64,000 nucleotides of DNA from the NCBI RefSeq assembly GCF_020091585.1, contig NZ_CP083582.1:2294001-2358000 (forward strand), given 5' to 3'. Below, in pieces: positions 1 through 64,000 of this stretch. A program made the translations under genes and the position numbers. The notes beneath the pieces are model-generated. The model did no database searches, was not told the origin of the DNA, and saw only the letters and a program-made list of their open reading frames with translations. Each line of letters opens with the position of its first letter. Position 1 is the stretch's first letter. This stretch comes from Kovacikia minuta CCNUW1 (lineage in GTDB: Bacteria; Cyanobacteriota; Cyanobacteriia; Leptolyngbyales; Leptolyngbyaceae).

Positions 1-1
1 A

Positions 2-193
2 GAGTCCTTGGAGCTATTTCTACGGTTACGCAATGCTGTAGCTCATGGAGGTGATTTAGCCTCAGAGGAGAAGATTGATCAGAAAGTCTATGACAGATTT
101 AAGAAGTTGGTGACAGATTTGATGTACGAAATTCGCTTAAAGATGTTGTATGGTCTTGAATATAAGACATTCTTAAAGCCTAGAGGATTGTAA
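2..193 (+). CDS. HEPN-domain protein, C-terminal fragment (cut by window start)
   Basis: The frame is open from base 2, so the gene begins upstream of the window. What remains is about 63 residues ending in TAA. Near its start is the motif LRNAVAHGG, which fits the R-x4-H signature of HEPN domains, the RNase-like helical modules found in toxin-antitoxin and abortive-infection proteins. The rest is short, charged and helical. The R-x4-H match is seen in the sequence; ribonuclease activity is only known for some families and is inferred here. It lies at the left of the mobile-element region, a usual place for defence genes. The N-terminal partner domain is missing, so the subfamily cannot be assigned. 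Confidence 0.55.
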   Translation, partial: ESLELFLRLRNAVAHGGDLASEEKIDQKVYDRFKKLVTDLMYEIRLKMLYGLEYKTFLKPRGL

Positions 194-430
194 CAAATGA
201 TGAGTAGTCGATTCGGAATACTGTTAGTTATAAGCAGGAGCACAGAAAGCAACGGGGTCTAACAATATGCCTTGAAGTAGTCTGCCGAAAGCTACGGATG
301 CTGAGTTTGAAGTTGTTAGCAACCGCTTAAGCGAACTGTTAAATTTTCTCTATGTAAATATTCTTAGTAAGTGGATTCAAATTTCCTTTGGGAAGCGTCA
401 CTTCCTTTGGGATAGTGTCCTAACAAAATT

Positions 431-646
431 TTATCCTCTCAGTTCAGGTGGAATTTCTAACGCTTGCTCACAGCGTTTTAGATGCCAACGATAGGTAGCT
501 CTCGCCGCTTGGGGACGGGCAATGTTTCGCCAGTGCTGCCCCTGCTTCAGCAGTCCCTCATCTCGCAATTTCCAAAGGTGCTTGTCGCTGATTCCCAACC
601 GCTGGCAGACTACAGCGGTCGCAACCCAATCGCTTTTAGCCATCAC
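431..646 (-). CDS. small helix-turn-helix protein, excisionase-like
   Basis: A 71-residue basic protein. Residues 8-32 (TAVVCQRLGISDKHLWKLRD) read as a helix-turn-helix of the MerR/excisionase type, followed by a short basic tail. Its ATG overlaps the stop of the Rep-like ATPase gene by four bases, so the two are cotranscribed and probably translationally coupled. In integrative elements such small HTH proteins act as excisionases or copy-number regulators. That role is inferred from position and fold only, and no integrase is present in the window to pair it with. Confidence 0.55.
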   Translation of the reverse strand: MMAKSDWVATAVVCQRLGISDKHLWKLRDEGLLKQGQHWRNIARPQAARATYRWHLKRCEQALEIPPELRG

Positions 647-2436
647 TCCACCCTCCGGATATCGGAATTGGCGGCCAACCGCTTACTCTTCCGTACTCGA
701 ACCCAGTGGCAAGGTTCCTCTCGCCCAGTGAGCAGGGAGGGGTAGGGACCAAGGGCAGTTTTTATGTAGCTCCCTCTTTCCCACCCTCGATCGCTGAAGA
801 CTGTAATCACTTCATCTTTCTCGAAGGAGGTGTGAACCTCTACCTTCTCCGTCTTGCGATCGCTTGAGCGATCGTCATTCTCAATAACGCCCTCACGATC
901 ACTTAAGTGATCGCGACAAGTGATCGCACTCTCCGTCTTTCCCTCACTAGGTTTGAGTGCCAAGTGATCGAAGTGATCGCCCAAATTGCCGTTTGCATTA
1001 GTGAAATTTCCGGAGTTTTGACGATCACTTCGATCACTTGGCATCAAAGCACTGCCCTGTATAGCATTGAGTGCGATCACTTCCTGCCGATCACTTCGAT
1101 CACTTGGATCACATGAAGAAGTGTTAACAGATTCTAATTCCCTATTGCTACCAGCGAAGTAAAACCATGCTCTTTCACCTTTCGGTCTCACTCGTCGGAT
1201 CAGTCCTTTTGCCCATAGCTCATAACAAGCTTTTCTGGCTGAGTGTTTGGCAATGCCCAAATATTCTGAGATTTCCTGTGTTGACCAACGCCGCTCACGC
1301 TGGTCATCCTCATAGAGCCACAGCCTGATCCTGTCTTCATGGGTAGCGGCGATTTCTGAGGCTTGCCCATCGTCGCCCATGTCCTCACCCAGGTAGGTGA
1401 AGCTGAAATCATCATCATCAAACTGGAATTTGTAGCGCCCTGGCGGTCGCCCTAACCGTGTCTTCTGTACCCTCATCAAACGGTCTGAGGGAGACTGCCC
1501 TAAGCTCATCCCCCAAACTTCTGACACTGAGTTGTAAATTGCCCTGGTTCCTCGGCTCCCTCCCTCGGCATTGCTGTGGTGGATGATGATCACCACACAC
1601 CCGTATTTGTTGGCGATCGCTGCCAGCTCCAGCAGGGGACGGGCATATTCGGTATCGTTCTCTGAAAAGATGCTGTTCCGGTTGATGGTTGTAAGCGAAT
1701 CGACAATCACCAGACTGGGGCGATCGCCCTCGATATGCTTCTCTAACCTGCTCAGTCCTTCGACCTGCCAATCGCTGAGAATCTTCAGCGGTGCATCGTC
1801 TCGAATGCCCCGAATATCAATCCGCTCGTTCGTCACGATCGTTGGTTCATCAGTTTGCACCAATAAAACTTTGCCGTGTTTCACTGGGTAACCATTCCAG
1901 GGCTTCCCATAGAGAACGCATTCCATTAATTGATAGGCAAACAGGGTCTTACCTACTCCGCCGTCGGCATGCAGCAGGAGGGTCGTGGATTCGGGTATCC
2001 ATCCGGGAACCAGCCAGTTTACCTCCTGGTCATGTAGTGCTTTGAACTCTGCCACGGTCAGCGGTTGCACCGGCTGCTGATTGATGAGGGCTTTGTTATA
2101 GGCGTCGGTGAGGTAACACAGAGGACGTTTGTATTTCCGGGCGAGGGATTGCAGTTTCCAGGTTCTCAGTCCAGGGTCTACAATCTGGTCAATCTTGCGA
2201 TAGCGCTCAATCATGGTGCCAAACTCCTCTGCTTCCAGGTCGTAGTCGAGTTTCGATTCAACGAGCTGCTTTCCCCAATCGTTGAGCGTTTCGACGGGGA
2301 TACCTGACCAGCGGGCGAGTTGGGGAAGTTCTAATTCAGCGGTGCCTGAAATGGTCGCTGTGTAGATTTCGTCTAAAAGGCGGTTGACAGCGTTATGGTG
2401 GAGATCTGTAGATTGTACTGAGTGCTTTGATTGCAT
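643..2436 (-). CDS. RepA/RSF1010-like AAA ATPase, probable replication initiator/helicase
   Basis: A 597-residue protein. Residues about 157-164 (ADGGVGKT) form a Walker A motif, residues 241-247 (SLVIVDS) a Walker B, and IIIHHSN follows as the sensor strand, the order seen in RepA/DnaB-type hexameric ATPases (AAA_25). After the ATPase core, about residues 365-425 look like a winged helix (STQEISEYLGIAKHSARKA). The C-terminal 170 residues are low-complexity and rich in SDR/DHF dipeptides because they are encoded by an iteron-like repeat array. It is the first gene of a two-gene operon with the small HTH protein. The family supports replication of plasmids, phages and integrated elements; which of these applies here is inferred. 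No primase domain is recognisable. Confidence 0.7.
   Translation of the reverse strand: MQSKHSVQSTDLHHNAVNRLLDEIYTATISGTAELELPQLARWSGIPVETLNDWGKQLVESKLDYDLEAEEFGTMIERYRKIDQIVDPGLRTWKLQSLARKYKRPLCYLTDAYNKALINQQPVQPLTVAEFKALHDQEVNWLVPGWIPESTTLLLHADGGVGKTLFAYQLMECVLYGKPWNGYPVKHGKVLLVQTDEPTIVTNERIDIRGIRDDAPLKILSDWQVEGLSRLEKHIEGDRPSLVIVDSLTTINRNSIFSENDTEYARPLLELAAIANKYGCVVIIIHHSNAEGGSRGTRAIYNSVSEVWGMSLGQSPSDRLMRVQKTRLGRPPGRYKFQFDDDDFSFTYLGEDMGDDGQASEIAATHEDRIRLWLYEDDQRERRWSTQEISEYLGIAKHSARKACYELWAKGLIRRVRPKGERAWFYFAGSNRELESVNTSSCDPSDRSDRQEVIALNAIQGSALMPSDRSDRQNSGNFTNANGNLGDHFDHLALKPSEGKTESAITCRDHLSDREGVIENDDRSSDRKTEKVEVHTSFEKDEVITVFSDRGWERGSYIKTALGPYPSLLTGREEPCHWVRVRKSKRLAANSDIRRVE
897..1105. repeat. 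iteron-like array of GATCACTT/AAGTGATC, candidate origin
   Basis: Ten copies of GATCACTT or its complement start at 897, 905, 918, 962, 971, 1023, 1032, 1075, 1089 and 1098, several as immediate inverted pairs (897-912 is a perfect 16-bp palindrome) or as 9-bp-spaced direct pairs. A degenerate copy follows at 1107. All lie inside the 3' part of the Rep-like ATPase gene. Clustered short repeats within or beside a rep gene are typical binding sites for initiator proteins; the origin function is inferred. Confidence 0.6.
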
Positions 2437-2490
2437 GTTATGAATCCTCTTCTATGGGGCATTGTGGAAGGGGCTTATTCCCCAAAAAGA

Positions 2491-2520
2491 GGGTGAAGGA
2501 CTCTGACCAGTCCTTCACCC
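2491..2520. terminator. bidirectional terminator hairpin
   Basis: A perfect 12-bp stem (GGGTGAAGGACT / AGTCCTTCACCC) with a 6-base loop. On the minus strand it is followed by TCTTTTT, so it can end transcripts from the small minus-strand genes upstream; on the plus strand TTCGTTTT follows. It separates those genes from the Rep-like gene, whose promoter must then lie in about 2,437-2,490. Confidence 0.75.
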
Positions 2521-2578
2521 TTCGTTTTAGATAACAGTTGAAACGAGCATCATTTTTTCCGTCTCTGTCTGTCCCCAC

Positions 2579-2798
2579 TCATGCGGCTAAATCCTTCGTG
2601 TTAAAGAGTTTGAGGCAGAGTTCGAGGTAGAGAGGTGCGATCACAGCGTCAGCGTCTACCGATTTGACATACAAATCAGCCAGTGCAAAGGCAACGTAAT
2701 CATCAAGACTCCAGTTCCGCTCTCCGATGTAGTGAATGAGGGTGAGATAAAGCGGTTCAGGGATCTCAACAGTGAGGCTGATGAATTTGCGCGCTCAT
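2579..2798 (-). pseudogene. small orphan gene with start region out of frame
   Basis: An open stretch of 71 codons (2,794 to 2,579) with good protein character (EIPEPLYLTLIHYIGERNWS, then a DDYVAFALADLYV segment) has no start codon of its own. An ATG at 2,798 with an AAGGAA ribosome site upstream lies one frame off. Removing one base from GCGCGC (2,789-2,794) would join them into a 73-residue protein, MSRKFISLTVEIPEPL and onward. So the gene is either recently broken or misread by one base. No family is recognised. It sits between the Rep gene and the next small gene on the same strand. Confidence 0.5.
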
Positions 2799-2840
2799 GG
2801 GGTAAAATTCCTTTGGAGTTAGTTTTAGTACAAAAGTTCG

Positions 2841-3065
2841 TTAAGGCACCTGCGCCGATGGGGTGCCTTTTTCCATGCCTAATTCTTCTCTGAGGGCTGC
2901 TTCCACCTCGCTCAGTTGCTCTGGGGTCAAACTTGAGATAAACCCTGCAAAGAGTTGCACCTGCTCCTCGTCTGAAAGCTTTGCGTACTCTGTATAGAAC
3001 TGCACTTCCGCTTCGTAAGATTTGCGCGAATTGCTGAGTAATTCCAGTAGTTCTAGTTGATGCAT
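2841..3065 (-). CDS. small acidic hypothetical protein
   Basis: About 74 residues, helical and acidic, with the segment YAKLSDEEQVQLFAGFISSLTP and then a Glu-rich helix. I chose the internal ATG at 3,065 (MHQLELLELL) over the upstream one at 3,098 because AGGA lies seven bases before it. It is divergent from the XRE regulator and upstream of the frame-broken gene on the same strand. I do not recognise a family. Its small size and position in the early region suggest a regulatory or adaptor role, but nothing in the sequence proves it. Confidence 0.5.
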   Translation of the reverse strand: MHQLELLELLSNSRKSYEAEVQFYTEYAKLSDEEQVQLFAGFISSLTPEQLSEVEAALREELGMEKGTPSAQVP

Positions 3066-3230
3066 TTTGGTTCCTGGTACTGGATAAAGGTGAGGCACCT
3101 GTTTTCAAGTGCCTTTTTGTGTTTGGTTTTCATCCTCTGGTGAAGAAATTCAGGAGTGGGATGATTAGTGAACAACACGGGGAAGGGAGCCAACCATTAC
3201 CCCGTGCTGTTGTGTTCACTCCGTAGAGCA

Positions 3231-3290
3231 GTTCACGGTCTGTTTCATACTACCGTGAACCATTTTACGGGTAAATTGTTTTACGGTAGA
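3231..3290. promoter_or_regulatory. operator region of XRE regulator (inverted repeats)
   Basis: GTTCACGG at about 3,231 is repeated in inverse orientation as CCGTGAAC about 14 bases on, and two TTTTACGG copies follow immediately before the XRE gene. Upstream, 3,168-3,220 contains a second imperfect palindrome (CACGGGG / CCCCGTG). This intergenic space serves two divergent genes, the layout of an autoregulated phage-type switch. Sites are seen; the repressor-operator link is inferred. Confidence 0.5.
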
Positions 3291-3524
3291 ATGGCTGATG
3301 AAAATCGTTATGGATCACCCTTGGTGCAACTTCGAGAACGGGTAGGTTTGACTCAAGAGGCTCTAGCTCTAGTGCTAGGGGTCACTGATCACACTGTTCG
3401 TAATTGGGAGAAAGGTAGAGCAGAGCCAAAACTGACCATTAGACAGACAAAAGCTCTGTGCCAAGCTCTCCAATGCACTTTGGAAGATTTGCCTGACACA
3501 TTTGCGCCTGGAGGAGGTGACTGA
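3291..3524 (+). CDS. XRE-family transcriptional regulator
   Basis: A 77-residue Cro/CI-type protein. The helix-turn-helix is clear: LRERVGLTQEALALVLGV followed by TDHTVRNWEKGRAEP and LCQALQCTLEDL, the usual five-helix HTH_3 layout covering nearly the whole protein. The open frame extends upstream to 3,168 but that part is intergenic palindrome, so the ATG at 3,291 (MADENRYG) is preferred. It is divergent from the minus-strand early genes and is followed by a HIP1-based terminator. It probably represses its own promoter and that of the early genes. Confidence 0.8.
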   Translation: MADENRYGSPLVQLRERVGLTQEALALVLGVTDHTVRNWEKGRAEPKLTIRQTKALCQALQCTLEDLPDTFAPGGGD

Positions 3525-3585
3525 AACAATTACACAACACCACTTGCTTTAACCAGGGTTGCAGCTTCCCACTTGTCTCCCTGGT

Positions 3586-3618
3586 AGCGATCGCCCCACA
3601 TCGAGGCGATCGCTTTTT
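3586..3618 (+). terminator. rho-independent terminator built from HIP1 sites
   Basis: AGCGATCGCC and GGCGATCGCT form a perfect 10-bp stem with a 9-base loop, followed by TTTTATTT. It ends the XRE regulator transcript. Both arms contain the HIP1 octamer. Confidence 0.8.
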
Positions 3619-3626
3619 ATTTGGGG

Positions 3627-4022
3627 TTACTTGCCTCGGATGATTTTGCCGTCATTTGGCGGCTTCTCAACTTTCTCAACGTTCTTCAGAGAACCGTTTT
3701 CGTCCCATTTCTCCTGTCTACCCTGGGAACCTTCAACGTAGTTATTCATTGCCTTATCATCCAGGTAATAGGTCTTGTGTCCCTGGTTGTTCTTTTCTTT
3801 CACCTTCCACCAGGCGAAGACGTTGGTAACAGCCGCAATGGGAATTTCGATCTGTTTGCCATTAAGCAGGTTCCCGATGTAAGAATCACTGCCTTCCGGT
3901 GCATCCATGACCACTCCATTGGGAGCATCAAAGGCATGCACTAGAACTCGTTGAGTCTGCTCGCCTACCAGATATTCGACAACGTAAATGAATGCCTGTT
4001 GCACTTGGTTCTGTAATGACAT
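3627..4022 (-). CDS. hypothetical element protein
   Basis: A 131-residue protein with no family I recognise. The first 80 residues are mixed hydrophobic and beta-like (IYVVEYLVGEQTQRVLVHAF; NVFAWWKVKEK) and the last 40 are charged and low in complexity. The ATG at 4,022 is chosen because AAAGG lies ten bases upstream; the longer frame needs a TTG. It is the last gene of a minus-strand trio with the secreted protein and the HTH protein, and converges on the XRE gene. Confidence 0.5.
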   Translation of the reverse strand: MSLQNQVQQAFIYVVEYLVGEQTQRVLVHAFDAPNGVVMDAPEGSDSYIGNLLNGKQIEIPIAAVTNVFAWWKVKEKNNQGHKTYYLDDKAMNNYVEGSQGRQEKWDENGSLKNVEKVEKPPNDGKIIRGK

Positions 4023-4097
4023 GATGAATGTACCTTTCAATTTGTGTTTGCAGTTGATGGGTTTCGGGGGTGATTGGTTGGCAGCCGGTCCCCCCGA

Positions 4098-4388
4098 TTA
4101 ATACCTGCGGTATCGCTGTGGCTCAGCTTTTCTGTACTGAGGACGACTGTGGATAGTGAACTCTGGCGGTTGCCCGTCCAGGCTTCGTCTAATGCCCCTT
4201 CCTGCCTTCTCTGCCATCCTGCGCATATCTCCAGGTCGGTAATCGTAAATAGCCGTCGCAGCAAACTCCAGGAATTTGTATAACGGACCAGGCTGTCTGC
4301 GGGGTTGGGCTTCTGCGGGTTCCACGTTCATCACGGCTAAGTTCAGGGCGAGAATGGCAATTAAGAGTTTTGGCTCAAGTTTGGTCAT
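4098..4388 (-). CDS. small exported basic protein
   Basis: 96 residues. The N-terminus (MTKLEPKLLIAILALNLAVM) reads as a signal peptide with a likely cleavage at AEAQ, residues 28-31. The mature part is strongly basic and Arg/Pro-rich, with FLEFAATAIYDYRPGDMRRM and a tail rich in Arg and Tyr. Its start overlaps the stop of the upstream HTH gene by four bases (ATGA), so they are coupled. Function is unknown; export or membrane insertion is inferred from the leader. Confidence 0.5.
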   Translation of the reverse strand: MTKLEPKLLIAILALNLAVMNVEPAEAQPRRQPGPLYKFLEFAATAIYDYRPGDMRRMAEKAGRGIRRSLDGQPPEFTIHSRPQYRKAEPQRYRRY

Positions 4389-4909
4389 TCTTCTTCACCC
4401 TCCAACCGAGCGACGTTGGGATGAGAACCAGGGAGTTGAGGAGTGCCCAAAGTCAGGGAAACGGATTGGTGCATTTCCTCAAACTGTTGTTGCATTTGCA
4501 CCATGCCCCCCTGCATGGTTTGTAGAGCAGATGTCCACACCAGTTGGTTCCACCGCTGCCCAATTGCCGCCCCGATGGTAATGGCGTTCTGATCGCCCAT
4601 TTGAACGATGGAATCCATCCCGCCAAAGATTCCCGCTTCCGCATTGGCATCAGCATGAGAGAAGTCCGGATGTTGCGGTTGGGGAGGTTGCTCGGTGCCA
4701 TCCTCCTGATTCATCCCCGCTTTGAGAATCTCCCGTGCATCCTCTGGGGTAAATCGGGTGATGCGTCGGTCAACTGGGTCGGGGTAGCCCAGTTTCCTCC
4801 CTAACCTGCGCTCTGCTGCTGCCTTCCAGTTGTTGATTTGTCGCGGTGTGCGACGTGCCCGATCTGCCAATTCTTTGATCGACAAATCGACTTCAGTGGT
4901 CGTATTCAT
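4385..4909 (-). CDS. HTH-domain protein with Gln/Met-rich tail
   Basis: 174 residues. Residues 8-30 (IKELADRARRTPRQINNW) look like a MerR-like helix-turn-helix, with the rest of a small DNA-binding fold up to about residue 65 (RRITRFTPEDAREILKAG). The middle is Gln/His/Pro-rich and the C-terminal part is a Met/Gln-rich helix (MQGGMVQMQQQFEEMHQ), likely for oligomerisation. First gene of a minus-strand trio and divergent from the RHH gene at 5,075 across a repeat-rich spacer. A regulator or DNA-packaging accessory is possible; I cannot name it. Confidence 0.5.
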   Translation of the reverse strand: MNTTTEVDLSIKELADRARRTPRQINNWKAAAERRLGRKLGYPDPVDRRITRFTPEDAREILKAGMNQEDGTEQPPQPQHPDFSHADANAEAGIFGGMDSIVQMGDQNAITIGAAIGQRWNQLVWTSALQTMQGGMVQMQQQFEEMHQSVSLTLGTPQLPGSHPNVARLEGEEE

Positions 4910-4993
4910 AAGCCTCCTATAGGTTTAGGAAATGATTCGGAAATGGGGAACTTCCTGGAAACTTCTGGGAAATTCCTCATTTCCTGCATCTTG

Positions 4994-5033
4994 TAGCACT
5001 TATACAGCATGTAAAAAGCATGTGCAAGTGCTA
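4994..5033. promoter_or_regulatory. inverted/direct repeat operator upstream of RHH gene
   Basis: TAGCACTT (4,994-5,001) and AAGTGCTA (5,026-5,033) are inverted repeats enclosing two direct copies of AGCATGT. The array sits between the divergent HTH (4,909) and RHH (5,075) genes. Ribbon-helix-helix proteins bind such arrays and often regulate their own genes, so this is a candidate autoregulatory site. Confidence 0.45.
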
Positions 5034-5074
5034 GTTTTGTATGAAACGTATCAAAATCCTTTGGAGGCTAGACA

Positions 5075-5278
5075 ATGGTTGTCAGTGAGTCGGAAAGCAG
5101 AATGAAGCGGTTGGCAGCATATTTACCTGATTCGGTATATGAGGAGTTGGAGCAATGGGCTGGGGAGGATAAGAGATCTCTGTCCAACTTGGTTGCATTC
5201 CTTTTGGAGCAAGCGATCGTTGAGCGTCGAAAGGAGCTTAAACAGCAAGAACCCGACTCCAAAAACGACTCAAAGTAA
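5075..5278 (+). CDS. ribbon-helix-helix (CopG-like) DNA-binding protein
   Basis: 67 residues. A short beta strand (MKRLAAYLPDSV, residues 10-21) is followed by two helices (YEELEQWAGEDKRS, then LSNLVAFLLEQAIVERRKEL), the CopG/Arc arrangement. A strong TTGGAGG site lies eight bases before the ATG. It starts a plus-strand group with a lipoprotein and another small gene (gaps of 14 bases, then a 4-base overlap). Probably a plasmid-type copy-control or antitoxin-like regulator; no toxin partner is recognised. Confidence 0.65.
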   Translation: MVVSESESRMKRLAAYLPDSVYEELEQWAGEDKRSLSNLVAFLLEQAIVERRKELKQQEPDSKNDSK

Positions 5279-5292
5279 AGCGGTGAGCCACT

Positions 5293-5637
5293 ATGAAAAA
5301 ACTCATCGCCCTACTTCTCCTCACCCTTACAGCCTGCGGTGAAGGAGAATTTCGATTCGCACCGGCTGTTCCCGCTGGTGGTGGGGGTGCCCCTGCTCCC
5401 GCCAGACCTGCTCAAACTCCCCTCGCCCCTGGTGCCAACCCAATGCTGAATGACCCTGAAAGAGAGGAATGGGTTACTGATGAAGAAGGAATTCTGGCAG
5501 ACACCCCAGAGGAGGCACAACGTAAGTGCAGGCAGTTAGCAGAGCAAAGGGGGCTAGAATTGCAGGATATCAAGCCACCCAGCAGGCGCGGAGGAAAGCG
5601 TTACGTCTGTAAATTTGGAGGATATGTCGAAAAATGA
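5293..5637 (+). CDS. small lipoprotein
   Basis: 114 residues. The leader MKKLIALLLLTLTACGEG has a clear lipobox (LTAC), so Cys15 should be lipidated. A Gly/Ala/Pro-rich linker (about residues 27-50) leads to a charged C-terminal domain with DTPEEAQRKCRQLAEQRG and a final KRYVCKFGGY. Two Cys in the mature part might pair. Second gene of the plus-strand trio. In phage-like elements, small lipoproteins often act in superinfection exclusion or lysis; here that is only a possibility. Confidence 0.6.
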   Translation: MKKLIALLLLTLTACGEGEFRFAPAVPAGGGGAPAPARPAQTPLAPGANPMLNDPEREEWVTDEEGILADTPEEAQRKCRQLAEQRGLELQDIKPPSRRGGKRYVCKFGGYVEK

Positions 5638-5993
5638 GCAACAAAAGTGAATTCCACATTCCCAGAGGTGCCCGACCTGGTGAGGTATGGTTTTTCATCA
5701 ACCTTTCCCAAATCACCAGCCACACTCCGGACCAGGTGATCGATATCGTTCAATCAATGGGTTATTCTCCTCAACTTCGGTATATTGAGCAGTTTGTGGA
5801 GGGGGAAAAGCGTTTGGACGTAGCCTTACTACTGCATCATGAACAGCTTGAACCCTCCACTTTGCCTGATGAAATGGAGTTGGCAGTAGGCGCAAAGCTA
5901 ATGGATGACTGGGATGAATTGAGTATCAAGGTTGAGCCTGACTTGGCTGTTCGGATTCGCCTGGGTCGTGTGCCCAATCCTGTTGCAGCTTAG
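5634..5993 (+). CDS. hypothetical element protein
   Basis: 119 residues, starting with an ATGA overlap on the lipoprotein stop. It is soluble and mixed alpha/beta, with the segments GEVWFFINLSQITSHTPDQV and YIEQFVEGEKRLDVALLLHH. No motif or family is recognised. It ends the plus-strand trio and is followed by a strong terminator. Confidence 0.5.
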   Translation: MSNKSEFHIPRGARPGEVWFFINLSQITSHTPDQVIDIVQSMGYSPQLRYIEQFVEGEKRLDVALLLHHEQLEPSTLPDEMELAVGAKLMDDWDELSIKVEPDLAVRIRLGRVPNPVAA

Positions 5994-6031
5994 TGCGATC
6001 GCCCCTCCTGAAACCTGGGAATTCTAATGAA

Positions 6032-6066
6032 AAGCCCCCTTCTGGCTACTAGAAGGGGGCTTAAAT
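6032..6066 (+). terminator. rho-independent terminator (copy 1 of a duplicated block)
   Basis: AAGCCCCCTTCT and AGAAGGGGGCTT form a 12-bp stem around a 7-base loop; a weak A/T-rich tail follows. The same hairpin with its flanks, differing at a few positions, occurs at 14,136-14,168, also just upstream of a gene of the same family. Confidence 0.7.
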
Positions 6067-6090
6067 ATTAGCTGTGATTCAATTATTCCC

Positions 6091-6684
6091 ATGTATCAAG
6101 ACACTTCATCTTGCGTCTCTCCTGCCCTGTGGCTTCCTGGTGTACTGTTTCTAACTTTTTGCCTGGGAATTTGGATTGGTGACTATCACCGCAAAAGCAT
6201 TGCAAAACAACAACCTCACAATCAATTTACCCAGACTCAAAGCACTACTCTTTCTCAGCACCCATTAGACGAGATAGATCGCTTCCTATGGTTCATAGAC
6301 AGTTTGTGTTTTATGTTGGCAATTTTAGAACTTGAGAAGTATTCCAAAAAAACTGCTATCGAATGGAATGAATACATTATCCGTAAAGCATTTTTAACCT
6401 ATTCTGACGTTCTAGAAGAATCTATAAGAAAGCACATTGATGCAAAGCAAATATGGATGGAGAAAAACTATCAAAGCTATCAGCAATCAATTCAATCTTC
6501 AAAAGCAAAGGGACATTCAGCGTTTCAAAACTTCCCCCTCCTTCCTAAACTTTTAAACTTGCTCAATGGTGATGAGATGACAGCCAGGAGACTGCTAACC
6601 CTTGCAAAAAAACAGTATCCAAGCAAGTCAAATCAATGGATTTTTGAGAAGGTAATCCATGACTTAGAACGTGATCGCCATTAG
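6091..6684 (+). CDS. membrane-anchored protein with C-terminal YPxKS-W-DLERDR motif
   Basis: 197 residues. One N-terminal membrane helix (ALWLPGVLFLTFCLGIWIGD, about residues 12-31) is followed by a polar linker and a helical domain. The C-terminal 40 residues (RRLLTLAKKQYPSKSNQW then KVIHDLERDRH) match the three-fold repeat of the gene at 14,194. The promoter must lie between the terminator and the ATG, only 25 bases, so read-through or a promoter inside the previous gene is likely. Family not recognised; it is probably specific to this element type. Confidence 0.55.
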   Translation: MYQDTSSCVSPALWLPGVLFLTFCLGIWIGDYHRKSIAKQQPHNQFTQTQSTTLSQHPLDEIDRFLWFIDSLCFMLAILELEKYSKKTAIEWNEYIIRKAFLTYSDVLEESIRKHIDAKQIWMEKNYQSYQQSIQSSKAKGHSAFQNFPLLPKLLNLLNGDEMTARRLLTLAKKQYPSKSNQWIFEKVIHDLERDRH

Positions 6685-6739
6685 CACTTTCCCATCCACA
6701 GAGGAAAATACTTCTTTATGGGAGTGAGGGCGATCTCCC

Positions 6740-7072
6740 CTACCCCTCGCGACGATGCAGAATTCCGCTGATAGATTCCCCCATTTTGCCGATCGTCGCA
6801 ACCATCATGCCCTTAATTTCCCTCACATCTTCGCGAGTCTCGGAAAGCTCCTCATCAAACATCTTGAGGGCTTCTTTCATTTGCTCCTGATTCCGCCTCA
6901 GATGCTCGAAATCTCGCTCCGCAGCATAGGCTTTTTGCTGGGAACTAGCATAGCGATCGAGCGTCTCTTGATGGCGCTTTTCATAGAACGTGCGAAGTGC
7001 AAGCCATGTGCCAATCGCACCCAGGCTAAGGGAAAACATCTTCTCCGCATAATCAATAATGCTGCTATTCAT
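6740..7072 (-). CDS. membrane-anchored coiled-coil protein, holin-like topology
   Basis: 110 residues: one N-terminal membrane helix (MFSLSLGAIGTWLALRTFY, about 11-29) followed by a long charged coiled coil to about residue 90. It overlaps the upstream gene by eight bases and is the last gene of the minus-strand operon. One-helix proteins with a coiled coil at the end of a late operon are often lysis accessories or membrane anchors; that reading is inferred. No lysozyme or amidase is seen in the window to support a lysis cassette. Confidence 0.55.
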   Translation of the reverse strand: MNSSIIDYAEKMFSLSLGAIGTWLALRTFYEKRHQETLDRYASSQQKAYAAERDFEHLRRNQEQMKEALKMFDEELSETREDVREIKGMMVATIGKMGESISGILHRREG

Positions 7073-7244
7073 TTGCCTCTTCCCTCAATGATTTAGCGAT
7101 TTCCTCAAGGGCGATCGCCATTGCCAACAATTCAATTCGTTCTGGTTTCCCCTTCCCGCGCCAGGTGTGGAGGAAGTGGGAGAGCACATCCACAAAAACA
7201 GCAACCGTTGCACTGTCGATCGCTACATCATCAGAGTCAGACAT
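7065..7244 (-). CDS. small hypothetical element protein
   Basis: 59 residues from ATG at 7,244 (MSDSDDVAID); an upstream start at 7,265 would overlap the LamG gene. It is helical (FVDVLSHFLHTWRG, then ERIELLAMAIALEEIAKSL) and has no membrane segment. It lies between the LamG-like gene and the coiled-coil gene, overlapping the latter. No family recognised. Confidence 0.45.
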   Translation of the reverse strand: MSDSDDVAIDSATVAVFVDVLSHFLHTWRGKGKPERIELLAMAIALEEIAKSLREEANE

Positions 7245-7261
7245 GGCAAGGTTCACAAGGT

Positions 7262-7990
7262 TCACAGGACGTAAAAACCTTTAAGATAACTAACTATTTT
7301 GCCGATTTCCGCACTGGCAAGCGGTTGATCGAAAATTGCCAACTCAGCTAAATCCCCCATCCAAAAATCACTCAAAAGAGATCCGTTGCTGGCAGCTCCC
7401 AGATAGGCATCACCCGTGATCGGTAATCGGCTCGAAAGCGCTAAAGAGCCTCCCTTATAGCTATTGAAAAAGAAATCGAGGGAACTGGCTTGAACTCGCC
7501 CCGTCCACACATTCCACTTGAAAGGCTCCTGAAGATACCGAATGTAAGCATCGTTCCCACTCGCATCATTGCGCTGAAAAATTGCGTTGCCGCCTGGTGA
7601 TGTTGTCCCGAACCAATAGGCATCGCGAGTCGCTCCACGGGCACTTAGCAAAGCACGATAAGCCCCTACGCCCTCCGGGCGCACCAGGGCGATCACGGTG
7701 GCTATTTCCCCCAGGTAGGAGTGACTGAGAAACTGATTGCCTGTAAATCGAAGTACAGGAACCCCGTTCAAAGCATCGGAAATCTTTGCCGGTCCACCCG
7801 TTCCTGATGCGTGAAAACCTTGCCCTGATATGTCCGTAAGTTGAGTAACAATTCCGCTCCCGTTGGTTTGGCACTCATCCGCCCGCCAGTAAACCTTTAA
7901 TCCCGTGGTTGACATGATTGGGTTAGCTAGTGGTGACACCTCCCCCCCCGTGCCATTCCCCCCTTGAATTTGCGCTCTGAATAACGGCAT
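7262..7990 (-). CDS. LamG/concanavalin A-like lectin domain protein, candidate tail adhesin
   Basis: 242 residues from ATG at 7,990, whose first base is shared with the upstream stop (TGATG), so the two are coupled. From about residue 27 the pattern is that of a concanavalin-like jelly roll: LKVYWRADE, DISGQGFHAS, VLRFTGNQFLS, VIALVRPEG, and the closing GDLAELAIFDQPLASAEI. Such domains bind glycans and are common in phage receptor-binding and bacterial surface proteins. Coming near the end of a late-type operon, a receptor-binding role is likely but inferred. Confidence 0.65.
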   Translation of the reverse strand: MPLFRAQIQGGNGTGGEVSPLANPIMSTTGLKVYWRADECQTNGSGIVTQLTDISGQGFHASGTGGPAKISDALNGVPVLRFTGNQFLSHSYLGEIATVIALVRPEGVGAYRALLSARGATRDAYWFGTTSPGGNAIFQRNDASGNDAYIRYLQEPFKWNVWTGRVQASSLDFFFNSYKGGSLALSSRLPITGDAYLGAASNGSLLSDFWMGDLAELAIFDQPLASAEIGKIVSYLKGFYVL

Positions 7991-8628
7991 CAGACAAACT
8001 CCGTTACGAAAGCAGCCCCATTTACAGCACTCCACTTCCCCTCTATCAGTCCAGAGTAGCCGTAGGGCATTTCATAATAGTCACCTGGTCCCAAATGCAA
8101 AGCAGCAGCATTTGCGCCTAAAGAGGGTTCCTGGGAGGTTGGTCCTGTTAGTCCAGTTAGCTTCAGGTAAAGCTTTTCCGTTGAGTTGTTATAGATTGCA
8201 GCACCCTTGCGATCTGGATTGGATGCAAGCAGTTGAACAACTTGGGTTGAAGCAGGGAAAACCCCCGTCATCCCTTGTGTAGCGCTGCCAAAACCATAAC
8301 TTGTATTAGGAAAAGGCATACTGAACACCTTTAATTTCCAATTCCTGACTTGTAACCCCGCATTGGCAATTCTGAAGCCCAAGCGCCTACTTGAAAACAT
8401 GGGAGGGATGACCAGGTTAAAGAGTGCAACCTCTCTCCCACTGCGTAACAAACGCCCCTCACTTTTCCACAAAGATCCATCAGTTTGAGCCACTTCAACC
8501 ACCACATCACGAGGCGGGTTGACTTGTTCAACCTTAAACCACTCATCCTCAGTTACAGGGGTTTGTCTCCATTCAGAAAACAGTTCAACCTCTCCCAACA
8601 ATGACCATTCAAGAGCAGGTTCAGGCAT
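7990..8628 (-). CDS. beta-rich structural-type hypothetical protein
   Basis: 212 residues, Gly/Ser/Thr-rich and beta-like, with no signal peptide or membrane helix. The C-terminal half (YNNSTEKLYLKLTGLTG, then LGPGDYYEMPYGYSGLIEG) has the look of small phage head- or tail-decoration domains that carry a metal- or sugar-binding jelly roll. It is coupled to the LamG gene downstream by a one-base overlap and separated from the next gene upstream by four bases. The structural role is inferred. Confidence 0.5.
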   Translation of the reverse strand: MPEPALEWSLLGEVELFSEWRQTPVTEDEWFKVEQVNPPRDVVVEVAQTDGSLWKSEGRLLRSGREVALFNLVIPPMFSSRRLGFRIANAGLQVRNWKLKVFSMPFPNTSYGFGSATQGMTGVFPASTQVVQLLASNPDRKGAAIYNNSTEKLYLKLTGLTGPTSQEPSLGANAAALHLGPGDYYEMPYGYSGLIEGKWSAVNGAAFVTEFV

Positions 8629-8632
8629 AGGA

Positions 8633-9085
8633 CTAAAGGGAATTTACAGCATTTTCAATCTGGTCTACTCGCTGGAATAGGTCAATATCTGCCCCATCGT
8701 ACTTCCAGATCTCGATCTGGACATCCTCAAACCACCAGGGAAACTTAACCTGTAACATCCACTGTGATTGGATTTTGGGAAACACACATAAATTTAGATG
8801 GTTCAGTCTTACCCGTCGCTGTGCTGCATGCACTGAGGCAGTGAATATGGTTGTTGCGCTGGGAGTGAACAATAACAATTGAGCAGCCCACGCACCCAAA
8901 TACCATCGCGGTTCAGACGATCCACTTTTCACACCAATCATGAGGACGTAGCTATCCTCAATCAGCCAATACTTGAGGGAAATGGGGTTATAGCTCTTTT
9001 CGCTCACTCGCTCAACCTGGTAACTCTCACGGGCTACCAGGTTCCAATTGAGTGTGTCCGAGAATTCTGGGAAAAGGCGTTCCAT
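8633..9085 (-). CDS. hypothetical element protein (structural operon)
   Basis: 150 residues, Trp- and Tyr-rich and beta-like, with YLGAWAAQLLLFTPSATTIF in the centre and KFPWWFEDVQIEIWKYDG towards the end. The hydrophobic stretch is too mixed with charged flanks to be a convincing membrane helix. Spacing to both neighbours is four bases or less, so it is cotranscribed with the LamG-like and other genes. No family recognised. Confidence 0.5.
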   Translation of the reverse strand: MERLFPEFSDTLNWNLVARESYQVERVSEKSYNPISLKYWLIEDSYVLMIGVKSGSSEPRWYLGAWAAQLLLFTPSATTIFTASVHAAQRRVRLNHLNLCVFPKIQSQWMLQVKFPWWFEDVQIEIWKYDGADIDLFQRVDQIENAVNSL

Positions 9086-9088
9086 ATT

Positions 9089-9361
9089 TCACAAATAAAT
9101 TAAACCGTTCTCCCAGTCCTCAGAGCAGGCGACCACGTCAACCCCGTAATCATGCAACCCATCCATGAAATCGTCAGGGCTGATCAATCCGCTGACGAAA
9201 TCATGAGACAGTCGCGACCTGGCGATCATCTTCCTTAGTTCCTCCTGCCAGTCAGCTTCATCCATTCCAGGCAGCCAAATAGCAGGAGTAGCGAAGTAGA
9301 TATCAAGGTTAGGTTGTGGCTGACACGGGTGCCCGTTCAAATTCGAGGTAAGCGCGTCCAT
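9089..9361 (-). CDS. small acidic hypothetical protein
   Basis: About 91 residues, acidic, with the segments IWLPGMDEADWQEELRKMI and DDFMDGLHDYGVDV. The ATG at 9,361 has AGG eight bases upstream and overlaps the end of the preceding gene by about 50 bases; a later TTG start is also possible. An acidic protein of this size at this place in a late operon could be an assembly chaperone. That is a guess, as I find no motif to support it. Confidence 0.45.
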   Translation of the reverse strand: MDALTSNLNGHPCQPQPNLDIYFATPAIWLPGMDEADWQEELRKMIARSRLSHDFVSGLISPDDFMDGLHDYGVDVVACSEDWENGLIYL

Positions 9362-9881
9362 TTGCAGCACCTAATAACGCCCTTTTGCTACCACCAGCAC
9401 CGAAAAGCCCATCAAAAGCATCCTGTAAATCGTCGGGAGTCACAGTCCCAGACGCTTTTGAAAACGGGACACTGTAATGAGATTGATCGCCAGCCGTGCT
9501 GTAATATCTCACCCACTTGGTATTCCATGCCGTTCTCTGAACCGTTGGCGTTGGGTCGCCTGCAAACCAATGAACGCGAGTAGGCTTAACCCCACTCCCT
9601 CTGATTCTTAGAGGGACTTCATCAGAGGCAAGTGTGGTCTTTAATCCAGCTTCTGTTGCGGTCACTTTGGAAAGGGTATCGTTATCGACCGCAATTCGAT
9701 AAACGGCTGGATTCGTTCCAAATTTTTGCAAAAGAGAGCGATAGAAGACATCTGTAGCAGCCCCTCTCGATTGAATTGCGGTCCCTGTTGCTGGTGGCTG
9801 TCTATTGGCGTAGTACTGCGCTCTTGCAGTGGCAGCGGTTGCCTTTCGTTCGTAATACCAAGCAGGTTTCATTCTGCCCAT
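9309..9881 (-). CDS. hypothetical structural-type protein
   Basis: 190 residues from ATG at 9,881, which has GGAG nine bases upstream; the longer frame uses TTG. The N-terminus is basic with Tyr and Ala repeats (PAWYYERKATAATARAQYYA). The central part is beta-like (VPLRIRGSGVKPTRVHWF). It ends with LGAANGRAYLEFERAP. No signal or membrane segment. It overlaps the next gene. No family recognised. Confidence 0.5.
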   Translation of the reverse strand: MGRMKPAWYYERKATAATARAQYYANRQPPATGTAIQSRGAATDVFYRSLLQKFGTNPAVYRIAVDNDTLSKVTATEAGLKTTLASDEVPLRIRGSGVKPTRVHWFAGDPTPTVQRTAWNTKWVRYYSTAGDQSHYSVPFSKASGTVTPDDLQDAFDGLFGAGGSKRALLGAANGRAYLEFERAPVSATT

Positions 9882-9989
9882 AAAATCAATCTCCAAATAA
9901 CTGCTAAATCATTTATAACCCCTATTTTTGTTCAGTTTTTGAGCGTGGAAATATTGATATTTCCAAATTTTTTTCGGATTCTCAAACAC

Positions 9990-10811
9990 TCAAACTTTAA
10001 CCAAAGCGTCCCTTCTTCTGTTGGATCGATCTACCAATGTAATCGCTTTTGGCATGCCCCATAAATGCAATTCTGCCCACCGAAATCTTACCCAAGCTAT
10101 CGGTCTCCTACGAGGTTCCCTACGCATTTCCCCGTAAATTCTCCGCGTTGGTGGAACCGTTGGAGGTGTATTATCTAGCTGCGAAACTGTTAGATAATCC
10201 CAGTTAGGTGAGTGGTTTTGTATGTCTAAAACTTTCCCGATGACTTCTTTTCCTTCAGATTCAGAATGGGCAGCAATGATTAAGTGATAGCCGCGCTCTG
10301 GTTGTCGATAGGATAATTTCAATCTGCCTTTCCGCCAGCGATACCCATTTCCCGTTGCAAACTCTGTTCTTATTTTGTTTGCGAAAACAGTAGCGTTTGC
10401 TTTAGTAAACGACTCACTGGTTTCGTTCATTACCCTAAATGTAATTTCAGCCGTAACAGGTTGATAATCATCTGAAACATCATTTAGATCCTCATGAAAG
10501 TAGAGCTTAATTTGGGGGTGGAATTTAACGGATTGCTGGTAAGACTCAGTTGGTATCCCATAGATCGGACTCTGCAAAGATTGTCCTTTTCCAGTTATCA
10601 GGTAGAACAATAGAACCCTTAGAAGGGTCATATCTATGGAATCGTTTTCAGCATGAGTACAACCCACTCTTAGGGAACTTCGAGGGGTTGCTATATCTGG
10701 TTCCCAATTGTCTCCCAGGTCGCTAAACCACTCCCTAACCTCCCGATTCATGGCACTTTTGAGGAGGTCTTGTAAGTGTTCGGCTGGGGAAAAGTTATCG
10801 GGTAACGACAT
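9990..10811 (-). CDS. hypothetical element protein, beta-rich
   Basis: 273 residues without membrane segments. Acidic start (MSLPDNFSPAEHLQDLLKSA), then a beta-rich middle with TAEITFRVMNETSESFTKA, and a basic C-terminus with many Arg (MRREPRRRPIAWVRFRWAEL). It follows the large PT-rich gene by two bases and precedes a roughly 100-base gap, the largest in the operon, at 9,882-9,989. The profile would suit a baseplate or adaptor component but I cannot place it in a family. Confidence 0.5.
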   Translation of the reverse strand: MSLPDNFSPAEHLQDLLKSAMNREVREWFSDLGDNWEPDIATPRSSLRVGCTHAENDSIDMTLLRVLLFYLITGKGQSLQSPIYGIPTESYQQSVKFHPQIKLYFHEDLNDVSDDYQPVTAEITFRVMNETSESFTKANATVFANKIRTEFATGNGYRWRKGRLKLSYRQPERGYHLIIAAHSESEGKEVIGKVLDIQNHSPNWDYLTVSQLDNTPPTVPPTRRIYGEMRREPRRRPIAWVRFRWAELHLWGMPKAITLVDRSNRRRDALVKV

Positions 10812-10813
10812 TT

Positions 10814-12079
10814 CTAGGGAGGGGATGAAGGGTTTAAGTCATTGGGTTGAATCGCTGGTGTTTTACTTGCTGTATTACTGGCACTTGCAGCGGTTGCAAC
10901 GGGTGTGTTGTCTTGTCGCAGTGTTGGTACTGCATCCTTTATCGCGTTGTTGAATGCTTGTTTTTGCTCGCTCAACTGTTCGATTTCTTCCCTGATGTTT
11001 AAGACTTCGCCAGTTACAGATGACAAACTGCTTGCAGTGTCTTCCAGACCTTCTAACCCATCTCTAAGCCTATCTAATTTCCGATGGATTACACCTTGTG
11101 ATGTCACTCTTTCAGGCATCCATTTATAGGCATTCTCACCAACAACGCGCCATTTCTTAAGTGCATTGCCAATCTTGCCCGTATCCTCTGCGATCCACTC
11201 GATAACCTCTCGCGTACTGTCTGCAATGTTGCGAATTGAATAAACAATGTTTGCAGCAGATTGATAAATCCTGTTTGCTTTTTTCCACTTATCAACCAAG
11301 TTGTTATAAACACCTTCACCCAAAATTGACTTAGCAATATCCCGAACCCCTTTCCCAATCAATTCGTTAACGTCTATCGGACTCCCTTCTGAATCTTTTA
11401 ATCCGATAATTGCTAAACCGTTTGACATTACATCTCCCAACGTTTCAACTAAATCACGACTGAGCATCGCTGCATTGTGCAAAACCGTAAATAAAGTGAG
11501 TGCGTTAAGGATGCGATCTATTTGCGTCCACTTCCTAAATTTGTCAAACGCATCTCTAAATTTGCCAAGAAAACCGCTAATCCCTCCTTCATTAATTTGC
11601 GCTCCCAGTTTCAGATCCATTACTTCCAGCTTTGCTTTGATCGCCGTCAGATCTGCTTGCTGAACTGTGGAGTTATTAAACACATAGGTGCCATTCCTTA
11701 GCCCCCTTTCCATGTTGTTAAGTCTTGCTTCCAGTGCCCGTAAGCAAGGGCTATTACATTGGCTATCAGTTGGAGGCTTGATGGGTGGTCCCGTTCCGAT
11801 TGGTCCCCTATCTGGCGATGGCGTCGCAGTACTACTGGGGGTTGGGGCATTTCTGGGGAGTGCAGCAGGGATAAAGGGAAGCCCCATTAATCCCGGTAGG
11901 TTGTTGGGGTTGAGCGGATCAGGGGTCGGGCTAGATGCCCCAATACTCCCTCCTGGGCTTCCACCTGGTGAAGGTCCAGGAGTGGGGGTGGGGGTAGGAG
12001 TAGGAGTAGGGGTGGGTGTGGGAGTAGGGGTGGGAGTAGGGGTGGGTGTAGGGGTGGGTGTAGGGGTGGGTGTGGGCAC
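10814..12079 (-). CDS. PT-repeat and helical part of a frameshifted giant element protein (3' part)
   Basis: From a GTG at 12,079 this frame gives 421 residues. About 33 residues are perfect Pro-Thr repeats, then a Gly/Pro/Ser linker, then from about residue 110 a long helical domain (ALEARLNNMERGLRNG; DAFDKFRKWTQIDRILNAL; LSSVTGEVLNIREEIEQL). The frame is also open upstream of the repeats to about 12,260 with Pro-rich sequence, so the GTG is unlikely to be the true start. With the preceding frame it forms one protein of roughly 860 residues. A tape-measure, pilot or surface-fibre role is conceivable; none is proven. Confidence 0.55.
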   Translation of the reverse strand: MPTPTPTPTPTPTPTPTPTPTPTPTPTPTPTPTPGPSPGGSPGGSIGASSPTPDPLNPNNLPGLMGLPFIPAALPRNAPTPSSTATPSPDRGPIGTGPPIKPPTDSQCNSPCLRALEARLNNMERGLRNGTYVFNNSTVQQADLTAIKAKLEVMDLKLGAQINEGGISGFLGKFRDAFDKFRKWTQIDRILNALTLFTVLHNAAMLSRDLVETLGDVMSNGLAIIGLKDSEGSPIDVNELIGKGVRDIAKSILGEGVYNNLVDKWKKANRIYQSAANIVYSIRNIADSTREVIEWIAEDTGKIGNALKKWRVVGENAYKWMPERVTSQGVIHRKLDRLRDGLEGLEDTASSLSSVTGEVLNIREEIEQLSEQKQAFNNAIKDAVPTLRQDNTPVATAASASNTASKTPAIQPNDLNPSSPP

Positions 12080-13425
12080 TCCGCCCGGTTCCCAGGTTGG
12101 AGTCGGTTTGTTTCCTGGTTTTGGCGCGGGTTGCCCTGCAAATGGATTAACCCCCGGATCTGAATGGGGCAGAGTTGGGGGAGGTTGGAGAAGGGGGAGG
12201 GGAAGGGGGGAGGGAGGGAAACTAGGGGGGAAGCGGGAAACGCTGGGCGAGGGTGCCTATCTGGCTCCTTCGACGGCATTGGGGGGGATGTAACAAGCGG
12301 GGTAATCTGGATTGAGCTTTTATCTACTGGACCTAGTGCCCCCGGCGCGCCACTAGAGTGATAGGTAATGATTCCCGTGTCGCTGTAAATGTCGTCTTGC
12401 AGTTGAGCAAGTGTGAAACTAATCACGACATCGTGAACGACACGAAAATTATTAGGAGAGTAGAAATATAGGTTAAACTCTCCCCCCAAAGGAAAGTTTT
12501 GCCTCTTAGTGTTTTTGGGAAGCATATTCCAGGGAATATTCCAGGGATAAAGCGGTCCGGTTTGCAGGGTTGGATCTTGCGGTCCCCGGTAGATACTTTG
12601 TCCTGGTGTGGGGTAGTGCTCCGGAGCTTTCCGGAGCAGCGGTCCTGCTAACAATCCCCCTAATTCCCCTCCAATAAATCCGCCGATCGCCGCTCCTATT
12701 GGTCCACCGATCGCCCCCCCGATCAGTGTCCCTGCGAGTGTCCCCCCTCCCACTAATGCCCCTAATGTTGCGGCATCGTTGGGACTCATCCCGTGAGCTA
12801 ATCCGCTCGCCCCTGCCAAGATGCCAGATAGGGCACCTGCCCCCGCTGGAGTCATCATGAATTTACCCAGTCCGGTCCCTGCGGGTGCTTCCGTTGGAAT
12901 CGTGGGTGCCTGGGGTGCTGTTTGAATTCCACCAGGTCCACCCCGATACCCTGGCAGAGGTGAGCCGCCTCCACCTCCACCTCCGCCTCCGCCTCCGCCC
13001 ATACTGGTTGGTCCTGGTGCCCCTCCTGGGTAATAGTCGGGGAATCGCTGGGCTAATTCTGATGGCAACATCCCAGAATAAGGGTTTTCGGGAACAGCCA
13101 TGCTTTTCGGAATATCCCCTAACACCTGGCTTCCAGTGCGAGCAGGATCAGGGTAGATATTGGGATAGCGCTGCGCTAATTCCTGGGGAGTCATTGTCGC
13201 CAGTGGATCGTTAGGGGTGTTGGGCATAGTGCCCAATCCCCCTCGATAGACTTGCTCTGGTGACAATCCCCCGTCAGGGTAGAGTTGGGGGTAGCGCTGT
13301 GCCAGTTCTGCCGCTGACATGTTTGTCAGTGGATCACTAGGCTTTACAGGGGCTTGTCCATAATCGGGATACACACTCCGGAAGACTTGCCCACCGAATT
13401 CGTAGGGAGAGGGGTTGGAAGGCAT
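11887..13425 (-). CDS. repeat/glycine-zipper N-terminal part of the frameshifted giant element protein
   Basis: 512 residues in this frame. Residues 1-140 contain three copies of a motif of type SAAELAQRYPQLYPDGG, each preceded by DPL or NPY plus a short spacer. A poly-Gly run follows (about 148-158), then a strongly glycine-zipper segment (about 190-265: GALVGGGTLAGTLIGGAI and onward), typical of membrane-inserting or tightly packed helices. Beta-like sequence follows to about residue 380 (FNLYFYSPNNFRVVHDVVIS). Beyond about 12,250 the frame reads as Pro/Leu-rich nonsense while the +1-shifted frame continues with PT repeats. So the coding frame changes in the C-rich tract at about 12,180-12,250. 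Confidence 0.6.
   Translation of the reverse strand: MPSNPSPYEFGGQVFRSVYPDYGQAPVKPSDPLTNMSAAELAQRYPQLYPDGGLSPEQVYRGGLGTMPNTPNDPLATMTPQELAQRYPNIYPDPARTGSQVLGDIPKSMAVPENPYSGMLPSELAQRFPDYYPGGAPGPTSMGGGGGGGGGGGGSPLPGYRGGPGGIQTAPQAPTIPTEAPAGTGLGKFMMTPAGAGALSGILAGASGLAHGMSPNDAATLGALVGGGTLAGTLIGGAIGGPIGAAIGGFIGGELGGLLAGPLLRKAPEHYPTPGQSIYRGPQDPTLQTGPLYPWNIPWNMLPKNTKRQNFPLGGEFNLYFYSPNNFRVVHDVVISFTLAQLQDDIYSDTGIITYHSSGAPGALGPVDKSSIQITPLVTSPPMPSKEPDRHPRPAFPASPLVSLPPPFPSPFSNLPQLCPIQIRGLIHLQGNPRQNQETNRLQPGNRAECPHPPLHPPLHPPLLPPLLPHPPLLLLLPPPPLLDLHQVEAQEGVLGHLARPLIRSTPTTYRD
11978..12078. repeat. hexamer-based VNTR encoding Pro-Thr repeats
   Basis: About 100 bases of GGGGTG/GGAGTA/GGTGTG units on the plus strand, read on the minus strand as alternating Pro and Thr codons. 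Hexamer periodicity keeps the frame when copies are gained or lost, so length variation would change the length of the stalk without breaking the gene. Confidence 0.8.
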
Positions 13426-13442
13426 AGGGCGTCAATAGTGCG

Positions 13443-13745
13443 TTAAGAGTAGAAGCCTGATGGTAGAGCGGTATTAGAGAATTCCTGGGCATAGGTCCAT
13501 AATTTGCTTCCACCAATCAGGTAGTCAGGCGACACTTGCAGGGAGAGGCGAACGAGCAATCGATATTTGTTGTCAGCCTGCACGTAGAAAATCCCTGCTT
13601 GAGCAACATTTTGATTGATTCCTACCCCTTCAATAGCTTGCAAGGTCGGATTAATATTAGCGAGAGCTAATCCACTCCAAGCTGCACACTCTTCCAGAGT
13701 TGTGATCGAATTTGGGATCTGGTTTGCGATATTCAGTACTGTCAT
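13443..13745 (-). CDS. first gene of the structural operon, hypothetical
   Basis: 100 residues, no membrane segment. It has a helical start (NQIPNSITTLEECAAWSG), a beta-like centre (GIFYVQADNKYRLLVRLSL) and an aromatic C-terminus. It precedes the giant PT-rich gene by 17 bases and is the most upstream gene of the minus-strand operon. I see no clear Shine-Dalgarno site, and the upstream 140 bases are A/T-rich, so the promoter is probably there. No family recognised. Confidence 0.5.
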   Translation of the reverse strand: MTVLNIANQIPNSITTLEECAAWSGLALANINPTLQAIEGVGINQNVAQAGIFYVQADNKYRLLVRLSLQVSPDYLIGGSKLWTYAQEFSNTALPSGFYS

Positions 13746-13892
13746 AGAAAAAGAAGCCCCAAAAAAACTACCTCAATTATTCCCCCCTCTCAAAAGGGAA
13801 TCAGAGGGACTTTTTAGGCTAAATTTTAGGCAAGACGAGAATAGCAAGCCATGAAACCCTCTATATATAAGGCTTTATGTTTTTAGACTACA

Positions 13893-13937
13893 GGACTCTT
13901 AATCCGCTGGTTCTGGGTTCGAATCCCAGGTCACCCA
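13893..13937 (+). other. 3' half of tRNA-Lys(CTT): probable attachment-site scar
   Basis: Bases 13,893-13,937 carry the anticodon loop CTCTTAA (anticodon CTT, Lys), the 3' anticodon strand TCCGC, a perfect T-arm (CTGGG-TTCGAAT-CCCAG) and the 3' acceptor strand GTCACCC plus A73. No 5' acceptor (GGGTGAC), D-arm or full 5' anticodon strand precedes it: only GGA of the expected GCGGA is present. This is what integration into the 3' half of a tRNA gene leaves at the far end. Orientation places the element to the left and the intact tRNA beyond the window start. Confidence 0.75.
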
Positions 13938-14135
13938 TTTGATTGATGCCCGATCGATTGACACGCTATTTTGGGTGGTCATTGTCCTAAATGTTGGGGC
14001 AATTGACATTGTTGAAACCCTGAGGGACTAGCTGCGGTTTTTCCCTGACCCCTGTTCTCTGCTATATAGGGGTCGCAATCGCTGGCATTGCAGCATTCTA
14101 CGATCGCCCCTCCTAAAACCTGGGAAATCAAATAA

Positions 14136-14168
14136 AAGCTCCCCTTCTTGTAACTAGAAAGGGGGCTT
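14136..14168 (+). terminator. terminator hairpin (copy 2 of the duplicated block)
   Basis: AAGCTCCCCTTCT pairs with AGAAAGGGGGCTT across a 7-base loop with one mismatch. It is the counterpart of the hairpin at 6,032-6,066. No gene on the plus strand lies directly upstream of it, so it appears to have been carried along with the duplicated block. Confidence 0.6.
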
Positions 14169-14193
14169 TGTCGTGTCAGGTCTAGAATTCCCA

Positions 14194-14667
14194 ATGGATG
14201 CTTTAATCAACCGAATTGTGTTGCTGTGCAAGGGTGACAAAGAGAAAGCTAAAACCTACATTCGGGGGGCAATGGCATATTATCCTGGTCAAACTGCTCT
14301 GTGGTATTTACAAAAAGTCATTTCTGACCTTGAGCAGCAACAAGTCGAACAGTTCCGCCAACGAAAAATCGCGCCTTCCACTGTTTCCACTCCTGGTAAA
14401 GCCTTAAGACAACTGCTTGCCCAATCTCGCAGCGACAACCCGGGTAAAAGCGAAGCTTGGCATTTGAAAAACGCTCAACAACAGGCAAAATCTCAGCCAT
14501 CGAACCTGGTTGATCCAAAGCAAATGGGTCAACTCTTAGAACGACTGAGAGGGGATAGATCCGCCGCTAATCGACTGATTGAAAACATGAGAAGTCGATA
14601 TCCTGGTAAGTCTGACAAGTGGGTTTTAGACAAAGTGATGTATGACCTGGAGCGCGATCGCCGTTAA
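14194..14667 (+). CDS. three-repeat protein with YPGKS-W-DLERDR motif
   Basis: 157 residues from ATG at 14,194 (MDALINRIVLL); a GTG at 14,173 would add seven residues. Three copies of one helical unit are visible. They contain AYYPGQTALWYLQKVISDLE (residues about 30-49), NPGKSEAWHLKNAQQQ, and RYPGKSDKWVLDKVMYDLER at the end. The last is closest to the C-terminus of the protein at 6,091-6,684, which has an added membrane anchor. Pairs of helices around a conserved Pro-Gly-Lys-Ser and Trp suggest a small repeat-binding module, role unknown. Lies just right of the tRNA scar. Confidence 0.55.
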   Translation: MDALINRIVLLCKGDKEKAKTYIRGAMAYYPGQTALWYLQKVISDLEQQQVEQFRQRKIAPSTVSTPGKALRQLLAQSRSDNPGKSEAWHLKNAQQQAKSQPSNLVDPKQMGQLLERLRGDRSAANRLIENMRSRYPGKSDKWVLDKVMYDLERDRR

Positions 14668-14893
14668 CACTTTTTCGTTATTTAAAGAATCACCCAACCA
14701 TTAGGCGGATGCAATTAAACCCAACTATCGTCTGCTACAGACGTTCATCCCCTTTTCCCTTTTCCCTTTCCCCTTTTCCCTTTCCCCTGCCCCCTGTTCC
14801 CTGTCCCCTTAATACCTGCCACCCGTTAGAGCTTGACAAACCTCACAAGTGGATGATACATGTGTACTATCCGCTTCATCACTCCTTAAGCGA
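14668..14893. other. intergenic, polypyrimidine tract and weak promoter-like site
   Basis: Holds a CCCTTTTCCC-type low-complexity tract (about 14,750-14,815) of the kind scattered through cyanobacterial spacers. A TTGACA (14,833) precedes an A/T-rich stretch without a clear -10. No gene is seen. Confidence 0.4.
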
Positions 14894-14925
14894 AAGCCCC
14901 CAATGACCTCCGGGGGCTTCTTTTT
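14894..14925 (+). terminator. rho-independent terminator
   Basis: AAGCCCCC and GGGGGCTT form an 8-bp stem with a 10-base loop followed by CTTTTT. It may end a transcript from 14,194-14,667 or a short RNA from the TTGACA-like site at 14,833. Confidence 0.75.
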
Positions 14926-14983
14926 GTCCTAGAATTCATCTAGTTGGTTCGCTCAACCCTCTCAGCGATAACCCCTCTTAGCA

Positions 14984-15439
14984 ATGACTCATGATGTAAC
15001 CCAGTGGTTGGATGAAATCAAAACTTTGCGGCAGCAGATGACTGAAGCGCAGCAGGAACGCGATCGGGCATTTGCCAGTGCCTCCAATTGGCAGCGGTTG
15101 TATGAAACAGAAGCACAGCAACGGCGAACTGAGGCAAATCTGGCACAGCAAATGATTGCTGCGCTCAAGCTGGAAATTCAACAGCTTCAAGGAGGTGTGG
15201 GTTCTGGAGAGAGTGTAGAAACAACGTTACCCACTGCCATGCGGGCAGAGGTAGAAAAATTGCAGACTTCAGAAGAACTGCGCCAGAAGTTAATTGAAGT
15301 TCTGGCTGAACGAGATCGCCTGATTCAGGCACTTAAAGCCGAACAATCTAACCATGCCCAAACCCGTAAAGGATTAACAACTGCCCTGGGAGATGCAATC
15401 GATATGCTATCGAAGAAAGAGGAGCAGGGGAAAGGATAA
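14984..15439 (+). CDS. coiled-coil hypothetical protein
   Basis: 151 residues, almost wholly coiled coil: WLDEIKTLRQQMTEAQQERD, then ETEAQQRRTEANLAQQMIAA, and a second helix block from about residue 75 (EKLQTSEELRQKLIEVLAER). Gln- and Glu-rich, soluble. Comparable short coiled-coil proteins are widespread in cyanobacteria without a defined function. It converges on the sulfurtransferase gene across a long hairpin. Codon use and location beyond the tRNA scar suggest it belongs to the chromosome. Confidence 0.6.
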   Translation: MTHDVTQWLDEIKTLRQQMTEAQQERDRAFASASNWQRLYETEAQQRRTEANLAQQMIAALKLEIQQLQGGVGSGESVETTLPTAMRAEVEKLQTSEELRQKLIEVLAERDRLIQALKAEQSNHAQTRKGLTTALGDAIDMLSKKEEQGKG

Positions 15440-15440
15440 A

Positions 15441-15494
15441 GGATAAAGGATGAAGGATAAAAAAAATTAATCCTTTATCCTTCATCCTTTATCC
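15441..15494. terminator. 21-bp hairpin between convergent genes
   Basis: GGATAAAGGATGAAGGATAAA (15,441-15,461) pairs perfectly with 15,474-15,494 across an A/T-rich 12-base loop. It is formed by inverted copies of a GGATAAA-type short repeat. It sits at the meeting point of two convergent genes and contains the stop codon of the minus-strand one, so it likely ends both transcripts. Confidence 0.7.
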
Positions 15495-16320
15495 GTTCTA
15501 AATGTGAACACCAATCACTCCATCCCCCTGGATATAATCTGCCCGTTTGTATGCCAGCCAGTTCTAGAGACAACAAATTGACACAGGCAGTTACCCCAGA
15601 ACCACAATAAACAAGAATTTCTTCTGCCTGCGCTAATTTTGTCCAGTGTTGGCGCTGTTCTGCGGCTGGAAGTAGATAGCCCTGATCGTTAGTAACGCCT
15701 TGCCAGGGGTAGTTCACAGCACTGGGAATGTGCCCAGCAATAGGATCGATCGGCTCCCGTTCGCCCCGGTAGCGATCGCCCTCCCGCGAATCTACAAGCA
15801 CAACGCCCGGCAAATCCTTACGTTCCTTCACCTGTTCGATATCTACGACCTGTTCTAAATGGGGTTCAGGAATAAATTTACCGGCTTTAGGGGCATGAAT
15901 CTCGGTGCTGACGGCATAACCCGCCGCCCAGGCAGCAAACCCGCCATCTAGCACAGCGACATGCTCATGCCCTAGATGGCGTAACAACCACCATAGACGG
16001 GCAGCAAAGGCTTGGCGGGAGTCATCATAGGCAACCACCAGGGTTGGTTCTGCTGGTGGGTTGGACGATATACCCATTGTTTCCAACTTACCCGCCAAAA
16101 TTGCCCCATCTGGGAGGGGATGCCGCCCCCCATGTTTCTCGACAGGACCAGAGAGATCCTGATTCAAATCTAAAAAATAAGCTCCTGGAATATGGCTTGC
16201 CTGATATTGCTGTTGCCCTAACTCCGGTTGCATCAGCGAAAAGCGGCAATCTACGATCGCCACCTGTGAATCATGCAAATGTTCATTCAACCATGCCGCA
16301 GAAACAACAGAAGAAGTCAT
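15475..16320 (-). CDS. thiosulfate/3-mercaptopyruvate sulfurtransferase (two rhodanese domains)
   Basis: 281 residues from ATG at 16,320 (a GTG at 16,335 adds five). The N-terminal rhodanese domain (about 1-135) has the inactive form with DCRFSL and AYDDSRQAFAARLWWLL. The C-terminal domain carries the active-site loop VYCGSGVTACVN with catalytic Cys at about residue 239 and the CGSGVTA pattern of thiosulfate-type enzymes, plus VLVDSREGDRYRGE. It transfers sulfane sulfur to cyanide or other acceptors in the cytoplasm. Length fits the SseA/RhdA family. Substrate preference cannot be fixed from the loop alone. Confidence 0.88.
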   Translation of the reverse strand: MTSSVVSAAWLNEHLHDSQVAIVDCRFSLMQPELGQQQYQASHIPGAYFLDLNQDLSGPVEKHGGRHPLPDGAILAGKLETMGISSNPPAEPTLVVAYDDSRQAFAARLWWLLRHLGHEHVAVLDGGFAAWAAGYAVSTEIHAPKAGKFIPEPHLEQVVDIEQVKERKDLPGVVLVDSREGDRYRGEREPIDPIAGHIPSAVNYPWQGVTNDQGYLLPAAEQRQHWTKLAQAEEILVYCGSGVTACVNLLSLELAGIQTGRLYPGGWSDWCSHLERIKDEG

Positions 16321-16659
16321 AGTCTCATACTTCACTTAATCTAAAACAGCAGTGATTTTAATCAAACCTACAAATAAATTAAAAAAAATTAGATAACGTT
16401 GTGTACTCGATGCCCTGTAAATAGCAGCTGTTTATAAACTTATCTTAAGTTGTACCTGAAGATACATGCTGATTCGTATCATCCAGTGACAATTAACTCT
16501 ACAGCCACTTTTTACCGTTTTATTCAACGTGGAGATAGGGATTGCTCCAGACATTTTAGGCGTTGTCGATCTCGATTTAGGATCGAAAAGTTTGTCCAAG
16601 CAGAGCCCATTCTCCCCTGGTTTCAACAGTTTAAAATACCGTTTCAATTGGTTAATAAA
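16321..16659. other. intergenic region without recognised features
   Basis: A/T-rich spacer between divergent genes. It must hold the promoters of the sulfurtransferase (minus) and the zinc-ribbon gene (plus); I see no clear -35/-10 pair. A longer open frame from 16,450 here is discounted because its residues before the zinc ribbon lack protein character. Confidence 0.4.
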
Positions 16660-16881
16660 ATGATGGACTGCCCCTTATGCTCTGACATTCTGCTGCGCCA
16701 TGTTCGGTCTAGCCAAACTTATTGGTTTTGTCGGCGCTGTCGCATAGAGATTTTAGAAAAGCCCGATCGAATTCGTTATCACCATGCCGTACCCCAGCTA
16801 GAAGATTATTCTGCCAAAATTCACCCGTACTCAAAATCAGAAATTGAGGGTTTATTACCCCCTACTCCATCCCGAAGCTAA
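16660..16881 (+). CDS. small zinc-ribbon protein
   Basis: 73 residues (MMDCPLCSDILLRHVRSSQT and onward). Two CxxC knuckles, CPLC at 4-7 and CRRC at about 25-28 (WFCRRCRIEI), form a zinc ribbon, followed by a short charged tail with YHHAVPQLEDYSAKI. The frame runs further upstream, but the Met-Met start at the zinc ribbon is the usual length for this kind of cyanobacterial protein. Role unknown; zinc binding is predicted from the cysteine spacing. Confidence 0.6.
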   Translation: MMDCPLCSDILLRHVRSSQTYWFCRRCRIEILEKPDRIRYHHAVPQLEDYSAKIHPYSKSEIEGLLPPTPSRS

Positions 16882-17169
16882 GCAATGGTGTGCATCCTGG
16901 TTTCCTAAGATTCACAGATGAGCGAAATGCAAACTTTGGTCAATTCCTGAGCTAGAACAAGACTTAAATTAAGAGTAAAAATTGCCCCATTTCCGCGAAC
17001 TGCTCTATTGAGGATTTCACGCTTGTTTCAAAGTATGGGACTGAGTGATCACGGCAATAATCTCCGTAAATAACCTGATTCCTCCTCTGAAACTATTGCC
17101 CATACTGGACTTAACTGTATCTGAACAGGTTGAAGCGACATCTATTTGGTTGCCAACCTTCAGACAATT

Positions 17170-18216
17170 ATGCTCTTTAACGTGAGATCTTTTCCAGTGA
17201 GCCGCCTCGACCCAGAACGCCCCAGAGTCCTTGTCGTTGATGATCATCCTTCCAGCCGCACAACAGCAGTCGCCTTACTCTCGGTTGAGGGTTACGACGT
17301 TTTAGAAGCGGACAATGGTCCAGCAGCATTAGAAGCAGTCATTTCAGGGAATCCTGATTTGATTTTGCTAGATGTAATGATGCCTGGAATGGATGGGTTT
17401 GAAGTCTGCCGTCACCTCAAGCAGGATGAGCAAACCCGGTTGACTCCGGTCGTTTTTGTGACTGCTTTAGACGATCGCCGCGCTCGCCTTCGGGGGATTG
17501 AGGCAGGCGGAGATGATTTTCTGACTAAACCCTTTGACCAACTTGAACTGTCAGCCCGGGTTAAATCCCTGATTCGCCAGAAGCGTTTGAATGAGGATCT
17601 GGATCATGCCGAACAGGTTCTCTTTTCGATCGCCCGCACCGTCGAAAGCCGTGACCCCAACACAGGCGACCACTGCGAACGCTTGGTAAACTGGGGCAAG
17701 GCATTTGGTGAGTTTCTTGGGTTATCCCGCATCGAAATCCGGGATCTGATGTGGGGGGGCTACCTGCATGATATTGGCAAAGTAGGCATTCCCGATGCAG
17801 TCTTGCTGAAGCCCGGTAAATTCACTCCCGATGAGTGGGCGGTCATGCAACAACACGTTCTGATTGGGCAACAGATTTGTCAACCCTTACGAACCATGCG
17901 GGGGGTTGTACCAATTATCCGCCACCATCACGAACGCTGGGACGGCAGCGGTTACCCCGATGGGCTGGTTGGAGATCAGATTCCCTACCTGGCTCAGGTT
18001 TTCCAAATTATTGATATTTACGATGCCCTAACCAGTGAGCGCCCCTACAAGAAAGCTTTTTCTTCTGAAGAAGCATTGAAGATTTTTGACGAAGAGACTG
18101 CCAAGGGTTGGCGTAATCCCAAACTGGTGGAGCAATTCAAGGAATTTATTCGAACCGTAGAAGTGAAAAAGCCAGAATCGTCTCCTGAGGTCGATCGCCT
18201 ACCCCAAACCGCATAA
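17170..18216 (+). CDS. response regulator with HD-GYP phosphodiesterase domain
   Basis: 348 residues. The REC domain (about 20-135) has LVVDDH, the phospho-Asp in LILLDVMMPGMDGF and the Lys in FLTKPFD. A linker helix leads to an HD-GYP domain: HDIGKVGIPD, then HVLIGQQICQ, RHHHERWDGSGYPDGL, covering the metal ligands and the GYP motif. Proteins of this type (RpfG family) hydrolyse cyclic di-GMP on phosphorylation. All key residues look intact. I start at ATG 17,170 rather than the upstream TTG. No partner kinase is adjacent. Confidence 0.9.
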   Translation: MLFNVRSFPVSRLDPERPRVLVVDDHPSSRTTAVALLSVEGYDVLEADNGPAALEAVISGNPDLILLDVMMPGMDGFEVCRHLKQDEQTRLTPVVFVTALDDRRARLRGIEAGGDDFLTKPFDQLELSARVKSLIRQKRLNEDLDHAEQVLFSIARTVESRDPNTGDHCERLVNWGKAFGEFLGLSRIEIRDLMWGGYLHDIGKVGIPDAVLLKPGKFTPDEWAVMQQHVLIGQQICQPLRTMRGVVPIIRHHHERWDGSGYPDGLVGDQIPYLAQVFQIIDIYDALTSERPYKKAFSSEEALKIFDEETAKGWRNPKLVEQFKEFIRTVEVKKPESSPEVDRLPQTA

Positions 18217-18608
18217 ACCAGCTTGGGCGATCGTCCCTGAACTAAACTTCAGCAGTCCCAACTCCTGCCCTACCCCCACTCTCCCCATAACAACCATTCT
18301 GCAAGCCAGTGATCTTTCTCTGAGCGAGGTTGAAGCAAAGTTTAACCGCCAAGAAATCTCGGAACTGTTGACGTTGTTCAGACAGGAAAATGACCTGTCC
18401 AGGGTATTGGGGGTGCTGAGACACCTGGGAGAAATTGTTACCTGTAACTAGAAAATAGAATTCAGCAGCCAGGAGTTAGAAGCCAGAATGATTTTCTCCG
18501 CCTGACTCCTATCCTCTAAATCTTGGGATTAGATAAAAGGCTACCGATTGTCATAGGGAAACCCTTTACAATAAGTGGGATTTTTAGCCCTCGACCCGGT
18601 TTTCATCT
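18217..18608. other. intergenic, contains a degraded coding remnant
   Basis: Holds a 53-codon open piece (listed separately) and the upstream region of carB. Otherwise no features; the A/T-rich 18,520-18,600 is a likely carB promoter area, with the ATG at 18,609. Confidence 0.4.
18293..18451 (+). pseudogene. possible gene remnant (N-terminal fragment)
   Basis: This frame, ACC ATT CTG and onward to TAG, gives protein-like sequence without a start codon: LQASDLSLSEVEAKFNRQE followed by a helical piece ISELLTLFRQENDLSRVLGV. The first segment resembles the N-terminus of widespread cyanobacterial PD-(D/E)XK-type proteins from memory; the second does not fit it, as if two gene pieces were joined by deletion. 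Weakly supported. Confidence 0.3.
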
Positions 18609-21600
18609 ATGCCTCGTCGTAATGACCTCCACAAAATCCTGCTGATTGGCTCCGGTCCCATCGTCATTGGGCAAGCCTGCGAGTTTGACTATTCCGGTAC
18701 CCAGGCGTGTAAAGCCCTGCGTGATGAAGGGTATGAAGTGATTCTGGTCAATTCCAACCCGGCGACGATTATGACAGACCCGGAAACTGCCGATCGCACC
18801 TATATTGAGCCGCTAACACCGGAGATCGTCGAGAAAATTATTGCTAAAGAACGTCCGGATGCCTTGTTGCCAACGATGGGGGGACAGACGGCACTCAATC
18901 TAGCAGTTGCCCTGGCAAAGAATGGAGTGCTGGAGAAGTATGGCGTTGAGTTGATTGGGGCAAAGTTGCCTGCGATCGAAATGGCAGAGGACCGCAAGCT
19001 GTTTAAGGAAGCAATGGCGCGGATTGGTGTTCCCGTTTGCCCCTCTGGGTTGGCAACTACCCTGGAGGAAGCACGGGTGATCGGTCACCAAATTGGCTCC
19101 TACCCTCTGATTATTCGTCCTGCCTTTACAATGGGGGGAACGGGCGGTGGCATTGCTTATAACCAGGAAGAATTTGAGGAGATTTCCCAATCGGGTCTGG
19201 ATGCCAGCCCTGTTTCCCAAATTTTGATCGAAAAATCCCTCTTGGGCTGGAAAGAATACGAACTGGAGGTGATGCGAGATCTGGCGGATAACGTGGTGAT
19301 TATCTGCTCGATCGAAAATCTGGACCCAATGGGGATTCACACGGGCGATTCGATTACGGTTGCCCCAGCTCAAACCCTGACTGACAAGGAGTACCAGCGG
19401 TTGCGGGATGCCTCCATCAAAATCATTCGGGAAATCGGAGTCGAAACGGGTGGTTCCAATATTCAGTTTGCGGTTAATCCCGGTAACGGGCGAAATCATC
19501 GTGATTGAGATGAACCCGCGGGTGTCCCGTAGTTCTGCCCTGGCATCGAAAGCCACGGGGTTTCCGATCGCCAAAATGGCGGCAAAACTGGCAGTGGGTT
19601 ACAGTTTGGACGAAATCCCAAACGATATCACTAAGAAAACCCCCGCGAGCTTTGAGCCGACGATCGACTACGTTGTCACCAAAATTCCTCGCTTTGCCTT
19701 CGAAAAATTTCCGGGTTCCCAGCCTGTTTTGACGACCCAGATGAAGTCGGTAGGGGAGGCGATGGCGATTGGGCGTACCTTCCAGGAGTCCTTTCAGAAA
19801 GCCCTGCGTTCCCTGGAAACAGGACGGGCAGGCTGGGGCTGCGACAGGCAGGAAAAATTGCCCAGCCTAGAACAAATCCGTGCCGGATTACGGACTCCTA
19901 ACCCAGAGCGGATTTTTACCCTGCGGCATGCGATGCAAATGGGCATGTCTGTCGAGGAAATCTTTGAGCTGACTGCGATCGACCCCTGGTTTCTCGATAA
20001 ACTCCAGGAACTTTTAGAGACCGAGAAATTCCTCAAACGCACACCGCTGACAAGCCTGACGCAGGAGCAGATGTTAGCCATCAAACGGCAAGGGTTTAGC
20101 GATCGTCAGATCGCCTTTGCTACTAAAACAAACGAGGATGAAGTGCGTGCCTACCGGAAATCGCTGGGCATCGTTCCGATTTATAAAACCGTAGATACCT
20201 GTGCGGCTGAATTTGAAGCCTTTACTCCCTATTATTATTCTACCTACGAGGAAGAAGGTGAAATTCTGCCTTCTGATCAGCCCAAGGTGATGATTTTGGG
20301 GGGTGGTCCCAATCGGATTGGGCAGGGGATCGAATTTGATTACTGCTGTTGCCACGCCTCGTTCTCGCTAAGAGCAGACGGATTCGAGACCATCATGGTC
20401 AACTCCAACCCAGAAACGGTTTCAACAGACTACGACACCAGCGATCGTCTCTATTTTGAGCCGCTCACTAAAGAGGATGTACTCAATATCATTGAGGCAG
20501 AAAATCCCGTCGGTGTGATCATCCAGTTTGGGGGACAGACCCCCTTGAAGCTAGCAGTTCCGCTCCAGAAGTATCTCAATAGCGACACCTGCACGGTTTC
20601 AACCAAAATTTGGGGCACCTCCCCTGACTCCATTGACACTGCTGAGGACCGGGAGCGGTTTGAGAAAATTCTGCGTGAACTGGATATTAAACAGCCCCCA
20701 AATGGCATGGCACGCAGTTATCAGGAAGCGCTAGAAGCTGCCCGCCGCATCAGCTATCCTGTTGTTGTTCGCCCCAGTTACGTCCTGGGGGGAAGGGCGA
20801 TGGAAATCGTCTACTCTGATACTGAATTGGAACGGTATATGACCTACGCCGTTCAGGTAGAACCAGACCATCCGATTTTGATCGATAAGTTTCTGGAAAA
20901 TGCCGTGGAAGTGGATGTGGACGCGATCGCAGACCACACAGGGCAAGTCGTGATTGGGGGCATTATGGAGCACATTGAACAAGCAGGAATCCACTCTGGA
21001 GACTCAGCCTGTTCCATTCCTGCCCTGTTTCTCAGCCCCGCTGCCCTGGACCAAATTCGTACCTGGACTGTTCAACTGGCAAAGGCACTCAAGGTGGTGG
21101 GGCTGATGAACATCCAATTTGCGGTTCAGGGGGAACAGGTCTACATCATTGAAGCAAACCCCCGGGCTTCCCGAACGGTGCCGTTTGTTTCCAAGGCGAT
21201 CGGGGTTCCCCTGGCCAAAATGGCTGCCCGCATCATGTCTGGCAAAACCCTGGAAGCGCTCAACTTTACCCAGGAAATCATCCCCCAACATGTTTCTGTT
21301 AAAGAGGCAGTCCTACCCTTTGAAAAATTCCCTGGAACCGATACGATTCTGGGTCCTGAAATGCGCTCCACCGGAGAAGTGATGGGAATTGATGCCAACT
21401 TTGGTGCTTCCTTTGCCAAAGCCGAACTAGCAGCCAATCAGCGGTTGCCCCTCAGTGGAACAGTGTTTGTTTCGATGAACAACCGGGACAAAGCCGCTGT
21501 GGTTCCCGTGGTGAAGGATCTGATGGAACTTGGATTTGAGATTATTGCCACCGAAGGCACCCGCAAAACTCTGATGGAACACGGAGTGAATGCTGGAGTT

Positions 21601-21847
21601 AGTGCTAAAACTGCACGAGGGCCGCCCCCACGTCTTGGACTGGATCAAAAATGAGAAAATCCAATTAATTATTAACACTCCTTCAGGGGAGGAAGCCCAG
21701 GCAGACGGACGGCTGATTCGTCGGAGCGCTCTTGCTTACAAGATTCCCATCATCACCACGATCGCCGCTGCCAGAGCTACCGCAGCAGCGATCCGTTCTT
21801 TACAATCCCAACCCCTATCTGTGAAGGCGTTGCAGGACTACTTTTAG
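18609..21847 (+). pseudogene. carB: carbamoyl-phosphate synthase large subunit, interrupted by two +1 frameshifts
   Basis: The three frames together give a full-length CarB of about 1,080 residues. It has two ATP-grasp halves with [20 protein letters not shown] at the start of the first and [20 protein letters not shown] in the second, and a C-terminal MGS-like domain (INTPSGEEAQADGRLIR). CarB makes carbamoyl phosphate from bicarbonate, ammonia and two ATP for arginine and pyrimidines. The reading frame breaks at about 19,482 (an extra G in CCCGGTAACGGG) and about 21,601 (an extra A in GGAGTTAGTGCTA). Removing each base restores the conserved sequence. Because the gene is normally essential and everything else is intact, sequencing error is the likeliest cause. 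Confidence 0.9.
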
Positions 21848-22515
21848 GGGGTAGGTGAAGAGTCAGGATGAGGGATGGGGGATGGGGGATGGGGAAGGGA
21901 TAGGTATTCTCCAGGCTCCAACCCCAGCTCCGGCAAACTTCGGTTTTTCTTAAACAGGCTTAAGTTTTTTCTCATCTTTCCTGGAGATAATCTAAATCTC
22001 CAGTTTCATTGATATAGGTTAGGGAAATTTTTGTTCTACAGAATGCATTCGGAAATTTGGATTCTGGGTACCCTATAGGTAGTATATTTTCGGATTCCCT
22101 TGGGGTCAGGAAGGGTAATTCTCTGAATAAGCCTGGAATGGATTATATCTTTTGGGGTATACTCGCCCTCTCAGAAATGTTACAATCCTTAATGCAATGG
22201 TGCTATATAAGGTAAAAGGTCATCACTGGTTATTTAGAGGTTATTGATGGACTGACACTCCTGCCCGAACTACACATTTTGTGTTCAGTTCCGATCGTCA
22301 CTTGGTTGTTGGTTTGTTTCCTTCTGACTGCTTTTTTTATTTCGCCCCAGAATCGTTCTGTTTGTATACTCGGCTGACTCTACCTGCTTAATTTAGGGAG
22401 GCTGTTTTTGCCTTCACACGTGCCGTTTGAAGGGATAGGGTACTTTCTTGAGTGCCAGTTTTCCCCAGTTTTCCCCCACTGTTCCCGATTCGTTTTTACT
22501 AATCTAGATAGCGCT
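21848..22515. other. intergenic, long sigma-factor leader
   Basis: 668 bases between carB and the sigma gene. Contains a GGGGGATGGGG low-complexity tract just after carB, the terminator at 21,981, and an A/T-rich segment (22,000-22,400) that probably carries a long 5' leader of the sigma gene. A TTG-initiated extension of the sigma frame to 22,408 exists but is not protein-like. Confidence 0.5.
21981..22010 (+). terminator. putative terminator downstream of carB
   Basis: CTGGAGAT and ATCTCCAG form an 8-bp perfect stem with a 7-base loop followed by TTTCATT. It lies about 130 bases after the carB stop. The T-tract is short, so the call is moderate. Confidence 0.5.
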
Positions 22516-23472
22516 ATGAAGACTGCCCAGACCTCAACAGATTTAGTCCGCGCTTACCTACGAGAGATTGGTCGTGTTCCCCTGTTGACGCATGAACAAG
22601 AGATCCTCTACGGCAAGCAGGTTCAACGTCTATCGACTTTGTATGGAGCGAGGGATGCCCTTGCTACGAAGCAGGGAGATGCTCCTACGCTGACCGAGTG
22701 GGCTGAGACTATTGGATTGCCCGAAGCAGAGTTGCAACAGGCGATCGCAGAGGGTGAGCATGCGAAACGCAAAATGGTAGAAGCCAACCTGCGCTTAGTT
22801 GTTTCTGTCGCTAAAAAATATACGAAACGAAATGTGGATTTGCTCGACCTGATTCAGGAAGGCACGATCGGGATGCAACGGGGGGTAGAAAAATTTGACC
22901 CCACAAAAGGCTACCGATTTTCAACCTATGCCTACTGGTGGATTCGGCAGGCAATTACCCGCGCCATCGCCGAGAAGGGACGCACGATCCGGTTGCCAAT
23001 TCACATTACTGAAAAGCTCAACAAAATCAAAAAGGCGCAACGTCAACTCTCTCAACGGCTTGGACGAGCGGCAACAGCGACAGAACTTGCCCAGGAACTA
23101 GAGTTGACCCCTCGCCAGGTGCGAGATTACCTGGAGCGGGCACGCCAGCCCCTCTCTTTAGATTTGCGTGTGGGGGATAACCAGGACACGGAGTTGGGTG
23201 AGCTGCTAGAAGACACAGGAGCTTCACCGGAGGAATTTGCCACCCAGTCTTCTTTACGCGCAGATCTGGAGCAACTAATGGCAGATCTAACACCTCAGCA
23301 GCGTGAGGTGCTGGCACTCCGATTTGGGCTGGAGGATGGTCAAGCCCTGACGCTGGCAAAGATTGGCGATCGTCTTAACATCAGTCGAGAACGGGTTCGC
23401 CAGATCGAACGGGAAGCCCTCAGCAAACTCCGTAAGCGCAAGGCAGCGATCGGCGAATATCTGGCAAGCTGA
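22516..23472 (+). CDS. RNA polymerase group 2 sigma-70 factor
   Basis: 318 residues. Region 1.2 ([23 protein letters not shown]) is followed by region 2 with [20 protein letters not shown] and the -10-recognition helix [20 protein letters not shown]. Region 3 and region 4.2 ([20 protein letters not shown]) complete it. It lacks the long region 1.1 of the primary sigma, matching the group 2 set (SigB-SigE) of cyanobacteria that redirect RNA polymerase under nutrient, light or carbon stress. Which paralogue it is cannot be told from the sequence alone. ATG at 22,516 preferred over the TTG at 22,408. It is followed by about 150 non-coding bases. Confidence 0.92.
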
Positions 23473-23624
23473 GGGGAAGTCGAGGATGAGGAGCTACAGC
23501 AATTTTCGCGTGAATCAGCCACAATCTTTGAACTGGGGTTTGGGGTGTGGTTAATGTAAATGAAAATGGCGATGAGAGCTGAACAGGCTCCGACTAATGT
23601 CTTTTCATCGTTGATTGTTAATGC

Positions 23625-24749
23625 TCAATTCCTAGTCTGAAGTACTGGCAGTTTGATCATAAACGTCGTGCCCGTGCCGATTTGGCTATTAACTGAAATT
23701 TCGCCGTTGTGCAGTTCCACTGCGCGTTTGGCGATCGCTAACCCCAGCCCAGTTCCTGGCAATTTACCAACATTTTTGCCCCGTCGGAAAGGCTGGAACA
23801 AATGCTCCAGATCTTCCGGCGGGATGCCAATTCCATGATCTTGGATTTCAAAGTAAAGTTCCTGCTGGCTGTAGGACAGGTGTAGCGCCACCGTATTGCC
23901 TTCTGGAGAATATTTGATGGCATTACCCAGTAAGTTAGTTAAGGCATGCCAAAGAAGTTTTTTATCAACACATGTTTGAATCTGCTCGACTGGATAGGTG
24001 AAGGCAATGGTATATCGATGTTCTGTGCTCCACTGAAAGGTTTCCACCAGAGTTTGGCAAAACTCAATGACATCGGTGTCTTCAGGATGAAATGGGGTGC
24101 TGTTGTGGTCTACCTGTCCCAGGGTTAACACATCTTCGATCAGCTGATTCATGCTACCGGTTGCCGCTTGAATACGTTGCAGCAATTCCCGCTTCTTTGC
24201 TTCATCCATGCGATCGCTGTACTCACCCAGCATAGTGGTTGAGAGTTGAATCGCTGCAATGGGGTTACGGAGTTCGTGGGAAAGAATAGAAAGATACTCA
24301 AACGGTTGCAAGTCTGTGTGATCGAGGCTCGGTTTTTCCATTTCAAAAAGAAGTTCTCTCTTTTGGGCAATTTCCGCCTGATGGCGAGCCAGGGCAATTT
24401 CGACCGTCACACGCAACCCATTTTTATTAAATGGCTTAAGAATATAACCAAAAGGCTGGGTTAACTTTGCCCGTGCCAGGGTTTGATCATCCACATAAGC
24501 AGTTAAGTAGACGACTGGAAGCTGGAAGCGATCGCGGATTTGCCCTGCCAGGGCAATACCATCCTGTTCACCCTGGATCACAATATCAACCAGGACTAAA
24601 TCAGGCTCAGCTTCCACAATTTGTCGGAGAGCTGACTCCGCGTCTGCGGCAATCCCGACTACACAATACCCCAACTCACTCAGACAACCTTCAATTTCTC
24701 TGGCAATTAAGATTTCATCTTCAACAACTAAAATCCTGGGACTTGCCAT
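23625..24749 (-). CDS. REC-HisKA-HATPase hybrid sensor kinase
   Basis: 374 residues from ATG at 24,749. An N-terminal REC domain (ILVVEDEILIAREIEG, phospho-Asp in LVLVDIVIQGEQDG, Lys in YILKPFNKNG) is joined directly to a HisKA domain with ILSHELRNPIAAIQLS (His in the H box) and an HATPase with LLGNAIKYSPEGN (N box), DHGIGIPPEDLEHL (G1) and GTGLGLAIAKRAV (G2). The REC domain is closely similar to that of the AraC-type regulator at 29,988, suggesting duplication within this locus. With REC first, the kinase may be controlled by phosphorylation from a neighbour. Confidence 0.9.
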   Translation of the reverse strand: MASPRILVVEDEILIAREIEGCLSELGYCVVGIAADAESALRQIVEAEPDLVLVDIVIQGEQDGIALAGQIRDRFQLPVVYLTAYVDDQTLARAKLTQPFGYILKPFNKNGLRVTVEIALARHQAEIAQKRELLFEMEKPSLDHTDLQPFEYLSILSHELRNPIAAIQLSTTMLGEYSDRMDEAKKRELLQRIQAATGSMNQLIEDVLTLGQVDHNSTPFHPEDTDVIEFCQTLVETFQWSTEHRYTIAFTYPVEQIQTCVDKKLLWHALTNLLGNAIKYSPEGNTVALHLSYSQQELYFEIQDHGIGIPPEDLEHLFQPFRRGKNVGKLPGTGLGLAIAKRAVELHNGEISVNSQIGTGTTFMIKLPVLQTRN

Positions 24750-25002
24750 AAATTTGTTTGCTTTAAGGTTTTTTGAAATACGCCACGACGAAGGACTCAG
24801 GCAAGAACATTCTTGGAGGGGCAGGGTTTTCCTTAGGTTTGTTGATAGGAGAAGCAATCTACCAAACTGTCCCCTTACAGGCAGGAGTGCTTTTCCCAGA
24901 ATCTCTTGTTGGGGCAGCTTGTTATATTGGCAGCATAATTTTTCTACTTTTGGCGAAAACTTTATGCATAGATTTTATTACTATCAACAGTTTTTTTACC
25001 CC

Positions 25003-28000
25003 CTAAAACCGCTTACGATACTCCAGGGCAGAGAAGGTCAATTGAAATCGAGTGCCGTTTGTGCGCTCAAGTTCTAGATTGCCCCGAAGTTGCAGGGCTA
25101 GATCATAGGCAATCTTTAAACCCAGGGATTTGAGTTGCTTCAGGTCTAAATTGTCTGGAATGCCGACTCCATTATCTTGAACCGTCAGGGCATAGCGGGC
25201 AGGGGAATGCCGCTCCAGATTTTGAGTTGGTGAACCCACCTCGGATATCAAAGGTAATTGGGGAGATGATTCCGTCTCAGGTGAGATTATCTCTTCCAGT
25301 GTGATACATATCTCGCCTTTCTGTTGGTTGGGAAATCCATGCTTAACTGCATTGGTAACCAGTTCATTTAGCAGTAAGCCGCAGGGGATTGCGGTTTCTA
25401 GATTCAGCAGTGTGGGTTGCAGCCGACAGACCAGGTTGATCTGGCTTGAAGCAGTACTATTCGCTGCCAGGATATTGGCTGCCAACCGTTTGATATAGTC
25501 ATGAAAGTTAAGTTTTCCTAAATCACTCGATTCATAAAGTGTTTCGTGGATCAATGCCATTGCCTGTAAACGGCTGCGGGTATCTGCGAGGGCATCAAAA
25601 ACCGTTGCGTGTTTAGCAGCTTTGGCTTGCAACCAGAGCATCGAGGAGATGACTTGCAGATTATTTTTCACCCGATGGTGAACTTCTTTGAGCAAGACTT
25701 CTCTTTGCCCAAGTTGATTCTTAAGTTCCTGATAGAGGTTCGCCTGTTGAATGGCAATACCAACCTGGGTTGCCAGTTGTTGCAGGAGATCAACCTCAAT
25801 GGTTTGCCACTGGCGGTGATGGGTGCAGGCGTGGACAATTAACAATCCCCAAATGATAGTGGTGCCATCTTCCAGCTTTTGCAAAATGGGGGCAACAATC
25901 TTGGATTTGACACTGACTTGCTGCATAAATTCAACAAGACAGTCTGCCCAAAGATCTAAGGCTGTATCTGAAATGGCACGAGCTTGACCTTTGCGGTAGA
26001 ATTCATAACAGTCTGAGGGAAAGTGCTCATCAAGGAAACGCATTCCTTCTGTAGTGGGATATTCCGGACCAACGGACTCTTTGATGACGACTCCTGAGCC
26101 ATCAGGAAAGAGCTGAAAAATGAGCGCCCGATCGGTGTTTAGCAGTTGGCGTACCTCGGATACGGTTGTTGCGAGAATGTTTTCTAGTTTGAGGGATTTA
26201 CGAATTTGTTGGGAAATAATTCGCAACACCTGTTCCCGTTGCACTTGTTGGGCAAGGGCTTGCTCGGCGCGACGACGTTCTACCAGTTCGGTTTCAAGTT
26301 GGGTATAGAGGCTGGCTTTTTGGCTGGCAATGCCGATTTGTAAACCCAATTGTTTTAGTAGGTCAACCTCAAACGCCTGCCACTGACGAGGTGCATGGCA
26401 TTGATGGACAACCAGCAATCCCCAGATCCGGTCAGCCTGTAAAATGGCAACCACCAGGCTTGCCCGAACCTGCATTTGGGTCAGAAATTCGAGATAACAG
26501 GGAGCAAGATCTTCGGTTTGGGTGTCATGCTGAACCGTGATGTAACCCTGGTGGTGGCGTGCAGCCCAGTCTTGCCCAAAACAGGGGTCGTGGATCGTTT
26601 GTCCCAAAAGGGAAAGTTCAGGCTGAGAAATTGCTTCCAGTTCAATTACCACGTCACAGGCAGCGTTATGGGTTGCATTGAAGCGACAGACCAGAACTCG
26701 ATCGCACTGCAAAAATTCCCGGAGCTGCTCCAGACAGGTTTTTAGAACCTCATCTAAACAAACGGATTGGTTAATCGTTTGGGCAATACTTGCCAATAAT
26801 TGGTCAGATTCTGCCTGCCGTTGTAACTGAAATTCTGCCCGCTTAAGATCGGTGATGTCACTGGCAGTACATATCACCTGCTTAACGCTCCCCTGTTCAT
26901 TTAATAGGGGTTGCGCTGAAATCAGTAACCAAACTCGGCTCTGGGTCACAGGGCGATATAAGCCCATAACCACATCTAAAACCGGTTGGCGGGTCGAAAC
27001 TGCAACCAGGGCTGGGTATTCGTCGATTGGGAAGGGAGAACCATCTTCACGAATTACATCTAAGTTAGGGTCAAGCAATGAACTGTGCGCCAGTTCCTCT
27101 GGGGTCACTTCCCCCAATTCCAGCATTTTCGAGTTAAACAGAATAGGGGTAGCGTCGGGGTTATACAAAACGACTCCGACTTGCAGTTCTTCAATCAAGG
27201 TGCGAAACAGGGTTTCACTGGTTTGGAGCGCAACTTCCGCCTGTTTGCGATCGGTAATATCAAGCACCACCCCATCTGAAACGACATCGCCATTTGCCAA
27301 ATACTGCCGACTGGCTGCATTGTGAATCCACTTAATAGATCCCGATGGGGTAAGGATTCGGTACTCAAAGTGAAACGGTTCCCGGTTAGTCAAGGTGCGG
27401 ATTACTTCTGCCCGTAATGGTTCCACATCATCTGGATGGACCATTGTCCAAAAAATGTCTGCATTTTCAAGCAGTTGGGCTGGCTCAAGTTCAAAGATAC
27501 GCTGGAAACCAGAACTAATGTAGTGGAATTGACGGGAGCCGTCTGCCTGGATGACCGATTGATAGAAAATTCCAGGAATATTTGCAGCTAAATGTTGAAA
27601 CCGGGCTTCACTTTGGCGTAATGCGGCTTCAGCGGCTTTGCGATCGCTAATATCCGTTATTCGCACCAGGTGCATTTGCCGTTCTGCGATTTGAATTTGT
27701 TTAGAGACGAGGCTACCCCAAAAATCATGCCCCTTGAGGGTTCGATATTCAATTTCCTGGCTCCAGATCCCCTGAATCTTAAACTCCTGACGCACCCTGG
27801 TCATTTCTTTCGTTGTCCAGGGTTCTTTGTGCAGGCTATGTCCTCGAATGCCAATTAACCAGGCTTTATTGTCTGCTTCAAACAGTTCAACAGCCCGCTG
27901 GTTACAGTCCAAAATTAGGAAGCTGTCCGTATCAACCAGAAAAATAGCATCGGCGGATTCCTGAAAGATGGCTTCAAATAAATCTCGACTTTTTTGTAAC

Positions 28001-29964
28001 TCTGCGGTGCGTTCCCTGACGTGTTGTTCTAGCGTCTGATTTAACTGGTGGACTTGTTGATAGAGGAATGCCTGCTGGATCGCGACCTCCAGTTGATCGG
28101 CAAATCGGCGTGCCAGATGAATTTCACTTTCTGTAAACGATGCAGGTGATGATTTTGATCCGCCCAAACTCCCCCAGATTGCCCCATCCACCTCTAGAGG
28201 AATTGCTAACAATCTAACAGGAATGCTTGACATCCTTTTAGTCAATTCCAAGTTAATCGGATCATCCAAGACCTGGGTCTCTTCTATGATTACGACACTT
28301 TCTCCTTGTCTCAACCGCTGAGTAATGGGATTATTTTGATCTGGGATCTCGGTTCCCAGAATTGGAAATGATTCTGGAACCCGGAGATGTTCTGCGATGC
28401 AAAGCCAGCATTGGCGCTCTGGAAGGTATTGAGATATTCCAGCAGCATTCGTTTGCAACAGTTCGGCGAATTCTCGGACTGCTGTAGAGAAAATGGTATC
28501 CAGGTCTAGTGAGTTGCGAATAGTCTGGATAATGCGGCTAAATGCTTGCTCCTGGAGCGTCCGATGTTGCAGGGAAATTTCTGCCTGCTTACGCGCGGTG
28601 ATGTCGTTGAAACTGCAAATCACGAAGCGAATGGTGCCATCGGAATCAAGTTGGGGAACCGCGCTGACCAACAACCAGATGAAATCGCCCCGCGCTGGAC
28701 GGGGGACACCCATCACTACATTCCGCACGGGTTGCTGGGTGGCGATCGCCTGGGGAATTGGCAAGGTTCGTGGTTCAAAGCTAGAGCCATCTTCATGAAC
28801 CGCATTCCAGTTGGGGTCAAGGGCTGTTCGATGCAGCAATTCTGCTTCTGTCAATCCCACCAGTTCCAGTGCCATTTGGTTGCAGGTCAAAATTTCGGTT
28901 CGTGACCCGGCTAGGATGATGCCCACATCCACATTTTGAATCAGCAACCGGAATCGTTCTTCACTGTCTTTTAGAACCTGCTCGGTTCGTTTACGCTCCG
29001 TAATATCCTGGCTAGAGCCGACCAAAAATTTCTGCCCGTGTTGGTTTTGGAAACAGGCCTTTTTCGTTAATAGCCAGTATGTCTCACCGTCCAGGCTGGT
29101 CAGGGGTTCTTCCGTGATATCTTCCAAACCGGTTTGAAAGACCTGCTCATCCTTCCGCCGGAAATGATCGGCTTGTTTTTTGGGGAAAAAATCATAATCC
29201 GTCCGACCCAAAAATGCCTCTTGAGGGATGCCTGTCAGGTCACACACGGATTGATTGACCAGAACAAATCGATGCTGCTCATCCTTAACAAAGATGGTGT
29301 TTGAGATAACGTTAATTACCTGGTTCAAAAAGGCTCTGGACTCTTCCAGCTTTGCTTCTGCCTGTTTCAGGTCAGTCAGGTCACGGGTGGTAACAACCAC
29401 ACCGGATACGGTGCCATCCAGTTCAATGTAAGGAGCGTAGGTGACACTAACAAAGTGTCGCTGACCGTCTGCAAAGTTGAACCATTCTTCATAGCGAATG
29501 GTTTCTCCAGTGAGGCAGAGATCGAGTTGAGATTGGATCACCTCTTTAAAGGGAATTTCCCCCATCACTTCACTAACCGTGTGCCCAACGATTTCCTCCC
29601 GTTGTTTTTGAGTCCGATCGAGGTAGGTCTGGTTCACTAACTGGTAGGTGTAGGTGCGATCGACCACAGCAACCCCATCGGGTGTCGTAGAAATAATCCG
29701 TTCATACTGGCGTAAAGATGCTTCAGTTTGCCTGGAATCGGGTTCATTGTCAGAAATGGGATGGTTCTGTTTTACAAAATCTCGTTGAGTGTGCTGCCAG
29801 ATCCCATGCAAAAGACTGCCCATTCCCATACCCAGCAAGCAAAGCCCCAGTCGAATCCCATTTTCTGAGTTGCTGGCAGCAGGGAATGAAGCGATCGAAA
29901 CTACAGAACAAATACTGCTTCCGACGATAGCCGGAATAGCTGCCAGAAAGCTTAGATGTACCAT
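25003..29964 (-). CDS. giant membrane-associated PAS/GAF histidine kinase (HisKA_2 type)
   Basis: 1,653 residues from ATG at 29,964 (AGGAG nine bases upstream). The order is a membrane segment at the N-terminus (about 1-60), three PAS domains, a GAF, three more PAS, two GAFs, then HisKA_2 with EVHHRVKNNLQVISSML (phospho-His) and an HATPase ending ALEYRKRF. The last two GAFs have the phytochrome-like GLL(V/I)VH-C signature and a Cys at about residues 1,156 (APCYLEF) and 1,342 (ADCLVEF), the place of the bilin-binding Cys in cyanobacteriochromes. It lies directly downstream of the AraC-type regulator (29,988-30,743), so the two are probably a pair. Signals are unknown. Confidence 0.88.
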   Translation of the reverse strand: MVHLSFLAAIPAIVGSSICSVVSIASFPAASNSENGIRLGLCLLGMGMGSLLHGIWQHTQRDFVKQNHPISDNEPDSRQTEASLRQYERIISTTPDGVAVVDRTYTYQLVNQTYLDRTQKQREEIVGHTVSEVMGEIPFKEVIQSQLDLCLTGETIRYEEWFNFADGQRHFVSVTYAPYIELDGTVSGVVVTTRDLTDLKQAEAKLEESRAFLNQVINVISNTIFVKDEQHRFVLVNQSVCDLTGIPQEAFLGRTDYDFFPKKQADHFRRKDEQVFQTGLEDITEEPLTSLDGETYWLLTKKACFQNQHGQKFLVGSSQDITERKRTEQVLKDSEERFRLLIQNVDVGIILAGSRTEILTCNQMALELVGLTEAELLHRTALDPNWNAVHEDGSSFEPRTLPIPQAIATQQPVRNVVMGVPRPARGDFIWLLVSAVPQLDSDGTIRFVICSFNDITARKQAEISLQHRTLQEQAFSRIIQTIRNSLDLDTIFSTAVREFAELLQTNAAGISQYLPERQCWLCIAEHLRVPESFPILGTEIPDQNNPITQRLRQGESVVIIEETQVLDDPINLELTKRMSSIPVRLLAIPLEVDGAIWGSLGGSKSSPASFTESEIHLARRFADQLEVAIQQAFLYQQVHQLNQTLEQHVRERTAELQKSRDLFEAIFQESADAIFLVDTDSFLILDCNQRAVELFEADNKAWLIGIRGHSLHKEPWTTKEMTRVRQEFKIQGIWSQEIEYRTLKGHDFWGSLVSKQIQIAERQMHLVRITDISDRKAAEAALRQSEARFQHLAANIPGIFYQSVIQADGSRQFHYISSGFQRIFELEPAQLLENADIFWTMVHPDDVEPLRAEVIRTLTNREPFHFEYRILTPSGSIKWIHNAASRQYLANGDVVSDGVVLDITDRKQAEVALQTSETLFRTLIEELQVGVVLYNPDATPILFNSKMLELGEVTPEELAHSSLLDPNLDVIREDGSPFPIDEYPALVAVSTRQPVLDVVMGLYRPVTQSRVWLLISAQPLLNEQGSVKQVICTASDITDLKRAEFQLQRQAESDQLLASIAQTINQSVCLDEVLKTCLEQLREFLQCDRVLVCRFNATHNAACDVVIELEAISQPELSLLGQTIHDPCFGQDWAARHHQGYITVQHDTQTEDLAPCYLEFLTQMQVRASLVVAILQADRIWGLLVVHQCHAPRQWQAFEVDLLKQLGLQIGIASQKASLYTQLETELVERRRAEQALAQQVQREQVLRIISQQIRKSLKLENILATTVSEVRQLLNTDRALIFQLFPDGSGVVIKESVGPEYPTTEGMRFLDEHFPSDCYEFYRKGQARAISDTALDLWADCLVEFMQQVSVKSKIVAPILQKLEDGTTIIWGLLIVHACTHHRQWQTIEVDLLQQLATQVGIAIQQANLYQELKNQLGQREVLLKEVHHRVKNNLQVISSMLWLQAKAAKHATVFDALADTRSRLQAMALIHETLYESSDLGKLNFHDYIKRLAANILAANSTASSQINLVCRLQPTLLNLETAIPCGLLLNELVTNAVKHGFPNQQKGEICITLEEIISPETESSPQLPLISEVGSPTQNLERHSPARYALTVQDNGVGIPDNLDLKQLKSLGLKIAYDLALQLRGNLELERTNGTRFQLTFSALEYRKRF

Positions 29965-29987
29965 TACAGTGATCTCCTGACGCTGCT

Positions 29988-30743
29988 TCAAAAGTGTCGA
30001 AATTTTTTGGGCGAAATCCCCACAATCCGCTTGAAGTGAAGGGCAAGATGGCTGGAATTGGCAAACCCACACTCCGTTGCGATCGCTGCAATTTCCAACT
30101 CCGTTTCTCGCAATAATTGTTTTGCTCGCTCAATACGGCGATGAATGATGTATTGATGGACCGATTTTCCGATCGATTGCTTAAATAATCGAGCAAAATG
30201 ATAGGTTGTAAATCCCACTGAGCTGCCAAGGGTCTCCAGGCTCAGATCCTGATTAAGATTGGCATCAATATGGCTCAAAACTTTGCGTAACTTACTCAGC
30301 GGCAAGCCACCCAGGGGTGGTTCACTCTTAAGCGTGTCTGAAAAAAATCGGGATCGCTCCTCTTTATCCGTCTGGTGTCGAAATAAAGCTAATTCAACTG
30401 CAACCCGCAATTCTGGTTCGCTAAAGGGTTTCAGAATATATCCAAAAGGGTGAGTCACCTTTGCCCGCTCCACTGTGGCGCGATCGGCATAGGCAGTAAT
30501 GTAAATAACGGGAATCTGATACAGATCACGAATTTCCCCAGCGATCGCAATTCCATCTTGCTCTCCGGGCAATTTGATATCCATCAGCACGAGATCTGGA
30601 ACGGTCTCTGCAACCTGGAGTAGCGCACTACCGGAGTCGATCGCAATTCCCACTACGGCATGGGCCATATCATGCAAATGGCTTTCAATTTCCCTAGCCA
30701 CCAGGATTTCATCTTCGACTATCAAAATCCTGGCATGTGCCAT
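29988..30743 (-). CDS. response regulator with AraC-type DNA-binding domain
   Basis: 251 residues from ATG at 30,743 (MAHARILIVEDE). REC domain with LVLMDIKLPGEQDG (phospho-Asp) and FGYILKPFSE (Lys), then an AraC C-terminus with two helix-turn-helix motifs (LSLETLGSSVGFTTYHFARL; IAAIATECGFANSSHLALH). It should bind DNA as a dimer after phosphorylation. Its stop lies 23 bases before the start of the giant histidine kinase, so the two form an operon. Target genes are not evident; the type II NADH dehydrogenase gene starts 257 bases away on the other strand. Confidence 0.92.
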   Translation of the reverse strand: MAHARILIVEDEILVAREIESHLHDMAHAVVGIAIDSGSALLQVAETVPDLVLMDIKLPGEQDGIAIAGEIRDLYQIPVIYITAYADRATVERAKVTHPFGYILKPFSEPELRVAVELALFRHQTDKEERSRFFSDTLKSEPPLGGLPLSKLRKVLSHIDANLNQDLSLETLGSSVGFTTYHFARLFKQSIGKSVHQYIIHRRIERAKQLLRETELEIAAIATECGFANSSHLALHFKRIVGISPKKFRHF

Positions 30744-30999
30744 TCCGTATACTCCTACTGGCTGCTTTTTAGCAGAATGCTTTGTTAATGACCCTTGCAC
30801 TTAATCACTATTTTCTCTAAACACTGGAATAAGTCAAATCGGCCCCCATCCTGTTGTGACATCTACCGCAATTTTGAAACCAATCAATTTTCGTTTTGTA
30901 AAGATAGTTAAACTAGGAAGAAACAAATAGGAACCGACTCCGGCTTCGATCGGCTGCATCGATTAGAAATCAGCAATTTCCTGCCTAATCCTCAGAAAC

Positions 31000-32322
31000 A
31001 TGATTCAGAAGCATCCCCGAATTGTTATTGTCGGAGCTGGATTTGGTGGTTTGCAGGCGGCACAGTCCTTAGCCAAATCTGGTGCAGAGGTATTGTTGAT
31101 TGACCGCAACAACTACCATACCTTCGTCCCTTTGCTATACCAGGTTGCTGCTGCCCAGATTGAACCAGCCCAAATTGCCTATCCAATTCGCACAATTTTG
31201 CGGCAATTTCCCAAACCGAGATCGTCTGCATCAAAACCCCTTGGACGCTTTTTGATGGCAGAAGTTAAACAGGTGAACTTCGATGCAAAGGTGGTTGAAA
31301 CAGAGGAATTAACGATTCCCTATGATTTTCTGGTTCTAGCAACGGGAAGCCAGTCCCAGTTCTTTGACGTTCCTGGAGCACAGCAATATGCCTTGCCACT
31401 GAGAACGATCGAGGAAGCGGTCACCCTTAGAAATCATATCTTGCATTGTTTTGAACAGGCATCCCTGGAACTCGACCCGATTCGGCAACAACAATGGATG
31501 ACCTTTGTGATTGTGGGCGGGGGCGCAACGGGAGTTGAGCTGGCAGGGGCATTGATGGAACTGATTCGAAGTCCCCTCCCGCGAGATTATCCCTCCCTCA
31601 ACCTCAATTGGGTACGAATTGTTCTGGTGCAATCGGGCGATCGTCTGCTGCCCGATTTGCCACCAAAATTAGGCAGGTACACCCAACAACGTCTGGCGCA
31701 GATTGGCGTCGAGGTGCATCTTCAAACCCGCGTCGAGCGGGTTACCCATGCAGCCATTTATCTACAAACGGGGGATATAATCCACGCTGCCACCACCATC
31801 TGGGCAACCGGACTCGAAGCTGTTTACCCCAATTTTTCGGAATCAATTGCGACCCAACAGAAAGGGAAATTGCTGGTTCGTCCAACCCTGCAATTGCAGG
31901 AAAATCCTGAGGTTTATGCGATCGGTGACCTTGCCTACGTTGAAAGTAATGGCAAAGCATTAACCGGAGTCGCCCCCGAAGCTTTACAGCAAGGGGTTAC
32001 AGTGGCTCGCAACATTCGACGGCAGTTGCAGGGTAAAGAACCACAGCCCTTTCGTTATTTCAACAAAGGGAGGCTTGCAATTATTGGCTGCTATTCAGGT
32101 GTCGGAGACATTGGCGGCATTAAGTTGACAGGTTTCCTACCCTGGTTTTTGTGGCTTAGCGTTCACCTGGTCTACCTACCAGGGTTTCGCAGTCGGTTGC
32201 TGGTGTTGTTGAGTTGGTTACACAACTACTTGTTGCACGATCGTTCCATTCGTCTGATCTTTCCACTTCAGCAGAAAGTTTTTGCTGGAACAACGTCTGG
32301 GGAGTCAGGAGTCAGGAGTTAG
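31000..32322 (+). CDS. ndh: type II NADH dehydrogenase (NDH-2)
   Basis: 440 residues. FAD-binding GxGxxG at residues 12-17 (VGAGFGGLQAAQ), the second nucleotide-binding GGGATGVELAGALM at about 173, and AIGDLAYVE near 307 are typical of NDH-2, which passes electrons from NADH to quinones without pumping protons. A hydrophobic C-terminus (GFLPWFLWLSVHLVYLPG) suits monotopic membrane attachment. The last codons and the stop are made by a heptamer repeat that starts at 32,301. DoxX-like gene downstream on the same strand suggests a small respiratory operon. The gene name is assigned by family. Confidence 0.88.
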   Translation: MIQKHPRIVIVGAGFGGLQAAQSLAKSGAEVLLIDRNNYHTFVPLLYQVAAAQIEPAQIAYPIRTILRQFPKPRSSASKPLGRFLMAEVKQVNFDAKVVETEELTIPYDFLVLATGSQSQFFDVPGAQQYALPLRTIEEAVTLRNHILHCFEQASLELDPIRQQQWMTFVIVGGGATGVELAGALMELIRSPLPRDYPSLNLNWVRIVLVQSGDRLLPDLPPKLGRYTQQRLAQIGVEVHLQTRVERVTHAAIYLQTGDIIHAATTIWATGLEAVYPNFSESIATQQKGKLLVRPTLQLQENPEVYAIGDLAYVESNGKALTGVAPEALQQGVTVARNIRRQLQGKEPQPFRYFNKGRLAIIGCYSGVGDIGGIKLTGFLPWFLWLSVHLVYLPGFRSRLLVLLSWLHNYLLHDRSIRLIFPLQQKVFAGTTSGESGVRS

Positions 32323-32363
32323 GAGTTAGGAGTTAGGAGTTAGGAGTTAGGAGTCAGGAGTCA
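32301..32363. repeat. nine tandem GGAGTYA heptamers (STRR)
   Basis: Nine head-to-tail heptamers: two GGAGTCA, five GGAGTTA, two GGAGTCA. This is the short tandemly repeated repetitive element type described in filamentous cyanobacteria. The first three copies form the 3' end of the NDH-2 frame and supply its stop codon. A C-rich tract with TCCCCATTCCC units follows to 32,455. Confidence 0.9.
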
Positions 32364-32482
32364 ACTTGAAGTCGCGGCTTTAAACCCCTGAAACACCAGT
32401 TCTCCCACTTCCATCCCTACTCCCCACTCCCCATTCCCTACTCCCCATTCCCTCATTCACCTGTTTTTTGGAGAACAAATTT

Positions 32483-32947
32483 ATGGCAAAAGCTCAAGCG
32501 CCGATTTGGTTACGGCATCGGGATTTGGTTACAGCGTACACCCTGTTACGCATTGTGTTGGGTGTAAACTTCTTCAATCATGGTTTTACCCGCCTGGGAA
32601 ATATTCCTGGGTTTGCGGATTCAATGGTGCAACTGTTTCAAAAAACCGCTGTTCCTGAACCCCTGGTACGTGGACCCGCACTATTAGTGCCGATTATTGA
32701 GTTTGTTGTCGGTTTTTTGGTGACGCTTGGTTTGCTAACCCGTCCTGCCCTTGTAACAGGCTTTGGCTTAATGATTATGCTGATGTACGGCGTGACGCTC
32801 CTACAAAATTGGGATACTGCCACCAGTCAGCTCATTTATTGTCTTGTTTTCTTCATCCTGATCGCTGCCAATCGCTTCAATACTTTCTCCATTGATGCTT
32901 TACTAGAACGTCGCCGCCACCGCCAGAAGGCTAAGGTCGATATTTAA
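32483..32947 (+). CDS. DoxX-family membrane protein
   Basis: 154 residues from ATG at 32,483, with GGAG 15 bases upstream. Four predicted membrane helices: TAYTLLRIVLGVNFFNHG, VPIIEFVVGFLVTLGLL, ALVTGFGLMIMLMYGVTLL and LIYCLVFFILIAANRF. It is the length and layout of the DoxX/DoxD-like family, several members of which work beside quinone-linked oxidoreductases. Placement after NDH-2 fits a role in redox control, inferred. Confidence 0.8.
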   Translation: MAKAQAPIWLRHRDLVTAYTLLRIVLGVNFFNHGFTRLGNIPGFADSMVQLFQKTAVPEPLVRGPALLVPIIEFVVGFLVTLGLLTRPALVTGFGLMIMLMYGVTLLQNWDTATSQLIYCLVFFILIAANRFNTFSIDALLERRRHRQKAKVDI

Positions 32948-33077
32948 TGCTCTCTGCAAAGACTGATGAACGGAACACCCCCCAAGACAGTTCGGTTCTG
33001 CCCACTTCGCAACGAAGGATTTCCTGAGTACATTGAATTTATAGAAACGTTACAGCAGTTGATCGAGGTTCCTGATT

Positions 33078-33416
33078 GTGAACAATACATCAGATCGAGT
33101 GCCAGAATTTTTTGAAGGCTTTGCCGGATCGGGCAACCAATTTTGGCATTATGTCCAATCGCTCAGTCCAGAAGCGATCGCTCAGCTCTCTAAGCCTGCT
33201 TCACCTGAAGTGTTTCAGGCAATGGAGCGGAATATTATTGGTCTTCTGGGTGCGTTGCCCTCCGAACACTTTAATGTGATGGTAACGACCACCCGTGAGG
33301 ATCTGGGTCGGCTTCTGGCATCGGCGATGATGAGCGGCTACTTCCTTCGCAATGCTGAACAGCGGATGGCTTTAGAGAAGTCCCTGGTTTCTGTCGATAG
33401 CTCTGCTACAGAATAA
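33078..33416 (+). CDS. DUF760 family protein
   Basis: 112 residues, start GTG. The pattern VQSLSPEAIAQLSKPASPEV, then MERNIIGLLGALPSEHFNV and a terminal ASAMMSGYFLRNAEQRMALE matches the DUF760 proteins conserved in cyanobacteria and plastids. Function is not established; plastid relatives are linked to photosynthetic acclimation and protein turnover, which is only background here. It stands alone with 130 bases upstream and the mutY region downstream. Confidence 0.85.
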   Translation: MNNTSDRVPEFFEGFAGSGNQFWHYVQSLSPEAIAQLSKPASPEVFQAMERNIIGLLGALPSEHFNVMVTTTREDLGRLLASAMMSGYFLRNAEQRMALEKSLVSVDSSATE

Positions 33417-33625
33417 GAACTGTAGTCTGGCAGAAGAGAGAACCTTTTTACACCCTACCCTCCCATTTCTGAGGTTGGGTCTGACTTATTTCATAACCGT
33501 TGTAAGTTCAGCAAACCGTAATTTTAGTAGAAGGTGCCAGACACCGAAATCTACTGTTTATTCCCCTTGATTTTTTGGATGGATTCTGAAAAGCTGATAG
33601 CCGTTGGCTGAGAGCTTCTACAGGT

Positions 33626-34784
33626 GTGTCCCTTTCTAAGCAACGATCGCGCTCCAAAACCCTAAGCTCGGCAGACAGTAAGTATTGTCTGCCGAGTTCT
33701 GCTATCGGTGAATTAAGACGATCGTTGCTACTCTGGGTACCACAAATTTGGCAGAGATTTACCCTGGCGGCAGAACTGTGACCCCTACGCCATCTGGGTG
33801 TCAGAAATTATGCTGCAACAGACCCAGGTTAAAACCGTTATTCCCTATTTCCAGCGGTGGATGGGGCTGTTCCCCACAATTCAGCAGTTGGCAGCAGCCG
33901 AACAGCAGCAAGTACTCAAAGCATGGCAGGGATTGGGCTATTATGCCCGTGTGCGCAACTTGCACCAGGCAGCACAGAAAATTGTGCTAAACCATAACGG
34001 GATATTTCCCAAACAATTGGAATCGGTTTTGTCCCTACCAGGAATTGGACGGACGACCGCAGGAGGAATTCTCAGTGCGGCGTTTGATCAACCTGTGCCA
34101 ATCTTAGATGGTAATGTCAAGCGAGTCCTGGCAAGGCTGGTGGCTTTGCAGGTACCCCCCAGGCGGGCGATTGCCCATCTATGGGAATTGTCCACAGCTC
34201 TCCTTGACCCACAGCAACCCTGCAACTTCAACCAGGCGTTGATGGATCTGGGGGCAACGGTCTGCACCCCCCGCCAGCCAGACTGCGATCGCTGCCCCTG
34301 GACCTTCCACTGTCAGGCTTACAATTTAGGCGTTCAATCTGAGTTACCCATGTCTGAAACCCGCGCTCCCATCCCCCACAAGATCATTGGTGTTGCCGTT
34401 ATCTGGAATGACCAGGGACAGATTTTGATCGATCGCCGCCCTCAAACAGGGCTTTTAGGTGGTTTGTGGGAGTTTCCGGGTGGCAAAGTAGAACCTGGAG
34501 AAACGATCGAAGCCTGTATTCAACGAGAAATTCAAGAAGAATTGGGGATTGGCATTGAGGTTGGCGATCGGCTGATCGTTGTAGACCACACCTATACTCA
34601 CTTCAAAGTCACGCTCAACGTCCACCACTGTCGCCACCTGAGCGGCGAACCCCAACCCATTGAGTGCGATGAAATTCGCTGGGTAACCCTGAACGAACTC
34701 GACCAATATCCCTTTCCCAAAGCAAACCTTCAAATCATCGAAGCACTTCGAGAATTCTGCCATCTGAAGTACCCCTTTACCTAA
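33626..34784 (+). pseudogene. mutY: A/G-specific adenine glycosylase MutY, N-terminus shifted by one base
   Basis: The long frame from 33,798 starts inside the catalytic domain (SEIMLQQTQVKTVIPY). Upstream in the same frame are the conserved FGRDLPWRQNCDPYAIWV residues, and further upstream the frame changes at TGGGTACC (about 33,737-33,739). With one G removed it reads LRRSLLLWYHKFGRDLPWR, as expected for MutY. The remainder is intact: LPGIGRTTAGGI (HhH), PILDGNVKRVL, the iron-sulfur cysteines CTPRQPDCDRCPWTFHC, and a C-terminal NUDIX-like domain (FPGGKVEPGETIEACIQREI). It removes A opposite 8-oxoG. The exact start is uncertain; GTG at 33,626 is the most upstream. A hairpin lies within this stretch. 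Confidence 0.85.
33667..33696. terminator. perfect hairpin in the mutY upstream region
   Basis: CTCGGCAGACA and TGTCTGCCGAG form an 11-bp stem with an 8-base loop and no T-tract. If the upstream GTG at 33,626 is the true mutY start this lies in coding sequence; otherwise it is a 5' leader structure. It may be a terminator for the DUF760 gene on that reading. Confidence 0.45.
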
Positions 34785-34951
34785 GTCCTCCTGGTAAAAT
34801 CGTAGACTCTACCCAAAGCATTCAATTCATTGCCAAAACTCCCGCGTAAGTCAATTCTGACGGTGAAGCTGTCGAATTGGCAGATCTTCCTATCGTAGGG
34901 CGGGTGGTTTGCTTTGTTACAAATGATGGTTACTTTCAAAGGGAAGCATCT

Positions 34952-36217
34952 ATGTCAACCCATAAAACAGGGCTTAAGTCAAAGCATATTGTTCTAACCT
35001 CCCATCCCGTTCGATTTGGACAAAAACCCCTTCCTGTTCAATGGGGGGAAGCAGACCCGTTCAAGCGGGGAGCTATTATTGGCACCTTAACAAATTCAGC
35101 TCACCGTAACGTAATCGGCACCCATTCTGGCTCCTACGGAGTTTACCGCGCTCTGGCAGTGGCAAGTGGTCAACTCCAATCAGACCATCGAGCAGATCTG
35201 ACCAATACTTCTCCAGCAGAACATATTGGTCCCCACCCATCCTGGTCTGATCCCGATCGCATCGTTTCTTTAGACCCCTTTGGAGCAATTGTGGGAGAGG
35301 TATACACGGATCTCTATCAGCAGGGATACGATATTCGTCCCACGATCGCTGTCACCAAGGCGCATATCAACATGCCAGAGTTGCAGGAAGCCATTATTAA
35401 GGGTCGCATTCAAGTTGATGGCAAAATTTTGAAACCAGGAGGAGACCTGGTTGTTACCAAGGCAGCGATCGAACCCGTTTGGTATCTGCCTGGAATCGCA
35501 CGCCGATTGGGAGTCTCTGAAGCAGATTTGCGCCGTGCCCTGTTTGAGCAAACAGGCGGTATGTTCCCCGAATTGGTGACCCGCTCAGATTTGCACGTTT
35601 TTCTGCCGCCGATCGGCGGGCTAACTGTTTACATGGTGGGTGACATCGCTGCCATCACGGCTCCCGATCGTCCCCTGGCAGTCCGGGTTCACGATGAGTG
35701 TAACGGCTCCGATGTGTTTGGCTCAGATATTTGCACCTGCCGTCCCTATCTGGTGCATGGCATTGAAGCCTGTATTCAAACTGCCCAAGAGGGAGGAGCC
35801 GGAGTTATCGTTTACCTGCGTAAAGAAGGTCGCGCTCTGGGCGAAGTGACAAAGTTTTTGGTCTACAATGCCCGCAAACGTCAGGCAGGAGGCGATCGTG
35901 CCGATGCCTACTTTGCCCGCACCGAGTGTGTTGCAGGCGTACAGGATATGCGCTTCCAGGAACTCATGCCAGATGTGTTGCATTGGTTGGGGATTACCCG
36001 CATCGATCGCTTTATCTCCATGAGCAACATGAAATACAACGCCATCACCCAGTCAGGAATTGAGATTGTGGAACGGGTTCCCATTCCAGAAGATCTGATT
36101 CCGGCTGATGCCAAGGTTGAAATAGAAGCCAAAAAAGCCGCAGGTTACTACACAAACGGCACGGTTCCCGATGAAGTGACGTTGGCAGAGATTAAGGGAC
36201 GGAGTTTGGTGGAATAG
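34952..36217 (+). CDS. GTP cyclohydrolase II-like protein, URC1 (uracil catabolism) type
   Basis: 421 residues from ATG at 34,952. The C-terminal half is a RibA-like GTP cyclohydrolase II fold with the zinc ligands in HDECNGSDVFGSDICTC. The N-terminal 170 residues (SHPVRFGQKPLPVQW; IGTHSGSYGVYRALAVASG) are the extension typical of the URC1 subfamily. Members act in the reductive URC route of pyrimidine degradation known from yeasts and found scattered in bacteria. The next gene is DUF1688/URC4, the usual partner, which makes this reading much stronger than riboflavin synthesis. Confidence 0.8.
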   Translation: MSTHKTGLKSKHIVLTSHPVRFGQKPLPVQWGEADPFKRGAIIGTLTNSAHRNVIGTHSGSYGVYRALAVASGQLQSDHRADLTNTSPAEHIGPHPSWSDPDRIVSLDPFGAIVGEVYTDLYQQGYDIRPTIAVTKAHINMPELQEAIIKGRIQVDGKILKPGGDLVVTKAAIEPVWYLPGIARRLGVSEADLRRALFEQTGGMFPELVTRSDLHVFLPPIGGLTVYMVGDIAAITAPDRPLAVRVHDECNGSDVFGSDICTCRPYLVHGIEACIQTAQEGGAGVIVYLRKEGRALGEVTKFLVYNARKRQAGGDRADAYFARTECVAGVQDMRFQELMPDVLHWLGITRIDRFISMSNMKYNAITQSGIEIVERVPIPEDLIPADAKVEIEAKKAAGYYTNGTVPDEVTLAEIKGRSLVE

Positions 36218-36262
36218 CTAGTAGGTGGTAGGTGGTAGGGAAATGATAAAGGATAAAAATCA

Positions 36263-36318
36263 TCTCCCCACTTCCTACTCCTACTCCCCACACCCCACAC
36301 CCCACACCCCACACCCTA
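36263..36318. repeat. CCCCACAC low-complexity tract
   Basis: Tandem CCCCACA units (36,284-36,317) after a CTCCCCACTTCC stretch in the gap between URC1 and URC4. A similar C-rich tract lies inside URC4 at 37,142-37,175, where the frame breaks. Confidence 0.7.
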
Positions 36319-36326
36319 TTCCATCA

Positions 36327-37576
36327 GTGCTTCCCGATCCCACAGACTCAACCACAATCGCCTACCTGCGTTCTCCCCAAGCGATTCGAGAGCGTTGTGG
36401 GCAACTATTTGATTTGGCCTGTGCCAATAAACTCCAATACTTCCAGTGCGATTTAAGCCAACTCGATCGCGTTGCCGATTACGTAATTCAAATTACACGC
36501 GAAAATTACCCTGATTTAGCGATTCCATTCCATAGTCGCTGGCGACATTTTGAGGTAGGCGGCAGATCTCGATTAGAGGCGCTAGAGAAAAAACTGGCGG
36601 AACTATCACCCCTGGAACAAGCACAGGCAAAATTTGACCTGGCAATCATCAGCGTTCTCCTGGATGCCGGAGCTGGCTCTGTTTGGCGTTTTCAAGAACC
36701 AGGAACGGAGCAAATTTTTCGGCGATCGGAGGGCTTAGCAGTTGCCAGCTTTCACCTGTTTTGCGAAGGAATGTTCTCCAGCGATCCAACCCATCCTTTG
36801 CAGGTAGACGCGATCGCCCTCCAGCAAATAACCGCAGCAAGCCTGAGCAAAGGTTTGCAGGTTAGTTCCACAAACCCACTCGTTGGTGTCTCAGGTCGGG
36901 TAAAACTTTTAAACCAACTCGGTCAAACCCTTCCGCTTTATCCCCAACTGTTTGGCTCAGACCCTCCCCGCCCTGGTTACCTGGTCAACTACCTGCTGGA
37001 ACAGGCAACCAACCATCACCTGGCAGCCCCCAAAGTTCTGAGTTCCGTCCTAACCGGATTCAGCAACATCTGGCCCGGACGCATCACCCTATCCGGTATT
37101 AACCTCGGCGACGTCTGGCACTACCCCGCCCTCTCCCTATCTCCCCCCCCACCCCCCACCCCCCACTCGTCCCCTTCCACAAACTCTCCCAATGGCTCAC
37201 CTACTCGCTTTTGGAGCCATTACAGGAGCTTGGATTAGAAATCATTGAGCTAGACAGTCTCACGGGGCTACCAGAGTATCGAAATGGAGGGTTGTGTCTG
37301 GATCTGGGTCTTTTGCAGATTAAAGATCCTGGGGTTCTACAGCAGCCCCATTCACCGGGTTCAGAAGTCATCGTTGAATGGCGTGCCCTCACTGTGATTC
37401 TCCTCGATCGCATCGCCGATGCCCTGCGCCAAAAGCTCAACAAAACCAGCACCGAACTCCCCCTAGCAAAAATCCTGCAAGGAGGAACCTGGGCGGCTGG
37501 ACGCCAAATTGCTGCTGAATTGAGAAAAGACGGAGATTCCCCAATTCAGATAAAAAGCGACGGAACAGTCTTTTAA
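36327..37576 (+). pseudogene. DUF1688/URC4-family protein, frame broken in a poly-C tract
   Basis: Two frames join into one protein of about 415 residues from GTG at 36,327 (VLPDPTDSTTIAYLRSPQ). The first covers most of the domain (HSRWRHFEVGGRSRLEALEK; LLDAGAGSVWRFQEPG; VSGRVKLLNQLG). After YPAL at about 37,130 it runs into Pro-rich nonsense encoded by CCCCCCCACCCCCC. The second frame resumes with LVPFHKLSQWLTYSLLEPLQ and continues to TVF. This family works with URC1 in uracil catabolism. The break coincides with a low-complexity C tract, so slippage or an assembly error is likely. Confidence 0.8.
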
Positions 37577-37680
37577 GCATACTCCCCACGGATAGGCACA
37601 GATGCTCAGGTGTCAGGTGTTAGGTGTCAGGGAAAGATTCAAAACTCAAAATTTAAAGCTAACAACCCATAATTCATAAT

Positions 37681-39498
37681 TCACAAAATAGGCTCCTGAT
37701 ACAGCGGAACGGTAAACGTAACCGTGGCACCCAGTCCCTCGCCCATGCTGTAAAAATTCACCACACCACCCATCGCCTCGATCAATTTTTGGGAAATCGC
37801 TAATCCCAAACCCGTTCCTCCATACTGGCGGGTACGGGAACCATCCACCTGGCTAAAAGATTGAAATAACTTGTCTTGCTTATCGAGCGACACCCCAATT
37901 CCCGTATCTGCTACCCGCACCTTCACCATGCCGGGAAGTTCTTGATTTTGAACCATCACCTTTTTCTTAATGACTTCAACGCTGACCGTAATCCCGCCTT
38001 CATGGGTAAATTTGATGGCGTTGCCAACTAAATTGAACATCACCTGCTTCAAGCGTAAATAGTTGCCATAGATGATGATTTCATCATTCGTTGGGGGCTT
38101 CTGAATCTCGAAATAAAGATCATTCTTCTTCTGTTGCACCTGTTGGCTATAGGCAAACCGCTCAACATCATCCAGAAGTTCGTCCAATTTGACAGAACTC
38201 AGCTCAATTTGCATCTTTCCGGCTTCGATTCTTGCAATATCAAGAACATCGTTGATGATATGAAGCAAGTGAAGCGCTGAATGATAGGCTTCCTTAATAA
38301 AATCGCTTTGCTCCTCTGGATCATCCGCCATCCCATCCATGATTAACTTGAGGAACCCAATCATGCCATTGAGCGGGGTTCGCAATTCATGGGAAGTGTT
38401 TGCCAAAAATTCACTTTTCAGGCGAGAAGCCTCCTCTGCCTGATATCTAGCTTCTTCTAATTCCCGATGCTTTTGAAGTAAACTACTATTTGCCTTTTGC
38501 AACTCTGCTGCCAGCATTTGGCTTTTATTTAGCAACTTTGCATGGGCAAGGGCTGTGCCCACCTGATCTGCCAGGTTCTGAATCAATTCTAGTTCCGCTT
38601 CGCTCCACACCCGATCGCGATCGTACTGGTATAAAACAATCAATCCATTGGGTTGCTCCTGGTAGCAGGTCGCAATGATTAACCTTGACCGAGATTGTTT
38701 CTCAGCACCTTGATGAGACTCAGCAGACGGGGGTTCTTGCACCGAGACCGGTTTTAGGGTTTGAACCGCTTCATTGAAATGAGGTTCATCCGCCAGCCAG
38801 AACTCAGCACTTAAGCGCGGCGGGATAGAATCCTGACGATATTCAGCAACAACCTGAACCTTTGCCCGCTGATGGGGATCATAGTCACAAAAAATGCATT
38901 GATTCGCACCCAATGCTTTTCCTAGACCCTGTACTGTTTGCTGCTGAACCGTTTCCAGCTCAAGGGTGCGACTAATATTCCAGGCAATCTCGGTTAACTG
39001 CTTTTGATAGCGGTCTGAATTTGGGAAAAAAGTTGAGTAAGGGTTTGAATGACTGCTAACCAGCGAAAGTGAAAGATTTGGATCTACACTCTCCTTCCCG
39101 CTCCCAGCTTCAAGCAACCGCCCTGCCACAACAACTGCTTTTGGCGGTTGGTCTGGTAGCAAAACTGGACTCATGACCAAATCCAAAAGTAAGCAATGGT
39201 CACCACACTGAAAATAACACCGAAACCGTTCTGGCAATAAACGAGCCAGAACTTGCTTAATTTGGGCAATATAGGAAGCAACATCAGTTGGGTAAAATAC
39301 CCCCTTTGTACAGCTACCCAAAACCTGCTCTGGCTTGAGATTGTACTGATCGGCACTACTCCAGGAAAAAGACAGGTAATTTCCTGCTGCATCCTGCACA
39401 AACACCATCTCATCAACCGCTTCCTGTAAACAATCTCCTCCGTGAGACACCTCTAAACCTTCTGGTAGTGAACGTTGAAAGTCAGCAAGAGAAGCCAT
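37681..39498 (-). CDS. sensor histidine kinase (PAS-GAF-HisKA-HATPase)
   Basis: 605 residues from ATG at 39,498. N-terminal PAS (DEMVFVQDAAGNYLSFSW), then a GAF domain (about 160-320), a short coiled coil (AELQKANSSLLQKHRELEEA), HisKA with FLANTSHELRTPLNGMI (H box) and an HATPase with NLVGNAIKFTHEGG, DTGIGVSLDKQDK and GTGLGLAISQKLI. No membrane helix, so cytosolic. It lies alone on the minus strand without an adjacent response regulator. Signal unknown. Confidence 0.9.
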   Translation of the reverse strand: MASLADFQRSLPEGLEVSHGGDCLQEAVDEMVFVQDAAGNYLSFSWSSADQYNLKPEQVLGSCTKGVFYPTDVASYIAQIKQVLARLLPERFRCYFQCGDHCLLLDLVMSPVLLPDQPPKAVVVAGRLLEAGSGKESVDPNLSLSLVSSHSNPYSTFFPNSDRYQKQLTEIAWNISRTLELETVQQQTVQGLGKALGANQCIFCDYDPHQRAKVQVVAEYRQDSIPPRLSAEFWLADEPHFNEAVQTLKPVSVQEPPSAESHQGAEKQSRSRLIIATCYQEQPNGLIVLYQYDRDRVWSEAELELIQNLADQVGTALAHAKLLNKSQMLAAELQKANSSLLQKHRELEEARYQAEEASRLKSEFLANTSHELRTPLNGMIGFLKLIMDGMADDPEEQSDFIKEAYHSALHLLHIINDVLDIARIEAGKMQIELSSVKLDELLDDVERFAYSQQVQQKKNDLYFEIQKPPTNDEIIIYGNYLRLKQVMFNLVGNAIKFTHEGGITVSVEVIKKKVMVQNQELPGMVKVRVADTGIGVSLDKQDKLFQSFSQVDGSRTRQYGGTGLGLAISQKLIEAMGGVVNFYSMGEGLGATVTFTVPLYQEPIL

Positions 39499-39586
39499 TA
39501 GAGTCACAAGCTGGATGGAGTTGAAAATTCAGGATCAAGCGATCACCAGGCTACTAATCATCCAGTGATTTATCTCCAGTGATGAT

Positions 39587-39784
39587 CTATAGATACACCG
39601 ACTTCCCCTTAAAAATCTCTGACGCAAAAAACCTAAAGATGGAATATAGAAGAGGGACTGCCTGACGCAAAAAACGTTGGACTATTTCAGATAACAACCA
39701 ATTTCGCTGCTCTTTCGCCATATTGGACCGATCGCCCCATTGACAAAGTAAATAGGCAACCCATTCAGACGCTACACCCATCAT
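39587..39784 (-). CDS. small hypothetical protein downstream of RHH gene
   Basis: 65 residues, with a central helix (LLSEIVQRFLRQAVPLLYSI) and a hydrophobic-basic tail. It starts 24 bases after the stop of the RHH-like gene on the same strand, so the pair is spaced like an antitoxin-toxin operon. No toxin motif is recognisable, and the sequence may be a chance frame. Confidence 0.3.
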   Translation of the reverse strand: MMGVASEWVAYLLCQWGDRSNMAKEQRNWLLSEIVQRFLRQAVPLLYSIFRFFASEIFKGKSVYL

Positions 39785-39808
39785 AAAAATTAAACCTGAG
39801 AAAGTACC

Positions 39809-40039
39809 TCAGTCATTCCACTCACCTCTTGGAGGAATTGGAGGATTCCGCTGGAGATTGCGTGTCAAGTCGTCATCTCGGCTGTTGGCGTTCCTCAACC
39901 ACTGCCGAATCGCAACTTCGATAACCTTGCTGGGATCATTCGTGAGATGTTTAATTTGATCGAGTAAATCGGGATCGAGGTGGATTGAAACTTCCACTTT
40001 GTCAGGGGATGGATGGGGTTGGACAGCAGGTTCGTTCAT
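39809..40039 (-). CDS. ribbon-helix-helix protein, antitoxin-like
   Basis: 76 residues from ATG at 40,039 (MNEPAVQPHP); the longer frame to 40,096 adds Phe-rich residues without character. A beta strand (DKVEVSIHLDPDLLDQI) followed by helices (TNDPSKVIEVAIRQWLRNAN) fits RHH proteins. The C-terminus (RNPPIPPRGEWND) is an extended tail of the kind that wraps a toxin. Paired with the small gene downstream it may be a toxin-antitoxin module; that is unproven. Confidence 0.5.
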   Translation of the reverse strand: MNEPAVQPHPSPDKVEVSIHLDPDLLDQIKHLTNDPSKVIEVAIRQWLRNANSRDDDLTRNLQRNPPIPPRGEWND

Positions 40040-40499
40040 GATGATAGTTAAAGGCCCTTTGAAGAAAAATAAATCCCGGAGATTAAAGGAGTTCACCCTA
40101 TTAAAACCCTATCCTTAGGTTCAATCTGAAGGATCAGCGGTTGGGTCATTCCCAGAAGTGGCTAATGTGGTTAATAACGATTTATGGCACAAAATCTCGC
40201 TTACCCTTGATAAATTTTACATATCTAATTCAGCGAATAGATCGGAACCTCTCTATCAAGTTCTGATCTCGTCGGAGTTGGCTCGTCGAGATTTAGTAAG
40301 AGTCAGGAGGTAGAAGCCAGAAGTCAAAAGATAGGAAGGCAGATAGGAGAGGGCAGAATAGAGAATAGGGATAGGATTCTTCTATATCTACCTTGTTCTG
40401 TAAGGGATAACCGTACTCTGTCTAAGAAACAATTACAATACATTAAGCTCCAGCAGAAAGCTCTGGTAGAAAATTGAAAGTGGTAAGCATTTATTTTGT
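40040..40499. other. intergenic region upstream of lepA
   Basis: 460 bases, A/T-rich, with a GGGATAGGA/GAGAATAGG-type repeat around 40,330-40,375. It should carry the lepA promoter and the RHH gene promoter. I see no RNA gene. Confidence 0.4.
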
Positions 40500-42308
40500 A
40501 TGACTGACGCACCCGTCTCCCGTATCCGTAATTTCTCAATCATCGCCCATATCGACCACGGAAAATCGACTTTGGCGGATCGTCTGTTGCAGACAACAGG
40601 CACCGTTGATGCTCGAGAAATGAAGGAACAATTCCTGGACAATATGGAGTTGGAGCGTGAACGGGGCATTACGATTAAGCTCCAGGCAGCGCGGATGAAC
40701 TATACCGCCCGCGATGGGCAACAGTATGTTTTGAATCTGATTGATACGCCTGGGCATGTCGATTTCTCCTACGAAGTATCACGATCGCTTGCCGCCTGCG
40801 AGGGGGCATTGCTTGTAGTGGACGCCTCTCAAGGGGTAGAAGCCCAAACTCTGGCAAATGTTTATCTGGCTCTGGAACATAACCTGGAAATTATTCCGGT
40901 TCTGAATAAAATTGATTTGCCTGGAGCCGAACCAGAGCGAGTCAAGCAAGAAATTGAAGACGTGATTGGGCTAGACAGTAGCGGTGCGATTCCAGCATCC
41001 GCAAAAGAAGGAATTGGGGTGGATGAAATTCTTGAAGCCATCGTCCACCTCGTCCCTCCCCCTTCAGACACTACTCAAGAGCCGTTACGAGCACTTATTT
41101 TTGATAGTTACTATGATCCCTATCGGGGTGTCATTGTCTATTTCCGGGTGATGGATGGCAAGGTCAAAAAGGGCGATCGTATTCGCCTGATGGCATCCGG
41201 TAAAGAATACGAAATTGACGAATTGGGAGTCCTCTCTCCGACTCAGGTACAGGTTGAAGCCCTCCATGCCGGAGAAGTGGGATATTTAGCCGCCGCAATC
41301 AAAGCGGTTGAAGATGCCCGCGTGGGAGACACAATTACCCTGGCAGCAACTCCCGCCAAAACTCCCTTACCTGGCTATGTTGAAGCAAAGCCGATGGTTT
41401 TTTGCGGCATGTTTCCTACCGATGCCGACCAGTTTGAAGACCTGCGTGAGGCATTGGAAAAACTCAAGCTCAGTGATGCCGCTCTCCAGTACGAACCAGA
41501 AACCTCCAGTGCAATGGGCTTTGGGTTCCGCTGTGGTTTCCTGGGTTTGCTGCACATGGAGATCGTTCAGGAACGGTTAGAACGAGAATATGACCTCGAT
41601 TTGATCACAACCGCGCCCTCTGTGGTTTATAGAGTCACCACAATCAAAGGGGAAGTCCTCGAAATCGATAATCCTAGTAAATTACCTGACCCCCAGTATC
41701 GAGAAAAAATTGAAGAACCTTATGTTCAGGTCGATATCATCACTCCTGAACAATTTGTCGGTACTTTGATGGAACTGAGCCAGAGTCGGCGTGGTGTATT
41801 TAAAGACATGAAATACCTGACGCCGGGACGAACTACCCTGATCTATGAGCTACCCCTAGCAGAGGTCGCAACCGACTTTTTCGACCAGATGAAGTCCCGA
41901 TCGCGGGGCTACGCCAGTATGGAATATCAACTGATTGGCTACCGCGAAAATCCCCTGGTCAAGCTAGACATCATGATTAATAGTGACCCTGTTGACCCGC
42001 TTGCCACCATCGTTCATCGGGATAAGGCCTATGGTGTGGGTCGTGCCCTGACGGAAAAGTTAAAAGAATTAATCCCTCGGCACCAGTTCAAAATTCCAAT
42101 TCAAGCAGCGATCGGCAGCAAAATTATTGCGAGTGAGCACATTCCTGCCTTGCGCAAAGACGTTCTTGCCAAATGCTACGGTGGAGATATATCCCGTAAG
42201 AAAAAGCTGTTGCAGAAGCAGGCGAAAGGTAAAAAACGGATGAAGTCGATCGGGACGGTTGACGTTCCCCAGGAAGCTTTTATGGCAGTTCTTCGCCTGG
42301 AGCAGTAG
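40500..42308 (+). CDS. lepA: elongation factor 4 (LepA)
   Basis: 602 residues, normal for the family. GTPase motifs are complete: [15 protein letters not shown] (G1), GITIKLQ (G2), [12 protein letters not shown] (G3), NKIDLP (G4), ASAKEG (G5). Domain II and III, the LepA-specific C-terminal domain ([20 protein letters not shown]) and final [13 protein letters not shown] are in place. LepA back-translocates stalled ribosomes and helps their assembly, in the cytoplasm. It stands alone in this window. The start ATG is in the family's usual place. Confidence 0.97.
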
Positions 42309-43040
42309 TACAGTCCCTCTTAGCCCTTAGTCCCGCAACCTGGTCTAGAGCAGGTGTTGGCATTGGGTGCTGGCTTTGACATGAGCCTCAACCAAACAGG
42401 ACGAGGGAAGGAATAGTCAGTAGTTAAGGGGTTCAGCGATATATGCTGCCCTAACCTCTATGGCGGTTGCTCTATTTTTAGAGCAATCCTAAGTGAGTAG
42501 AATGTAGCCAACCTGGCAAAAGGCAGAGGGCAGGAGCAGAAGTGAGGAAAGACAGCTGAGTTCCTTCTGTTGCCTTTTGCTGTGAATTCAGTAATTGCAC
42601 ACTTCCCTAAATTAAGAAGTGCTGTAGAGAAGTCCTATTGGTAATCTTAAATATTTGTAAATTCGGATCTGCTTGAATAGTGCCGATTTCAGGCGACCCG
42701 GCATCCTTGTAGGAACATTTAACGGGTAGATGCTTCTTCATAACTCTTGAAGATTTTATGAAATTGGCAGGGAGAGCTTTATCGAGTATCGAACCTTTAG
42801 TTAAGTTTCTAGAAATCAGTTGCTTAAATTGATCGGCTCTGAATTTCTTCTCAACGTGTATTATTCTGTGCGTTAGCTAAAGATGGAGTTTGCACTAGTA
42901 GGATTTCTGTGTACTTTTGATTTTTGGGTTCACACAAGCTCAGATAAATCCTTATAAAGGTTAATTTTGTTACACAAAAGCAACCCAAAAGGAGACTGTT
43001 TAATACTTCATCCCTGCCCTCTATCCACTACCCGTTTACT
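42309..43040. other. intergenic region, 732 bases
   Basis: No gene found. A short hairpin (TTGCTCT / AGAGCAA at 42,467-42,486) follows the lepA region, and the A/T-rich 42,850-43,030 is the likely promoter and leader of the UDP-glucuronate decarboxylase gene. The size suggests either a long leader or an undetected small RNA. Confidence 0.4.
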
Positions 43041-44009
43041 ATGAGAATTCTTGTCACTGGCGGTGCTGGTTTCATTGGCTCCCATTTGATTGATCGCCTG
43101 ATGCTACAAGGGCATGAAGTGATTTGCCTGGACAATTTTTATACCGGACATAAGCGGAATGTTCTGAAATGGCTGGATCACCCCTACTTTGAGTTGATTC
43201 GTCATGATATTACGGAGCCAATTCGACTTGAAGTAGACCAGATATACCATCTGGCTTGTCCCGCATCGCCCGTTCATTACCAATACAATCCTGTCAAAAC
43301 AATCAAGACTAATGTTATTGGCACACTGAATGTATTGGGATTAGCAAAACGAGTAAAAGCCAGATTTTTACTCGCATCAACCTCAGAAGTGTATGGAGAT
43401 CCTGACATTCATCCTCAATCGGAGGACTACTGGGGTAATGTCAATACAATTGGTATTCGCAGTTGTTATGACGAGGGCAAACGCGTTGCTGAAACCCTTT
43501 CATTTGACTATCATCGCCAGAATGATGTGCAAATTCGGGTAGCGCGAATTTTTAATACCTACGGTCCCAGAATGCTGGAGAATGACGGGCGCGTTGTCAG
43601 TAATTTTATCGTTCAAGCTCTCCAGGGAGTTCCGCTCACGGTCTATGGTGATGGGTCTCAAACGCGTAGTTTCTGCTATGTCTCCGACCTGGTTGAAGGG
43701 TTGATCCGATTAATGAACAGTGATCATCTAGGACCCGTCAATTTGGGGAACCCTGAAGAATATACGATTCTACAATTGGCGCAGATGATTCAACAGATGG
43801 TCAATCCTGAGTCGGAAATACAGTTTAAGCCACTGCCTCAGGATGATCCACGTCGCCGTAGACCGGATATTACCCGAGCGCAAGAGTGGTTGGGTTGGCA
43901 GCCAAGTGTATCTGTTCAAACAGGTTTGAAGCAAACCATTGAGGATTTTCAGGCACGGATTGAAAATCCTGAACCTGTTTTATCCAAGAGCGATCGCCTC
44001 GTCCCCTGA
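43041..44009 (+). CDS. UDP-glucuronate decarboxylase-like extended SDR (UDP-xylose synthase type)
   Basis: 322 residues. NAD-binding [11 protein letters not shown] at residues 6-16, [20 protein letters not shown] (Pro-rich motif of this group), STSEVYGDP and [11 protein letters not shown] (YxxxK catalytic pair), with [10 protein letters not shown] after it. This pattern is that of UXS: UDP-glucuronate is oxidised, decarboxylated and released as UDP-xylose. The next gene on the same strand makes UDP-glucuronate, so the two form UDP-glucose to UDP-xylose. Used in exopolysaccharide or LPS. Confidence 0.88.
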
Positions 44010-44173
44010 TAGGGGATTGGCTACCTTTACCTCCTCAATGGCACACCTTTTGCAGGCGAATCTCAAGGTAAGCCGCTGGGTCTCCTGGTGAAACGTTTAA
44101 GTTAAACCCAAAAGTTTCCGTTTGTTTTGCACTGCTCTCACTTCTGTTCCTGACATTTTTTGAGGATCTTTCC

Positions 44174-45589
44174 ATGCGTGTTTGTGTGATTGGTACTGGA
44201 TACGTTGGCTTAGTCACTGGGGCCTGTCTGGCTCATGCAGGTCATCATGTTATCTGTGTAGATAACAACGAAGAGAAAGTGAAGTTAATGAAGTCTGGAC
44301 GCTCACCCATATTTGAGCCTGGACTGTCGGAAATCATCCAGTCAGCGATTCAGGCAGAATTGATTGAGTTTACGACTGATCTAAGTGCAGGTGTAGCCCA
44401 TGGGCAAATCCTGTTTATTGCGGTAGGAACCCCTGCCTTAGCCACCGGGGAAAGTGACACTCGTTATGTGGAAGCTGTAGCACGGGGGATTGGGGCCCAC
44501 CTGAACGGCGAATACAAGGTAATTGTGAATAAATCAACTGTTCCAATCGGGTCTGGGGATTGGGTAAGGATGCTGGTACTGGACGGATACATGGAACGAA
44601 AAGTATCCACAGCAACTCCGGTTCTGGCTGGCGCAGGAGTATCTGGAGAAGCAAAAACGGTTCTTTCGCTCCCTAAAGAACCGGAATTTGATGTGGTTAG
44701 TAATCCTGAATTTTTGCGGGAAGGCTCAGCTGTTTACGACACCTTTAACCCAGACCGGATTGTTCTAGGTAGTAATAGCCCCAAGGCGATTACTCTCATG
44801 CAAGAACTTTATGCTCCCATTATTGAACGGCAGTATTCTGAGGATAAATCATTGCCACAAGTTCCAGTGGTGGTAACTGACCTAAGCTCAGCGGAAATGA
44901 TTAAGTACGCAGCTAACGCATTTCTGGCAACCAAAATTAGCTTCGTCAATGAAATTGCTAACATCTGCGATCGGGTTGGTGCTGATGTAACTGAAGTCGC
45001 GAAGGGAATTGGATTGGATTCTCGGATTGGCAGCAAGTTTTTGCAAGCCGGAATTGGTTGGGGCGGGTCATGCTTCCCTAAAGATGTTTCAGCTTTAATT
45101 CACACTGCGGATGATTATGGCTACGAAGCCCAGCTACTTAAAGCAGCCGTCAGCGTTAATCAACATCAACGGTTGATCGTCGTTGAAAAGCTCCAGCAAG
45201 TACTCAAAATTCTTAAAGGCAAAACGGTTGGATTGTTAGGCTTAACCTTTAAGCCTGATACCGATGACCTGCGAGACGCACCTGCATTAAACATCATTGA
45301 GCAGCTATCCCGTTTAGGAACCAGGGTTAAAGCATTTGACCCGATTGTTTCCCAGACTGGAATGCGTCATGGTCTATCCGATGTGATTGTGGAAACTGAT
45401 CCAGAACGTCTGGCAGATGGTTGTGATGCTCTTGTCCTGGTTACAGACTGGCAACAGTTTCTGAATATTGACTTTGCCAAGCTGGCAACACTGATGCATT
45501 CTCCCGTCATCATCGATGGACGGAACTTCCTGGATCGCAAAGTATTAGAACAGGCAGGTTTCCGCTACGTTGGGATTGGTAAAAGTTAG
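44174..45589 (+). CDS. UDP-glucose 6-dehydrogenase (copy 1)
   Basis: 471 residues. N-terminal NAD-binding IGTGYVGLVTGACLAHAG, the middle VVSNPEFLREGSAVYDTF, catalytic Cys in GGSCFPKDVSAL and C-terminal LTFKPDTDDLRDAP cover all landmarks of the family. An insert of about 25 residues (SGEAKTVLSLPKEPEF region) is a little longer than usual. It converts UDP-glucose to UDP-glucuronate with two NAD+. It follows the UXS-like gene by 164 bases on the same strand. A second, diverged enzyme is encoded at 48,479. Confidence 0.93.
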   Translation: MRVCVIGTGYVGLVTGACLAHAGHHVICVDNNEEKVKLMKSGRSPIFEPGLSEIIQSAIQAELIEFTTDLSAGVAHGQILFIAVGTPALATGESDTRYVEAVARGIGAHLNGEYKVIVNKSTVPIGSGDWVRMLVLDGYMERKVSTATPVLAGAGVSGEAKTVLSLPKEPEFDVVSNPEFLREGSAVYDTFNPDRIVLGSNSPKAITLMQELYAPIIERQYSEDKSLPQVPVVVTDLSSAEMIKYAANAFLATKISFVNEIANICDRVGADVTEVAKGIGLDSRIGSKFLQAGIGWGGSCFPKDVSALIHTADDYGYEAQLLKAAVSVNQHQRLIVVEKLQQVLKILKGKTVGLLGLTFKPDTDDLRDAPALNIIEQLSRLGTRVKAFDPIVSQTGMRHGLSDVIVETDPERLADGCDALVLVTDWQQFLNIDFAKLATLMHSPVIIDGRNFLDRKVLEQAGFRYVGIGKS

Positions 45590-45692
45590 AGGAGGAGTAA
45601 GGGGTGAGGGTGGGAAGAGGGAGTTTTAAGTATTGAGTTTTGAGTTAATTCTGGCTCCTATCTTTGACTCCTGATTTCAATTCTTCACCCCC

Positions 45693-46100
45693 TCACCTCT
45701 CTGGCGGTTGGGCTGCGATCGCTAGTTTCACGCCTTGGATCGATCTCAATTGATCCATAACCGTAATTACCTGACCATGACTCACCCTTGCGTCAGCATT
45801 GATGATGACGAGAGCCTGTTGATGATTCCCCTTCAAGGTACGAACCTGGGCTGGCAAATCATTAAGCAGGACAGATTGTTGATTCAGTGAAATTTGTCCT
45901 TTTTGATCGATCGTGACAACAATTTCACTCTTTGTTTGAGACTCCGTGGTCGATGCATTTGGCAAACTGACAGGTAACCCTGTCGATCGGCTGAGATACA
46001 GGGTGGACATTATAAAAAAGGTGAGCAGTGCAAAGATCACGTCGATCATCGGCACAATATTAATTTGTGGCGAAACGTCTGGTTCTTCGGGAAGGCGCAT
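45693..46100 (-). CDS. exbD: ExbD/TolR-type biopolymer transport protein, orphan
   Basis: 135 residues. One N-terminal helix INIVPMIDVIFALLTFFIM carries the essential Asp at about residue 20, followed by a periplasmic domain (EIVVTIDQKGQISLNQQ; DARVSHGQVITVMDQLRS). In the ExbBD or TolQR complex this Asp carries protons to energise outer-membrane transport. No ExbB/TolQ gene is adjacent, so its partner must be elsewhere. It is convergent with the ugd gene on its right flank and faces away from amt. Confidence 0.88.
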   Translation of the reverse strand: MRLPEEPDVSPQINIVPMIDVIFALLTFFIMSTLYLSRSTGLPVSLPNASTTESQTKSEIVVTIDQKGQISLNQQSVLLNDLPAQVRTLKGNHQQALVIINADARVSHGQVITVMDQLRSIQGVKLAIAAQPPER

Positions 46101-46727
46101 AGGAAACGAAGGAATTTATCAGCAAAAAAATGATTAGAGAGAGCAATGCAGAATTCTAGTAAAGTCCACTCATGCGACTTTCTAAAATTTCCTTTGCTAA
46201 CGACAAAAAACCTCATAACTCATGATAGCCTCACGGGATTCGAATTCCCCTGGGGCTATTCGAATTGCTCAGGCATCAAGCAGAAACAGCAAGGCTCACT
46301 GCAAGCGCAGGGCAATTTGCAATAGAGTGCCAATTAGACACTCTCTCTGCTTTGGTTGGTCAGCATTTTAGCTGGGGTCGCCGTAGGTGGACTGAACAGC
46401 CCTTTCCACCACCTATTTTTTCGGGCAGTAGAATTTTTCGGCTAAGAAGTTTGGAAGTTTTTTTTGCAGAATCCATTAACCCGTTTAACCGATGAACACT
46501 AGGTCTCACCGTGTTAAGTGAAGAAATTGTGTTTCTTGATACAGAATTCGATTCCTCAGAATTGGTGGAATCACTAAAATACTTCTCTAAATTTTCACTG
46601 ATGCTCAATGGCAACAAGCAATGAATTTCCAGAATTACATTTAGTTTTCTGGTCTGCCGTCCATGGATAGTGCGTTAATTGCTGCCTCCTTTGCCCATTG
46701 AAATGTTCGTTCACTGAGGAATGTCTG
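46101..46727. other. intergenic region upstream of amt
   Basis: About 630 bases without a convincing gene; the short frames here have no protein character. I looked for an NtcA box (GTA-N8-TAC) and saw no good match. A Shine-Dalgarno AGGAA precedes the amt ATG at 46,728. Confidence 0.4.
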
Positions 46728-48332
46728 ATGTCTAATCTGGTCTTTAAAAAGCAGTCAAGAAGGAAAAGGCGCAAGTCTTCCTTACCATTGCAACCCCTAC
46801 TGAGGAATAGTCAATGGCTCAATCCTAACTGGTACGCTAGAAAACTCTCTCCTAGCTGGCAAGCCTGTATTCCGCTAGCAATTATCATTGCCCTGGGATG
46901 GGGTTTTGCCGCTGTTGCCCAGGATGCGCCAAAACTGGAAGATGTGGCTAAGGCCACTGAAACTTTAAAGGTTGGCTTGGATACGATGTGGGTGCTGGTG
47001 GCAGGCATGCTGGTGTTCTTTATGAACGCTGGATTTTGTATGCTAGAAACCGGCTTTTGCCGCCAGAAGAACGCTGTTAATGTGCTATCCAAAAACCTGA
47101 TTGTGTTTGCCCTTTCAACCATCGCGTTTTGGGCGATCGGGTTTGGTCTGATGTTCAGCAGCGGGAATGATTTTATTGGTACGGGTGGATTTTTCCTGGC
47201 AGGGCCAGATAACAGCCCTGCTACGGGAGATGCCTATCAGGGGATTTTTAGTCCTCTCAATTGGACTGGAGTCCCACTGCTAGCTAAGTTCTTCTTCCAG
47301 CTTGTGTTTGCTGGAACCGCTGCCACGATCGTTTCTGGTGCCGTAGCAGAGCGAATCAAATTTGTTGATTTTTTGGTCTTCAGTCTGTTGCTCGTTGGAA
47401 TTGCTTATCCGATCACAGGTCACTGGATCTGGGGAGGCGGTTGGTTGGCTGATCTTGGTTTCTGGGACTTTGCTGGTTCCACGGTGGTTCACTCCGTTGG
47501 AGGTTGGGCAGCCCTGATGGGAGCAGCATTTCTGGGTCCCCGGATTGGCAAATATAACGCGGATGGTTCACCGAATGCCCTGCCTGCTCACAATATGAGT
47601 ATTGCAACCCTGGGTGCATTGATTCTTTGGCTAGGCTGGTTTGGGTTTAACCCTGGTTCCACAATGGGAGTGGGTGATGGTTCTTTGATTGCTCATATTG
47701 CCATCACCACCAACACTGCGGGTGCTTTTGGGGGTGTTGCTGCGACGATTACTGCCTGGTTAGTGCTGGGCAAGCCCGATCTGTCGATGATTATCAACGG
47801 AATTCTGGCGGGTCTGGTTGGGATCACTGCGCCCTGTGCTTTTGTTGGGGTTGGTGCTTCCGCAATTATCGGTATCGTTGCTGGGATTCTGGTCGTTTTT
47901 GCCGTAGGCTTTTTCGACCGGATTAAGATTGATGATCCGGTGGGTGCGACTTCTGTTCACCTTGTCTGTGGAGCCTGGGGAACGCTGGCCGTGGGGCTGT
48001 TTGCGGTCGGTCCCAGTGAGGCAGCTGGTGCGCTTTATGCAGCTGGTCCAGCGGCAGGCTTATTTGCCGGGGGTGGATTCACTCAATTGGGAATTCAACT
48101 GCTTGGGGTTGTCTCAGTCGGTGGGTTTACCGTTTTGCTATCGACAATCTTCTGGGTTGCACTTAAGGCTATTCTGGGTATCCGGGTATCTGAGGAAGAA
48201 GAACTGCTTGGCTTAGATATTGGCGAACACGGTATGGAAGCCTATGCTGGATTCGTCAAAGAGACAAGTGGGATTGGGGCTAGTTCAACCAGTATTGGGA
48301 GTTCTACTGGGGTAGCTGGTTCACCCTACTAA
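46728..48332 (+). CDS. amt: ammonium transporter Amt
   Basis: 534 residues from ATG at 46,728 (AGGAA seven bases upstream). A 45-residue basic leader ([13 protein letters not shown]) precedes a first hydrophobic segment ending AVAQDAP, possibly a signal peptide. The core has eleven membrane helices with the hydrophobic pore residues: [32 protein letters not shown] (His twin 1), [27 protein letters not shown] and [15 protein letters not shown] (His twin 2). It carries NH3/NH4+ across the inner membrane. A strong terminator follows. No GlnK gene is adjacent. Confidence 0.93.
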
Positions 48333-48352
48333 TCTGTTTCATCGTATTCCTC

Positions 48353-48403
48353 AATAAAAGGGCACACCTGGGATAGTTAATTTCCCAGGTGTGCCCTTTT
48401 ATT
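48353..48403. terminator. strong bidirectional terminator
   Basis: AATAAAAGGGCACACCTGGGA and its exact complement form a 21-bp stem around a 9-base loop, with A-rich and T-rich outer ends. It lies between amt (plus) and ugd copy 2 (minus), ending both. Confidence 0.9.
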
Positions 48404-48478
48404 AGTTTCAAAAGTTCTGACAGAACCTTGAGAACTTTAAGAATGTCTTGATCGCCTTCTAGATTAAGGTTCTTAATC

Positions 48479-49810
48479 TTACAGCCCAATTCCCTCGTAT
48501 CTGGCAACACTGGTTTTGTTCAACATTCTTCTTCCATCCACAATCAGGGGTGGGTTTTCTAGGGAGGCAACTAGATCGGGAATTTGCTGGAAATGGTGCC
48601 AGCGGGTCATGATCAAAATTGCAGAGACGCCCGCGATCGCTTCCTTCAGATCATCATAGAATTCAACGGTTGTACCAAATACCTTTTCCGCTTCGTGACG
48701 GGCGATCGGGTCAAATGCTTTAACTATCGCCCCTTGTTTCAGTAATGACTCGGTGACTGGCAACGCTGGAGATTCCCGAATATCATCGGTTCCTGGTTTA
48801 AATGCCATCCCCATAACTGCAACCTTGACTCCCTTCAGGTCAGGAATCTGTTTTTTTAGCAAATCAATGACTTTTTGGGGCTGGGCAAGGTTCACATCAA
48901 TGACGGAATCCAATAAATGCATCGGGCTACCTACTTTTTCACCATAGGAAATCAGGGCTTTCACATCCTTCGGAAAGCAACTGCCGCCAAAGCCACACCC
49001 AGCCGCCAGGTAGGAGATTGATCCAGGAATAATTCGTTCACCCGTTGGCAGAATAGGGGTAAAGCGCTTGTCTAGATGGACCCCATGCATAGCCTCGACC
49101 ACATCCACACCAACGGCTGCACAAAGATTGCCGATTTCGTTTGAGAAGGAAATTAACGTTGCCAGCAGTGAATTGGCAGTGTATTTAATCATCTCTGCGG
49201 TTTTGGTGTTGGTTCGAAGTCTATCCACTCCGTCAAACACTGCATAAAGTTCGCCCAGGTGATCAATGCTTCTTTCGTCAATGCCACCTAAAACAATGCG
49301 ATCGGGATGCATAAAATCAGCGATCGCTTCTCCCTCCTTCAAAAATTCCGGGTTCATGCCAACCCCGAAATCCGCCCCTGCTTTTTTGCCAGAGGCTTGC
49401 TCCAGAATTGGCAGCACCACCCCATCCGTCGTGCCGGGAACCACCGTACTTTTCACTACAACCAGATGATAATCTGATTTGTCCTTTAGCACCGTGCCAA
49501 TCTGTTCTGCAACCAGCCGGATGTATTTCAGATCAATTTCGTTGCCATCAAACGGTGTTCCTACAGCAATCAGGGAAAGCTCCGTATCCATTACTGCCTG
49601 GCGCAGATCGGTGGTTGCTTTTAGATTGGTATGAATATTTTTCTGGAGCAGTTCTTCTAGTCCCACTTCATAGATGGGAGGAATTCCCTTGTTGATTTTG
49701 TCAACCTTAGAAGAATCGACATCCACGCAAATTACCTGATGTCCTTTTTCTGCCAGACAAACGCCCGAAACTAGTCCAACGTAGCCTGTTCCAACGACAG
49801 AAACTTTCAC
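48479..49810 (-). CDS. UDP-glucose/nucleotide-sugar dehydrogenase (copy 2)
   Basis: 443 residues, start GTG at 49,810 sharing one base with the stop of the epimerase upstream, so coupled. VGTGYVGLVSGVCLAEKG (NAD site), GMNPEFLKEGEAIADFMHP, catalytic Cys in CGFGGSCFPKDVKAL, and AFKPGTDDIRESPALP are intact. It is a clear but distant paralogue of the gene at 44,174. As last gene of a six-gene nucleotide-sugar operon its substrate may be UDP-glucose or a related sugar. Confidence 0.92.
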   Translation of the reverse strand: MKVSVVGTGYVGLVSGVCLAEKGHQVICVDVDSSKVDKINKGIPPIYEVGLEELLQKNIHTNLKATTDLRQAVMDTELSLIAVGTPFDGNEIDLKYIRLVAEQIGTVLKDKSDYHLVVVKSTVVPGTTDGVVLPILEQASGKKAGADFGVGMNPEFLKEGEAIADFMHPDRIVLGGIDERSIDHLGELYAVFDGVDRLRTNTKTAEMIKYTANSLLATLISFSNEIGNLCAAVGVDVVEAMHGVHLDKRFTPILPTGERIIPGSISYLAAGCGFGGSCFPKDVKALISYGEKVGSPMHLLDSVIDVNLAQPQKVIDLLKKQIPDLKGVKVAVMGMAFKPGTDDIRESPALPVTESLLKQGAIVKAFDPIARHEAEKVFGTTVEFYDDLKEAIAGVSAILIMTRWHHFQQIPDLVASLENPPLIVDGRRMLNKTSVARYEGIGL

Positions 49811-50919
49811 TATGCCTCCTCCGCCTCACGATTTTCTTGATACCAGATCAATGCTCGCTGCAATCCGTCATCCACTGAAATGCAAGGGTCATATCCCAGC
49901 TCAGAACGGGCTTTGGCAATTACCGGACAGCGACGATTGGGATTATCAATCAAGTACGCCTGGTCTTCACTAACCTGGCGCACTACTTTGCCGGTGTAAC
50001 CAAATAATTCCCTCGACACTGCCACCACTTTGTCTGCCAGCGTTGCCATTGAGATTTCTGGTGTCTCAGTGCCAATGTTGTAGGCTTCACCAGGTCTACC
50101 AGTAACTAGAACCTTGTAGTAGCCCGCGATCGCGTCGGCAATGTAGCAAAACGTTCGTGTCGGGGAACCATCCGACAGCATAACGATGTCCCGTCCCGCC
50201 AACACATCCCTGACGTAATCCGGCAAAACCCGCTTATCAGTAACTTTCAACCCTGGTCCGTAGTTATTAAATGGACGGGCGATTTTAATCGGTAAATCGT
50301 GCTGTTGGGCAAAGTTGACACAAAGCGTTTCACCATAGCGCTTCGATTCGTCGTAGCAAGCTCTTGGTCCGGTGCAGGACACATTCCCACGATAGGTTTC
50401 GGGTGTGGGAATATTCTCCGGTGACGGATCGCCGTAGATTTCGCTGGTGGAGAAGAACAGAAAACCTTCCACAGGTTTACCGGCTGCCTTTTGCCGCTGA
50501 CAATAATCCAAAAGGATTCTCAACCCATTTACGTTGGCATCCATCGTTTCGATTGGGTACTTCCGGTAATAGGTGGGAGAGGCAATGGAAGCCGCATGGA
50601 TAATGTACTGAAAATCCTCAATATCAGCGGGCAACGGGTGGGTGATGTCATGCTTTGCAAGGGTCAGGTTTGGATTATCCTTTAGCTTTGTCAGCCAATC
50701 CGGGATACCCCGAATGTAATTGTCATAAACCGTGAGTTGGATCGGTGCGGTACCATCCGTTTCGTTCCAATGCAGGACGGACTGAACCAGGTAGTAGCCC
50801 AAAAATCCAGCTCCACCTACGATCAGCAGCTTTTTACCTGCCATCTGGGCAAACTCTGACTTGAGATTGCTGCAAATGTATTGCAAGTCAGCATCAATCA
50901 CATCTTGAGCAGTTTTCAT
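49810..50919 (-). CDS. UDP-glucuronate decarboxylase/UXS-like extended SDR (copy 2)
   Basis: 369 residues from ATG at 50,919. NAD-binding VGGAGFLGYYLVQS, HAASIASPTYYRKYPIETM, FFSTSEIYGDP and YDESKRYGETLCV (YxxxK pair), RPFNNYGPG. The group signature matches UXS and UDP-apiose/xylose synthase-like enzymes, and the N-terminus is longer than in the copy at 43,041. Which sugar it makes cannot be decided from sequence. The operon mates suggest it works downstream of the UDP-glucose dehydrogenase in the same transcript. Confidence 0.85.
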   Translation of the reverse strand: MKTAQDVIDADLQYICSNLKSEFAQMAGKKLLIVGGAGFLGYYLVQSVLHWNETDGTAPIQLTVYDNYIRGIPDWLTKLKDNPNLTLAKHDITHPLPADIEDFQYIIHAASIASPTYYRKYPIETMDANVNGLRILLDYCQRQKAAGKPVEGFLFFSTSEIYGDPSPENIPTPETYRGNVSCTGPRACYDESKRYGETLCVNFAQQHDLPIKIARPFNNYGPGLKVTDKRVLPDYVRDVLAGRDIVMLSDGSPTRTFCYIADAIAGYYKVLVTGRPGEAYNIGTETPEISMATLADKVVAVSRELFGYTGKVVRQVSEDQAYLIDNPNRRCPVIAKARSELGYDPCISVDDGLQRALIWYQENREAEEA

Positions 50920-50979
50920 GCATCTTAGTCCCAACAGTTATCAGTTGTCCGTTGTTTATTAGCAGTTGTTCGTTAGCAT

Positions 50980-52290
50980 TTACACTGCAACCGCAGCCCT
51001 AGTAGGCGCAAAATACGCATCCTGTTCTGCTCTCAGTTTGTGCGTCAGGGTTTCAGTTGGTAATTCCACATCGTCGTAGGTGAGAACCTGGTCTTTGGAA
51101 ATGTCACGCTTGAGTCGGCAGCCCTCAGCTGACCCCATTGGCAACAGGTTTTGGGCACGGACGGTTTCATAGTTTTCACACAACCCATAGGTCATGTACC
51201 AACCCAGTCCATCCAGGGTTTCCCCGGCTTTCAAATCAATCTTGGCAGCGGCTACCACGTCCACGATCGGTCCGCCTGAGGGGGCAATAATCACATCTTT
51301 GAACAACGCGACGCGGGCAACGGAAATTGGCACTTCAAAGATTGTCAGGTGGTAAGGGACATAGAAACTGTAGAGTGGACCTTCTCCCAACTTGCCGTAG
51401 TTGAGATAGTGCTTTTGCATATTGTCGTTGGCTTCTGCAAAAACGTAGACCCCTGGGCTGGGTTTGGCTCCGACGACGTAATCTACGATGCCGCCCAGCG
51501 ATCGCAGTTGGTCAATGTCATACATGCCCACCATCTCATCAACGTGACCTTTATACTCCAGCCCAATCATGCCGCGCTGTGCCACTTTCATTCCGGTCGC
51601 GTTGGCGACGATCGCCTGTTCAAATGAGATTTTTGTGCCATCGGCAAAGCTGGTCACCATGTTAGGAGTTTGTCCCCATTGTTTAGCGAAGCCAGCTTGC
51701 GTTGTAGGATTTCGATAACGATCCTGCAAGCCCTTAATGTTCCCGCAGAGGAGGGGATTCAGCCCTAACGTTTTGACAAACCGGTAAAGGTTAAGCTGTA
51801 CTCCGGGTTGATCACCATCGCATCCCGTCAGGACAACACCAGCCCGATCAGCGTACACCTTCAAAATCGGACCGACCGTACCATCCAGTTCTGCATTCAT
51901 CAACACCATGTGCTTTCGGTGTTCGATCGCTGCCAGGGTCACCTGCGCTCCGTACTCCACATGTCCGGTGGCTTCTACCAGTACATCAATGCTTTCGGAT
52001 TGGCAAAGAACCAGTGGGTCATCGGTCACTGCGTATTGGTTTTGGGCGATCGCGTCCTCCAGTTCACCCACCGTTTTAACCACCCGCACATTCTCAGCTC
52101 CAACCTGTATATAGGCTTCTTTTGCGGCTTCAATGGTGCGATTACAAATGGCAACGAGTTTCATTCCTGGTAGGTAGTTAAGGATTTGGTTCGCCAATCC
52201 TCGACTCATGAAACCTGCACCAAACACCCCCACTTTGACTGGGTTACCCGCTTCAGCTCTGGCTTTTAGCGCTGTATCTACAATAATCAT
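50980..52290 (-). CDS. NAD(P)-dependent oxidoreductase with SAF domain
   Basis: 436 residues. Rossmann N-terminus with VGVFGAGFMSRGLANQIL, a homoserine dehydrogenase-like core (VEATGHVEYGAQVTLAAIEH; TGCDGDQPGVQLNLY), and a C-terminal SAF region (DISKDQVLTYDDVELP). This type of protein recurs in surface-sugar clusters, and an NAD(P)-dependent reduction of a keto-sugar is a fair guess. Its start overlaps the stop of the epimerase (52,287) by four bases. Confidence 0.75.
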   Translation of the reverse strand: MIIVDTALKARAEAGNPVKVGVFGAGFMSRGLANQILNYLPGMKLVAICNRTIEAAKEAYIQVGAENVRVVKTVGELEDAIAQNQYAVTDDPLVLCQSESIDVLVEATGHVEYGAQVTLAAIEHRKHMVLMNAELDGTVGPILKVYADRAGVVLTGCDGDQPGVQLNLYRFVKTLGLNPLLCGNIKGLQDRYRNPTTQAGFAKQWGQTPNMVTSFADGTKISFEQAIVANATGMKVAQRGMIGLEYKGHVDEMVGMYDIDQLRSLGGIVDYVVGAKPSPGVYVFAEANDNMQKHYLNYGKLGEGPLYSFYVPYHLTIFEVPISVARVALFKDVIIAPSGGPIVDVVAAAKIDLKAGETLDGLGWYMTYGLCENYETVRAQNLLPMGSAEGCRLKRDISKDQVLTYDDVELPTETLTHKLRAEQDAYFAPTRAAVAV

Positions 52291-52838
52291 GCGGAAACTC
52301 CTACAGGAACGACTTCATATAAAGACCAGGACGCATCTTTCTCGGAAAGCTCGGTCACTGGTGTCGGCAATTCAAGCTTGAAGGCGGGGTCATTGTAACG
52401 GACTCCCCGCTCACACTCCGGTGTATAAAAGGCACTTGCCTGGTAAATGGCTTCCGCATCATCGGTCAATGCCTGATACCCGTGGGCGCACATTTCGGGG
52501 AAATAGAACGATCGCCGATTTTCAGCAGTCAATTCCACTCCAAAGGATTGTAAATAGGAGGGTGAATCGGGACGCAAATCAACAATGAAATCATAAATTG
52601 CCCCTTTAACACAGCGAATCAATTTTGCTTCGCAGGCAGGCGCAACCTGGTAGTGCAGTCCTCGTAACGTCCCTTTTTTGTAGGTAACGGTGTAATTGGT
52701 TTGCACAAAGGTACTCGTTAAGCCCTGAGCCTCAAATTCCTGACTACAAAATGCCCGCGAGAATGAACCTCGATGATCTCCCCGTGGCTCCAGGTCAATA
52801 ATAAAAGCACCTTTGATCTTGGTTTCTGTAAAAATCAT
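52287..52838 (-). CDS. dTDP-4-dehydrorhamnose 3,5-epimerase-family cupin
   Basis: 183 residues. RGSFSRAFCSQEFEAQGL, TNYTVTYKKGTLRGLHYQ and RCVKGAIYDFIVDLRPDSP, with the C-terminal YNDPAF, are the RmlC/RfbC cupin signatures, including the catalytic His of the GLHYQ motif. It epimerises 4-keto-6-deoxy sugars on nucleotide carriers. Preceded by the FAD oxidase gene (55-base gap) and overlapped by the SAF oxidoreductase. Confidence 0.85.
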   Translation of the reverse strand: MIFTETKIKGAFIIDLEPRGDHRGSFSRAFCSQEFEAQGLTSTFVQTNYTVTYKKGTLRGLHYQVAPACEAKLIRCVKGAIYDFIVDLRPDSPSYLQSFGVELTAENRRSFYFPEMCAHGYQALTDDAEAIYQASAFYTPECERGVRYNDPAFKLELPTPVTELSEKDASWSLYEVVPVGVSA

Positions 52839-52893
52839 TCCCTCACTCCAAACAACTCAATTTCCTTCCCTCACCCCAAACCCTACACCCTAA

Positions 52894-54108
52894 CTAAATG
52901 TTGACTGCCACCTGTAACCGTGATGGTTCAGGAATTTGCTCAACCACTGCTTGACCAATTTCAATTGAAGAAGTTGCTGCTGGAGAAGGCGCGTTGCAAA
53001 CGTGAATGGAATTTTGACCTTTGATAATCAGAAAATCATCCACCAGTTTGCCATCATTCCTCAGGGCTTGCGCCCGCACTCCCGCATGGGTAGGAACCAC
53101 ATCTGCCAGTTGAACTTCTGGAATTAGCCGTTGTAAGCTCCGGACAAACGCTGCCTTACTAAAAGAGCGAATCATTTCCTGAATTCCCTCATCTGCATGT
53201 TTAGCAGCCAGTTTCCAGAAACCCGGATAGGTCATGACCTCAGCGAAGTCGCGCAAATCAAAATCGGTCTTCTGATACCCTTCTCGCTTGAGGCTAAGAA
53301 CTGCATTAGGCCCAGCATGGACACTGCCATCAATCATGCGGGTAAAGTGAACCCCCAGAAAGGGGAAAGCTGGATTTGGAACGGGATAAATTAACCCTTT
53401 GACCAGATAGCGCTTTTCGGGAGTGAGTTCGTAATATTCTCCCCGAAAGGGAACAATTTTTGCCTGGGGATCTGCCCCTCCCAGTTTGGCGATACGATCG
53501 CTCTGCAACCCCGCACAATTAATTACAAATCGGGTTTCAAATGAACCATTATTGGTTTCGAGTATCTGTCCTGTGGGAGTTTCAACAATCCGGTCAACTC
53601 TGGTGTTAAGTCGCAGATCTGCGCCCTGCGATCGAGCCAATTCAGCGTACTTCTGACAAACCAATTTGTAGTCCACTATTCCAGTTGAAAAAACCTGCAC
53701 CCCTGCTAGACAGCGGACGTGAGGTTCAATCTCTCTTACTTCTTCGGCAGTCAGGCGAGCGACCTGAATGCCATTTTGTACTCCCCGTTGGTAAAGATTC
53801 TCCAGGAGTGGTAACTCTCTTTCCTCAGTGGCGACAATTACCTTGCCGCAGACTTCATGGGGAATATTATGTTGCTGACAAAACTCCACCATTGACTGAC
53901 AACCATCCCGGCAAAACTTTGCCTTAAAGCTGCCGGGTTTGTAATAGATGCCTGAGTGGATGACGCCACTGTTGTTACCCGTTTGGTGAAATGCCCATTG
54001 ATTCTCTTTCTCTAAGACCAAAATTTTTGCATCGGGATAGCGCTCACCCACAGCCATAGCCGTAGAAAGACCAACAATACCACCTCCGACGATCGCGAAG
54101 TCGTACAT
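52894..54108 (-). CDS. lhgO: L-2-hydroxyglutarate oxidase-like FAD enzyme
   Basis: 404 residues from ATG at 54,108. FAD motif AIVGGGIVGLSTAMAVGERY, NSGVIHSGIYYKPGSFKA, NCAGLQSDRIAKLGG and FLGVHFTRMIDGSVHAGPNA are the LhgO landmarks. The enzyme oxidises L-2-hydroxyglutarate to 2-oxoglutarate and feeds electrons to quinones. Here it sits in a sugar-nucleotide operon between cytidylyltransferase and epimerase genes, which is odd for a housekeeping metabolite-repair enzyme. It may act on a sugar acid, or only be cotranscribed. Confidence 0.85.
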   Translation of the reverse strand: MYDFAIVGGGIVGLSTAMAVGERYPDAKILVLEKENQWAFHQTGNNSGVIHSGIYYKPGSFKAKFCRDGCQSMVEFCQQHNIPHEVCGKVIVATEERELPLLENLYQRGVQNGIQVARLTAEEVREIEPHVRCLAGVQVFSTGIVDYKLVCQKYAELARSQGADLRLNTRVDRIVETPTGQILETNNGSFETRFVINCAGLQSDRIAKLGGADPQAKIVPFRGEYYELTPEKRYLVKGLIYPVPNPAFPFLGVHFTRMIDGSVHAGPNAVLSLKREGYQKTDFDLRDFAEVMTYPGFWKLAAKHADEGIQEMIRSFSKAAFVRSLQRLIPEVQLADVVPTHAGVRAQALRNDGKLVDDFLIIKGQNSIHVCNAPSPAATSSIEIGQAVVEQIPEPSRLQVAVNI

Positions 54109-54170
54109 AAGCGCCACTTTCCTAAAAATGTAAATTCGACAGGACTAAACTTCTACTGGGTTTTGAGGGT

Positions 54171-54944
54171 TCACCAGACTTTCCAGGGAGCCTGCCCGCT
54201 CTCCCAGAGTGACTCTAAGTAGTGTTTGTCCCTCAGCGTATCCATCGGCTGCCAAAAACCATCGTGTGGGTAAGCGGAGAGATGTCCTTGGTGGGCTAAC
54301 TTTCGCAGGGGTTCATCTTCCCAGGTGCTAAAGTCATCCTCAATATAATCAATTGCTTCAGGCTCTAAAACAAAATAGCCACCATTAATCCAGGCTCCAT
54401 CACCCTTTGGTTTTTCCTGAAAGTGGGAAATTTTAGTCTGCCCCTGCCCCAGCACGATCGCCCCAAAGCGTCCAGGGGGTTGAACAGCAGTCAGGGTTGC
54501 TAATGTCCCTTGAGATTTATGGAATTCAACCAATTTGCTGATGTTGATGTTACTGACTCCGTCGCCGTAGGTGAAGCAGAAGGTTTCATCCCCAATATGT
54601 TCCTTTACCCGCTTCAATCGACCACCGGTCATGGTTGTTTCACCTGTGTCAACTAGGGTCACCCGCCACGGTTCCACCCTACCAGGGTGAATATCCATCT
54701 GGTTTGATCGCATATCAAATGTCACATCCGACATGCGCAGAAAGTAGCTAGCGAAGTATTCCTTAATCACGAAACCCTTGTAACCACAACAGACAATAAA
54801 ATCCTGAATTCCATGAGCTGAATAGATTTTCAGAATGTGCCACAGAATTGGCTGCCCGCCGATCTCAACCATTGGTTTTGGCTTAACGGTTGTCTCCTCA
54901 CTTAAGCGAGTGCCCAGTCCACCAGCCAGAATCACTGCTTTCAT
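54171..54944 (-). CDS. rfbF: glucose-1-phosphate cytidylyltransferase
   Basis: 257 residues from ATG at 54,944. [20 protein letters not shown] with [17 protein letters not shown] is the nucleotidyltransferase core, and [18 protein letters not shown] carries the metal-binding Asp. Similarity to RfbF is strong: [20 protein letters not shown] follows the family pattern. It makes CDP-glucose. The usual next enzyme, CDP-glucose 4,6-dehydratase (RfbG), is not in this operon, so the product must be used elsewhere or by one of its neighbours. Confidence 0.9.
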
Positions 54945-55100
54945 GCACCCTCTCAAAATCTAAGGTACGTGTTCATAACCCCCATGCTAGCGATCGTCTT
55001 CAAACCTTTCTGTAAAGCTACGATTAGCAAATCAGACAGTTTGTGAAGAAACAAAAAAGTTCGCATCAAGATTTAACTAGGGCTATAACTCTCTTTAGAT

Positions 55101-55130
55101 TAAAAACCGGGCAGTCTTGCGACTACCCGG
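55101..55130 (-). terminator. terminator of the aldolase gene
   Basis: CCGGGCAGTC pairs with GACTACCCGG across a 4-base loop with one mismatch. On the minus strand GGTTTTTAATC follows, so it ends the fructose-bisphosphate aldolase transcript 28 bases after its stop. Confidence 0.8.
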
Positions 55131-55157
55131 CGACTCAAACAGCAGCTCATCTAGAAT

Positions 55158-56237
55158 CTAGACAGCCACAGTCTTCTTGGTAACTTGAGCCAGTTCTCCT
55201 TTGGTATACTTCGCAGCATATTCTTCCAAAGTGACTTGCTTAATCTTGCTTGCATTGCCAGCCGTGCCAAAAGCAACATAACGCTCAGCACAAACCTTTT
55301 GCATGTACTTAATCGAAGGCTTCAGGAAGTGACGGGGGTCAAATTCCTTAGGATTCGCAGCTAAAGCTTCGCGCACAGCAGCAGTGATTGCCAGACGATT
55401 GTCCGTGTCAATATTGACCTTCCGCACACCGCTCTTGATCCCCTTCTGGATTTCTTCGATCGGTACCCCGTAGGTTTCGGGAATTGCCCCACCATATTGA
55501 TTGATCAAGTCAATCAAATCTTGGGGTACGGAAGAAGACCCGTGCATGACCAGGTGCGTGTTGGGCAAACGACGGTGAATTTCTTCAATGCGGCTAATTG
55601 CCAGAATTTCACCTGTTGGCTTACGGGTGAATTTGTAAGCACCGTGGCTGGTTCCAATCGCAACTGCCAGCGCGTCAACCTGGGTTTGTTCCACAAAGTC
55701 CACCGCTTCATCGGGGTCGGTCAGCAGTTGGTCGTGGGAGAGTGTGCCCTCAAACCCGTGACCATCTTCCTTATCGCCCTTGCCCGTTTCCAGAGAACCA
55801 AGACAACCCAATTCACCTTCAACGCTAACGCCGATCGCATGAGCAACCTTCACCACTTCTTTCGTTGTGTTGACGTTGTACTCAAAGCTGGCAGGAGTCT
55901 TCGCATCTGCTTCTAAGGAGCCATCCATCATTACACTGCTAAAACCATTCTTCATTGCGGAATAGCAGGTTGCAGGCTCATTCCCATGATCCTGGTGCAT
56001 CACAATGGGAATGTGGGGATAGGTTTCGATCGCAGCCAGAATCAGGTGACGGAGGAAGTTTTCGCCAGCGTAGGAGCGGGCACCCCGCGAAGCTTGCAGG
56101 ATCACCGGGCTATCGGTTTCTGCCGCAGCCTTCATGATCGCCTGAATCTGCTCCATATTATTAACGTTGTATGCAGGGATGCCGTAGCCATTCTCTGCCG
56201 CGTGGTCAAGCAGCAGCCGCATAGGTACGAGCGCCAT
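55158..56237 (-). CDS. fba: class II fructose-bisphosphate aldolase
   Basis: 359 residues. [36 protein letters not shown] (zinc and substrate residues), [32 protein letters not shown] and [14 protein letters not shown] are in order, the zinc-binding His residues present. It is the class II type used in the Calvin cycle and glycolysis of cyanobacteria, splitting fructose- and sedoheptulose-1,7-bisphosphate. The start at 56,237 has AGGA ten bases upstream. It stands alone with its own terminator. Confidence 0.95.
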
Positions 56238-56524
56238 AGACAGTCCTCCTGGTTAGTTGTAGTCAGCGAGTTATATACAAGACTAATTCTTAGGATAATC
56301 TTAAGATACTTTTCGCCCTAGGGGCAGGGGTAATCGATGGAATAAGGTGATTGGTAGGCAAAAATTACTATTTAATTTTCTTATGAATCAACGGTTGGGT
56401 GGTAAGAGTAAGGAGTAAGTCCTGCCACTGAATAACAAAACGGCGAGTTCTCAATTCCTGTTTATCACGCCCAAATACCGCTGACCACCTGATCTCTACC
56501 ACTTACCACCTGATACCTAATTCT

Positions 56525-56891
56525 ATGGCTCACAAACGTTTCATCATCGAAATGGGAATGGGGGTTGACCAGCATGGTCAGGAACCAACTGTTGCCGCTG
56601 CGAGAGCGGTACGAAATGCGATCGCCCACAACGCCCTCCCCGGTGTATGGGAAGTGGCTGGCTTGAGCGATGCCCAACGACATGATCGTTGAGGTGCAGA
56701 TCGCGGTTCCCTATCCAGAGCAGGTACGGGAAGAAGAGGTTCTGGCAGTGCTGCCCTTTGGGCGCAAGACTCTGAAAATTGAGTCGGGTGGAATGATCGT
56801 ACAGGGACGAGCGATCGCCTCGCTCAACGACAAAAATGACGAAATGCTGATCGCTGTCGCAGCGGTCACTGTCTTAATCGAAACTGAATAA
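56525..56891 (+). pseudogene. Lin0512-family protein, broken by one base
   Basis: The first frame from ATG at 56,525 gives MAHKRFIIEMGMGVDQHGQ and onward to VWEVAGLSDA, then a premature stop. The second frame resumes at PNDMIVEVQIAVPYPEQVRE and ends in VTVLIETE. Dropping one G at about 56,672 (GATGCCC) joins them into a 121-residue protein of the Lin0512 family, whose members are small, widely conserved and of unknown function. The two frames fit perfectly, so a +1 base error or mutation is the simplest reading. Confidence 0.8.
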
Positions 56892-56906
56892 GGAAGAACA
56901 AAATAA

Positions 56907-56978
56907 TGGGTCGCCCGGGATTCGAACCCGAGACCAATCGGTTAAAAGCCGAATGCTCTACCGCTGAGCTAGCGACCC
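56907..56978 (-). tRNA. tRNA-Lys (anticodon TTT)
   Basis: 72 bases on the minus strand: acceptor GGGTCGC/GCGACCC, D-arm GCTC-AGCGGTA-GAGC, anticodon loop CTTTTAA (TTT), T-arm TCGGG-TTCGAAT-CCCGG, A73. CCA is not encoded. It is complete and differs from the half tRNA at 13,893, whose anticodon is CTT. Confidence 0.97.
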
Positions 56979-57371
56979 TTGAATTACGTTAACCAACACC
57001 GTCACTAACGGTAACACAAATTGAGGAATGCCTGGAAAATTTTGTTACTAAATTAGGAGACGATAGCCATAGGAAGCAGAACAAAGAACAGTTTTGCTAA
57101 TTCTGCTCCTACCACCTGCCAATTGCCACCTGATACCTGACAACTTTGCTAAGATGTGAATGACTTTTAAGTCAAACCAGTTTTGCGTAACAGATCGTAA
57201 TATTCTCGATTTTGCGCTACTATAGCTAATAGGTTAATTGGGCGATTGCATTTATTGTTATCCGTCAGGCAGATTGCCACGGAGTCTGAAGCGAGGGGAT
57301 GTTCCATCGCACGAGCGATCGCTACTGCTAACGGCTGGATACATACTCCTTAATTTCTGAACTCTTACTTC
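56979..57371. other. intergenic region upstream of rimO
   Basis: About 390 bases between tRNA-Lys and rimO. No gene is seen. A short ACCACCTGCCA-type repeat lies at about 57,110-57,140. The A/T-rich 57,170-57,340 is the likely rimO promoter area. Confidence 0.4.
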
Positions 57372-58727
57372 ATGGGCAACAAGCCGACCATTGCTGTCAC
57401 TCACTTGGGCTGCGAGAAGAATCGAATCGACACAGAGCACATGCTGGGACTCCTGGTTCAAGCAGGTTATCAGGTTGATTCAAACGAGGAACTCGCCGAT
57501 TACGTTATCGTCAATACCTGTAGTTTCATTCAGGCAGCGCGGGAGGAATCAGTCCGCACACTGGTTGAACTAGCAGAAGCGAAGAAAAAGATCGTCATTG
57601 CGGGCTGCATGGCTCAACATTTTCAGGAGCAACTGTTAGAAGAACTGCCAGAGGCGGTTGCTCTGGTTGGGACAGGGGACTACCACAAAATTGTCGAGGT
57701 GGTTGAGCGCTCAGAATCTGGAGAGCGAGTTAAGGAGGTAACTCCGGAGCCGATTTATATTGCAGACGAGGCAACGCCACGTTATCGCACTACCACGGAA
57801 GGGGTTGCCTACTTACGGATTGCCGAAGGTTGTAACTATCGTTGCGCCTTTTGCATCATTCCCCATTTACGGGGGAACCAGCGATCTCGAACGATCGAGT
57901 CCATTGTGGTAGAGGCAAAACAGCTTGCATCAGAAGGTGTTCAGGAAATCATCCTGATTTCGCAGATCACAACCAACTACGGGCTAGACCTATACGGTAA
58001 GCCAATGCTGGCAGAACTGCTGCGGGCACTGGGTGAAGTTCAGGTCCCCTGGATTCGGATGCATTACGCCTATCCAACTGGGTTAACCCCTGAGGTGATT
58101 CAGGCAATTCTGGAAACGCCCAACATTCTTCCGTATTTAGATCTACCTTTGCAACATTCTCATCCAGAGATTTTACGAGCAATGAATCGTCCCTGGCAGG
58201 GGCAGGTTAACGATGCTATTGTTGAGCGAATTAAGTCAGCGATTCCTGATGCTGTTTTGCGAACAACCTTTATCGTCGGATTTCCCGGTGAAACCGATCA
58301 GCATTTTGAACATCTTCTGCAATTTGTTCAACGCCATCAGTTTGACCATGTGGGAGTGTTCAGCTTTTCCCCTGAGGAAGGAACTCCCGCCTACAGCTTG
58401 CCGAATCAGTTGCCACAATCGGTGATGGATGCCCGCAGAGACGCCTTGATGACGAAACAACAATCAATTTCTCAGAAAAAAAATCAGGCGGAGATCGGTA
58501 AGGTTGTGGACGTTTTGATCGAGCAAGAAAATCCTGAAACAGGCGAATTGGTGGGTCGTTCCGCTCGATTCTCGCCTGAGGTGGATGGGTTGGTTTATGT
58601 TCACGGAGAAGCTCGTTTAGGTTCTATGGTGCCTGTGGCAATTACCCACGCTGATGTTTATGACCTTTATGGTCGCATTGTTACGGCGGTGCCTTTAGCC
58701 CACACCCAACTTTCTTCTGTTCCATAG
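57372..58727 (+). CDS. rimO: ribosomal protein S12 methylthiotransferase
   Basis: 451 residues. Three-Cys N-terminal MTTase domain ([30 protein letters not shown]), radical SAM loop [20 protein letters not shown] (CxxxCxxC) and a C-terminal TRAM domain ([18 protein letters not shown]). RimO adds a methylthio group to Asp88 of ribosomal protein S12, using two iron-sulfur clusters and SAM. All cluster cysteines are present. A 94-base gap separates it from the helicase gene downstream. Confidence 0.95.
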
Positions 58728-58820
58728 CTTTCCCTAATGCTGAAGGATGACCGCTTCCAGACTTCCTGAAAGCTCAAGTTTTTTGTATTCAATTGACCCA
58801 AGAATTATTTAGGAGACTCA

Positions 58821-60212
58821 ATGACCCTTTCGTTTCATAGCCTTGGACTTTCTGAAACTCGTGCTCGTCACCTGGAATCGATTGGATTTGCTGCCCCAAC
58901 TGCGATTCAGGCACAAGCCATCCCCCATCTCCTGTCTGGACGGGATGTGGTAGGTCAGGCACAGACGGGAACTGGCAAAACGGCAGCATTCTCGCTGCCC
59001 ATCCTGGAACGGATTGATGTCAGGATGCCTGTTGTCCAGGCGTTAATTTTGACCCCTACGCGTGAGTTAGCGCTCCAGGTTTGTCAAGCCATTCGTAGCT
59101 TCAGTGACGATCGCCGTCTCCGCGTCGTAACAATTTACGGGGGGCAGGCAATTGAACCCCAGGTATCCCGGTTACAACGGGGTGCCCAAATCGTCGTTGG
59201 TACCCCTGGGCGGGTGCTAGACTTGCTCAGTCGGGGAGACCTGAAACTGAACAACCTCAGCTGGTTGGTGCTGGATGAAGCCGATGAAATGTTAAATATG
59301 GGCTTCATTCAGGATGTGGAGAAAATCCTCCATCAGGTGCCGATCGAGCGGCAAACGGCATTTTTCTCAGCAACGATGGACCCCTCGATTCGGAAGCTGA
59401 TTACAAAGTTCTTGAGGTCGCCAGTTACAGTTGCCATTGAGCAACCGAAGGCGGCACCAACCCGGATTAATCAGGTGGCTTATATGATCCCTCGTGGTTG
59501 GACAAAAGCCCGTGCCCTGCTCCCGATTTTGGAACTGGAAGATCCTGAAGCAGCACTGATATTTGTTCGTACTCGTAAGGCTGCGGCTGAATTAACCAGT
59601 CAGCTGCAGGCGGCGGGACACAGTGTTGATGAGTATCACGGCGACTTGAGTCAAACCCAACGGGAGCGGTTATTGCTACGCTTCCGACAACGTCAGGTGC
59701 GGTGGGTTGTGGCGACAGATATTGCGGCTCGTGGCATTCATGTGGATGATCTCACCCACGTGATTAACTATGACCTGCCCGATAGTGTCGAGAACTATGT
59801 TCACCGTATTGGTCGCACAGGTCGTGCTGGTAAAGAAGGGACTGCTATTTCTATCATCCATCCTTTGGATCGGCGCAAACTGCGTGACATTGAAAATCAC
59901 GTTCGTCAACGGTTAGAGATTGTTTCAATTCCGACCCGCGCTCAAATTGAAGCTCGTCAACTAGAAAAACTTCAAGGACAGATTCGAGAAGCGTTGGTCG
60001 GCGAGCGGATGGCATCTTTCTTGCCAATTGTGGCGCAATTGGCAGAGGAGTATGAACCTCATGCGATCGCAGCGGCAGCGTTGCAAATGGCTTATGATCA
60101 AACTCGTCCTTCCTGGATGCGATCGAACCAAGAATCTTCTGAGGAAGTGTCTTCAATGACTCCAAAACCCAGGCTGGTGAAGCGATCCCGGAATGCAGAG
60201 GCCCCAATTTAG
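58821..60212 (+). CDS. DEAD-box RNA helicase
   Basis: 463 residues. Motifs in order: Q-motif GFAAPTAIQAQAIPHLL, Walker A GQAQTGTGKTAAF, PTRELALQV, GTPGRVLDLL, DEADEML (DEAD box), SAT, IFVRTRKAAAEL, ARGIHVDDLTHVINYD and HRIGRTGRAGKEG. It lacks a long RGG or RRM tail, so it is a compact CrhR/DeaD-type enzyme that unwinds RNA duplexes with ATP; cyanobacterial homologues respond to cold and redox. Whether it is CrhR itself cannot be told. Confidence 0.95.
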   Translation: MTLSFHSLGLSETRARHLESIGFAAPTAIQAQAIPHLLSGRDVVGQAQTGTGKTAAFSLPILERIDVRMPVVQALILTPTRELALQVCQAIRSFSDDRRLRVVTIYGGQAIEPQVSRLQRGAQIVVGTPGRVLDLLSRGDLKLNNLSWLVLDEADEMLNMGFIQDVEKILHQVPIERQTAFFSATMDPSIRKLITKFLRSPVTVAIEQPKAAPTRINQVAYMIPRGWTKARALLPILELEDPEAALIFVRTRKAAAELTSQLQAAGHSVDEYHGDLSQTQRERLLLRFRQRQVRWVVATDIAARGIHVDDLTHVINYDLPDSVENYVHRIGRTGRAGKEGTAISIIHPLDRRKLRDIENHVRQRLEIVSIPTRAQIEARQLEKLQGQIREALVGERMASFLPIVAQLAEEYEPHAIAAAALQMAYDQTRPSWMRSNQESSEEVSSMTPKPRLVKRSRNAEAPI

Positions 60213-60422
60213 TGCAACATCCCATCATCAGATGAATCTCTGGGGGTAAAAATTAAGAGCTAGGAGTCAGAAGTCAGCAGAAGTCAATGTTCTGGATTCT
60301 GGCTCCTAATTTTTGATTTCTGGAGACATTGTTGATCTGGTGTTGAGCCATTCGAAAGAGTTAGCATAGACTTCTTGCTGGAGTTGGTTTTTTGCAGCGA
60401 AATAATCATTCCGTGAATTTCT

Positions 60423-61916
60423 ATGAACTTGACCGCTGGTACAACTCTGCAAAACGGTAAGTATCTGCTTGGTAACGTTTTAGGGCAGGGTGGAGGATGT
60501 GTGACCTTGCAAGCAACCCAGGCGTACCTTAACCAGACTGTGGTTCTCAAAACTCTTCGATCTAATCTGCCAGCAGACGGTAATACATCAACTTTGCAGC
60601 AGCAGTTTCTTGAGGAGTCTCGACGGTTTGCGCAGTGCCAGCATCCGGGGTTGGTTCGTGTTGTAGATCTGTTTGTAGAAGCAGGTCTCCCTTTTGCGGC
60701 AATGGACTATGTGGCAGGGCAGTCGCTTGCCAACCTAGTGCAAGCTCGTGGCGCACTACCTGAAGCTCAGGCAATCCAATACATTCGCCAGGTGGGATCG
60801 GCGTTAAGTGTGGTTCACCGACAGGGTTTGGTGCATCAGAATGTTAATCCTCAGAATTTGATTCGCCCCCAAGCGGCTGATTTTGTTGTATTGGTAGACT
60901 TTGGCATCATGCGCCAGACCGTGTTGAATTCAGCAGAGTCTTCAGCAGATGAGGATTGTTATGCTGCGATCGAACAGTTTCAGCCTCAGGAGAAGCTTTC
61001 ACCAGCAACCGATATCTATGCGCTGGCAGGAACGCTGTATTTTCTATTAACTGGGAAAAAGCCGATCGCGGCTTCTCTGCGTCACCAAACTTCCCTTCCA
61101 TCGCCCTGCAAGTTTCAGCCTCAACTTAGTTCAGCGGTAGAAGCTGCCATCTTGAGTGGGCTAGAAATGAATATTCAATCCCGTCCCCAGACGATCGCTG
61201 CATGGTTCGCTTTGCTGCCCCACAATGAAGCTTTACCCCCGGTCTACGAATTTTCTAATCAGCAAGGGCAGGTTTCTCCCCCAGTTCCTCCTACGGTCCA
61301 ACTGCCTCAAAAAGCTGCCGTTACCAATGGAACCAAGGCAGTTTCCTCGCCCCCCCAACCCCCTTCAACTCAGACTACACGGGTCGCTTCTCCCCCCCCT
61401 CCGACGGTATCTCATACCCCATCCCTAGTCCCAAAAAGCCGATTTCCAAAGGCAATTGTTGCTACGGCGATAATTGCAGGTGGCCTGGGTTTGGGTTTAG
61501 GGCTGGTGTTGCGTCTGGGTGCCGCATCGGGAATTGGTCCACGAATTTTCAATACACAACAGTCTTTCCCGCCAGTCAACAATTGGCCTGGCTCTGCTGA
61601 ACCCACGGCTGCTCCATTGGCACCCTTACCCCCCCCTCCCGCTGTAAGGCGAGATCCAGGGGCACCCTCTCCGGCCAGGTCTGCTGCTCCACCACCTGTC
61701 GGCGCTTCTCCTTCCCCAACTCCCCAACCCTCTCCGGTATTGACTCCGGAGTCATTTCCATCCCCTAACCCTGAGGTTTCTGCAACTCCATCTCCGACAA
61801 CTGCTCCCCTCCCTCAAGAAAGTGTTACTCCTCAATTAGCTCCTTCTCCAGAACCGGTCACCTCCCCTAACCCTGAGACATCTCCGGTGGCAAAGCCAAA
61901 AGAAGGGGCATTGTAG
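60423..61916 (+). CDS. Ser/Thr-kinase-fold protein with degenerate catalytic loop, membrane-anchored
   Basis: 497 residues. Kinase fold at about 13-270: P-loop GQGGGCVT, Lys43 in VVLKTLR, DFG at 159-161 (VDFGIMRQ). The catalytic loop is HQNVNPQN (138-145) instead of HRDxKPxN, so the catalytic Asp is Asn140 and the following Lys is Asn142. This predicts a pseudokinase, or a very weak kinase. One membrane helix (AIVATAIIAGGLGLGLGLVL, about 346-365) follows, and the C-terminal 120 residues are Pro/Ser-rich, likely outside the cytoplasm. Kinases of this architecture are common in cyanobacteria; this one looks like a sensor or scaffold. Confidence 0.85.
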   Translation: MNLTAGTTLQNGKYLLGNVLGQGGGCVTLQATQAYLNQTVVLKTLRSNLPADGNTSTLQQQFLEESRRFAQCQHPGLVRVVDLFVEAGLPFAAMDYVAGQSLANLVQARGALPEAQAIQYIRQVGSALSVVHRQGLVHQNVNPQNLIRPQAADFVVLVDFGIMRQTVLNSAESSADEDCYAAIEQFQPQEKLSPATDIYALAGTLYFLLTGKKPIAASLRHQTSLPSPCKFQPQLSSAVEAAILSGLEMNIQSRPQTIAAWFALLPHNEALPPVYEFSNQQGQVSPPVPPTVQLPQKAAVTNGTKAVSSPPQPPSTQTTRVASPPPPTVSHTPSLVPKSRFPKAIVATAIIAGGLGLGLGLVLRLGAASGIGPRIFNTQQSFPPVNNWPGSAEPTAAPLAPLPPPPAVRRDPGAPSPARSAAPPPVGASPSPTPQPSPVLTPESFPSPNPEVSATPSPTTAPLPQESVTPQLAPSPEPVTSPNPETSPVAKPKEGAL

Positions 61917-62084
61917 AGGTTTCGGGTGTTTAGAATTAAAAAGTTGAGGAAGTTACAAGTCTTAATTATCCAATTTACAATTCAAAATTCAAAAGTCGCT
62001 AATTCCCGTTGCCTGCCGCCTGTTGTCGATCGCCTTCTCTGCCAAGGCGCGTTATAATTTTAACGAAGTGTGTAGCAATGTTTC

Positions 62085-62411
62085 ATGAGTAATCCTCTAG
62101 TTCATGCCTTTTTCATCGGCAGGGCGCTATCTGAGGCACTGTACGAACAGGCAGAAGGTGCCCTGACAAATACTCTGAGTGAGCTTGGCAAGCTCGATGC
62201 AGAACTGCGCGAGCAACTGCGTTATTTCACTGAACAGGTTATCGAACGGGCTAATCGGGAAGAAGCGGAAGCCACGAAGTGGCGTAGTGCAAATTCGACT
62301 TCGTTTGATTCTCAGCCAGCAGATTTGCAAGCCACTATCGACGAACTGCGAGCCGAAATTGCCCAACTTCGTTCTGAGCTTAAGCGTTATCGGAGCAGCC
62401 GTACTTTGTGA
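62085..62411 (+). CDS. conserved cyanobacterial coiled-coil protein
   Basis: 108 residues: an N-terminal hydrophobic-helical part (SNPLVHAFFIGRALSEALYE) and a coiled coil (LQATIDELRAEIAQLRSEL) joined by a charged linker with KWRSANSTSF. The combination and size match a family conserved in cyanobacteria and plastids (I recall DUF6825, not verified). It is 138 bases before the UbiB gene and in the same direction. Function unknown. Confidence 0.6.
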   Translation: MSNPLVHAFFIGRALSEALYEQAEGALTNTLSELGKLDAELREQLRYFTEQVIERANREEAEATKWRSANSTSFDSQPADLQATIDELRAEIAQLRSELKRYRSSRTL

Positions 62412-62548
62412 TTCTTGCAGGGTTCGCCTCCTGCAAGGGTCTTATGGCTAGGAGCTAGCAATGGAATTCTTGAGCGCAGGAATCAATTTCTAAAAGCAAT
62501 CTTTACATCGATCTGTTAATTCCCTTTAGCAAACATTCAGGAATTCGA

Positions 62549-64000
62549 GTGTCTGGTTTTTCACGCGACTTCGACTCCCCTAATCCATCCACAGAGCCTG
62601 TTGAAGGAACTGATCTCCCCCCTGAAGGTTCGCAGGCTCCTTCCCATGTTGAACCGTGGGATGTTTACTCCAACAGAAATGGTCAGGGTAGCTTGTCTTT
62701 GTCTGAACAGGAGAGCAGCGCTGAGTTATTGTCTCCTCTAGGGCATGGGGAAACCCTGGAGGATGATAGCGCTCAGAATCACATTTTTTCAGAAGAGGCT
62801 GTGTCCCAACGTTATGAGCAGTTTTTAGGGAAGAAGGAAAGGGCGTTCTTAAGCCGATCACTTTCTGGGGGCGAGCGCGGTAAAACGAAATCCTATGGAG
62901 GCAAAGCGTATCGCTGGAACCGGGAGAACTATTCTCGTAATCGCCGCTTTCTGGATATCTGGGGGTTTGTTTTAGCCCTGTTGTTTGTTCAATGGCTGTA
63001 TAACAAGCCCTGGAGTTATGCCGGAGGTATGACGGAGGCAAACCGGACCATTCGGCGGCGGGCGATTGCGGTCTGGATTCGTGAAACACTGCTCGACCTG
63101 GGACCAACTTTCATTAAGGTTGGACAGTTGTTTTCGACCCGTGCTGATTTATTTCCTACGGAATATGTCGAAGAACTTTCTAAACTCCAGGACAAGGTGC
63201 CTGCTTTCAGTTATGAGCAAGCCCGATCAATTCTGGAGCAGGATTTGGGCAAGCCAATTCAAGAACTCTACCGCAACTTTGACCCCATTCCCATCGCAGC
63301 AGCTAGCTTAGGGCAGGTTCACCGAGCCCAGCTTTATTCGGGTGAAGAAGTGGTGGTAAAGGTTCAGCGCCCGGGTTTGCTGAAACTGTTTGAAATTGAC
63401 CTGAAAATTCTAAAGGGAATCACTCGGTATTTCCAGAATCATCCGGACTGGGGGAGAGGTCGGGACTGGTTGGGGATTTACGACGAATGTTGTCGAATTC
63501 TTTACGAAGAAGTTGATTACCTCAATGAAGGTCGTAATGCTGACACCTTTCGCCGAAATTTCCGGCATGAATCGTGGGTTCATGTTCCCAGGGTTTATTG
63601 GCGCTATACCTCACCCAGAATTTTGACACTGGAATATCTTCCTGGAATCAAAATTAGCCATTACGAGGCATTAGAAGCAGCCGGGTTAAATCGCAAGGAA
63701 CTGGCTCAAATGGGCGCACGGGCTTATCTGCATCAGCTTTTGAATGATGGCTTCTTTCATGCTGATCCCCATCCCGGTAATATTGCGGCCAGCCCGGATG
63801 GAACGCTAATTTTCTACGATTTCGGCATGATGGGGCGGGTTAAGCTGGTGACCCGTGAAAAACTGCTGGAAACATTTTTTGGCATTGCCCAGAAAGATGC
63901 AGACCGGGTGGTCAATTCGCTGGTTGATTTGGGGGCACTTGCTCCGACGGATGATATGGGACCGGTGCGGCGTTCCATACAGTTTATGTTAGACAACTTT
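62549..64000 (+). CDS. UbiB/ABC1K (AarF) family kinase-like protein, C-terminus beyond window
   Basis: 484 residues to the window edge, no stop. Start GTG at 62,549 has AGGA six bases upstream. A 130-residue polar N-terminal extension (GETLEDDSAQNHIFSEE) precedes a hydrophobic segment (LDIWGFVLALLFVQWLYN), then the ABC1 core: the KxGQ motif in PTFIKVGQLFSTRADL, the A-rich loop AAASLGQVHRAQL, VVVKVQRPGL, FHADPHPGNI and YDFGMMGRVK. Family members are atypical kinases tied to plastoquinone or ubiquinone handling and to plastoglobules. This is a thylakoid-associated type, inferred. Confidence 0.9.
   Translation, partial: MSGFSRDFDSPNPSTEPVEGTDLPPEGSQAPSHVEPWDVYSNRNGQGSLSLSEQESSAELLSPLGHGETLEDDSAQNHIFSEEAVSQRYEQFLGKKERAFLSRSLSGGERGKTKSYGGKAYRWNRENYSRNRRFLDIWGFVLALLFVQWLYNKPWSYAGGMTEANRTIRRRAIAVWIRETLLDLGPTFIKVGQLFSTRADLFPTEYVEELSKLQDKVPAFSYEQARSILEQDLGKPIQELYRNFDPIPIAAASLGQVHRAQLYSGEEVVVKVQRPGLLKLFEIDLKILKGITRYFQNHPDWGRGRDWLGIYDECCRILYEEVDYLNEGRNADTFRRNFRHESWVHVPRVYWRYTSPRILTLEYLPGIKISHYEALEAAGLNRKELAQMGARAYLHQLLNDGFFHADPHPGNIAASPDGTLIFYDFGMMGRVKLVTREKLLETFFGIAQKDADRVVNSLVDLGALAPTDDMGPVRRSIQFMLDNF

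Follow-up and report, generated by a model that had tools for sequence, protein, structure and literature searches.

The operon of virion-like parts at positions 6740-13745 of the window (the whole stretch of 64,000 nucleotides of Kovacikia minuta CCNUW1 DNA analyzed here) belongs to a mobile element of 17,194 bp, which we tentatively interpret as a temperate, virus-like integrative element whose late operon may encode a complete or near-complete extracellular particle of unrecognized folds. The broader proposal that such elements constitute a hitherto unrecognized lineage of temperate DNA viruses of bacteria, 10-21 kb long and either integrating or plasmid-like, widespread in cyanobacteria and having capsid and receptor-binding proteins without known relatives, is more doubtful. 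A self-sufficient virus with unrecognized virion folds appears at least as likely as a satellite or a capsid-less particle.

The element runs from genome position 2290699 to attR and is complete and integrated in a tRNA-Lys(CTT) gene. The window had originally been described as reaching about 13 kb into it, but its full length is greater, as it starts to the left of the window. A tRNA found by ARAGORN (L002:15673-15744) overlaps the attL repeat, and a tyrosine integrase, frame-broken here, lies at the far (left) end. The features outside the operon are as follows:

L002:15700-15747, 3.3 kb to the left of the window: attL together with the complete tRNA, exact 48-bp direct repeat
1-193, plus strand: HEPN (MAE_28990-like) gene, 3' end; its partner, a GmrSD_N/DUF262 gene, lies to the left of the window
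431-646, minus strand: small HTH protein (HTH_17 0.0015, below cut-off), a possible excisionase
643-2436, minus strand: replication ATPase AAA_25 (RepA/DnaB-like), 597 aa (Pfam AAA_25 3.6e-29; PHROG primase/helicase 4e-16)
3168-3524, plus strand: Cro/CI-type HTH regulator, a probable repressor (HTH_3 4.8e-10; PHROG repressors; homologues in 9 loci)
5075-5278, plus strand: ribbon-helix-helix regulator (RHH_5 6.4e-17)
13893-13940, plus strand: attR, the element's right end, a 48-bp copy of the tRNA-Lys(CTT) 3' end

The HEPN and GmrSD_N/DUF262 pair at the integrase end (Pfam 4.8e-18 and 1.4e-28; the DUF262 protein matching PADLOC NsnA at 4.4e-60) represents defence-type cargo. Six further tRNA-delimited copies of 10.0-18.0 kb were found, together with circular plasmid copies in pHT582-2 (15.6 kb), pHT582-1 (37 kb), Tolypothrix PCC 7601 (20.8 kb) and pMIC7113.08 (20.8 kb). 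This twofold range of sizes (10-20.8 kb, with one plasmid of 37 kb) does not suggest one fixed capsid. Nearly all well-delimited copies have integrase and replication genes; some copies have no integrase or replication genes nearby, as at G131, where the operon sits between host genes. Additionally, 13 loci have a short tyrosine recombinase divergent to the operon; promoter inversion by this enzyme (FimB-like) was considered and dropped, as the inverted repeats were not consistent.

The ten operon genes overlap or mostly lie less than 20 bp apart in the ORF list, in agreement with the coordinates and tight spacing originally described:

13443-13745, minus strand: g1, first operon gene, 100 aa; 14 family members adjoining the giant
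10814-13425, minus strand: giant, overlapping frames 13425-11887 and 12079-10814, frame-broken here
9990-10811, minus strand: g3, 273 aa, the operon's most conserved protein; 42 homologues
9309-9896, minus strand: g4, about 190 aa, with the ATG at 9881 as its probable start; 32 homologues
9089-9370, minus strand: g5, small protein (relatives have 69-100 aa); 27 homologues, placed between g4 and g6
8633-9085, minus strand: g6, 150 aa, tryptophan-rich, conserved; 30 homologues
7990-8628, minus strand: g7, 212 aa; family cluster in 16 loci
7262-8035, minus strand: LamG-type lectin
7065-7265, minus strand: g9, 66 aa, an ORF alone, without a family
6740-7072, minus strand: g10, membrane segment and coiled coil (hydropathy), 3' end of the operon

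These genes are annotated as "hypothetical proteins". The lectin is, as had been predicted, the sole recognizable family amongst them, with Laminin_G_3 (1.3e-8, exceeding the gathering cut-off) the only Pfam match and nothing significant in PHROGs. Homologous, syntenic operons recur in 18 of 143 relatives (own genome not counted), so the operon is not a chance arrangement. In a phylum-wide sample it was present in 27 of 386 cyanobacterial genomes, and its gene order is kept in more than 40 loci of diverse cyanobacteria. Closest-pair dN/dS values of 0.05-0.15 for g3, g4, g5 and g6 indicate that purifying selection acts on the operon. The first position is taken in relatives by the g1 family or by a different small protein family (110-165 aa), and no profile-level homology was detected between the two first-gene families (A8 and A4), nor between g3 and g4. 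The small families A9 and A10 are weakly related to each other.

The giant consists of a repeat/glycine-zipper N-terminal part, a PT linker and a conserved helical C-terminal domain of about 200 aa. The glycine zipper, PT richness and helical C-terminus were part of the original prediction and hold, but the intact frame does not, since two frames encode the protein here, with the change falling in a C-rich, proline-coding stretch at about 12150-12290. In most relatives the giant is a single reading frame of 666-1,224 aa. By frame arithmetic, the shift is -1 in the window and in G106 and +1 in G059, so a common frameshift mechanism does not apply and a programmed frameshift was rejected. Across relatives the giants carry collagen runs (12-30 triplets) or PT runs, as well as hydrophobic or glycine-zipper segments. 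The PHROG tape-measure match (0.013) is weak and falls on the glycine-zipper stretch, PHROG tail-fibre matches come from repeat stretches, and a PDB-profile match to PBCV-1 P14 (1.9e-5) lies in the proline-rich part. Three loci (L077-L079) and the PCC 7601 plasmid encode a long g3 homologue (515-526 aa) with an extra hydrophobic N-terminal domain that, read by eye, may correspond to the giant's C-terminal domain; this putative fusion links the giant to g3.

Confident models were obtained for g3 (AlphaFold2, pLDDT 86.8) and for g4, which is alpha/beta (AlphaFold, pLDDT 88.1, pTM 0.73). Structure comparison, proposed with the original prediction, was run for these two proteins and found no fold match in PDB or BFVD, and hence no tail protein or jelly-roll match; a double jelly-roll or HK97 capsid was rejected as a candidate identity for g3 and g4, whose models have no such match. 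PDB profile searches with g1, g3, g4, g6, the cl3 family and the giant gave weak or low-complexity matches only. By hydropathy, the core proteins have no signal peptide or N-terminal hydrophobic segment.

The 3' ends of the operons carry variable lectin or discoidin proteins followed by membrane coiled-coil or holin-like genes, an arrangement that resembles, by analogy, phage lysis modules. The LamG lectin would occupy the variable receptor-binding position; relatives of g7 carry discoidin (F5/8C) domains, fused or separate (F5_F8_type_C in L019), and an S74 chaperone domain occurs in L080. Homologues of g10 sit at the same place in 9 loci, and its position, with a weak PHROG holin match (0.009), may be holin- or spanin-like. 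Some relatives add peptidoglycan-hydrolase-like genes near the 3' end that are unrelated to one another, namely a PHROG endolysin (1.2e-30) in G106 (L022), Peptidase_C39_2 (2.5e-17) in L081 and Tlde1_dom (2e-4, below cut-off) in L082. Lysis-type enzymes were recognized in few loci and none within the window. The "tail-like" description derives from the stalk-like sequence (collagen, coiled coil, PT), the lectin and discoidin domains and the one S74 domain; homologues of a tail tube, sheath, tape measure or baseplate do not contribute to it, the Pfam and PHROGs sequence searches yielding none of significance.

The central observation of a virion-like late operon without recognizable capsid, portal, terminase or protease extends to the whole element. 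No terminase large subunit, portal or HK97-type capsid was found in its 17,194 bp (Pfam and PHROGs for the main proteins, the rest read), and the genome itself has no PF03237, PF04860 or PF05065 match. A head module just outside the window, for which the original prediction had left room, is absent: the 19.5 kb read to the left holds the island's integrase end and host genes only, with no head or packaging gene, and the island ends 3.3 kb away at the integrase and tRNA site. The delimited relatives likewise have no terminase, portal or HK97-type capsid among the matches listed (25 of 49 PHROG families). A P-loop scan of the element returned the Rep ATPase only, with no A32/FtsK-like packaging ATPase of the kind expected for Varidnaviria; a conserved HerA/FtsK-like packaging ATPase was rejected, being present in only two or three of the more than 40 loci. 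A TerL_ATPase match in L025 (0.0024, below cut-off) was set aside because the protein is homologous to integrases. No operon homologue was found in 50,697 phage records or in five short-pattern scans of IMG/VR, a type of scan that can miss relatives.

In support of a temperate, virus-like element we counted the tRNA-repeat boundaries, plasmid forms, synteny, selection, lack of signal peptides and hydrolase-like genes, and also the stalk and receptor features, the giant-g3 link and the confident models without known fold. Counted against it were that capsid, packaging ATPase and terminase were identified in no element, the lack of phage-record or IMG/VR homologues, the copies without integrase or rep nearby (G131), and the lysis-type enzymes being limited to few loci and absent from the window. 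Upon induction, the repressor would be relieved and the element would excise and replicate with the AAA_25 helicase. The operon proteins would then assemble in the cytoplasm with g3 and g4 as core subunits and the giant as an oligomeric stalk, which would dock on g3 through its conserved C-terminal domain and, like the lectins, face outward with its N-terminal part. Lysis would release receptor-binding particles, and these might, in the least supported step, deliver element DNA to cells with the right glycan. The genes are laid out as in tailed temperate phages (Caudoviricetes), from integrase through repressor, rep and late operon to receptor-binding proteins and lysis, but the element lacks an HK97 capsid, portal, terminase and tail-tube homologue.

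A phage satellite, in which the element would come with a receptor-binding or tail-tip apparatus and with replication and integration functions of its own while an infecting helper phage supplied the capsid and packaging motor, is an unlikely though reasonable interpretation. The size of 10-18 kb, the integration at a tRNA, a Rep of its own, the defence cargo by the integrase and the lack of capsid and terminase are satellite-like, as is an integrated island having an integrase (frame-broken here), a replication gene and an incomplete virion gene set. Precedents exist in the Vibrio PLEs, which make chimeric satellite and phage tails, and in unrelated putative satellites with predicted tape-measure genes (PMC12987554). 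PLEs are also integrated islands of similar size with virion parts but an incomplete virion; however, the tail proteins of these known chimeric-tail satellites are homologues of helper proteins (PMC12987554), whereas the element here has no known helper homologue, and neither phage records nor PHROGs nor the IMG/VR scans yielded a homologue of its core families. PF03237 terminase is absent from 25 of 27 element-positive genomes, so a helper would be lytic or use another terminase, and a satellite would seldom need lysis genes of its own. PICMIs and PICIs (PMC10803314) share the integrase, regulator, replication gene and small size, but the gene set of PICMIs is reduced and includes no large structural operon.

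Still less probable is a DNA-free tailocin- or bacteriocin-like particle encoded by a mobile island, which would form in the cytoplasm and be released by lysis, and whose lectins would bind competitors while its giant acted through the hydrophobic domain. The missing packaging genes, the variable lectin and discoidin domains, the hydrophobic and glycine-zipper segments of the giant and the G131 operon, which has neither rep nor integrase next to it and lies among host genes, are compatible with such a particle, but sheath, tube, baseplate and tape-measure homologues were not found with Pfam or PHROGs, and a bacteriocin needs neither the integrase nor the replication genes of nearly all well-delimited copies. 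An island-borne host surface or secreted adhesive fibre, an option of the original prediction, would suit the stalk-like giant and varied lectin-type domains but is very improbable, because the core proteins have no N-terminal signal and hydrolase- or holin-like genes end the relatives' operons; moreover, no secretion genes were recognized in the operon.

The temperate, virus-like element can also be compared with the Charybdis elements, which have a conserved structural module and predicted receptor-binding protrusions but no viral hallmark gene (Kirchberger and Luque 2025, PMC12324425), and whose authors remain undecided between a new virus, a satellite and a vesicle-borne element (PMC12324425). 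Both are mobile, have a structural module that is conserved, and lack viral hallmark genes. Compared by description, Charybdis occurs in Marine group II archaea as a uniform 4.6-kb circle with no replication gene found and Gp3 as a double-Greek-key candidate shell protein, whereas the element here is found in cyanobacteria, spans 10-21 kb, integrates at tRNA genes and has an AAA_25 Rep and lysis-type genes.

The operon is present in about 7% of the sampled cyanobacterial genomes, yet was not found in the collections of phages, PHROGs and viral contigs that were searched. If the particle carries DNA, virus-detection tools that rely on hallmark genes have overlooked an entire lineage; if the element is a satellite, it would mirror the capsid-forming PICIs, bringing the receptor-binding end and borrowing the shell. 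Both readings can be tested directly, since the element is present in named strains, namely Tolypothrix PCC 7601, Allocoleopsis franciscana PCC 7113, Phormidesmis ULC007 and HT-58-2.

The window (G000:C1:2294001-2358000) belongs to an 8.56-Mb genome of three contigs, and the relatives compared with it are cyanobacterial. The gene layout, together with Pfam and PHROGs searches, bore out the compact minus-strand operon of the original prediction. Amongst the ten operon proteins searched, only the LamG protein was above a Pfam cut-off, and none had a significant PHROGs match. The giant protein described there was present, but not as a single open frame; its two frames connect only through a frame change, which sits in a C-rich, proline-coding stretch.

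13745 down to 6740, minus strand, compact operon
13425-11887, minus strand, giant, first open reading frame
12079-10814, minus strand, giant, second open reading frame

The integrase of the element is likewise frame-broken. Most relatives carry a single-frame giant (666-1224 aa), and split giants also occur in genomes G106 and G059. At L022:5783-9855 and L023:5982-9852, outside the window's own genome, the giant consists of two overlapping frames that break within the proline-rich part or close to it; slippage, decay and assembly error are candidate causes. The (PT)n run at window positions 12079-11980 (33 residues, all P or T) is encoded by near-perfect CCCACC-type repeats and, judging from these, would be hypermutable.

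In the 19.5 kb covered to the left of the window (L002), a 48-bp exact direct repeat corresponding to the 3' end of a tRNA-Lys(CTT) gene was found at L002:15700-15747, with its second copy at window positions 13893-13940. The whole tRNA gene lies at L002:15673-15744 (ARAGORN). Since these repeats bound both ends, the element is complete, at 17,194 bp. From attL, the order is the broken tyrosine integrase, a GmrSD_N and HEPN pair, a small HTH protein, an AAA_25 replication ATPase, a Cro/CI-like regulator, several small genes and the operon, whose g1 adjoins attR. Within these 17,194 bp, no gene for a head, portal or terminase was identified, so the absence of capsid, portal and terminase noted originally holds as far as the element's left end. 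The host genome as a whole had no PF03237, PF04860 or PF05065 match.

The GmrSD_N (DUF262) and HEPN pair at the integrase end (L002:17306-19194 and window 1-193) is likely anti-phage cargo by its sequence, the DUF262 protein matching PADLOC NsnA at 4.4e-60. Defence cargo was seen again in genome G065, where a PDC-S49 candidate defence protein (L015:16128-17768, 1.6e-177) sits within a few kb of the operon.

Matches to g3 were found in 19 of 144 genomes (own genome counted), a profile search gave 27 of 386 genomes of the phylum, and the giant's C-terminal domain was matched in 23 genomes. Across the approximately 44 loci compared, the order was constant: first gene, giant, g3, g4, g5, g6, variable lectin-type proteins and the membrane coiled-coil protein, the first position being filled by the g1 family or another family of 110-165 aa. 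Members of a distant branch (L077-L082) have a longer g3, of 370-526 aa, and by eye its extra N-terminal part in L077-L079 and on the PCC 7601 plasmid looks like the giant's hydrophobic C-terminal domain. Among the closest pairs, the giant had a dN/dS of about 0.3, against 0.05-0.15 for g3, g4, g5, g6 and the replication ATPase. Six further copies are delimited by tRNA repeats (Glu 15.9 kb, Met 16.3 kb, Glu 13.9 kb, Phe 12.6 kb, Ser 18.0 kb, Lys 10.0 kb), and the operon also occurs on four circular plasmids (pHT582-2, 15.6 kb; pHT582-1, 37 kb; Tolypothrix PCC 7601 unnamed14, 20.8 kb; pMIC7113.08, 20.8 kb). In genome G131 it lies amid host genes next to a tRNA-Lys gene, and neither an integrase nor a rep gene adjoins it.

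The giants contain collagen-like stretches of up to 30 triplets, runs of PT, coiled-coil repeats or glycine zippers, followed by a conserved helical C-terminal domain; the collagen-like and coiled-coil parts may form oligomeric stalks. Receptor-binding domains differ among loci, with LamG in the window, discoidin in relatives and, in locus L080, the S74 chaperone domain, a domain of phage tail spikes. None of the core proteins begins with a hydrophobic segment, so they are probably cytoplasmic until release. Near the operon 3' end, three relatives carry differing enzymes that look active on peptidoglycan: G106 has a YkuD/endolysin protein (PHROG endolysin, 1.2e-30), locus L081 a C39 peptidase and locus L082 a Tlde1-like protein, whose match is below cut-off. 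Phage lysis modules typically show such swapping among unrelated enzymes.

Structures were predicted for g3 (pLDDT 86.8, pTM 0.61; 22-sequence alignment) and g4 (pLDDT 88.1, pTM 0.73; 30 sequences). Foldseek found nothing significant for g3 in PDB and BFVD (best, a BFVD entry, E 2.8e-3, TM 0.36) and no significant BFVD match for g4, while VIA-align gave Z of at most 5.0 and 2.9, respectively. In these searches neither model looks like HK97, jelly-roll or tail-tube proteins, which does not in itself prove new folds.

Altogether, a temperate virus-like life cycle would suit the element's integration, replication and regulation, its varied receptor-binding domains and the lysis-type genes. No known shell or motor was found, and a HerA/FtsK-like ATPase occurs in just two or three loci. 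Apart from one "virion structural protein" match of unspecified kind, no head or packaging family was amongst the 25 PHROG families listed (of 49; 94 proteins of the delimited elements). Three readings remain. We lean towards a virus whose virion proteins have gone unrecognised, because the module is self-contained, has been conserved throughout the class and lacks homologues in known phages. Confidence is no more than moderate, since element sizes span a twofold range and a packaging ATPase is lacking, both of which count against this reading. A satellite with a borrowed capsid is less favoured, as a helper mimic should have homologues in known phages and 25 of the 27 element-bearing genomes have no PF03237 terminase. 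The last reading is a DNA-free particle.

Conceptually, the Charybdis element (PMC12324425) comes closest: it too is mobile, has a structural module and lacks hallmark genes, and its authors could not settle whether it is a virus or a satellite. Among experimentally tested systems, the closest are the chimeric tails of PLEs (PMC12987554). Both are cited as likenesses rather than as relatives. Literature searches with five locus tags, one protein accession and one plasmid name found no published mention.

Several other genes accompany the operon. A short tyrosine recombinase (about 190 aa), possibly a dedicated integrase or switch recombinase, lies divergently near its start at L020:6122-6673, L095:5664-6242 and 11 other loci. 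Transposases of the IS110 type are found repeatedly next to the elements (L020:1353-2537 and seven other loci), and one protein of pHT582-2, 1,664 aa long, contains a MACPF (perforin-like) domain (L047:9827-14821, 2.1e-6). Two window genes, at 6091-6684 and 14173-14667, one inside the element and one outside, share a C-terminal YPxKSxxW...DLERDRR domain, and small membrane proteins with this domain repeatedly adjoin the operon in relatives.
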